Positions 1 to 64,000 of a stretch of DNA of 64,000 nucleotides are shown in pieces. The translations under genes were made by a program, and so were the position numbers. The notes beneath the pieces are model-generated. The model saw only the letters and a program-made list of their open reading frames with translations, ran no database searches and was not told the origin of the DNA. The stretch comes from Capitulum mitella (lineage: Eukaryota; Arthropoda; Thecostraca; Pollicipedomorpha; Pollicipedidae), in assembly GCA_030062745.1 (NCBI GenBank), contig CP099849.1, forward strand, positions 25,842,144 to 25,906,143, given 5' to 3'. Every line of letters begins with the position of its first letter. Position 1 is the first letter of the stretch.

Positions 1-383
1 ATTATCTGTAAACGTTTTCAATTATTTGAATTCACTCTATTTCAAAAATTTCACTTTATGGCTATTGCGATATAGGGTCCGCGCACTGACATTTTAGGTC
101 ATAGCTCCGTGACCCGACCTGATATCAAGCTGAAACTTGGTACACAAGTAGAGGGCACCATTCTACGTCATATCTATTCCGGGTTTGGCATTTGAAAAAA
201 CGGCTCCGAAATTATAGCAAAAAAAACAAATTTTGACTTTTGACCTTGACCTGACCTTGTAAAATGACCTCAGATAAACAAACTTATATCTGAATATTGC
301 CCAACTATTTAGCTATACATCCATATAAAGTTTTAAGTTCTAGCTTTAAAACTCTGTTTTTGGCAGACATTTTCATTTTACCC
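1..383 (+). mobile_element. Partial copy of the TTAA-flanked piggyBac-like element
   Basis: This segment matches the internal-to-3' part of the full elements at 388-1596 and 34711-35902 (compare 35320-35694), in the same orientation. It contains the same TGACCT-rich stretch and the phrase ending in ttttaccc. It stops exactly at the TTAA where the next full copy begins, and its own 3' end is not found after that copy. The left part runs off the window. It is most simply an older copy interrupted by a younger one, with its tail lost. Confidence 0.75.
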
Positions 384-387
384 TTAA

Positions 388-1596
388 CCCTATTCCCGGA
401 GGGCTAGACGGTATAGCCGATTCCCGGCAGGGGGGGCGGATTCGGCCCCCCCTGAGATCTCGAGAACTACTTATCCGATTTCATCGCAACAAACGGCAAT
501 CGATTTGACGTGACGTGAACTACATTTTGATAAAAAGAAATTTTCAAAATTTTAAAATTTGTGGATACAGGGGGGCAAAAATGTCAAAATGGGGGGTACT
601 TTTTGACTTCTTATAATTCCGTTGTTTATGGATCGATTTCGATGAAACTGGCATCAATCGAGAGATTATGAATAGGGCGTTTACCATGGGTATGCAAATT
701 TGAAATTTTGAGAAAATTCATGGGCGTTCACAGGGTTTCAAAAATAGGGGGATTAGTTTTCCAATAACGGAATGAACAAAAGAGGCCAAAACACTTTTTT
801 AGCTTCTGCTAGTCATGTTATGCTAAAGAAGTACAAATCGCATTACAATGTTTGTATAATGTTAGCATAGGCGGTGCCAGGGACCTAAAAAAGGGGGAAC
901 TGTCATGGTCACACGTTCTTCAGATCAACTTGTGACCTTTGACCTTAAATGACCTCCAGTGACCTTGGGGTCACCTGGAATGATGTCGTGTGCATTCAAT
1001 ATTATCTGTAAACGTCTTTAATCGATTAAATTCACTCTATTCCAAAAAATTCATTTTTTGGCTTTTGCGATATAGGGTACGTGCACTGACATTTTAGGTC
1101 ATAGCTCCGTGACCCGACCTGATATCAAGTTGAAACTTGGTAGACAAGTAGAGGGCATCTTTCTACGTCATATATATTCCGGGTTAGGTATTTGAAAAAA
1201 CGGCGCCGAAATTATTGCGAAAAAACGAATTTTGACTTTTGACCTTGACCTAACCTTGTAAAGTGACCTCAGATAAACAAAATTACATATGCACATTGCC
1301 CAACTATTTAGCTATATATTCATATAAAGTTTTAAGTTGTATCTTTAAAACTCTGTTTTTGGCAGACATTTTCCTTTTACCCTCAACATGGCCAAAAATG
1401 ACCTGAGGTGCCTCCCAAAAACGTTGCCTGGCTCCGCCCCTGAGCAAAATAGAATTTTGAAATTTTGTCACAGCACGTAGAAAGAATGGCTAGGAAAAGT
1501 GACCAAGTTTCGTAAAGCTGCGTTAAAAAGCCTGGAATTGGCAAGCAAAAAACCCAAGGGGGGGGCGGATTCCGCCCCCCCCTGCCGGGAATAGGG
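388..1596 (+). mobile_element. Full-length non-autonomous piggyBac-like element, copy A
   Basis: The 1209-bp element starts CCCTATTCCCGG and ends with its reverse complement CCGGGAATAGGG. It is flanked on both sides by TTAA (384-387 and 1597-1600). TTAA duplication with CCCT...AGGG ends is the known signature of the piggyBac superfamily. Next to each end is a G-run/C-run palindrome around a GGATTC core. No open frame longer than about 85 codons lies inside, so no transposase is encoded and mobilisation would need an enzyme supplied elsewhere. Similar copies lie at 20644-21853 (reverse) and 34711-35902. The superfamily assignment is inferred from the ends and target site only. Confidence 0.82.
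933..973 (-). promoter_or_regulatory. Nuclear-receptor half-site array inside element copy A
   Basis: On the plus strand TGACCT occurs at 933-938, 940-945, 950-955 and 960-965, followed by GGGTCA at 968-973. On the minus strand the first pair reads AGGTCAAAGGTCA, the textbook DR1 site bound by RXR/HNF4/USP-type receptors; the next spacings are 4 bp (DR4). The array is kept in copies B (DR1 at 21292-21304) and C (35252-35264), although B has one mutated half-site. Binding in vivo is an inference. Confidence 0.5.
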
Positions 1597-1647
1597 TTAA
1601 TAGTGATGCTCTTAATGAAGACTTGCAAAAGCATTTTGATGTAGAAA

Positions 1648-2212
1648 ACATCGTAGCATAACCTTGTCCCCCTTTTCTTGTAAGAGCTTTACGTTATATG
1701 GGATATGAACGACAAACACGAGCGACAGACGACGAATGTACAGGGCAATAACTTGAAATATCCAGATAAAACCTGCATTAATTCACGTCTTCTTGCATAC
1801 CAGATACGATCAAGCCATGATATCCTGAAAAAGTGTTATGGATGAAACGTCATTTATGCATCTTGGCAAAAAACGGTTTCTGGTATCAAATATGATGGTA
1901 CAATGTTACCGTGCTAAAGGACAGTTCTAAATAACATCGTACCCCTTTTCTTGTAAGAGCGTCACCTTCCCTGCGATACGAACGAAAAGACGAAAGACAG
2001 ACAACAGATCTACAGGACAGTAACGTAAAAATGTCCAGATAAAACCTGTATCAGTTCGCGTCCTCTCGCATACCGAGTACGTTCGCACTATGATATCCGG
2101 TAAAAAAATGTGAATGAAAAGCTAATAATGCATCTCGGCAAAAAACACACACACACAAACGGTATGTCATAACGAATGTGATTGCGCCATGCTTCAGTGC
2201 TAAAGGCTCACA
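1648..2212. repeat. Tandem duplication, period about 280 bp, two units
   Basis: Two diverged units run about 1648-1925 and 1934-2212. Shared landmarks in the same order are the block ccttttcttgtaagagc, a block ending ccagataaaacctg, a block with atgatatcc, the phrase ggcaaaaaac, and a final gctaaagg. Unit 2 has gained a short CA run near 2145. No coding potential is recognised. Confidence 0.75.
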
Positions 2213-2433
2213 CCACAGCAAGCTCCACCATTTCACTCTTTGGAAGGTAAATCACCGGCAATCCATAAAACCTGCGAGGTTTCACCAAACCTAAGCAACC
2301 ACTTTCGCAATCGAGCATTTCAAAGCAGCCCAGCCTAGCCAAGGAGCGGTCCCCGGGGCTGGTCGGCTCCCCACTCGCTAGGCCCTGCTGATTGGCTGCG
2401 GCACTCCTCTGGACCAGAGTCCGACTCAGCCAG

Positions 2434-2890
2434 GCGTCAGACGCGGCCGCAGGGGAAGAACAGTCCACAGGTCAGGTCTGTGTAACAGGTCCACCGCACC
2501 CGTCAACGGTCAAACGTCAAGGATAAATCACCTGGACGTCGAACCACTACGCCCCCGACGGGTTTCGCGTCAGACGCGGCCGCAGGGGAAGAACTGGTCC
2601 ACCGCACCCGTCAACGGTCGCACGTCAAGGATAAATCACCTGGACGTCGAACCACTACGCCCCCGACGGGTTTCGCGTCAGACGTGGCTACAGGGGAAGA
2701 ACAGGTCCACCGCACCCGTCAACGGTCAGACGTCAAGGATAAATCACTTGGACGTCGAACCACTACGCCCCCGACGGGTTTCGCGTCAGACGCGGCCGCA
2801 GGGGAAGAACAGGTCCACCGCACCCGTCAACGGTCAGACGTCAAGGATAAATCACTTGGACGTCGAACCACTACGCCCCCGACGGGTTTC
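2434..2890. repeat. Minisatellite with 108-bp period, about four units
   Basis: Units start near 2434, 2567, 2675 and 2783. The last three are spaced exactly 108 bp and are nearly identical; the first carries about 25 extra bases. Each unit contains a NotI-like gcggccgc, the phrase caccgcacccgtcaacggtc and the phrase cgcccccgacgggttt. Because 108 is divisible by three, the array stays open in one frame (2684-2899, 71 codons). No start context or homology supports a real protein. Confidence 0.9.
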
Positions 2891-4289
2891 ATAAATTAAT
2901 TTGTGTATTATTGGCATCAGTGCATGTCGACAGGTCGTTAAGAACCTGCAGCTCTGCATCAGTGCTACATCTAAGCAGCCGTCCATAATTTATGTGACGC
3001 ACTTTTCACCATGGCCTTGCAACGCTTCGTAACGGTCAGCCGAGCACCCACTCCCAAACGTAAGTAAAGCCCAGCCAATACTCCCCTTCATAGTTTGTCT
3101 GTCCTGTTATTTCGAATGGCGCGTCACGTAGTTAGTTTACTGGTGTCGACAGGCGTCACACTTATAACTTGAGATGAGTTTTTATTTTCGGGGAGCCATT
3201 AGCCTCTTTTTCGTCTTTGATGTGACAGCTTAACGTAACGCTATGTCAGACCCCATCCTCCCCGCTGTAACGTTTGGTCGCGTATTGGCCAGACTCATCC
3301 CCATCGACAACCCTACGCCGGGCGTTACGTAATTTATGGACGTTTCTCAACGCAGTACCTGAATTTCCCGTTGCCGCTAAAGTAAACAAAGAAAACGTTT
3401 CACGTACCACATGATTTCCGCATTGCATGGCGTGGCAGATGCAAGTATTTCCGCCGGGATAATCAGCGAAGGAGGGTTTTCAAAGTTTGTAGGAACAGAG
3501 CCATTTCTAAACAATTTTGTTCCGCGCATTATATGATTGAACGATAATGTTAGAATTAGTGGAAGTGTGGTTCGTCGTCAGGTTCGTGGGGCTGCCCATA
3601 CCAGCCACATAGGCTGCCACACTCATGAACGGACTGATGCTAGCTTAAAACAAGTCATCGCACGGCAGTTAAGAGGCCCGAGCGTCTGACGGGAAGCTGG
3701 TGCCGATCCGAGATGACAACCATCGGTCGAGACGCCCGGCACGGCACACACCTGCCTCGCTCATCACTTCACGTCGTTAGCCGTGTCTAGTTGTTATTAT
3801 CTTGGATCCGGGAGACCAGATTCGACGAAAACGGGCCCAGCCGGAGAGCGGAGAAGTCGTAGAGGAAGAGAGTCGCGTTATGCATGAGTCTTACGAGTCT
3901 CACAGCCGTTATTGGTCGCATTCCTCAGCTCGTTTCACTCGTGTCTTGGGAACGAGACGGCGAATTCCAATACCATTTGCCGATTGGCGATAGTTCTGGG
4001 AAGTCTAGCAAAAGCGGGTGAAATGCATGCACTGAGACCAATGCTCTTCTACCGTAAAACTACAAACGTCCTCTGATATATCACAGTCTATTACTAGTGA
4101 GTCACCACGCTACTGCTGCTGCCACTGCCACTGAGACATACCGCATTCATTGAGTTGTCAAAAGTGTGCAAGTGTGACAGCTTCCTTCCACGCGACAAAT
4201 CTCTCTCGTTTTTCAAATTCCCAGATCATCTCGAGAACTCCAGCTGCTCTGAAAACTTCCATGCGACAGCTCTGTTGAATCGATTACAC

Positions 4290-4790
4290 CACGTCCGGCT
4301 GCCGTAGCGCTAGCGTTCAGGGTCCAGCAGCGTATCTCCGGGCAATGATGTCAGCACAGCCGACGCCCGACATCCACGTAAAGCAGGGCGTCTTTCGCGG
4401 TCGCCGCGCCTCACACCGCCCGCCCACCCGACCTCGCCGGCAGCCGGTTTTCGCGAGGCGATCGGCCGGGGCGCCACCGACCGCCCGCCCGGGACAGCCC
4501 CGCCGAGTCCCGGCCAGCCGGCGCCGACCGCAACCCAGTGCGGCGCCGGCCGGCCGGCCTCTCGCCGCCCGGCGTCCCGCATTCCACGCCGCGACGACCG
4601 TGCGATCGATCTGCGGCGGCGGCCGGGCGGCGGCCGGAGATGCGGCCGCGCCGCACGCCGGCGCCGGTGACCGCGTCACGGCGCACCGGCGGCGCGCGCG
4701 TGTGAGGTGCGTTCCGACAGGTTCATTGGCCGCCGAGAGGCCTTGAGCCGGCGTCGGGCGGCGGCCGGCGGCCGCGCGGAGTCGAGCCGC
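4290..4790. other. GC- and CpG-rich patch
   Basis: About 500 bp are dominated by CCGG, CGCC and GGCGGC words and are open in several frames on both strands at once, as expected of composition rather than coding. It could be a CpG island or promoter of an unseen gene; no TATA box, start context or homologous protein was identified. Confidence 0.4.
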
Positions 4791-4794
4791 TCGG

Positions 4795-5130
4795 ACCCGG
4801 GGTCCTGCAGGTGACCGTTTGGACCCGGGGTCCAGCAGGTGTCAGCGGCCGGACGGACCCGGGGTCCAGCAGGTGTCAGCGGCCGGACGGACCCGGGGTC
4901 CCGCAGGTGTCAGCGGCCGGACGGACCCGGGGTCCTACAGGTGTCAGAGGCCGGACGGACCCGGGGTCCTACAGATGTCAGCGGCCGGACGGACCCGGGG
5001 TCCCGCAGGTGTCAGCGGCCGGACTAACCCGGGGTCCAGCAGGTGTCAGCGGCCGGACGAACCCGGGTTCCTACAGTTGTCAGCGGCCGGACGGACCCGG
5101 GGTCCTACAGGTGTCGGCGGCGGCCGAGGT
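4795..5130. repeat. GC-rich minisatellite with 34-bp period, about ten units
   Basis: The unit contains gtgtcagcggccggacgg followed by acccggggtcc and a variable agca/taca/cgca. Because 34 is not divisible by three, each forward frame cycles through the same 34-residue word, which produces three overlapping artificial open frames. These frames are not genes. Confidence 0.92.
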
Positions 5131-6421
5131 CGGCTCTAACAGGTGCGGCCACAGGCCCACAGATGGGCGCGGGATACGACGATAACGGAAATATTGGTCT
5201 GCAACCACCGCAGGGAGCTGGCAGGCGTCTGTGCAACAGTACAGCACCGTAGGAGCCACGGGCACGTAAGCGTGCGTCTCACGTGATCCTGACTTGGTGC
5301 TTGGGAAGGAAATTGGGATTAAGGTGTGTGTGTAGATGACATAAACTGCAAACTTCTGCGTTTCCTTTAAACTGATTTTTCTGGCGTACAGCAACTAAAT
5401 GTTATCAAGAGTGGTAATATGACCTCACATGATTTCAACTCTCGTTTCATTTTGCTTGCTGTTGTTCAAAATGTTGACATTGTTGACATCTGTTGGCCAT
5501 TTTAAGGGTGTCAGTAACTTGGCTTTACTGCGATCTTCAGATCTGCATTCACTTCCTACAAGGTTTGAGGGTCTTCGGCGAGGCCATATTTAATCCCTTA
5601 ACTTTCAGAAATCTAAACTAAGCACTGCCAGGATCCCACGTCTTCCTATCCCGTGCATGGATGATCTCTAGATTGTCAAACTGTTATCTCTGTAGTGCCA
5701 TTATTTCTCGAGACCAAAGGCGGTTCGCGACGCTTCCCCGAAAAGGTCAAGTCAGATAACCTCGTATGGTTCCCCAAGAGATTTAGTAGCCACAGGAAGA
5801 GGTTTCAGTTGCATTTGTCTTCACGCACATTTCTAGACTTTCACGATTTGCAGCGGAGCCACAGCTGACAGCTATTCGACCCATCGTGACGCGCTTGGCG
5901 GAAGGGCCTGACTCGAACAGAACCCCACTCCAGAAGAACCTGGCTCGAATATCCGGTGGCCCAGAGGTGACTGCCACGAACAGTAACAAATCGCGTCCAC
6001 CTGTGATATACCTGGCGATGGTCTTCGCCGTTTGACTGGCAACGATCACTCGAGATTCTTTGGCACAGAAGCTGAGGACATTTGCAGCCTTGCTTCTGGC
6101 CGGCCCATTTGTGTCATGGACACTTTTTCTACGTTTGCCGAAATGAAAGACCCCTTCAGTAATAACCACGGACAAAAATCGGTCACCAGGACGAGTGATA
6201 TAGTACCTAAGTACTTATAGTATAGTATAGTACTTAAGCACATCAACTAGTTGTGAGAATGTGTCCGGAGGAAGAGGCTCGTCAGAAAACCACAGTCGTG
6301 CCCTAAGGTCCTCGATGTTTATGTGTACTTTTACTTCTGTGAAAGCACATGGACGACGTAGAGACAGTCCTATGAGCTCCATGCAATGGTACTCGTACGT
6401 CGTCTGAAAAAGGGGTTTTAC

Positions 6422-16483
<10,062 letters not shown>

Positions 16484-16499
16484 CACGAGCTCCACGCTT

Positions 16500-16725
16500 C
16501 TCCGCGCCCGGCGCTCGACTGGAGACGGCGGCGGCCGGCCCGTGGCGGCCCCGTACGGAGCCGTAGGGCAGGCCGTCGCCGCCGCCGCCGCGCCGCCGCC
16601 GCCGTCGGAAGAGCGCGGGATTCAGCCCACATCGAGACCGGCCGCAGAGCGCGAGGATTCAGGGCGGTCGGGACCGGTGGCGGGGAGGTGGAGAGCGCCG
16701 CTGCGCTCGAGAGTGGAGGTGGGTT
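16500..16725 (-). promoter_or_regulatory. GC-rich region upstream of alkaline phosphatase exon 1
   Basis: Immediately upstream (minus strand) of the start codon at 16483 lies a CpG-rich block with GCC/GGC trinucleotide runs near 16565-16605. Its position suggests 5' UTR and core promoter. No TATA box or initiator was identified with confidence, so the promoter role is inferred from location and composition. Confidence 0.35.
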
Positions 16726-16729
16726 GGTG

Positions 16730-19210
16730 AGCGGAGAGCTGGATGTCGCACAAACCGACGTTAACCTGTGCTGAAGACGAGACTAATGGACGTGTGTGGA
16801 CGGTGGTGGAGACGCAAGGCCAGTCGTAGCCGTTCGCAAAACGAACCAAAAGCCTGGGGGCAAAAACTAGCAGTCAGCATCGTGGGAGTTCCCGCCAACT
16901 CCGTCACATGTTTTCTCTCGATCCGAACCAGTCCCTCCGTCCCATAACGGCGCGTCACACTGCTGGCGGCCCCGCCCTCGGCCGTTACCCGAGAGATCAG
17001 CCTGGCAGCAAGCCGAACGCTGTCAGGCGTCGTCGTCTGCTTGCGTCATTAGGGCATGCCATGCGAGCCGGCCCACCGTGGCCGGGACTGTCGTGGAATC
17101 GACAAGTGCCGCTGTAGACCTGCCAACTGCAACCCTACGAACGAGGCAGTCTCGGCGCTGCTCGTTGACATTCATAGGCATGTGTGGAGCTTTTAAAAAA
17201 TGTTGGGAGGCCAAAACTAGGTTTCCGTGGAACACGAATTGTCGCCAGCGGTCAACCCAAATGTCCCCCTCATTATCATTATTTTCTCGCCGGACTTCAA
17301 CCACTTCATTGTCCATTTCGATGAAAGTGAGTCGGATTTTTTTTGTTTTCTTCCAGTTACAGGTTTACGCTACCTCACTGAATAAATTATCATTGGAGAG
17401 CGTAGCGAACTAAACAGTAAAAATTGCACACCTTCACACTGTTGCGAGCAGTTGCGGTAACCGCTGCTTTTAATACCAATCATTGGAAAGCTCACATTTT
17501 CGGCAGCCTTCCTTCCGATTCAAAAAACGTCCAGCGAAGTTGGTATGCAAAGGTAAGGTGTATATACATCTCGCGCCCTGCTGTCTGGAACTGACTGGAA
17601 AGACGGCAGATTTTCTACAGCGTCGTGAAATTAACATACAATTTCGGGATAATTGTACCCCATATGCTTTTTCGAATGTGATTTCGTTGAGCTGGCAATG
17701 ACATAATGTGCGCTAAGCTCTTGGATTTGCTAGAAACACGTACAAATTGAGCCTTTTTCACTAACATCAAGTCAGTGAAACCGACCTATGTGCATCTTGG
17801 CGCATATTATAGAATGAATCCGAAAGTTTACCACATCTTGTCACGGAGTAACGCACTTTAGAAGAACGTATAAAGTGACATACCTGAACAGACAATCGCA
17901 TTCAGAGTACCTAGATCAACATGATTTATGCACGCTGGCAATGCGCATGCACGTATAATGTTGCCTCATTCGACCGTTGGAATCAACAGAACGCAAGCAC
18001 TCGTCTGGAGAAAACACGGCATTTCTGATACACCAAGTCTGACTCAAAACGATGGTCCAGAACATTTACGCAATTTGCCGTCACCCAACAAACGCCTACA
18101 AATGATAATATTGGATGGGAGAATAAAGTTACGTGCGTCATGCACTTCAAACCAAGCATGGAAACCCCAGCTGTATCTCAAACCAAAAGACCCGCAATGT
18201 GCTGCTAATTGCGTGTGCCAGTTCAAACAAACATCGATTATGTCAGAATATGTACACCTGGGGATGGTCACACTTCTTCGCGACGACGGCTGTTGGAAGC
18301 TAAACTTAATTATAAAGACTTCCTTTTAACAAATTAAAGCCCACCCGATCGCAAGCCAATTCAAACATCAACGGGACCCAATGGCACCTTATGCAATGCA
18401 ACGCAATGACAGCGCCTATTGCACCGACAGCTGCGATTCCAATCACAGCGGCAAGTGAAATACGACGTCTGCGTAGCACTGAACTGACCAGCCGACCTCT
18501 GCCGGGTATCAACAGGTTTTTCAACTAATCGCCGGGCCTGCGCCGAGCACCGGCTTATGGGCCTGTGTTCCTCCGGACCTGCTTTACGGTTTTGCACAGA
18601 AGAGAAAATCATTCTCGGTGCAGTACACCAACAGATCATTTCTGCAGCCGTAGGCCTCAGACGTTTGGGCGGAATGCAGAGTAGACTTTAGATTCCGCGA
18701 TAGTCAAGACTGGTGAGCGTTCAGCCGTACCATTCCCGGCGGTGCCACCACAGTAGTGGTGTCGATCTCGGGAAATGTTAAACCCGATTCCGGATTCATC
18801 GCCAGATACCCATACTCATAGCCACCATTCCATTGTGCGCCAGTGGGAACATAAAGAAAAACAGGCAAAAATCACGCAAGCTACCCACGCTTTACCCCTC
18901 CCTTACGTCGTGGGCTTGGAATGGGCAGCTGCAATAGGCAGGCGGGCTCAGGCTTTCTCAACACAAATCACACGGGACCTGTCACTCCGCCAGCGAAGAA
19001 GCGCAAGCCACAGTTCTACATCAAGCACAAGGCGCTTGGTTCGCACGGCCTTCTGGCCGACAAAACTGTCCACCGGTGTCGCCACGTCGCCTGCAACTCC
19101 GCGGGATATGCGGCACACATGGCCGCACTCTCGTCCGCTGCGGACTCATCGTGATGCAGAGCCACGCTCTGACGCGGTGCAGCGGCGGAAAGCTGCGCTT
19201 TGCAGACGAC
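16730..19210. other. Intergenic, nothing recognised
   Basis: Moderate AT content and only short open frames (up to 133 codons at 17928-18329, plus strand) without recognisable domains. No tRNA, rRNA or clear repeat was seen. Confidence 0.5.
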
Positions 19211-19218
19211 GACGACAT

Positions 19219-19620
19219 TGCCGGTGCCGGCAGAAGGTTTGTCAGCAGCAGGATGACCTCCAGCAGCATGATCCTGGCGCTGACGTCGGGCCGCAAAATG
19301 TCCGGCGTCTTCTCCGGGATCTCGGAATCTGAGGCCTACCCTGCATTCCGTCCGAACGTCTGTGCGTCTTGCAGACAGGTCAGAGGCAGGCGGCGGACGA
19401 CTGCGTAGTCTTGCAGTGTTTCCACATAACAGGTCAGGCGTTTCGTGTTGCGGCCGTAGAACCTCGCGGTGGTGTCCTGTAGGTGCCGGCGATCGGCTGA
19501 CACCAGCCTCAGCTCGGCATCTGCCGGCTGAGGCTCGGCGGAGTCTGGGCTGGCCCCAAACCGTTCGTCCAGCGGTTTGGGGCCTGGACGAATGGTTTGA
19601 GCGACAGCGACACGCGCAAA
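19219..19620 (-). pseudogene. Unidentified coding-like segment with one in-frame stop
   Basis: Read on the minus strand from 19620, the frame is open for 94 codons, hits a TAG at 19338-19336, and continues open to at least 19219. The composition looks protein-like: a basic/aromatic patch (RFYGRNTKRLTCYVETLQ), then after the stop SEIPEKTPDILRPDV and a leucine-rich amphipathic stretch (MLLEVILLLTNLLP). The 11 bp around the stop start with gt and end with cag but are too short for an intron. It could be a broken gene, two exons with a misjudged junction, or chance. I do not recognise the family. Confidence 0.3.
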
Positions 19621-19935
19621 GTGTCCACGCCAGCATAAGATTATTTTTGGCTCCGTTGTACATTTACAATATTTGTTTTTTTTTTAAGCTGAGAGGTGGT
19701 ACGTAGATACTTACCACTACTCAAAGTTAGCTTAAGAGATACGTAGCTGTTTCGTGGCCTCTGGCCTTTTGGGACAGAAACACCCTGAAAGGCACTGGAC
19801 TGGAGTGCTCTACAATGACATTGTTTCACTGTGTAAGTTTAATTTTATACTACGTAATTTTGCGAAAAAGTACAATTTTTGTGAGGGTGAAGAGTTTCAT
19901 GCCACACCCCAAAATAGCTCACTGTTAAAAAGTTA

Positions 19936-20085
19936 CCCAGACAGATGCTGAAACAGTTAGGGGTTATCAAGGTCCCAGACATGTGAAACATAAGGTAACA
20001 AATGCACGGAGTCTGCACATGTGTTCCCTTACGTTCCACATGTCTGGGATCTTGATAACCCCTAACTGTTTCAACATCTTTCTGG
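19936..20085. repeat. Long inverted repeat (hairpin), arms about 71 bp
   Basis: The left arm 19936-20006 and right arm 20014-20085 are near-perfect reverse complements (shared core gttaggggttatcaag and ccagacatgt), with a 7-bp centre. RNA from either strand could fold into a long stem. It resembles a small foldback or MITE element; no target duplication was found. Confidence 0.8.
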
Positions 20086-20643
20086 ATAATTTCTTTCTGC
20101 AGCTTATGCATTGGGAGTTCATGGCCAGTCATGATTTTGGCAAATGATTGTAATCACTGAAAACAAATCAGTCAAAGAGTCAAACACATCTGTGCTCCAG
20201 TCCCTTTAACATGCGCAGTGGAAAGGGGGTTTCGCGCTAACGCGCACTGGAAGGGGGCACTTCTGTGCCCCTCCTCCTACCTCAGAAATGGAAGGGTCTG
20301 AAGACACGAAATTGTGAGGGTAGGACGCGGTCATAAAGAGCTTCATTGTGAGCAATTTTCATGACCCTAGATCAATACATCCAAGGCCAAATGGTGCCGA
20401 AAAAATCATCTTTGGACACTTTCTCGGCCCATTCAGGCCATTCCGTACGGTTTTTCAAGCGAAACAGAAAAAGGGCGCGCGATAAAGCGTTAAAACGTGG
20501 AATACGACAATTCCCAATCATTAGGCGTCTTGAATGAAACTTTTGGGTCCAGGCCATGTCAGGTCATTCATTTATGACGTCATTTTTCATTTTTGCAGAT
20601 TAGATTTCGAGCGACATGGGATCCTGTGGAGCTTGAGTGTTAA

Positions 20644-21853
20644 CCCTATTCCCGGCAGGGGGGGCTAAATCCGCCCCCCTCGGGTTTTCTGCTTGCCAAT
20701 TCCAGGCTTTTTGACGCAGCTTTGCGAAACTTGGTGGCTTTTCCTAACTATTCTTTCTACGCGCTGTGACAAAATTTCAAAATTCTTCTTTGTTCAGGAG
20801 CGGAGCCAGGCAACGTTTTTGGGAGGCACCTCAGGCCATTTCTGGCCATGTTGAGGGTAAAAGGAAAATGGCTGCCAAAAACGGAGTTTTTAAGATAGAA
20901 CTTAAAACGTTATATGGATGTATAGCCAAATAGCTGGGTAATGTGCACACAAAATTTTGCTTATCTGAGGTCACTTTACAAGGTCAGGTCAAGGTCAAAA
21001 GTCAAAATTTGTTTTTTCGCAATAATTTCGGCGCCGTTTTTTCAAATACCAAACCCGGAATATATATGACGTAGAAGGATGCCCTCTACTTGTGTACCAA
21101 GTTTCAGCTTGATATCAGGTCGGGTCACGGAGCTATGACCTAAAATGTCAGTGCGCGTACACTATATCACAATAGCCAAAAAATAATTTTTTTGGAATAG
21201 AGTGAATTCAAATGATTGAAAACGCTTATAGATAATAGTAAATGCACACGAGATCATTCCAGGTGACCCCAAAGTCACTGGAGGTCATTTAAGGTCAAAG
21301 GTCACAAGTTGATCTGAAGAACGTGTGACCATGACAGTTCCCCCTTTTTCATGTCCCTGGCACCGCCTATGCGAACATTATACAAACACTGTAATGCGAT
21401 TTGTACTTCTTTAGCATAGCATGACTAGCAGAAGCCAAAATAGTGTTTTTACCTTTTTGGTTCATTCATTTGTTAAAAAACTAATCCTCCTATTTTTGAA
21501 ACCCTGTGAACGCCCATGAATTTTCTCAAAATTTCAGATTTGTGGACCCATGCTAAAAGCCATATCCATAATCTCTCGATTCATGCCAGTTTCATTGAAA
21601 TTGGTCGATAAACAACGGAGTTATAAGAAGTCCAAAAGTACCCGCCATTTTGACATTTTTGCTCCCCTGTATCCACAAATTTCGAAATTTTGAAAATTTG
21701 TTTTTATAAAAGTGTAGTTCACGTCACGGCAAATCGATTGTCGTTTGTTGCGATGAAATCGGACAAGTAGTTCTCGAGATCTCAGGGGGGGCCGAATCCG
21801 CCCCCCCCCCCTGCCGGGAATGGACCATACCGTCTAGACCTCCGGGAATACGG
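20644..21853 (-). mobile_element. Full-length non-autonomous piggyBac-like element, copy B (reverse)
   Basis: The 1210-bp reverse-oriented relative of copy A is flanked by TTAA at 20640-20643 and 21854-21857. The left terminus is CCCTATTCCCGG; the right terminus reads CGGGAATACGG, so one end base has mutated. Subterminal G-run/C-run palindromes and the AGGTCA array (DR1 at 21292-21304) are retained. No transposase frame is present. Many single-base differences from copies A and C indicate independent ageing. Confidence 0.82.
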
Positions 21854-22117
21854 TTAATAAGGACTCTAAAAGCATCATTCAGCACATTTTCAGTAAAGAT
21901 AGCCGAAATTGATACATTTGGTCACTTCCAGCGTTCACGGACCTCCACAAAATCAAAGGAATTGAAACGAGGTCATTGACCTTCGATGACCGAAGTATGT
22001 CAGCTGTTTGCACTAGTTATTTCATTATAATGAACCAAATTACATGATTTGACTGTTATAAAACTTAAAAATTATATATGAATGCATACGTGTAAACAAC
22101 TTTCCGCACATTTTTAC

Positions 22118-22118
<1 letters not shown>

Positions 22119-22158
<40 letters not shown>
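22119..22158. repeat. (TA)n microsatellite
   Basis: About 19 TA units preceded by acg and followed by ttgtatatgcg. Confidence 0.95.
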
Positions 22159-22160
<2 letters not shown>

Positions 22161-22379
22161 ATATGCGTGTCAATGTCCGCAAACATGCTTTTCTTAGAAT
22201 ACATTTCCATACAAACTGACATACTGCAAAGCAAATCTGGATCAGGTCACTAGCTGGTTGGCTTTGACCTTTACTGGCCAGGTAATTATGTGACGGCACA
22301 GAGGGATAAGGAATCACTATCTGGTATATCATGAACAGTTTCAGTTTTTATTCTTTCTGTCAATGCTTCTCAACAGACG

Positions 22380-23260
22380 GAGAGGGATGCCGGACCCCGA
22401 CGCTACATAGCCGCATCTACATCATCGCAGGGGCCCTCCGATCTTTTTTGGCGGTCTCAGGGGCCATATACCGTGTAGGGGCCATCTTGCCGTCTCAGGA
22501 CCCACCTGACCTTCCCGGGCCCCCTGACTGCATCAAGGACCTCCAAGGTTTTCGAAAAGGCGAGTTTAGTCCATTTGGGCCCTTTTGAGGTTGAGAAAGT
22601 CACAGATAAATCCCTGTTCAGGGCCCCTTAGGCAGGCCAAAGTCTCCTCATGCCGCGCCAGGCATGAGGAGACTCTTGAATCCTTGTCGTCTCAGGGGCC
22701 TCTTTGGCACTTTTAGCGGTCATGTGGGCCCTTTTTCGCCTTGGGGCGCTCTTGCGGTCTCAGGGGCTCTTGGAGAGTTTAAGGGCCTTTTGAGGGCTAT
22801 CTATCCATCTTAGGGACCATCTTGCCGTCTCAGAATCCTATTAGCACTGTTGGAGACCCTTTGACTGCATCAGGAACCTTCAGTTTTTTCACACAGGTCC
22901 GTGAAACCCATTCAGGGCCCCTATAACATTCCAGTGGCCCAGTCCTAAGGACTCACTCCTCAAATTGGCCGTCTCAGGTCAGACCCTGTGACCCTTCTGG
23001 CGGTCTCAGGGGCAATATACCGAGTTGGGGCCCAGTCGTGGTCTCAGGGACTCTTCGGGAACTTCAGGAGCCTTTCTATGAGACTTAAGGATCATCTTAG
23101 ACCTCACATAGGTCCCCTGACTGCAGCAAGAACCCGTCATGTTTTCACAGACACACCGTGAAGCTCATACGAGGCCCTTTCGGGCCCCTTTTAAGTCCGA
23201 GAGGAGCTTCTTCGGAGCCGGCCTGAGAGGGGCCCTTCTGAAGCCTGGGGGGGTCACCCC
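22380..23260. repeat. Degenerate tandem array built on GTCTCAGGGGCC
   Basis: Words such as ggtctcaggggcc, gccatcttgccgtctcag and gggcccctt recur about every 50-65 bp with strong divergence. The block reads as an old minisatellite with no clear unit boundary. A short hairpin sits inside at 22641-22674. No gene is recognised. Confidence 0.7.
22641..22674. repeat. Perfect 14-bp hairpin
   Basis: agtctcctcatgcc (22641-22654) and its exact reverse complement (22661-22674) are separated by the 6-bp loop gcgcca. Confidence 0.85.
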
Positions 23261-23326
23261 CTTCGCTCTCCTCCCTTGCATCCGCGCCAGATATCAACTT
23301 ATTTCGCATCAGACATCAGTGTATCA

Positions 23327-23400
23327 GTGCGAGGGCAGTCCGATTTGACCCCGACTCTGCTATCTTAAGTCTGACGTTCTGACCATTCGGCCACACCACC
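23327..23400 (-). tRNA. tRNA-Leu-like remnant (tRNA pseudogene or SINE head)
   Basis: Read on the minus strand from 23400, the sequence begins ggtggtgtggccgaatggtc, which fits a tRNA-Leu 5' end with an A box (TGGCCGAATGG). It continues to agacttaagata, an anticodon loop with TAA (Leu). The B-box region (cggggtcaaatc) is degenerate and the 3' acceptor strand does not pair well. It is therefore unlikely to be a working tRNA; a tRNA-derived SINE head is possible. Confidence 0.4.
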
Positions 23401-23504
23401 CAAAACCAAGCCAGGCGAATGCTTTTAGCAAACGGAAAACTATTTCGTCTGAAACAATTTGCCTACAACCGAAGACATTTCTCCAAAGCGACATGGGAAG
23501 GTCG

Positions 23505-23605
23505 TGTATATGTGTGTATATATATGTATATGTATATATATACGCCTTGCATATATATACGTATATATATATATACGTATATATATATATATATATATAT
23601 ATACG
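23505..23605. repeat. TA-rich microsatellite with internal duplication
   Basis: Interrupted TA/TG runs; the phrase atacgcctt occurs at both 23541 and 23602, each after a TA run, which suggests local duplication or slippage. Confidence 0.9.
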
Positions 23606-24271
23606 CCTTGGTTAAAATGGCCTGATTCACCTCGAGGGATAAAACAAAGAAGCATCAAACGGTGGCTCGCTGAGGCCAGAGACATGAACACCACCTTAGA
23701 AAAATATATCGAATATTCAGTACAAACGACAACGTGCCTTGGAGACGGAAGCAAAAATGAAAATGGAAATTTGCTCTGATTTATGAATGCCGCACGATAT
23801 CTGTATGCACTAAAGTGCAGATAACGGTCTGCTTTTAAGAAAACACATGACGTGGTAAAATATACGCCCCCGTCATCCGCTTGCAATACGAGAGGGCGAC
23901 GTGCCTTTTTTGGCCTCAAGAACGCGGCGTGACACGCGCCAGGCCCAGACGGGACGCACCGCCGCATCACATGCCGGCATGTGCGGTTGCGCTTCTGGAG
24001 AGCGTGCTCAGCCATCCCAGCCATCAGTTGGGGGCACGCGCTTCTCCATCTACAGAGCTAGGCGGACGGATTCCGTGTGAATGCAGTGACCTCAAGCCTG
24101 CCAAGTGAATTGATGTAGCTCACGCCTCCGACTTGCTCCAGGAAGTTGCACACATCCGGCTCACAGGCATACTGTACTCTCAGAAACGAGAAAATGCAGC
24201 ATCAGAGAACACTCGCGTAAGCATACTTCCACGCTGTCTTTCCAGTCGGTCGCGCCATCAGGTCCGAGTGC

Positions 24272-24432
24272 TCTCATATCATATCATATCATATCATATC
24301 ATATGACCAATGACCATACATATCATATCATATCATATGATCAATGACCATACATATCATATCATATCATATGACCAATGACCATACATATCATATCACA
24401 TCATATCATGATCAATGACCATACATATCATT
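24272..24432. repeat. ATATC pentamer array with a higher-order unit
   Basis: Runs of catat/atatc alternate with the phrase gaccaatgaccataca (or gatcaatgaccataca). This gives about four higher-order units of 40-50 bp. Confidence 0.92.
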
Positions 24433-24539
24433 AGATATGTAGACCAAGTAGTCCACAAAAAATCGTTTTCATCTGGTAAGGGCATCTGTGGCATAAATGT
24501 AGGGGGGCTGCGCGAATCGAACATGCTGCCCATCCCCCC

Positions 24540-24800
24540 TGTGAATGCGGGGTCGGCCGCCCTGGCCGGCGCCGGTTCGTGCCGGTCCGTCCGTCCGTGG
24601 TTGCGTCCGTCCCGAGCCGACCCGTGCCGGTGCCGGTGGGTGTAGGGCACCTGGGCCGGCGTGGCGCCGGTCCGGACGTGTAAGGATTGGTCGGGGTGTC
24701 GCGAGTCACGTGATGAGCAGTCGAGGTCGGGCCGCCGGGTCGCGGAAAGGGGGAGTCTGGAAACTGGGTTCGGGCGGCGCGGGCGAAATGTGTTCGGTAC
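24540..24800. other. GC-rich patch, no gene recognised
   Basis: Contains short ccggtgccgg and ccgtccgtcc repeats and is open on both strands by composition. The minus-strand frame 24875-24396 (159 codons) spans it but has no recognisable domain. Confidence 0.4.
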
Positions 24801-26627
24801 CAAGCACGACTGAAATAGAGCTGCAGGTGAGAAGTCTACGTGTTTGCTAAAGAAGACCACGCTTACATAAAGCACAAGTCGTGGAGAAAATATAATCCCA
24901 TGTTGTACTGCTGGTCACTGACGTTCAAACGGCGGACTTCTCACAAATAATGAATGTTTTAAAATGTACCTCATTTACCTGTTACCGGAAACTGCTTTCA
25001 TCTTCAGTCGGTGTGTCTGCCAGCCAAGCCGTCCGATAAGACACGAACACATAGGAACAGTTGGCTGCTGAAGCATGAGCTCGTACCATGAAAGCGCCAA
25101 GTTACATTAGTCCCGCAGAATAATACGGTTATTTGAACTAAAATATGCGCAATTCCTAGATCCCCTAAGCGAGATTCGTATCGATTGTGTGACTGCTTTC
25201 CTCGCTCACTCACTCCGTCCGAAGACGTAGATGACTCCGGGTCTAGCAGGACAACCTTTCACACGTCGCATTCTGCTCCCTGCCTGTTCCGCGAAACGTC
25301 CAATTGCGTTGACTACAGGTCTGTTACATTGTATACATGCAGTTAACAAACGACCTTTAGTATACCAGGAGACACTACTGTTATATAAATCAGTTACAGG
25401 TCAAAAATATATTAGACTCAACGTTTCGACCATGGGCCATCGTCAGGAGTAATCTAGAGCATGAGGTAAAAATTCAGATGCACATGGAAGAAAGGCACGT
25501 GTCAAACAGAAAAACTACCCCTAACTACCCGCACATTGCAGACGCCCAAGAACAAGGCCATTTGTTAATTGTATTTACGCATTGTTTAAAAACCAGGAGT
25601 ATTTAAGAGCTTTTCTTCAAGATATTTAAAGGTCTGCTACAGGCGACTTAGGTCAGGTCAGAGGAAATCAGGCCAGGAACTATAACCAAACGCGGTTTTG
25701 ACACCAGCATTTTTACCTCGCGCTAGTATTAAGAGCGAATCTGAGGGATAATTTAAATCAGACGGCCTTGTCCTGAAGGCCGACGTTTTCATTCCCTTAA
25801 AAAGGTGTTTTTCTTTCTTAGAATTAGATGGCCAGGTAGAACGACGTCCAAGGTTCCAGAGAGAGACATCTTGGAAAACGTGCGTTCAATCTCTGCTCAG
25901 GTTCTAAAGTTGTCACTTTTGTCATTGAATAAACCTTTTATTGGACTTCTTGGTAATTCTTTGATGCTTAACGCCGTTCTTTTAGTACGTTACACCGCCC
26001 CTTTATTTTTTCCTCATGTGTGAACTGATGGAGATGAAGCCTTAACTCGTGCATTATGATTTGCTTTTTCTATTTTGTAACGATGTAGTGTCATGATTAG
26101 TTTATGCTGGCGAGCGTCAAATAATAGAAATGTAAATGAAACACAGACATTCTGTTTCTCAATTACACCACACTCTCCTGAGCTCAAAATGGAAGTTCGT
26201 AAACAACTTCCTAATGTACCCATTGCGATTATTCAGATCAAGCAATCCCAAGACCCCACAGCATTTTAGGACAATAACGAACTGTTTAGGAAGTAGGAAA
26301 AGGAACACGAAACATGCCGCCCGTACGCAGACAGCGGTACATGCGACAGCCGACAACGTTCCGGGGCCCTTCGGTACATTTACCGTCAGCAGGACTGCGC
26401 GGAGGACGCCGCGCTCGACGCGGCCTCAGGGGAGACGATCGCCGTCCGTGAGGTCCCGACTCCCGGTCTCGTCCACTGCGACGATCGCCGAGCTCGGGAC
26501 CCGGCTTTCCTGTTTCAAGTGAAAGTCGAAGCGCTTCGCAGCGGACTGGCGCCGGGCGGCCGCGAACCGTCCGGAAATCGCCGGCGACATCAGGACCTGA
26601 TTCCCGCCGGACCTAGTGCTTTTTCAT

Positions 26628-27600
26628 CCAGGTCGAGTCCCTCGCCAGAAGATGCGAATGCCGAATCGCGGTATCTTAAGCCACCTTAAACGATGGAAAC
26701 CGCGAAGCCAGACCGAATGCCTTCCCGGCAGATTTAACAGAAGCTATTCAAACAGCGCGGGGCAGTTATTACTTTATGGATATTGGCAAATGGGCCGCCA
26801 AATGATGCACTTTTGCGTTATTTTTGCCACTAATAGCGCGCCCGACATCAAAGGATTTATGATAAGAGCGTGTACATCCGTAGGATTTATGACCTCTGCT
26901 AGGTCTACAAGGTCGGAGTGGGCGATCCGCACGATGGTTTGGACGCCGTCTCGTCGTGTTTTGGGTTCCCTAGTGTCTCCATTGTCGACCCAGTTCTTTT
27001 CGCTGGCGTTATTGCCAATGCTTCCCGTTTCCTTCCCTATGTTTGGCTTGTGTGCCACTGGATGACACAGTTACTGAACAGCTCTACCAGGTTGTCGTTT
27101 GGTGGGCCTACCCTGCATTTATGTAGTGTAATGAAACCTAAATAAATAAGGAAAACTGGCTGCAATTTTAAATTGGTTAAGAAAAGGTAAATCCAAATAA
27201 ACATATCAAAGCAGACTTCGTCATCGTGAGCACCACACAGAGTATGGCGAGCGTCTTAACTCTCTTCTTAACTGTTACAGATGTACTCTCTAACCTCCCG
27301 AGCTTGCCAAAATTCTGAACGTTATTATGGACCGATGGCATCCTGTGACTCTCACATTCATCGACCAAGCTTGCGTACTATCTCAAATACGGACTAGAAC
27401 GCGCGGAGAGACGCACTCAGCAATTAGCCAGTTAAAAGGTCGGTTTTATTAGCTATTTATATTAGCTTTGCACCGGATGACGGGAATCTCTGGCGACATA
27501 TCGACATAATTCATGGTGAAGTTAACTCATCTGCATCAAGGCTGGATCCTTTGTCAGAAATGCGTGCCGAACCGCGATATCTTGGGCCATCCTGAACTTA
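26628..27600. repeat. Pair of diverged direct repeats (26628-26695 and 27538-27600)
   Basis: Both segments share ggtcgagtcc/ggctggatcc, a cagaa-atgcg block, gccgaa-cgcg and tatctt-a-gccatc/accttaaac in order. The DNA between them is unrelated. They are probably fragments of one dispersed element; nothing coding is recognised between them. Confidence 0.45.
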
Positions 27601-28690
27601 CTGCGTTTCGAAGTGAAACGCTTGCGATTCACGGCAAGAGCGTGAAATTGCTGAGTCAATTTAGGACCGATTCAGATCAGTCACAAGCCTGATCTCCCCA
27701 CAGTCCCGGCCATCCAAGACAGAACGCTTTCAGGCACCGTTCTGTCATCGCCAAACGTCTATCTCCGGCTGCCATTGGCTACAGCACGCTGAGCTTCTAT
27801 CAAACTCGCAAGAATTTGTTTATAAATGTATTCTGAGCATGTTCTCGACCACCGATTGCCGTTACCTCGTCCGCTACGTAATTTCACGTCAGGCCTCGAG
27901 TCGAGGACTGTGCTAGCATCGTTTGCGAGGTTGGTTGATAAAGTCGCCACTCCTCTAACAGGCTGACTCATCACAGACGCGTGATTCGACTATCACAGGA
28001 GAACACGGTACCGACCAATGGCATCGGCCGCGGCCACCGCGGAAGGCGCGCCGCACCGTAACCAGTCCCTTCACCTAGCGCTGCATTTCGGCGCACCCTG
28101 ACATCAGACGACAGCGAGAACCCGCCGACACACCAAGACGGGGCCAGAGGCCGCTCAGCCACGACACACAGCCCAGCCAGCAACGCGGATGCCCGCACAC
28201 TATTCGTGCTGAGCAAAAACGCCAGCGACACTGCTCCCTCGTGTGCCTCGAGCGAGTCAGTTGATACCGCCACGGGGAGTGCAGCAAAACTGGTCACAGA
28301 AAAGGTTCAAAGAACCAGCCAAAATCCGGAAGAGCTACGCGTCGTCCGCTCCGGCGGCAAAGTCATTAAAAAGAAACTGACGGCTGACACACAGTCACGG
28401 ACCGACCGAGTGCAGCGACAGACGGACCGAACGCAGCTACAGGTCGGCACGGTTCTAAACGGACCAGCCCAGTTCCCACTAACCCAGTTCCCGACGGGCC
28501 GGGCCCGCTGTCGGCGGGCCGAACTCGGCGGCACGCGGGCTGCGGTCGGCGAAAGACGGCGTCGGCCCCGACAGGCCAGCGGCGCCGCGGCCAGGCCGAG
28601 CGGCGGCGGCCGGCTCGACGGAGGCGCCGCTCCTCCGGCCGATCCTCCGGGGACGCCACCGGACCGGCGAGACCTCCTCAGACGCCGCCG
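27600..28690. other. 3' flank of TFIIF beta, GC-rich near 28500-28690
   Basis: Lies downstream of the stop codon of the minus-strand gene. A plus-strand open frame (28206-29039) crosses the last exon and the GA microsatellite antisense and is a shadow. No polyadenylation signal was assigned. Confidence 0.45.
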
Positions 28691-28695
28691 GCCGG

Positions 28696-33495
<4,800 letters not shown>

Positions 33496-33499
33496 TGGA

Positions 33500-34350
33500 C
33501 TCTGGAAAAAGATGAAGTTAAGTTCTTTATTGCCAGCTGCTCTGCATGGACATGTAGTCATCCAGTGAGGTGTGCTGAGTGTTTTTTTGTGTATCATTTC
33601 TGTTTCGTCATTGTATTTTGCATGTTTTCTATTAAGTCCTTAACATTTTTCATGATTACTTTCTTCATTTTAGGCTTTTTAATCTTAACCGCCGCTGAGC
33701 CGGCGGCCTGATGTGGGCAGCCGAAGCCAGGAGGGGGGAGGCGTCTGTGGACGGAACGTCGGAGAAAATGGAACTTATATCGTCGGAAAGCTCGCCATGA
33801 GCACATTTCAAAACACCCAATTTTTTCCGAAAATTTTGAAAAAATGGCGCAACTACTTGGTCTACATATCTAAAACATAGGAATGAAACAGAAAAGCCCT
33901 AGCTCGACTACTAATAAAGTTAGAGCAATTCTGAGCACGCCAATGGAATTCATATTACAGTAAAATATAACTTATAGCATGCATACAGACACATATCACA
34001 TCAGGCTACTTGATTTACTGCAGTTTTTCATTTCTCTATATTTGTGGGGATTCTGAACGTCGCTGGCGAACTGTTGTCCATGTATACTTCCAAACCGGTT
34101 GAAGTGATTTGTACAAACATTTTGAACACCGACAGACTTGAACGCCAATAGCCCGACGTGACATGATTTGAGATCGTGATCTAGCCTAATGCTCTATTTC
34201 GTGTTCTGCCGAGGACCAACAACAATGTAAACAAAAGGGAAACGAGTATCTTTGGACTGAAACTCCCTGGGTTCCACACTGTGATCAAAAGGATGCTATA
34301 TAAGGTCGATCATATCACCTGACCTGTCGTAAGATCATGACCTGGTAACA
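33500..34350. other. 5' flank of TFIIF beta, no gene recognised
   Basis: AT-rich. A small GC inverted repeat (ccgccgctgagccggcgg) lies near 33690. No TATA box was assigned. Promoter elements for the minus-strand gene are expected here but none is distinctive. Confidence 0.4.
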
Positions 34351-34351
34351 G

Positions 34352-37232
34352 GCAATAATCCATCCCATCTTAAAGAACAAAGGCTCACTGTTTGATTCCA
34401 CAAATTATCGACATGATCGTTATTACCTTCCCTTTCAATTTTTTTGAAAAACTTCTTTATAGACATATTTATAGGCATTTGAGTGAAAATCAGTTACTAA
34501 CAGACAAACAAAGTGGGTACCGGCCAGATCATTGCACTCAGCTTCAGTTAATGTATCTCCTTCATAACGTACCCAAGAGTTTGGACACAGGGCACGATTT
34601 CACTGCCGTCTATATTGGCATTTTCAAGTGGCGCAAGACTACTTAAACAAAGCGAAATCGAATTCAGCTTCACTGGTTTCGTTCTGCTTTAGCTTAAACC
34701 GTACCCTTAACCCTATTCCCGGAGGGCTAGACGGTATGGTCGATTCCCGGCAGGGGGGCGGATTCGGCACCCCCTGAGATCTCGAGAACTACTCGTCCGA
34801 TTTCATCGCAACAAACGGCAATCGATTTGCCGTGACGTGAACTACACTTTTATAAAAAGATTTCAAAATTTTGAAATTTGTGGATACAGGGGGGGCAAAA
34901 ATGTCAAAATAGAGGGCACTTTTGGACTTCTTATAACTCCGTTGTTTATCGACCGATTTCGATGAAACTGGCATGAATCGAAAGATTATGGATAGGGCTT
35001 TTACCATGGGTCCGCAAACCTGAAATTCTGAGAAAATTCATGGGCGTTCACAGGGTTTCAAAAATAGGAGGATTAGTTTTCTAACAACTGAATGAACAAA
35101 AGAGCCAAACACCTTTTTTGGCTTCTGCTAGTCATGTTATACTAAAGAAGTACAAATCGCATTACAATGTTGGTATAATGTTAGCATAGGCGGTGCCAGG
35201 GACATGAAAAAGGAGGAACTGCCATGGTTACACGTTTCTCAGATCAACTTGTGACCTCTGACCTTAAATGACCTCCAGTGACCTTGGGGTCACTTGGAAT
35301 GATGTCGTGTGCATTTAATATTATCTGTAAACGTTTTCAATCATTTGAATTCACTCTATTTCAAAAATTTCATTTTATGACTATTGTGATATAGGGTACT
35401 GACATTTTAGGTCATAGCTCCGTGACCCGACCTGATATCAATCTGAAACTTGGTAAACAAGTAGAGGGCACCCTTCTACGCCATATATATTCCGAGTTTG
35501 GCATTTGAAAAAAACGGCGCCGAAATTATAGCGAAAAAACAAATTGACTTTTGACGTTGACTTGACCTTGTAAAATGACCTCAGATAAACAAAATTACAT
35601 CTGCACATTGCCCAAATATTTAGCTATACATCTATATAAAGTTTTAAGTTCTATCTTTAAAACTCTGTTTTTGGCAGCCATTCCTTTTACCCTCAACATG
35701 GCCAAAAATGTCATGAGGTGCCTCCCAAAAACGTTGCCTGGCTCCGCCCCTGAGCAAAATGGAATTTCGAAATTTTGTCACGGCACGTAGAAAGAATAGC
35801 TAGGAAAAGTCACCAAGTTTCGTGAAGCTGCGTTAAAAAGCCTAGAATTGGCAAGCAAAAAACCCGAGGGGGGCGGATTCAGCCCCCCTGCCGGGAATAG
35901 GGTTAAAGGCCGTACACAACAGTTAAAATTCAGCAGCTCCGTTTCTTCAACATGCACGTTAAACGCCGCCCGCTCGCAGGGGTCTGTTCTCGACCCACTT
36001 TTAGCTCACATGTTTTCAAACGGACAAGCTGAGAAAAAAACTACAAATAACTTTTTTTCTTCGCCGATGAAACTTCACTCTGCGCTCATCCCACGCCATA
36101 CAACCTTCAAGCAATCCAGGAATCATTACAGCACGATTCAGATGAAATTCACAGATGTGGTTAAAAATGATTCATTACAATTAATGCCTCTAAAATTGTT
36201 CAGCAAACATTTACCAACTAAATGACACATGCTCTCTACCTGACATTTGACGGCCAAAAGATTCCTTTATCAGACAAGCACCTTCGAATAACTCTTCCAA
36301 AAGATTTGTATTTTCCTCACCATAACAAGACCTTATGAAAAGGTAAACAAATCACCGAGTCCCTTATACCCAACAGCCCCATTCATTCCACAATCCATTC
36401 TCGACCACACATATAAGATATATATAGGACCGTATTTCGACTACTGTCGCTGTTTACGATGGAAACTTAGCAGTAACCAACGGCCTTCATCTCGAAAGAC
36501 TTCAAAACAGGAGTGCGAGACTTGTGACAGAAACGCTGCGGAGGACACCGACCGGAAAACTAAGATCTGACTTGGATCACTTAAGACTAAACGTGACAAA
36601 CACAAAATATCATTGTTTTCCAAGTTGCCTGAGCCACAACCACGCATTCCGGCTTACATTAGATCCATTCTTCTCCCTACAAGGGAATGTGACACGGGCT
36701 CCAGTCTCCGAAACGCCTGTTTTCGCACCCTTCCCGATAACCGCACTATCCGAAGATCCTTTGTACTGGCCACAAGACTTTGAAATCCGCTACTGTTCTC
36801 TGTCCGCACTTGCACCTCCCGTGGACCATTTCAACGTGCGGGATTTTAGCATCTTGGGTCCCCATCTCGTCAGATTACTTTTCCTGTGGCTCAGAATTAG
36901 GTAATATTCTTCACACCCGGCTGGGAGTGGGCATGTCGAAACTGAACGCCCGCATGTTTCGCATCCAGCTTGCTGACTTTCCAAAATGTCTCTGCGGCCA
37001 CCCATTTGAAACTATCAGTTATTTCTTTTTAAATTCCTCACTTTATTCTGTCTTACGACGGCATCTGTTTGCGGAGATTTCTCGTATCCCAAATTTTGAC
37101 TTCCTTGCTATTTCGTCGTCGGGAACACTTAACACTCTTATCTACGGCACCGGACTAACCGACGGTGAGGGCCGGATGGTAGCCAGAACGTTTCAAAAGT
37201 ACCTCCTGAAATCTGGGAGATTAAGCGACTGA
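34352..37232 (+). mobile_element. Decayed non-LTR retrotransposon (LINE) reverse transcriptase, interrupted
   Basis: RT landmarks occur in order but in different frames: HPILKNKGSLFDSTNYR (34361 on), FEKLLYRHIYRHLSENQLL with SGYRPDHCTQLQL (34392-34646), then beyond the inserted element SSVSSTCTLNA with QGSVLDPLL (from about 35920), a degenerate catalytic box FADE (about 36060, normally YADD), LERLQNRSARLVTETLRRTP (about 36495), and the C-terminal block LNARMFRIQLADFPKCLCG with FETISYFF (to the stop at 37232). Several frameshifts and stops make it non-functional. The order and motifs resemble jockey/CR1-like LINEs; the clade is not resolved. Copy C of the TTAA element (34711-35902) splits it. 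Confidence 0.85.
34711..35902 (+). mobile_element. Full-length non-autonomous piggyBac-like element, copy C, nested in the LINE
   Basis: This 1192-bp copy has CCCTATTCCCGG at the left and CCGGGAATAGGG at the right, with TTAA at 34707-34710 and 35903-35906. Removing it with one TTAA joins two parts of a LINE reverse-transcriptase region, so the boundaries are confirmed by the host sequence. Internal features are as in copy A, including a DR1 (35252-35264, spacer C) and a TGACCT array; no transposase frame. Confidence 0.88.
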
Positions 37233-37299
37233 GCGGGGGCGGTGGACGGGATGTGGCGACAGGGTATCGGCTGTCAGGTACGCGGGCCTGTCGGGTGCA

Positions 37300-38950
37300 A
37301 TGGCGTTCAGTGTAGTCATTCAATAATCCACAGTTAAAATTGCCGAAAGATGCTTCAATTTAAACGTTTCACTTTTGTACAAATCATTAGCTTACATGCG
37401 CAATATGTCTTTCCAATGAATAAATATCGTCTATCTACCCATCTACCTGATTTGAAGCAAGATAGTCAACTTTTTATGCCTAAATATGCCAATGACTCTT
37501 TAAATAAGCCAGAGATAAAGCTGGACATCTGGACATGACCTCAGCTTCTACCATGATGACCTCGCGTGACCTCCGGTAACCTTAGCTCATTTTGCAGTAT
37601 GGAAGCGTCTTGGCGCAATTTTGCACTGCAACAGCGACTTCAATGCCCATTTTTACCTCAGAGTTGGCCAAAACTGGGTTTTAGAACACTGTTTGCTAGT
37701 TCACTCCAAATGTGAGCTGACCTGTCCTCACGATCCTTCACGTGGACCAACACTATTTGTCATGTTTAGTGACCTCCTTGGCCCAGGAATGCATTTCAGA
37801 CGCCAACAAGCTGAAGAAACTAAAAAGTTTAAAACTAAAAAAAAAGAAGGCTCAACATCGTCCGAAATAGCGAAACCGGAAAAAATTGGGCTTTGGCCTT
37901 GAACTCGGCAAAAAAATCGGGAGAGCACGATTTTTTGGAATGGTCCCGACTACTCATGAAGCAAATACGTCCCCGAAGATTTTAGATCCATCGATCGCAA
38001 CGCGTGGTTTGTAGGAGACTTAAAAAAATCGGAGGCTGACCCTTTTTACGCGACATTGGCCAGTGACCTAACACGACCAGAAGTTCCAAATTCTACAAGA
38101 CATGCACAAGGATATAAGAGAAAGTACTAAGAAATTTCAGCGTGCTGCAAGCTTGTCATTTTTGCTATCACAAAAAGTCTTTGGGGAGCGTCCAACCCCA
38201 CCCCATTGGGCCAGGGTTTACATTTACATTTCCTGCTCACGTGAAAACCCGTTAATAATCACACGCTTCACTGCAGCTTTCTGGCTGAATCTGCCAGCCT
38301 CTGTTTTGTTTTGCTTGTCTTGGAGGGGAAGGGGGAATCTTTGTCTGAGTCTTGATTTAAAAAGTTAAGTCCTCTTCACACACCAAACATAACCTTCTCT
38401 CCTTGCATGTTATAGTTGTAGTGTCACCTTGCTAGTCTGTACTCATTTCTTTCAATGTGTACTGCAGCAAATCAAAGCATCCTTGGAGAAAATGCAATTT
38501 AAGCCAAATGGCATTACAAAATGGGCCATGTTTGTTCAAGGTGCATTTTATTTGGGTACCTATGTGGTTGGACTTTCTTAACATGGACAAATCTATTGCA
38601 TGAACATCTCCATTACAACACATAATGTGTGAAGAAAAAGATACTTCAGACTAAGTCTAAATGAAGTACTGTCAAGGCCAGATTACAAGCTGAGGCAAGT
38701 TTTGACGAGATCTTGTCAGTGTACACAGGCCAGAGTTCATGCGGATTCAGGCATACACTTTGCTATTCCCAGGCATGCACTGAGTGGTTTTGGCATAAAC
38801 CTAAATGTTCACCCATACACAGTGTGATTTAGTGATCTTAACCCTTGTCTGTACGGGCCTTCTGCACAATGTTGAGGTATAGGAGGGGGGTGGCATGACC
38901 CCCAGCCATTTCCACACAATGAATCCTAGAGCACTGCAGAGAAACCAGCA
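37300..38950. other. Intergenic, AT-rich, no gene recognised
   Basis: Contains scattered TGACC words (37537-37580) and a possible old element start at 38840 (ttaacccttgtctg). Only short frames without homology are seen. Confidence 0.45.
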
Positions 38951-38962
38951 TGTTACACTATC

Positions 38963-39009
38963 TCTTTTTAAGGTCTCAGGTCAATGGATGACCTGAGACC
39001 TTAAAAAGA
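38963..39009. repeat. Perfect 21-bp hairpin carrying AGGTCA/TGACCT
   Basis: The arm 38963-38983 (ending aaggtctcaggtca) is exactly complementary to 38989-39009, with the 5-bp loop atgga. The two AGGTCA half-sites face each other across the loop. Confidence 0.92.
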
Positions 39010-40715
39010 AATACCAGTCAGGTCAATGTCAAAAATTTGCAGAAAGTGGTCCTTTTCAAGTTAAATTGCAAATAAATGAAAGAATAAATGGTCATGAAAC
39101 AAAACAAGTATCAAAGTGTCTGTCATTCAATTATGATTTTGTCTGCACCCCACATGATTGTCTTTTACCCATGGAGTCCAATCCAAGTCATGCTAGGTCA
39201 ATCCTTGTCAAGCAGGATATCATTTGTTGACATGCATTATTAAAACTACTGAAGCATTTAAGATAATAACAGATGCTGGGGTAAAATGCAGCATCTCATT
39301 TAATGAGCACTGTTGTCAACAATAAAGATCATCTCAGGTCATCCAAGGTTATCTGAAGTCAGTGGCCAACAGTGGTCCCAGATTAGCTAAAAATCATAGC
39401 TGAGATGTCTCACAAGCATTTTTGAGTTTAAATCCAATGCAAAATCTAATTTTAGGCATGACATGATATTGCAGATCCATCATCCATGGCTGACATTGCT
39501 CTGCCCATCATAGCAAGTCATGCATTTCCTGCACTGCACCCTTTTTGGATGAAATGGAAGATAAACTGCACCCAATCTATATTATTTGACTTCATACACC
39601 TTCAGCAATCTGAATATATTGGTTGTTTTGTGATATCTATTTCCCATCACATTCCCAAAGATAAGAAGCAACATGTTCCCACCATAGCTTATGACCTCAG
39701 TTTACACCCTTGATAATCCTGATTGTGAGCATAAGGCTATTTAATCTATGTAGTCTTATGAAATATACAATCAGGGGTCAACTGATATATATTTTATTGC
39801 ATCTGTGCACTCAAACCATCTTATAGTGAGACAAAACTAAGATTGTTGTAAACTGGCTGGTCATTGTGCAAAAACAGCTGACATGGTTCCATTACAACAT
39901 CATAGCTTGTTACCATGGCAATGTAGAAAAAACAATTCACCACAAGCAGGGTTGCCCCAGCAGGTACACCAAGCTTCAGATCGATCAAATGGACCATTCC
40001 TTTGGAAAACCTGCCTTTGGAAACCTGCCTTTGCCCTGTTGTCTTTGGAAACCCTCAGGAAAAAGGTTGCATAACCACCCTTATTGGCAAGGGTTAGGGT
40101 GTTTTCTGCCACAAAAAGTCAGCTTTTAATCTTATAATTTTTTCTGTGGTGAATTTTGATATTTAAATACACAGCAATAATTACAGTTATTTTGAATAAT
40201 AGCTGCTAAGAAGGCACAAGTGTTCATTTTCAAATTTTCAGTAATTGTGGTGCATCTTGGGTGTGCACATGCCTCACTTTGCAGCAGTGTTGGAAAAACA
40301 TTTTCATTTTCTGGTGTCAAGGAGCACCAAAAAATTTATACTCCAAGAAAAATTTTGTACTCCAAAATCATCATTTGCCTCCCCTAAAAAGACATGGGTA
40401 TTCCCACTCAACCAGTTTGAAGTTGCCCAGCATTCCCCTCCCCAGTTGATGGTTTATCATCCATACTAGGCTGCTGAAGTACACTCTGAACCCATGGCCC
40501 AGCAACCTTCCACCCCCTGGTCAATGGCTCTGCTGATCTACCATGCAGACCCCAGAAAGTGGTTTTCCCCCAAACTGAGCCACTGGATCCACCCCTGCTG
40601 GCCACATATGCTTGCAAAGCATCTGGTTAGTTGACATTTCTCATATAAACACATGACATTTTACATTCCAAGAGAATTTGCACTCTGACAACAGAAAGAA
40701 AAACCAGGGTTCCAA
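39010..40715. other. Intergenic, AT-rich, no gene recognised
   Basis: Many TG/CA-rich words and short frames only; a GGTTGC/CCTTTGGAAA partial duplication occurs near 40000-40060. No RNA gene was seen. Confidence 0.45.
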
Positions 40716-40721
40716 CAATGC

Positions 40722-41083
40722 TTGGCAATCCTTTAGAAGCGCACGCCATAAACCAAGCACACTGGATGACACATATACGGCGCGCGTGGCAAAAGGAGAC
40801 GTCAGCTGTTGCAAGAAACAACAACATTATGCACTGGAGCTCCAGGGTCGTGGATCACCTACTATTCCCTAACCTAACCTAACCTAACCTAACCTAACCT
40901 AACTTAACCTAACCTAACCTACTGTGTAAAACAAGAGCGAACAGTAGGTGATCTACGACCTGGAGCTCCAGTGCATAATGTTGTTGTTTCTTGCAACAGC
41001 TGACGTCTCCTTTTGCCACGCGTGCCGTATATGTGTCATCCAGTGTGCTTGGTTTATGGCGTGCGCTTCTAAAGGATTGCCCA
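40722..41083. repeat. Inverted repeat (arms about 140 bp) enclosing telomeric pentamers
   Basis: Arms 40722-40860 and 40946-41083 are near-identical reverse complements; shared blocks include gcgcacgccataaaccaagc, acgtcagctgttgcaag and cactggagctccag. The centre (about 85 bp) is mostly (CCTAA)n plus a short unique stretch. The two outer ends share a caatcctttagaagcgc block. It looks like a foldback element or MITE that has captured, or evolved around, telomeric repeats. No clear target duplication was found. Confidence 0.88.
40868..40921. repeat. Interstitial telomeric array (CCTAA)n
   Basis: About eleven CCTAA units, one changed to CTTAA. TTAGG is the ancestral arthropod telomere repeat, which supports arthropod origin. 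The array is the loop of the surrounding inverted repeat. Confidence 0.93.
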
Positions 41084-41099
41084 ATGCTTTGCAGTCTGG

Positions 41100-44000
41100 T
41101 ACCAATGCTAGAAACAAAGGGCAGGGAAATATATTTTATTCCCAATGGCCACAACCATGACATCACCCTTCAACTCAGTTTGAGATTGGTCGAAAATTAA
41201 AAACTCCTGAATGGAAAAAGCTACAAACATGAAAGGCAGCAGTTAAATGCTTTTGTTGTTCTGGAGTTTCAAACGAAGCAAAAAAAGTCAAATAATGAGA
41301 CCGAACTGATACATTCCCTTGCCTTTTTCAATGAGAAATTTTCTGGGGATGCAATGACGCGCCAGGGCCTTCGAAAGTAGCAAAACGCCAGTCTCCTACA
41401 AAGCTTACAAAATTAAGCTACCGGCCAATGCTTACGTGTAGGTACTACTGAGAAACCCTCCTGACGACACCTCAGATCGAATCGAAGAATTTGATCCAGA
41501 TGGAAGACACACCCGAAAGTGCCTACGGCCGTGCCAGACGCCTTAACCACAGCCGTGCCTTCGGAAAAGTGAAACGTCCCCAAGCGGGTTCGTCCTGGAC
41601 CCTGAAACAGCAGACACATGCGCCGCTTCTTTCTCAAGTTTATTGCTGCCGTATTGAATAGCGATGTTTTCCTTTATGGAAAGGTTTCTGGTCACCTTCA
41701 AATTTTCCGGTAGCCTTCGGAGATTCAGAACAGTCTTAGACGGCTGGAACTGGTAAAGACTTGAATGAAGACTGTCTGAATAACGGAATTTACTAAACTT
41801 TGGTATGCAAATTTCTCTACATGAAATGAATTAAATGATTTAACTATAGGCATAACAGAAGGCAAATACGAAAAATAGTACGCTATTAGACATTCTACGT
41901 TTTCGTGAGAAAACCTTCAGAACTTCTGAAATCCAGACGAGAGGTGCTATACTCCTCCCGTAGCCTCCTTTTTAATCCTTCGTTGGCGTACCTTGATGGA
42001 CATCAAATAGGGTAGTACAAAGTTATATGTAGCTACTGCGCGAAAACGATTTCGTAGCCTGAACCTAAGGACCGTAATGCGGCAATAATGGCTTATCGGA
42101 ATGCAATCTGGAGCATTGTGAAGAAGTTTGGCAGTGAAAAAAGGGCAACTGACATTGCTGGGTTTTCGTCCGCCTCGACGCGGGCTTCGATCTCTACCAA
42201 AATGCTTATTCAGGAAATCCTCACTGACTATTGGAAGTAAGCACTGCATTAGACTGAAGATTGGACTCTTTTATTGCTATTAAGTTTAGGACATGATACA
42301 GGATTCTGGCTGTGGGCGCTCTCAAACGCCCCTGGTTCTCAGTTTTATGTATTGAACGGGATATTAGGGTTTCTGAAAAGGTGTTATGCATTATGGCGTC
42401 TGCTGAGGAATTTCCTCCATCAAACGCTTACAAGTTATGTATCCATGATTTGTACATATGCATGTGTGCATGTTTGTATTTCATCTTGGGGATTTTTGAC
42501 ACTAGGTGGCTATTGCTGTCTCCATTAGTTCATACACATCCATTTATATCTGATATATCATGCATGTCATGTCCCACTCAGCTTAAGCCATATGCAGTCA
42601 TCCTGCCTCATTATACAGTAGTGCACATCTGTGCTGTCAATTACATATTCATGATATCCATGTAATGCTTAGTGTGCATATGCCTGGACATGAAATCATA
42701 CTAGGGTAAGAAACAGTCCTCAGTATTATACAGTTACATAGGACTACATAGCACACACATTGAAAGGCAGTATTTTTCAGGAATCATATCCTCTTTGGTT
42801 TTAAATCTTGGCAGGGCAGACAAGCTTTTCACATCCTCTTGAAATGCATTCCATCTCTTATCATCCCTAAATGATGTAACTTTCTTCCCATTTTCATTGT
42901 TTACTTGTGGCTAGTGTAGTCAGTCATTCTTTTGTGTGTTCAGGCAATGTATGGTGCAGTTAGACAAAAACATTCCTTTCAGATTCTCATGGGTTTTGTG
43001 AATTACAGCTGTGTACATCATGATACTTACATAAGACTCTACAAGCTCTTCAGTATTCACCCAGCTCAGTTTTGCTCTGGCTTCTGCAATGTAATCACAT
43101 GTCTGGGGGCTAAAAATGATTCAAGCTGCAAAGTCTAAAATGCTTCCTAACCTTTTCTTCTAGATCAGTCCCTTAGGAGCTGTGACAGTAAGGCCATAGG
43201 TAATGTCCAAGATAGGTAGGAGTGAAAACCACTCCCAGGCTATTGATGTTCATAGTATCAGTCACTGTTTTCCACCCATATTTTAGCTAATTGATGGTCT
43301 TTATAGGCACTTCAAAACATTTTCCCTTGCAATGCTCAGTATTCTCAAATATTGCAAAGACCAGCCTTCACTTTGGCAGATTCTGGTGGAATCTCACTGA
43401 TGAAGTGCTCATTTGTGCTGTGCACTTTCACACATTCCTGTTTGTCTGGTGCACTCACTATAGTTCTTGTGTGAGCCAGTGCATACCTAGAGGGGATAAT
43501 CCAGGCAAAACAGCCAGGCCATGTGGAACAATGCACATGACCAGCAGGCATTGTGGTACACTGTTAGGGTTCTGTCACATCTTTGCACCAGTATGCCACA
43601 GTTTCTAATCTGATATGTGAGAAGAACTGTTTTAAACAAAAACTTGGTGGGCACAGTTAACAGTTACCTTCAGTAACTGCAAATCCACCAGCTCAAAAGC
43701 TATTTTTTATAATGCTAAACCAATAAACTACTAAAAAAAATAGTGGAAGTCAATGATAGTTTGTTACATAAATTTAGCTTCTGTTTGGTTTTGTTGGCAC
43801 TCCACCTAGTGTTGCTGGAGACAGGGCCTTGTATAATGCTTGTTTCTTTAAAAACTTGAGTGTTGGGACATAAAGGTGCTGCCTTTGGAAAGTACATGAA
43901 ATGAGCTTTCAGTTGATGTATGTTTTTTCTTATGTATATGGAAATGGCAGTAATGAGCAACGAAGATGGCCGATTTCTACTCACTTACTGTTGGCTGGGG

Positions 44001-45080
44001 CATTGGTGGTACGGAGAGGTCATGGATTCCAAGGCCATCCCAGGTGTCTGTCCCTGTACACTCTATGATCTTGAACTGAACTGCAGAATTACACAATGCT
44101 GCTCAGCTGCTGTTGTGTGGAGCAATCACGTCTTGTGTTTACACGTAGTCAGCCAACAGCATGCCTGATGGACTGTTTGACATTAAACTTTATTGACTTT
44201 ACCAGCAAAAAAAAATGCTAGCAGATTTAACATTAGCACAATTAAATTTAGCAGAAGCTTATTGGTCCACTAACAGTTTTAAAGTTAGCAGAAATGCTAA
44301 TCTGCTTATGAAAAAGTTAGCTATCCTAATTAGAGGTTATCGGATTATCGGAACTGTGCTTGCCACTGTAAAAACTCATTATTAGGCCCGAAATATAAGG
44401 AACAAAATACAGGTTTTAGCCCTTTGAACCCAAGTGAATGCAGTGTCAGAACGTTTTTTTTTTTGGGGGGGGGGGGCATTTCTGGCCATCATGTGCAATT
44501 TGTAGATTGTAGCAAAGGAGAGATGGCTTATGACTAATATCTTCAGAACCATGATGGCAGATTAAATGAGGAGCAAGAAATGAAGATGTGGTGCACTTGA
44601 TACAAGGCATTTTCCTGATGTGTTTTCCATTTGTAACACCAGAGGCACCAGCTCCCCCTGCCAGACCACGGGCTGCGGCCTCTATACGTGGCGGGCAGCA
44701 GGGCGAGCCAGCCAGGCCAACACACAGCAGCTGTTTTGCAACACATTATGTTTTTACCTTTGTGATGCTGCCATATTTAGTTGGTGGTAGTGAGTAAATT
44801 CTTTGCCACTGATCCATGCATCCCACAGTCCATAGTACCGACATTTAGTGAGCTGTTATGGGCCCATCTGTCATGACGCCCGACCATGTCGTCATGACGT
44901 CACTACCAGCTTGATATGACCAGCAGATTTGATTTTACAGCTGGCCGTGTTCGTGGCATTCGCTGCAGGGCAGTTCTGCTGCCTGTCTTATCCTTGTCTC
45001 TGACCCATTTGTACTCCAGCTTAACCACACCGTTACGGACGCTGCCCGGGCTGTACCGCTGTCTCACCCTCCCCGCCTGC
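41100..45080. other. Intergenic, AT-rich, no gene recognised
   Basis: Low GC, short frames, several A or T runs and a G-run near 44464. No tRNA or transposon protein was identified. The 5' exon of NDUFS5 is probably near the right end but was not found. Confidence 0.45.
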
Positions 45081-45085
45081 GGCAG

Positions 45086-46076
45086 GCTGGAGGTGAAGCC
45101 GTGGGCGGCGATCCTGCGGAACCCGTTCACGGACGTGTTCGGCTGCATGCTGACGCACTCGTCCGGCCTCAAGTGCGCCGAGTACGAAGCCCGTCTGGGC
45201 GACTGCATGGAGGCGTACGGGCCGCAGCGGGGCGTGGACGAGTGCCGCGTGTACATGAACGATCTGATGGAGTGCTCTCGGATGTCGAAACAGGTATGGC
45301 AGCCTGCAGTGACCAGGGTTTCGGGGGCGAATGCCGTGAAAAGCCAAGGTGGGAGGTCTTGGGCTCATGGTGGTAATGCGTGACTGGGTGGTCCTCAGTT
45401 TGTCACGTTTGCGTAGCTGGCGAGTTAAAATAGAGTTGATGGGTTACCAGAACGTGAGGAGTTGACGGTGCAGAGTTGTGTGCAAGCAGCAGATGGTCTT
45501 TGGGCACCATTCGGTTGGCTTGGTAGAAAGGAGTTTTGGAAATGGATCAAGTGACATATTTTTTTCGGGTGTCAAAGTGCTTGATAGTTCGGGAAAACGT
45601 TCCGTATTTTGCATATTTTACGTGCCTCCAGGGCCGATTTTCGTCTTACGATCACTGTTGCATCGATAAGAAAACGAATCATACAAATCATATTTCTGGG
45701 TGAAGCATTTCCCTTATGCTGAGGGCTGGAGAAATGACACTTCAGCCCCCTGTTGTTTGGTGCGGCACATTCGCCCGTTGTTTCACCACAGCATACAATA
45801 GGTAACAGTGACCACTGGAAATCCCTATTGCAAGTCGTTACCGTGTATTGATTTCATTGCATGTATGCCTTCAGTCATTGCTGTTTTTACAACTGATCGC
45901 TGGTTGGCCTGGAGACGATGGGCGGGCGTGGCCTCCGGCGGTGCCCTCTGACGTTGTCCCGTGTCGGCCGGCAGCTGGCGCGCGTGCAGGCGATGCAGAC
46001 GGAACGGCAGCGCCAGTACAAGGCCGGAGAGCGGCCCGACCGGTACGCCCCGCCGCCGAAAATCGACGCCTACTGA
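45086..46076 (+). CDS. NDUFS5: NADH dehydrogenase (complex I) 15 kDa subunit NDUFS5 / ND-15
   Basis: Accessory subunit of mitochondrial complex I, on the intermembrane-space side. Two exons: 45086-45293 (donor gtatgg) and 45975-46076 (after acceptor gccggcag), stop TGA at 46074. The conserved N-terminal block reads LRNPFTDVFGC, as in insect ND-15. The twin CX9C fold is visible: numbering from the Leu at 45087, Cys30/Cys40 and Cys53/Cys63, each nine residues apart. Exon 2 gives VQAMQTERQRQYKAGERPDR and ends PPPKIDAY. From that Leu the product is 102 residues, about the full family length (Drosophila about 101), so only a few N-terminal residues are missing. A pyrimidine-rich acceptor ends at 45085; the initiator Met is probably in a small upstream exon. 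The in-frame Met at 44916 would add an unlikely 57-residue leader. Confidence 0.92.
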
Positions 46077-46079
46077 GCC

Positions 46080-49000
46080 GGCCTGGGACGGACTGCTGAG
46101 AGTGTAGCGGCCGGGCGGGGGCCTGGCCACCCGACGTGTGCGCTGTTGTAAATATAGTTGATTCGACAGGGCGCGTTTTGAGCACTGAGATTGACTGGAC
46201 TGAGGAACAGGCATGGGATTTCCTCCGCTCCGGGAGGCGGACGAGGCCGATGGCGGTGTAATGCCGGACGTAATCGATGGCGGAGAGGGCCTTACGGTGT
46301 ATTTCCACTCAAGAGAATATATGTTGCCTCCTCCAGAGCTGGGTTTCGCGAGAGGGCATTTCGCCCAATTTCGGGACGAGCGAAACTATATCCTGTTCGG
46401 TTTTGCTTGAAGAGAACTCAAACCTTTGGCGGTCCTCTAAAAAAGTTGTTTCTCTTAAAAATCTGGAGTGGTGGTTGCGGTTTCAGGAACCACAGGAACG
46501 CCGCCTCTTGCTATGTTCGCTTGGTGACTGGATAGTACCTCATCATTGGGAAGTTGTAGGTGGCACCAATGAGCACTAATGGCATAAGATGTCACGACCA
46601 GGAGCGGAATGCAGCTGGGGGAGAGGTTACTTCATACCGTTATCATAACAGCTGACGTCGGCAATTGTGGTTGGAGCACCTAGCTGAAGATGCAGTTGCT
46701 AATGCAGCGCCCGAGCGCACAATGCACTTCATTTCACAGGGTGTCAACGTCTAGCCTCAGCGACGCTGGCTGCGTCAGATTTTCTCTCGTCCGTCCTCCG
46801 CGTGTGCATTCTCAAAAGTTCTGTTTTCCAATCTTCCTTATAGATGGCACTAGTCCACTCACGTCACATGTCGCTCGCTCCAGTCCCCGTAGCAATTTGG
46901 TCTGGTGCCATGAATGCAGATGGATGTTCGAGGCGCGAAAACTATTCAGGGCGGTATGGAATGGACTGCGGGTGGAGGTGGCGGTCGCGCCCAGAAACAC
47001 CGCAGGCAGATTCTGCTCAGTGAGGCAAATTCTGCGCAGCGGGGCGAGAGGATCCCGTTTTCGGATGGAGGCCACAACGCAGGTCGGGAGGACCCTTTCT
47101 CACCGTCCCTAGGACATAAGGGTCGAGCGGCAGTACTGTCGACGATTTACTGCCGAGGTGCAGGCGTAATCCTGCTCCTAAACACAGACGAACTGTTGGG
47201 CGCTGGATTTTGAGCCGTCAGAAAATTCTGTTGAAGCATCCGTGGCGTTCTCCAGGTGAGCTGCGTACTATGAGCTACTTTCCACGAACCTATTGCATTT
47301 TCCCCTTTTTTGCTCATTCACTCCGGTGCCTTGGTAATGCGTTATTGATAGCCATTTTAGCAACCCCTAATCATATTCCGGCTCATGAAAAAGTTGTGAT
47401 TTCGCATTAGGTGGCGCAGTCATTGCGTCTTGCATTCCGTGGCGGAGACTACATTGCCAAATGAAAAGAAAATGGTTTCTTGCCCATCCCTCCGTCCGCC
47501 CATCTGTTTCGCCACGGGCGAAATAGGTTTTCGTTTTCCTTTGTTGCGATGGATCACGAGATCGAGTTCGATCGAGAGCCCGAGCATTACCTGACATATA
47601 TATTTGTGTCCGACCATTGTGAATGCCGATGCATGTAGCGTGCAGATTAAGCGTTCAAAATCATGATTTTAAATGGGACCGCAAGGCATGTCGGAAAAAC
47701 GGGACTGTTTTAGTGACACTTGAACAAGACATAGTAACATAGTGATTATGGTGACACGACATGACAAGGATCACCCCTGCGTGCCGTATAGGCACCTCCT
47801 GCGCGCGATCAATATACCACTGATCGACACAAAATTCGCCAACGTGCTGTGTATTTACATTCATCGGAGCGATAATAACAGTGCTTCGCACTGGACTGCC
47901 GACGTAGGACCAAGCTACCCACTCCGGAACAGGCACGTAGCCAAGGGAGAGACATAGGAGTCTGCCCTTCCCCCGAGCCAAACGATCTGCATTAGATATG
48001 TAGCGGTTTCGCAAGAACACGGAATAGTGATCATATATATAATGCAAAAGCAAACATTATTCGTTGTTCCCGAGCGTGAAATATGCGGTCAGTTGCATAA
48101 AATTGCTGCTTTTTTCCAGTAAATTTTGACGTATGCCAGTGTCAGACGACAAAATTTGACATTTGTTCCCCTCCCCCGAGGAGAATCCTGGTTACGTGCC
48201 TGCTCCGGAATGGGTTGATGTTGGAAACCCCAGGGGTGCAGCCAAACGATAATCTTCGTTTGTCGGCTGAGCAGCGCGTCCGAGGAGCGTGTTTGTTGTT
48301 TTGATTCTGGGTCCTTTGAACAATTCACGCCTCGATCTAGAACTAACAAATCTGGCTGCCAGATATATCACTAAGAACATTATCTCGTCATGCGCACTTT
48401 CCCGTGACCAGTCGAGAATTTTGAGCGTGGTAAGCGTGTACACATTTAACACCCCTAGGCTCTCACGCTTTGGACGTTTATTTGAGCGACAGCAGCCAAA
48501 ACTACCACTTCGCAAGATGGTAAGGGTAGTGAAGAAGGACAATTCATGCGTAAACGCGAAAAAATTATTGGGATAGGTGCACTGAGGTTCACGATCCCGC
48601 ATACAACACGTTTTTGCGGTCTGCCACTGTGCAATAGCAACTACCTTACCATTATCAACAGGGCAGATTTCCGTAATGCTGCCCAATGAACAACGTGGCA
48701 ATGCTGTTGGGACAAAAAGTTCGCTTGATGTCGACTTATCGGTAATTAATTAGTTGCCCATACGGTAGATGTCAGAAATGTCTAGTGTTCTAGTCTAGAA
48801 ATGTCTAGTCACAATGTGCTGTTTAAGAAGTAGCTGGATTTCGTGGGCCTGTTCATGACATAATTCACGCAAGCGACATATTTTGACACGTATGTAAATG
48901 AATGGTGAATGACATTGGCAAGACATATGTAAATATGTAATACATATGTAAATACAAATCCGTCAGTATGAAAGATGAGAAAAAGTGCCTAAATAAAAGC

Positions 49001-49100
49001 ATGTAATAATGACAATACGTTCAGCATACACATAACACCGTGCATATCGAATCCAACAGGTGTTCCGATTTTGATTGGATCGAATAAACGTTTGCGTTGA
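46080..49100. other. Intergenic, no gene recognised
   Basis: Open frames up to about 169 codons (minus strand, 48701-48192) without recognisable domains. A possible polyadenylation word (aataaa) lies near 48992. Confidence 0.45.
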
Positions 49101-50330
49101 TCTGCAGCTAGTTCAACTGTTTTCAGATCATACGAAGGCGTGGAATCAGGGCAGCGGGGTGTCTGCCGGCCGCGCTGAAGAACCAGCGCGAACAGAGGTG
49201 CCCGTCAGCCGGGGTGACGTCAGCGGAACACGTGACGGCGGCTGACAGCGGCGCCAGAGGCACCAGTGGGCAGCGCCGGCCGTCTGCGGTGACGGCTGGG
49301 GCCGCCACCCTCTGACATATGGACTCCGCTCAGGTTCGATCGATTTTCTGTCCGACTCCGCAGCCCCCCCCCCCCGCCCCCTACATCCACCCCTCCCGTC
49401 GGTTTCTGATGAGGGGCTGCTGGGTTTGGTGAAGGTCTGCCTAGTGTGGTGAGGGTTTGCCGGGTTCGGTAAGGGCCTGCTGGATTCGACGAGTCTGCCG
49501 GGCCTGATGAGTATCTACTTGGTCTGATCAGGGTCTACATGACCTGATGAGGGACTATAGGGCCTGATGGGACCTGATGAGGGCCTGCCGGTCAGAAGAG
49601 GGCCGCATGAGGGCCAGCGGGCCTCCCAGCAGCGGATGGTTCGGCTGCAGTCGGGGACCGGACAGGACGAGCTGGGCCGGCACGCTGGCGGCCGCAGCCG
49701 GCCGCCCGCTGCATGGTGCAGTGCACGCCGACCCGTTCACGGCACCGCCGAGTGGCACCGGGCGGCGGCGGGCGCGCGCGGCGGGCGGCCGCACGCCAAG
49801 GCCGGCCCGGAGCCGGCTGACCGGCTGCCGGTGCCGGCCGGTCCTCCGGCCGGCTCCCTGCCGGACTCGGCTGACCGGCGACTGCTGAGCGCGGCCGAGC
49901 CCCGCCTGGAGCCGGCGGCTCCTGGGCGCGCCCCTGGTGGCCGTCAGCAGGCCGGGGCGGGGGGCTGCCGACCGCGCCAGCCACGTGCGGCCGCCAGCCC
50001 ACCTGGCGGCGCTGGCGGCGGCCGCCGGTCGGCGCAGTGTGCGTGCGTGGCCGGCGCCGGCGGCCGCCGTCGCTCGGGCCCGCTCCTGGCCGCCATGAAG
50101 GGACGCAAAGGTGAGTGGCTGGGCCGGCGGCGGCTGACAGCCGTCTGACACGTGCGGCGTTCGTCAGGCGGCGCTGTCAGTCGGCCGCCTGGAAGCCGCC
50201 GCCGGCCGGCCGGCTGGAGGCGCCGGCCGCAGCCCCGGCTCCGGAGAGGAGTGCCTGGAGCCCGTCTGCCGCCCGGCGGGACGATCTGGAGCCCTCGGCG
50301 GGGACACGCTGTGCCTCCGGCACTCAGGTG
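49100..50330. other. GC- and CpG-rich island, possible unseen promoter or first exon
   Basis: Most of this stretch is very GC-rich and open on both strands (up to about 198 codons), which is a composition effect. A short ATG AAG GGA CGC AAA G followed by gtgagt at 50095-50111 could be a first coding exon with a donor, but no downstream partner was identified. A C-run lies at about 49364-49382. Confidence 0.35.
49400..49620. repeat. Degenerate tandem repeat, period about 27 bp
   Basis: Variants of ggcctgatgagggtctgccg recur through the block with many substitutions (for example gggtttgccgggttcggtaa and gcctgatgagtatctacttg). Confidence 0.7.
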
Positions 50331-51229
50331 ACGTTAGGTGGTTGTTATGGAGAGGAAGCTGCTTGCGAGTCAAACAGCCGGTTGGATTTACCAGAAATGG
50401 AAACGCACACTCTCATCGACAAAGAAAGTATTTATGTGTGCGCATTGTTAAGTTAGAGGTAACGTTTGCAACAGCCCATGGAAACGTGTATTTGGCCCAT
50501 AGAAACGTGCATGAAGCGTTTGTGGCCCATGAAACTTGTATTTGGCCGTGTTTCCGATGACTACTACGTATAATGCAAACGTAAACGCCTTATCTAACCC
50601 AAACTTTGTTGCGCAAGAAAAACTGGGAACATTTGATTCTCAAACAGGTTTTTAGAGGGTCTCCACGGTGGCACTGATGTGTGCTGCTGCCACTAACCTT
50701 TAACGTGTCACCCCGCACTGGTCCGCAAAGTTGCCAGCCGTGGCTTGCTCCAGTCACGTCCCGGGCTGTTTTTCATTCCACCCGTTAGTTCTCAACTATG
50801 ACGGGTACGTAAATGGTGTTTTTGAAACTCACCTGCATACGTTTGTGTAAGGGCGTATAGACGCAATATAGATATTTACGTACAGATATGAAGATATTGC
50901 GTAAAGCCGTTTCTTTTTTGTGCGCCGTTTTCTGCGCTTGTTTTATCAGTCCCTTGGCCCACCTATTGTCTGACAGTTCCCGTAACACCTGTTACCAGGC
51001 ATCAGCTGTCGCTAGCCGGCCAACTTTCTGCAAGGTTCGCCTATTATTACTTGTTTCCTGGTGCAGGGTTTCCCGCTGCCTCTTATCTGACGCCGCGCGA
51101 GCAGTTATCCCATTTATTTGTTTGCTGTAGCCCGTTGTTTTCTGAAGTCGCACAACGTTTCCAGTCTTTCCATGGGCTCAATGGATTCCCCGGTTTTCTA
51201 TTGCCGGGCTGTACTGTATTTGATTTTGT

Positions 51230-51590
51230 TGCCTCTTTCGGTCTGCTTGCTGGCTTGATGTTGCCTGGTGCAGCATGATGAAAAATCTCCGTCCGTCTCC
51301 TTGCTGCCTGTCCCACTGTTGCCTAGCGTGCGGTGACCCATTTTTCCTGTCTGCTCGCTGGCTGTCCTGCTGTTTCCCGGTGCCCGTTGTCCCTGTCTGC
51401 CCGCTCGTTGGCTGTCCCGCTGTTTCCCTGTGCCGAGTGACCCGCTGCCTGTTCGCTGGCTGTCCCGCTGTTTCCCGGTGCCCGTTGTCCCTGTCTGTCC
51501 GCCCGCTGGCAGTCCCGCTGTTTCCCGGTGCCCGTTGTCCCTGTCTGCCTGCTCGTTGGCTGTCCCGCTGTTTCCCAACACCGTGCAGCT
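51230..51590. repeat. Tandem repeat, period about 50 bp, roughly six units
   Basis: Units contain gctgtcccgctgtttcccgg followed by tgcccgttgtccctgtctg and a short cgctcgttg-type end. All frames stay open, so the long frames on both strands here are artefacts. Confidence 0.85.
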
Positions 51591-51599
51591 CGCTGCCGC

Positions 51600-52720
51600 C
51601 GCCCGTTGGGCCGTTCCCGGGCGGCCGCGGCGGGCGCAGCTGAGCGCTGGCTCGCGCCGCCCGCGGCCGCCCGCCGGCCGCCCGCCGGCCTCCTCTCCCT
51701 GCAGCGTAGGCGAATTCCGGACCAAAATAAAACGGGCGCTTTTGGTCCATCTCCAACGCGCTGCGCTTCGGTCGGAGAGAGAAAACGGAGATACAGACAG
51801 CGAGAGAGAGAGGGAGAGAGGGGGGAGTGAAAGGAAAGAAAGAGGGAATGATTGGGAAAGCGGATGCGTTAGCGAGAAAGAAAAGGGTGAAAGGAAACAA
51901 TAAGGATTTCCGATTGTATGGAAGAGTAATTCTGCTTCCCGAGGCAGGTGGAGAAACACGCAACAATGCACATATGTAGCGTATCATTGAAAGATTTTTA
52001 AAAAATGCGTAATCCTATCCCTGATTCTAGTGTTTGTTTTTTTTTTTGAAGTTAGCTGTAACAAAAAGACACCAGCGCTCATTCTGAGAGACAGAGATAT
52101 GGGAAAGAGTAGGGGAGGAGAGAGGAAAGACGTGTTACGTCTCGTTATGCATATTGCCTTGGCGGACTCTGGCGCACCTTGAAACGGCCTTATCTGGCGC
52201 AAAATCTACTAGTTTTGCCTTGAACGTGCAGCTTGACAATAGTCACTGCAACGGTTTTGTATGTGCCGATGCACATTTGCAAAGCTTATAAACCGGTCTG
52301 CATTTTTTTCTGTACATTCTGGGACGTTGAGTACCGATTCCGTGAGATTTGAGTGGAGTAAAAGTTCCGTTACTTTTGTCAGGACCTTAACCTAGAATTG
52401 CTGGAATTTTTTCTCTGATTCAATGAAACTTTATCAATATGCTTAACAAAATCTCAGTTCATTTCCAGATAGCCTGTAGGAATGTATTTCAACAGAATGA
52501 CTAAAAAAGAAAGGCCAGCCATCTGCACGCATGCGCAGTCCGATCACGTCCAGCGATATCCTTACCTGTGACTTGCCAAGAAAAGCACCATATCACTTTA
52601 CATCTGTTAACGAACTAAACGTCCGCTGACTGGCGCAGTTCAGTACCACAAACCTGAGCCGGGAGACGCTGAATGAACAAACAGTGCTTTGCCCAGGCTG
52701 TTTCGCTCTGCCTGGCCCCT
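51600..52720. other. Intergenic, GA-rich and AT-rich segments, no gene recognised
   Basis: A purine-rich GA/GAGA stretch (about 51775-51850) adjoins a GC-rich block (51595-51710). No homologous protein is seen. Confidence 0.45.
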
Positions 52721-52729
52721 GTTATTAGG

Positions 52730-53170
52730 CTCTAGTTTGGCTATTCCCCGTTACTGCGTTCTTACTGGGCCATTCCCTGGTGTTACGTTCTGATTTGGCC
52801 GTTCCCTGGTGTTACACTCTGGGTGGACCGTTGTCTCATTCGACGTCATCTGGCCCCCTGCTGACGTCAGCTAGGTGGGCTGCTGACTATAGCTGGGCCG
52901 AATGCTGGCGTCAGTAGGCCGACTGCTGGCGTCAGCTGGGCCAACTGCTGACATCAGTTGGGCCTGCTGCTGACGAATAACTGGGCTCGTTTACGATCAG
53001 CTGGACTAGATGCTGGTAATGAGATGAGTCGAATGCTCACGATTCAATGGACTGGCTAACGATCAGCGGGGCCGACTGCAGATGACGAGATATGGATGGG
53101 TCATCCGTTGACAGTTAAAGAGACCTGCTGATAAACTAGTCAGCTGGGTGTGCGACATAGCCAACGAGCC
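52730..53170. repeat. Degenerate tandem repeat, period about 25-30 bp
   Basis: Words of the form gctgacgtcagctgggccga(c/a)tgctgg recur, decaying to the right. A related ggccgttccctggtgttac motif repeats at the left edge (52770-52815). Confidence 0.7.
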
Positions 53171-53179
53171 ATATGGGTG

Positions 53180-54440
53180 ATGACATGACAACCTGGGATG
53201 TGGGCGGTGACAGTCAGCTGGATAACGTGATAAAATCTGCTGACTTTTTTCTTCTTCTTTTCCACTCGTATTCGTCTCCCGATTACCGAGGGTCTGTCTA
53301 CCCTTGGAAGATGAATCTTCTGTTAGAAGTGGTAATATATACGACGACCTCCTGATGCGTATAGTCGCAGTACCTTTTTAAAACCGAACATTCTTTCGCA
53401 ACAGATGAATGCAGCTTTCCGTTTCGGCCCTGTCCCTCCCCCTCCAAAAAACTGCGATTTGGACCTCATGAAGAAAAGCAGCTCAGTATCTAGTTTTACA
53501 AGTTTCCTCGCCTGCTAATTATTTAGCCTACAACGCAGATAATGGCTGTGAAGCAGTTCTGAAAGCCGATTGTTCTCTTCCAACCATACCAAGCTCATTG
53601 TTGATTCGGAAGGCGAAGTAAGATACATCATTAAATGAATCCTCTTGGTGAACGGAATGAGTCAGTAGTGGAATGACTCATAATGCAACATTACCTCCCA
53701 AGGAAATGTAGTTTGTGATAGGAACCTTAGCATAGCCTGCGGAAAGATAGCGACATTTTTGTTATGCCGGTCAGTGTGCCTGCAACACAACTGGGCTTGT
53801 AAAAGCTGAACGTGTAAAACTGACGCTCTTGGAGATATACCGCTGGACTTGTATTACTAAAAAAGATTTGGGACATGTTACAGAGTGTTTTACCGATGAT
53901 TTCAACGCCAGCAACTACTGCGTAAGCCTTGCAATTTTTTATGCGGTCACGTGCTGAAATATCACTGCCATGATATTAGAGGATGTGGATAGTCTTCTTC
54001 ATCACCTGAGAGATCACTGATAGACCTAAAAGGGTAAAACTAGGTATCGTTTGATCCTCGTGAAAAAAGGACGTCATACGCTTGTTTTGCCTCATTGCGT
54101 TTTCTTGCTTGGAACAAAATAGCCCGGGGTCGGCTACCTGTTATTTGTGCTTACCATAGAAACGTTAAACACAAGAAGACAATAAGAGCAAAGCATAAAA
54201 AGAGACTGATTTTACCCACATTATCCAGCAGCAGGCTGAGAAGCCGGGTCGCCCTGCCTTTACGTCACAGTTGTGTTCGGACGAATGAGAGATGAGAGAA
54301 TGAGGAAATGAGATAGTTGTTGTGACGAATGAGAGATGACAGAACAAGAGACAAAATCTGAGAGATCTTGTCTCCTGTTCAAAACAGAGCAGCGGCGGGG
54401 ATCGCCACCAGTTTCTGCGGCTGAAACGATTCGTTTTGTT
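53180..54440. other. Upstream flank or intron of the TGIF gene, no exon recognised
   Basis: AT-rich with short frames. The missing 5' coding exon(s) of the homeobox gene should lie in or left of this stretch; I found no convincing Met-containing exon with a matching donor phase. Confidence 0.4.
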
Positions 54441-54446
54441 TCTCAG

Positions 54447-57400
54447 CGGCGACTCGCTCTCCGCCGTCGCCAGGAGGAAATGACGACTGCAGCGACGCCA
54501 AGCGGCGAAGAGGAAATCTTCCCAAGGACTCTATCAAAGTGCTCAAGAACTGGCTCTTTGAGCACCGTTATAACGCGTACCCCAACGACGACCAAAAGGC
54601 TGATCTAGCCGTGCAGGCTAATCTGACCGTGCTCCAGGTAAGACAAACGGTTGGTAGAGATAGGGAACAGTTGATCTGCCACTCTTCCGGACGCCTTCCC
54701 TATTCGGCGGGCACTTTTGGACCGACGTTCATTGACTGCAGCGCGCCGTCTTCTTCAGCTGATAGAATTACGATTACGATATATATTTATTGGAAAATAG
54801 CACGTTGCAAGAGTTTCAGCGTAGTCGGGTCAAACCTGAAGCAAACACTACAACATAAACTCAGGCCACACATGCATGAATACGGAGGAATATTTCACGT
54901 ATATCTATCGAAATTTTCTATTAGAATTCACTTTCTTATTTTGTAACTTGCAATTGCAATATTCTTGTATGTCTATGTAGGCTGTTACACCTATGCACCT
55001 ATATCCGGGCCTCGGCTTCAGATGTTGGCAAATGTGAAGCAAATGTTGGGCAAGCGCAATCAGTTGCTGGGAAAAATCATTTGCTGATTCTTCTAAAACT
55101 GACCTTTATCAGAAGAAGATTGTAGAGTACAATATACACAGCTGCACCGTGATAACCTACACCAGTGGCGGCGTCACCGAGGCAGCAGCACCGGGGGCAG
55201 CGGGTAATCCTCAGCTCGGGACGATGTACCAAGAACCCAGTGGCAACGCATGGGAAAAAAGACTGGTAAATGTCGTTTGTCCCCGTTGTCCTGAATTAGT
55301 GGCGCGGTTACTGTCCTGCGCATTAGTACCGATGTGAATCCTTCCGGACTCAGGATCCGGACCCGTCTGGGCCAGTCGACGTAAAAACAGGAAAACGGAC
55401 TTTTCCGGGTGTCATGGGGGTGTCTTTCAGTCAGCTGTTTTGCGCAATATGAACCGTAGCATGCCTGCCACAGCTGTTTAATTTTCGTTTAACACGGCAA
55501 GCTTCGTGCTGTCGATTCATTTAGCACGCTCACAGAGCCGCGCCTGAGACTACGGGTGCGGAAAGAGTCAGCTGATTTCCGGACGAGCGTTGACAAGTGC
55601 AGGTGCGATGTGAACCGGACTTGAGTGATTTTTCATCATCGGAGGGAAGTCACGTGATAAGTAACCTGCAGGACGGGAAACTGAAGACTGTATTGAAACG
55701 CAAACGATATCCCGGAAATGCAGCGTGTTACCCCGATTCTGCCGCCTTAGTGTTTCCCTAATGCTGCCCCAGACATTTAGGCAAATGGCGCTGGAGGATG
55801 TTGTCTGTGACCTGCAGCTTCACGAAGCAGCCGCCCGTGACCGTCTGGTCTTCTCGGTCTCAAACAAAATGTTGTTTCCATCCTGGGAGCCAGGCGCTAG
55901 GCATGCTGTACGCTGCATTTTTGTCTCGCCCCGTTGCAGTGCAGATATGTGGTCGGTGCTGTTTTACGGAACCACTGTTTTATGACCGCCATGTAAAAAT
56001 CACGTGATGAATGCAACTACCAAAGCAAAGTTATCTGAAAGACATTTACAGCTGCAGCTGGCTCAAGTCACTAACATTGCTTACACAAGCACATAGCACA
56101 AAATCTATATGACACTATTTTTTGCCTGCACAGCTCCATTCTGCAGGGCAGCGAATTGCAGCCATTGGCTTTCCTATGAAGAATATGTCTTCCAATCTAG
56201 CAGAGGTTTACAGATTCTTACCTTCTAAAGATGGTTTCAAATTAAGGCCTCGCGTCTTTAGAAAGACTGGCTTTTCGAAATACGTGGCCTCGAAAAGGGA
56301 CGTTTTGATCCAAAGCCAGCGGTCACGTCCATCTGAACAAGGTTTCACTGTCAGCCCTAGTCATCAGCCTATAAACCATAACGTCAACAGACAATTAGCT
56401 ATTACCCGTTCCGTTTCGCCTGAACATCGGTGAGCACGCGCTGACTCAGACCGGCGGCGATAGCGCAGCCAGGAGTCGGCCGTAACACCTGTACCAGAAC
56501 ATGGCCGCCGGTGGAAAAACTGCCGCGCCGGCGTGATACCGGCACACTTGCACCGAAACCTGTACGGCGACTCAATTATATGACGTCCTGTTTTTACGGT
56601 GAACTATCGTGCGATCAGCGCGCCGGCCGGCGTGCACGGGCGCTGGGCGGATGGTGCTGCCACCGCATGCCCGGCGCCCTGCAGGATCGGCCCCGGACAC
56701 GTGTAATGCCGGGCTGCGTTGACGCTTAGCTGACTGGCGCGCCAGACAGTCGCCTGGTGCGCTGTCATTGGCGGGCCGCTGCATGGCGGGAAATGCGGGA
56801 GGGGAGGGTTGAGAGGGTCTAGACCCCCGCTTTTCAGAGATTTAACACTATACCTATAGTAGTGACCGACAAGAACTAGTGCAATATTGTTCATACTCCC
56901 CCCCCCCACACACACACATAATTTTCGGAAATGTCCAGTCATGGCCAGTCATGTTCCACGTCTGAATGTCTGGAGAGTTGGTGACAGTCAAGCTTTGGGC
57001 GCAGTACGCCCGGTGCGAGGTGTGGTTGCGCTATGTAGCGGCGCGCTGAATCGCTTCGTTCAGCTGGCGTCTCAACCACTCAAACCGGCAGTGGCGTTCC
57101 GACGACCTCTCAGGCTTACATAGTGGCCTGAGACACGTACTTTGGCCGAAACTTTGCCATCATATGCCGTTATATTCAGCTGCGCGTCACCCCACCAATA
57201 GCGCATTACCACTGACCAATGCAACCTGCCGACGAAAATGATGTCGCTGTCAAGGAAGAAAAAAACAACGATATGCTTTTGATAAACATAACATTGTTTT
57301 TTCCTTTTCTTTCAGTTGCATACTTAATGGGCAAGCCGTAAAAGAGCAGTAAAAGTGATACGTCGTATCACTTTTACTGCTCTTTTTCTTCCTGCCACTT

Positions 57401-58498
57401 CCACACAACACTTCACCTGCCCCTACCACCACTGTAACCAGGTGACTGGGAGTGGTCCCATTCCATTCGGTCATAAGGTAGAAAATATTACATAAATTCC
57501 ATCAGCAAACAATCGTCAAAAAAGGAAACACGTAGCCGTAGCATTTCCTGATAATAAACAAGGAAAACATACGCGCCAAACTGTTTTGTAGCTAGTTTAG
57601 TTACCAGCTTCCACCGACGTCGGAGCCTGACAGCATAATCACTTTAAACGGTGATATCCGCCCATCTTTTTAAAGTTTGGGTGGGTCGTACAAAAATTAC
57701 GTTTTCTTCTAGAGCTATGTTTTCTTTGGGTATCTAAGCTGACAAGCACTGTCGCTATTTACTGACAGATTCAATTCTTCTTAGTTTTGCTGGAGTTCTG
57801 GGACTGTGGTAGACCCTGATTCTGACCTGATCTCCGCTGAAAAGTTAACCACATACATTGCGCAGTTGGCTTTTTCTGTGTTAAGACGACTCATGTCAGT
57901 TAAGCAGGGAAAGAAATCGATAAATAGGCTCCAAGACAGATTATTTTCTAGTTTTCTGTGTTTTTTCGCACTTAATATGACTCGTTCAGCATAATACAAA
58001 TATTACTTCGGGTATTTACTATATTCATAGCCATATGAGGTTCCTGTGGTTTTGTTATTTTGTGCAGCAAACGCGGTTTCTTCACCACTGTGCCAATATC
58101 GTGATATGGATCTTGCCGATGGGTGCAATTTTGGAAGAAACATAGTGGACGCCAGTCATCCAAATGGAGATGCCTATCTTTTTGGACGACCATGTGCAAT
58201 GCTTTTGAACCAACAAAAAGACGTTTCCGACCCAAGCCCGTTGTGGTCCATGAGAAACTGAAACTGTGAAATGAGCCTGTATGAGTCATCGCTCCCTAAA
58301 AGGTCACCATTGTTTGCTTCGTCAATGGGCGGACGGCGAAATGGCTTGCGATAAAACGCATCGCTCCGTTTCATTCCAGGTGTGCAACTGGTTCATCAAC
58401 GCCCGGCGCCGGATCCTGCCGGAGCTGATTCGGCAGGAGGGCAACGACCCCGACCGCTTCACCATCAACCGCAAGAGCCGCCGCCAGCGGGAGCCGGA

Positions 58499-58549
<51 letters not shown>

Positions 58550-58982
58550 GGGTCCCGAGACGGGCGACTGCTGGCCGGGCGGCTGGCCGGAGCCGGCGGC
58601 GCCAGCGGCCGCCCGGCGCCTCCTGCCGCCCATCTCGCAGCTGTCGGTCGGCCGGGGCGGCGAGGCCGGCGCGCCGAGCGCGCCGCTGCCGCCGTTCAGC
58701 TCGTACCAGCAGGCGGCGCCGGCCGAGCCGTACCCGTACGCCGCGCCGCCGCCGGCCGCCTACCCGGAGACGTTCCCGGCGTACGCGGGCTACGGCGCCG
58801 AGCCGTTCCAGTTCCCGGCGGCGCAGGTGACGCCGCCGCCGACGCCGCCGCCGGCGGCGCCGCCGCAGCCGCCGCCCGACCCGGAGCGGGCCGACAGCTT
58901 TAACGGGCTGCGCCTGCTGATGGACGCCGCCGGCCTGCAGGCGGACGCCGCGCCGGAGCAGAAGACCTACCTCAGCTTGTGA
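54447..58982 (+). CDS. TGIF: TGIF-type TALE homeobox transcription factor (5' end missing)
   Basis: Nuclear DNA-binding repressor of the TALE class (TGIF; fly achintya/vismay). Two exons: 54447-54637 (donor gtaaga) and 58380-58982 (after acceptor ttccag), stop TGA at 58980. The first carries [20 protein letters not shown] and [16 protein letters not shown] with the TALE insertion between helices 1 and 2; the second begins [16 protein letters not shown] (helix 3, Ile at position 50) and [15 protein letters not shown]. The 3.7-kb intron splits the homeobox after TVLQ. After the domain come a run of about 17 Gly (GGC repeats, 58504-58551), a Pro/Ala-rich region, the TGIF motif TPPPTPP and a C-terminal [11 protein letters not shown]. 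An in-frame stop at 54422 with no Met after it shows that 54447 is an internal acceptor (ttctcag) and an upstream exon exists. Function is inferred from family. Confidence 0.95.
54640..58375. other. TGIF intron
   Basis: Splits the homeobox. It contains a perfect hairpin (57340-57386) and several short frames with no homology; no nested gene was recognised. Confidence 0.75.
57340..57386. repeat. Perfect 23-bp inverted repeat with a 1-nt centre
   Basis: Left arm 57340-57362 (aaaagagcagtaaaag then tgatacg) is exactly complementary to 57364-57386. It lies in the TGIF intron. Such a near-perfect palindrome is unusual in old intron DNA. Confidence 0.93.
58502..58551 (+). repeat. GGC trinucleotide run in TGIF coding sequence
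   Basis: A near-pure GGC run encodes about 17 glycines directly after the homeodomain. Such runs vary in length between individuals. Confidence 0.95.
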
Positions 58983-58989
58983 TAGCGAG

Positions 58990-59650
58990 CTCGGCGCAGC
59001 TTGCTCGTAGTGCCGGCCGGTCGCCGGTCGGCACCAGTGCTAGTGGCGTGCCAGGGCCTGCGGGCTGGTGTGTGGTGAGCTGGCGTCCGTGAGACGGTAC
59101 GCTTGCGAGGGAGGGGAGCGTAGACCACCGGCCGACGAAGGAGTGATGGTTACTGCGGGGAGCGCTGGTCCACGTCGGTAGCGAGGGCACGCCGCAGCTG
59201 CCCGGTTTTGAACGACAGCGAGAGAGGAGCTCACACGCAGCTGGAGGAAGCGGCAGTCAGTGACGGAGACGCAGGCCGGCGTCTCCGGCGCTGTTACCCG
59301 GCATCGTCCGCATTCAGCACGGGAAGATCATTGAACTGTAATGTCGCAAAACGGTTGAAACGAATCCGAAGACGATTTGAAAGTTACAGTTTGACGGACG
59401 TTCTAGGTGGAAACTCCATTAAAATCGGACATCATACATGGACGACGTTCCGTAAATGGTACTATTTGCCAACAACTACGGCGTGGAACTGGATGTTCAA
59501 CACACCGTATGATGCTCCATAGGTCTTCAAAACAAGCGACATCATGACAACATCAAGGATCCCCTTTTATTCAGCAGTGACGCACGATCTAGCACGGTGT
59601 CTGTGCAATTTAGAGTTCTGTAAGGCCAGGCGTTCCGCGAGTGATGCACG
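58990..59650. other. Likely TGIF 3' UTR and flank
   Basis: Moderately GC-rich sequence follows the stop codon. No AATAAA was found close by. Nothing else is recognised. Confidence 0.4.
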
Positions 59651-59653
59651 GGG

Positions 59654-59910
59654 ACTTAATTCAAGCCGACGTTAACGTTTTTGGGACGTGAGCAAGGTAT
59701 GACAGACATAAGCGAGTCGTTTGCTGCGGGTAGAGCACCATTCGCTGTCCATCGAACTATGCCATAACGCGCCTTAATTCATAATTGGGCTTAATTCGAG
59801 CCGACGTTAAAGTTTTAGGGGCGTGAGCAAGATCTGGCAGGCATAAGCGAATTGTTTGCAGCGTGTAGAGCACCATTTGCTGTCCATTGAGCTATGCAGT
59901 AACGCGCCTC
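59654..59910. repeat. Tandem duplication, period 135 bp, two units
   Basis: Units 59654-59775 and 59789-59910 share cttaattc(a/g)agccgacgtta, gacataagcga-like and tagagcaccat(t)tgctgtcca blocks and end with taacgcgcc. Divergence is moderate. Confidence 0.9.
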
Positions 59911-59914
59911 ATCC

Positions 59915-61190
59915 CACCGTGGTCGTCTGGACTCCCCAGCAGAGTGACGTAGCGAGGGCTAATGTAGCGCGTGTGAAATGTTCCTGTAAGCCATGGAGAG
60001 ATGGCTCAGTTCACAAACGTAGATAAGTTCAAATGCGACCAGTGCTCAAGCTGATCTGCTACCGTAATCACGTTCCTTTAGTGTTGCTCAATTAGCTAGA
60101 TTAGATACGGGTGTGTATTAGTTCAGCATTCCAGAGGTGTGGAAGAAATATATCAAAGCTGACAACGGCTTTCGGGGATTCGTGAAGAAGCTGGGCGGCG
60201 GCAACTAGCGTGAACGCGGAAACGTTTCGTCTATGGATCGTAAAAAACAAGGTTTCCAAAAGAACAGTCTATGGATTTGGAAACATGGTATGCTATACCC
60301 CCTCCTCCAAAAAATGCGTTACAAAACCGGTAAAATCAGTGAATTAATACACCTTCGCGAAAAGGCAGAACCTAAAAACTAGAGTTTCGCATGTCCGCTA
60401 ACATTTACACATTCTTTTCATATGTGGTAAGTGTCATATGTGACATATGTCATACATAATCAAAACATCAATAGCAGATGTTTTGGTCCAATAAGCTTTT
60501 ATGTTGGGTCAGAAACGTAGCCAGGTGGACATGCCCCCCCCCCCCGCTGAGCTAAGCAGTCTACAAAAGATATTTAGCGATTCAGCAGGAATACGAAACA
60601 GTGATCATGCACATGATGCGAAAGCAAACATTATATGTTTTTCCCGTGCGGTAAATATGAGACCATTTACATAAACTCGCTGCTTTTTCTTATATATTTT
60701 GTCATATGTCAGTGGCATTTGACGTGCCTGTGTTAGGTAAACTTCGATATGGGAATCCCATAAAATGAGAAAACCCAAGGTAAAGAAACAACTCACGGTT
60801 TGAATAACCACCTCTTTTTGCAAAACCTTGTATTTTTTCCCACGACGCAAAGATCCGCCAAAGCTTCTGAACTCTGGATTTGTCAAAACGAATTGGAGAG
60901 ATAAAACATCGGCTCCATCACGTTAGGAATGAGACGAAAATAGAAAATACTTTCACGCAAATGTCTCCTGAAAGCAGCCTGGTGACAGAGCAGAACAAAC
61001 GATAAGAAGATAAATCGAGTAAACGTCAGCGTTGTGTCTCCGCGGACAGGATTTGTCCATCCGTGGCTCCACCTATACGCTAGTAGCGCCATCTCTTGGC
61101 AGTCGGTTCCATCAGCATCGGTCAGCGCTGCTGGCCACCCGTCACCGCGTCACCGCCGGCTGGTGATCCAGGTGACGTTATAAACAGGTC
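59915..61190. other. Intergenic, no gene recognised
   Basis: AT-rich, with a C-run near 60535 and a small catatgt cluster near 60430-60460. No homology is recognised. Confidence 0.45.
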
Positions 61191-61194
61191 ATAC

Positions 61195-61745
61195 AAGCCA
61201 TCAAAGTCACCGTCAGCTGTCCTTCAAACCGTCTATCCAAAGTATTGTCAGTCTTTACAATATAAACTGGCTGACCAAATCTCCGCCAGCCGTCCATCCG
61301 AATGGGCCGCACAATGCACCAAGCCCGGCCACCGAAATATCCTATCCGAATCTTCATCAATCTTTCAACAAAAGCGGCCAAACAAATCTCGACCCGTTAA
61401 CCATCAAAATGTATTGCATAAGTCATCCACCTATCCAAAATCCACCATCCACCCATCCAAACAAGCTATCCAGATTATCTGACTATCTAAGTCGTCCATC
61501 CAACCATAATCTGCCGACCATCCAAAACGTCTATCGGAATCATTGTCACTTGGCAACCTAAGAGTTGCCGAATAGCCACCAGTCGACCACTTAAATCGGA
61601 TGTTGAGAACATCACCGGCCGGCCATCCAACACGGCTAAATTAACGGGCTGTCTAAATCACCAGCAAACGACCATCGAAACCTTCCACGCAAATCGCCAT
61701 CAGCCGATCATCCAAACCAGCCGTCGAGATTCAGAAAACCCAGGT
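61195..61745. repeat. Degenerate repeat rich in CCATCCAAA and ATC(A/C)CC words
   Basis: The words ccatccaaa, gtccatcc and atcaccgg/atcgccatcagcc recur irregularly every 20-40 bp. This looks like a decayed short-period minisatellite; the open frame through it (61096-61482) is not supported as a gene. Confidence 0.6.
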
Positions 61746-61749
61746 ACAG

Positions 61750-62585
61750 GTCTCCACAAAAGTAATGCTAGGTATTAGGGTTCTTGTGGTAAACTGGCCA
61801 TAGCTCCAGTGCGTATGGTGCTAGCGTAATGTATTATGAGCAACTATTTGCTGCGACGTAGGAGTAACCGTAATGACTTCAAACCTGTGTTTCATATTTC
61901 AGTCTCAATTTCAGTTTCAATTTCATGCCTAAAAACATGAAAAACCATATTTACGCTTGGTAGGTGGGGACGTTGGGGAAGTTTCTCAGTTCCGCCACTG
62001 CGCCAATCCTCTCGGCGGTCAAAATGATAAGATTAGTTGTGTTATGAATGGGGTACTGGATAGAGACTATGAGGAGGGAGCGCGTCTTGATCACGTGACA
62101 TGTCCTGCCGGAGGGCTGTTAGGGCGTCGCGGAGAATCACCAGGTCGTATCCGACCTGCAGTCCGTTCCAAACATGTAGTTTTCACCTGATTGGATCCGG
62201 ACATTCGACCCGAACAATGACGGCTGAACGATTTCTGAGCAATAACGTTGGCAATGACTTACACACGAATAAACGGTGCATATTGTATACAGAAGAAGCA
62301 TTTAAGATAAATATATGGTGAATGTCATTGCCAGGGCAGATTAATGATAATGACACGAGGTGAAACGGACAAATACTGCGTTCATTTACATCCGAGCACT
62401 TAACTCGCCGGAGTATATTTTGGCATACAAAAACACACATTACCAAGGCCGGAACTTCGTATCTCTTGGGTGACTGCATCCCTTAATGTTCAGCTGACCT
62501 CCCAATGTTGAGCTCCCCTAGTGCTGAGCTGGCCCCTCACAGTGTGGACCTTGGCTCCCAATACTTTATCAGTTCGCAATTATTA
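61750..62585. other. Intergenic, nothing recognised
   Basis: No gene, RNA or clear repeat beyond short cagtttcaattt-type duplications near 61900. Confidence 0.45.
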
Positions 62586-62593
62586 GAATTTAA

Positions 62594-63268
62594 CCCTTGA
62601 CGGATGAGGGAAGTGGATGCCGTTCTCAAGCATTTTTTCCGGGGCCACGGCAAAACGGCGCACGACAGCAAGGTAAAATAACGGCATAGTTGACGGCAAA
62701 TTCATTGCTTATGTTTTGAAAAAAGAGTGGCCCCATCTTGTCTCAGAGCAGCGAGCTATGACGTCATTACTGAAACCTTGCAGGGCGATTTTTGCGCCAA
62801 ATGTCGTTTTTTACTGTTTTGGGGCAATAGACATGCATAAACGGCAGATGACGGGCATAAAATCAGTTTGGAATGGTAGTCGACATGACAGCAGGTCACT
62901 TTAGATAACCCAATGACTTTTTTAAGGTTAAACGATGTAAGTGGCCTTAGATGGCCTCTTTTGACCTTAGAGCCTTTTTATGATTTTTTTTTTGGCAGGA
63001 CGATTTTAGACCTATTTAGCCCCAAATGTGTCGTTTTTAACTGAGTAAAATCAATTTATAGATCCCAAGCACAAAGTTTGACCTGACCTAGAAGGCCACT
63101 GGCTGACCTGACGGGGTCAATATAGTTGCCGTTGGATTCTTTGGGCATAAGGCTCTCGATTTCTTATTTCCCCGAGGCGCTAGTTTAATTAGGGGCCAAA
63201 TGGCGAGGGAGGTGCCTATCCCCTTTCCGTCATATGTGCAAATGGAAATCCCTCCCGGACGGCGAGGG
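62594..63268. mobile_element. Second TTAA-flanked element, piggyBac-like, non-autonomous
   Basis: The 675-bp segment starts CCCTTGACGG and ends CGGACGGCGAGGG. It is flanked by TTAA at 62590-62593 and 63269-63272. The termini are imperfect inverted repeats (CCCTtGaCGg against CCCTCGCCGt). Like the ~1.2-kb family it contains TGACCT words (62992 region and 63080-63120, including TGACCTGACCT). No transposase frame is present. It is a different family or a distant relative; the assignment rests on ends and target site. Confidence 0.55.
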
Positions 63269-63272
63269 TTAA

Positions 63273-64000
63273 ACAAGCGTGAATTAGCGTGCTTTAGTGC
63301 TGTGAATGTTGGAAAACATGGATATTCATACCCTGCCCATATCAGACACTTCCAGTCAATGATAACCTGAAGAGAAAAGAACAAATGTCAGGTTAGTTTT
63401 CCGTTCCCGGTACGATGAGCCCGGGATGACCAGTCAGAGCGTAACTTTTAACACCCCTAGCACTGATCCACTCATGTTGTTGATGTCTTCCATTGGTCGT
63501 CTTTACACAACCGGAACTTCTGTTGAACTTGGCTATGGCTGAATTATTCGCGCAGATTACCAGTGGTTTCATGATATGCATGCCTTTGCATATGAATCAT
63601 TTCAACGAAACGAATGAATCGGGTGACCATGTGGTACTGTCGTGGAATAAGCATACAAAGTATATGGTATGACCGCAGGGGGCGTAGGGGCGTTTCATAA
63701 AGGGGGTGGCAGGGGTCAAATCATTTTTGCTGACCACAGACTGAGGGGGAGGGATGGTTACGTCCTACAAAAATGTTTCGTTTGATATAGCGTGATATAT
63801 ATTTCGTATAATGCACAAAAATGATCATTCTTTAAAACAGCGACAGTCTGAAACGTTCTTGCGGGGCTAGCCTAAAATGGGACTTGGTTCCGAAACGGCT
63901 TCACGCTGGAAATCTCTGACCGGAATCCGGTGGAGGGGCGAAATCCTTCCATTCCCAGATCTCATGCTTGTCGCGGACAGCCTATTGTTGCATACTTCAA
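63273..64000. other. Intergenic, nothing recognised
   Basis: No gene, RNA or repeat recognised to the window end. Confidence 0.45.

Follow-up and report, generated by a model that had tools for sequence, protein, structure and literature searches.

The window (the whole 64-kb stretch of DNA that we analysed) contains a 358-bp inverted repeat at 40724-41081, whose two arms, each about 145 bp long, enclose about 11 CCTAA units. It is probably a copy of a non-autonomous foldback MITE, about 330-450 bp long and recently amplified, which is mobilised in trans and carries its telomeric loop as a passenger; its ends and target site duplications would place it among the MULEs, although these features alone do not prove a superfamily. 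TTAGG is the arthropod telomere motif, and interstitial telomeric repeats are usually interpreted as scars that fusions or repaired breaks have left behind (PMC2246262). In this genome, the loop of a single transposon family accounts for hundreds of them, and the scar reading does not apply. Surviving intermediates make it possible to trace the route from an array-less element to a telomere-carrying MITE. The family also provides an example, from an animal, of a Mutator-type element with apparently captured non-transposon DNA. According to one survey, MULEs are rare in animals; it detected no Pack-MULE among 100 animal reference genomes but reports one, Ssk-FB4, in fly populations (excerpts of PMC8277862).

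Structure of the window copy

In a repeat search, the outer 123 nt of the arms (40724-40846 and 40959-41081) are 99% complementary, and an inner extension (40846-40870 and 40936-40960) is 88% complementary. The loop contains a perfect (CCTAA)4 array, and there is no second one in the window. When 40713-41090 is folded as single-stranded DNA, the predicted energy is -184.4 kcal/mol, versus a mean of -43.0 for 100 shuffles. Because this corresponds to z = -37, the stability of the foldback is far beyond chance, and the terminal repeats are predicted to pair, as expected for a foldback element. Another trait of foldback elements, terminal repeats that are built from short tandem units, is absent: TRF found no tandem units within the copy's arms.

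An exact 8-bp direct repeat abuts both ends of the element and fixes its borders, which the preliminary description had placed at 40722 and 41083; its account of an inverted repeat with telomere pentamers as the loop was correct. Within the family, GGT predominates at the left ends and GGC at the right ends. The window copy has GGC at both ends, which is a minority state for left ends (8/76), and it diverges from the family consensus by 1.3%. About 1.3 kb away, 42391-42404 has a 14-bp match (86%) to a segment of the MITE arm, TTATGGCGTGCGCT, probably by chance.

Table 1. Features of the window copy, in window coordinates
Feature	Position	Strand	Evidence
Left 8-bp target site duplication, CAATGCTT	40716..40723	.	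Sequence; exact match to right flank
Left terminal inverted repeat, first bases GGCAATCCTTTAGAAGCG	40724..40867	+	Arm pairing; 741 exact genome-wide matches to GGYAATCCTTTAGAAGCG
Telomeric-type array, about 11 CCTAA units with one CTTAA variant	40868..40921	+	TRF: (CCTAA)10.8, 95% match
Inner part of right repeat, absent from left arm; aligns with inner terminal repeat of array-less relatives	40922..40936	+	Alignment
Right terminal inverted repeat	40937..41081	-	Arm pairing, family comparison
Right copy of target site duplication, CAATGCTT	41082..41089	.	Sequence; exact match to left flank

A dispersed family with target site duplications

We searched the window's own genome, 477,042,490 bases in 16 contigs, with the window element, and BLAST gave at least 103 matches from the 40 scored of 573 candidates. 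The terminal 18-mer GGYAATCCTTTAGAAGCG has 377 forward and 364 reverse exact matches in the genome, and its reversed control has none. The arms are clearly not single-copy, and the window element is one member of a dispersed family, not a mere telomere scar, as the preliminary description had argued. A scan of viral contigs with a 32-base arm pattern gave no matches.

From 100 listed ends, all of them on C1, of the 741 in the genome, and from 30 BLAST loci, we extracted 76 paired elements. Each arm of a pair had to align over at least about 90 bases, so that the count excludes loci where only one arm is recognisable or the second is shorter. The 52 paired elements on C1 come from the listed ends and from BLAST loci on that contig, while the other 24, on other contigs, are the best BLAST matches and so are skewed towards the window copy. 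On C1, element length is 332-448 bp (excluding a nested outer copy). Like other MITEs, these elements are short and have many near-identical copies, and at this length they would have no coding capacity. Of eight uncounted loci that we read, four keep arrays beside damaged arms (L063, L064, L073 and L098), L094 has only a trace of the array, L060 ends after about 34 bp, and L089 and L090 are long array-less relatives. At L043:1200-1290 and L064:2800-3018, the arm is replaced by a long A-rich, homopolymer-like stretch, which looks like poor long-read consensus over the hairpin.

Among the 76 paired elements, 55 have an exact target site duplication of 9 bp, 10 have one of 8 bp, and 11 have none. 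(This count allowed a one-base shift; if we require an abutting 8- or 9-bp match, it falls from 65 to 64.) In 1,000 shuffles of the right flanks, the mean was 0.83 of 76 and the maximum was 4. The 9-bp duplications show no strong consensus. Of the 11 exceptions, L003, L007 and L008 all lie inside another transposon (which is why they have common flanks), L082 and L097 have damaged left ends, and L044 has a near-match duplication with one mismatch. For the other five, the absence of a duplication is not fully explained: L041 lies inside its partner in a nested pair, one arm of L042 is damaged, and L009 abuts half of another copy, while L013 and L053 have no explanation at all. As judged by identical left flanks, spread by segmental duplication accounts for only one pair among the 76 (L005 and L023, with a common 2.87-kb flank). 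An isolated fold-back of the assembly is very unlikely, as the same structure appears at many sites with different duplications.

Duplications of 8 or 9 bp fall within the 8-10 bp that is typical of MULEs, and terminal inverted repeats of more than 100 bp are typical of them too (here about 145 bp in the window copy and about 375 bp in a 6-kb relative, described below). The movement is most likely cut-and-paste in trans by a MULE transposase. The transposase, supplied from elsewhere, would bind the GGYAATCCTTTAGAAGCG terminal repeats and excise the element; reinsertion would occur with a 9-bp stagger (or sometimes leave an 8-bp duplication), and the (CCTAA)n loop would travel along as passenger DNA.

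Animal MULEs such as Muta1 and Tm1 resemble the family in the length of the terminal repeats, in 8- or 9-bp duplications without a consensus, and in the abundance of short derivatives (excerpts of PMC5225508 and PMC3169594). Muta1, from Aedes aegypti, also makes 8- or 9-bp duplications without sequence preference, and like the window family, it has 145-bp terminal repeats and hundreds of short derivatives with foreign interiors. Unlike for the MITE, a transposase is known for Muta1, which also has subterminal repeats of 12 bp, and the likeness is one of structural features; telomeric cargo is not mentioned in the excerpts of that article (PMC5225508). Tm1, a Mutator/Foldback element of root-knot nematodes, shares mostly 9-bp duplications, the foldback structure and MITE-like members with our family, but its terminal repeats consist of tandem units of about 14 bp, and "telomer" does not occur in the main text of the paper (PMC3169594). 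The (GTCY)n MITEs (Coates 2011, as cited in excerpts of PMC6947457) are likewise short inverted-repeat transposons that spread a simple repeat, although theirs is a tetramer instead of a telomere motif. The plant elements SaTar and Ac-mMITE are non-autonomous, Mutator-like and linked to microsatellites, with 9- or 10-bp duplications, but there the microsatellite is the target outside the element, while our array is inside (excerpts of PMC5907723 and PMC8449440). Clusters of SaTar are described in these excerpts as not nested, while nesting is seen in the telomeric MITE. Endogenous nimaviruses of crustaceans insert into (TAACC)n and are likewise mobile DNA tied to the arthropod telomere motif, but they are large viruses with tyrosine recombinases (excerpts of PMC10871703). 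In a literature search that covered titles and the starts of abstracts, with subscription journals mostly outside it, no transposon with a telomeric repeat loop was among the matches listed, which does not prove that none has been published.

To compare the arms, we considered 63 elements that have a duplication, a length below 460, and GT or GC as the second and third bases. The left and right arms of the same copy have a mean identity of 0.944, versus 0.947 for left and right arms from different copies. Identity is 0.954 between left arms and 0.970 between right arms, and one diagnostic column has G in 62/63 left arms and A in 63/63 right arms. These persistent differences speak against the arms having recently been duplicated in inverted orientation or homogenised by gene conversion; the diagnostic bases fit the spread of the family from one master. 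The preliminary description took the high identity of the arms as a sign of recency. That argument fails, but the family is indeed young and recently amplified, as is better shown by divergence from the consensus: the median is 1.7% in 74 elements (a sample that is biased towards good copies and excludes two nested outer copies) and 2.0% in the 51 of these on C1. The number of array units showed no significant correlation with divergence (rho = -0.16, P = 0.17).

The telomeric array and its origin

All 52 paired elements on C1 have at least three CCTAA units. Together with the many copies and the duplications in 65 of 76 elements, this bears out the suggestion in the preliminary description of a foldback element that carries telomeric DNA. 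Array lengths range from 33 to 113 bp, with a median of 68 bp, in the 69 elements that were measured (the measure is unsuited to 5 of the 74, and for a few long-loop copies, described below, the length takes in their spacer). A single 5-bp register is common to 62/69 lengths, and the junction strings are exact in 60/76 elements on the left and 69/76 on the right. Given these common junctions and the common register, a single gain of the array in the lineage, followed by changes in length, is probable. Among the variant units, TACCT is the most frequent (64 occurrences, versus 733 for AACCT). We can only suggest that the array may also be tolerated as a spacer that keeps the long arms from making up a perfect palindrome, which would be unstable.

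Genome-wide, (CCTAA)5 has 2,922 forward and 2,807 reverse matches (overlapping matches are counted), and the reversed control has none. Among arrays of four perfect units in the loci extracted up to L106, 127 of 128 are within 100 bp of an arm, but these loci were chosen for the element, L100 was left out, and overlapping loci were counted twice. C1 starts with 5,000 bases of N, and no array of three perfect units occurs in the 1,000 bases that follow.

The array-less relatives L089 and L090 have termini with about 92% and 90% identity to the family arm and no adjacent array. L089 and L102 together span a complete relative of 6,043 bp (C1:34077263-34083305, from L102:3976 to L089:3018). It has near-identical terminal repeats, the 9-bp duplication GCCTCCTCC, and 178-bp subterminal tandem repeats. 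There is no array at its ends, and a single short telomere-like string, TAACCTAAC, lies deep inside. Nested within it is another element, with many GTTACTCC repeats at its ends, which by its motif looks like a hAT-type insertion. None of the 10 ORFs that we compared to Pfam (of 15 with at least 75 amino acids) matched a family, and no transposase was seen among them. The relative at L090 continues through repeats of about 178 bp, with a 500-base N gap further on.

Five "long-loop" copies (L044, L049, L082, L097 and L107) have a spacer of about 60 bp between the array and the right arm. In L044, alignment pairs the spacer with the array-less relatives' inner terminal repeat, and the array is placed where the relative's inner sequence stops. 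Joining TAGG in the arm to TTAGG in the array deletes the spacer and yields the compact junction. At two columns of the alignment, the four tested long-loop copies have the same state as the relative, from which compact copies mostly differ (56/68 and 54/68). At 22 columns, four of which are gap columns, the majorities of long-loop and compact copies agree against the 6-kb relative. In a tree, the long-loop copies are near the root and do not form one clade. As far as sequence comparison can order these forms, this suggests that an array-less element gave rise to the long-loop form and then the compact form, followed by a burst. A longer element of the same lineage would have lost its middle, and the gap would have been closed with telomeric repeats, giving the long-loop form; the first repeats could have come from telomerase, from a captured telomeric fragment or by growth from a seed. 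A second deletion, at the TAGG and TTAGG microhomology, would have dropped the spacer, and the compact form would then have multiplied while slippage changed the array's length in 5-bp steps. The only sign that would fit a telomerase step is short microhomology, seen by eye (CT at the left junction and TAGG at the second deletion).

Could each array instead be a telomerase insertion, made during the repair of a double-strand break at that site? Rodent and primate genomes provide documented examples that show microhomology (excerpts of PMC2246262). However, independent repair would leave each array alone at a unique site with unrelated flanks, while the extracted copies have the array between the same arms, with common junctions, and most have target duplications. 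We consider this explanation highly implausible. The preliminary description also raised a break that was repaired with telomeric sequence, followed by inverted duplication. This has no support at the window site: the arms are the terminal inverted repeats of a transposon family, and the same arms occur without the array in the 6-kb relative. A telomeric repair event may have taken place once, in an ancestor of the family. It is also conceivable, though we doubt it, that the array was never captured from telomeric DNA but arose as a microsatellite, by slippage from a short CCTAA-like seed that the element happened to contain. Array length does move in 5-bp steps, from about 4-5 units in some long-loop copies to 20 in one compact copy, and other MITEs are reported to have hitchhiking (GTCY)n arrays (excerpts of PMC6947457). 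But a chance seed does not predict the same motif in at least two other repeat families, and perhaps a third, and the position of the array in L044, at the end of the relative's inner sequence, also argues against it.

Another explanation is that the element targets telomeric-type repeats and that the loop is a carried-along target, as in plant Mutator MITEs that target microsatellites (excerpts of PMC5907723 and PMC8449440). Two elements are inserted in the array of another copy, with target site duplications GGGTTAGGT and ACCTAACTT, and a third, which lacks a duplication, abuts a sibling's array. With some 370 arrays in the 477-Mb genome, each about 68 bp long, we estimate that about 0.004 such insertions among 76 elements would be expected by chance. 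On the other hand, local re-insertion would account for the nesting as well, and 62 of the 65 elements with duplications have no adjacent telomeric-type sequence at the threshold we used (only L059, L002 and, weakly, L026 were flagged). Targeting of this kind seems unlikely to us. We prefer a MULE-type MITE whose lineage gained the telomeric repeats once, as passenger DNA.

Other array-bearing repeats and the rest of the window

A second transposon, which has CAAGACGTCCTCGGGA and TCCCGAGGACGTGTTG at its ends, includes MITE material in seven copies, and all seven have a perfect 7-bp duplication. Three of them (L003, L007 and L008), with inverted arms of about 240 bp, contain the whole MITE, while L103-L106 contain only the array and the right arm; by eye, these four half copies have one common breakpoint.

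We also examined the first 100 matches to (CCTAA)5, which form 27 loci at C1:2.54-10.78 Mb (one stretch of a contig and not an estimate for the genome). Ten of the 27 are the telomeric MITE: eight by element coordinates, L043 by reading and L107 by arm matches. When the other 17 were compared by BLAST of their masked flanks, 12 were in one dispersed repeat, 2 were in a second repeat, 2 formed a weak pair, and 1 stood alone. The dispersed repeat includes L111 and L113-L123 (C1:7.24-10.78 Mb), and it also occurs at L015:1125-1424; several of its loci have two arrays, with the unit between them duplicated. The second repeat (L108 at C1:3107530-3107870 and L109 at C1:3934750-3935100) has its (CCTAA)n array at one internal site, and pieces that resemble its flanks are also present in L004, L082, L087 and L106. 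The weak pair (L110 at C1:3993660-3994020 and L112 at C1:7308750-7309080) has a common 52-bp flank with 83% identity, and is perhaps a fourth repeat with telomeric cargo. One could speculate that the genome's interstitial telomeric DNA is mainly transposon-borne, and that unrelated families have each gained (CCTAA)n, insert into one another's arrays and acquire one another's loops (as the second transposon has acquired the MITE's), with the result that cassettes of the telomere motif move among transposons and may exchange with true chromosome ends, but we hold this only tentatively and think it is probably not the case.

In the window as a whole, we found no tRNAs and no matches to Rfam at the gathering score. 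When we compared 10 of the window's 27 ORFs of at least 170 amino acids to Pfam, there was one match, below the cut-off, to DUF3682. TRF also identified a (GTGC) array of about 54 units at 7894-8108, a (GA) array of about 50 units at 28869-28967, and minisatellites at 2484-2890 (108-bp unit), 4821-5121 (34 bp), 51347-51609 (50 and 98 bp) and 59655-59909 (135 bp).
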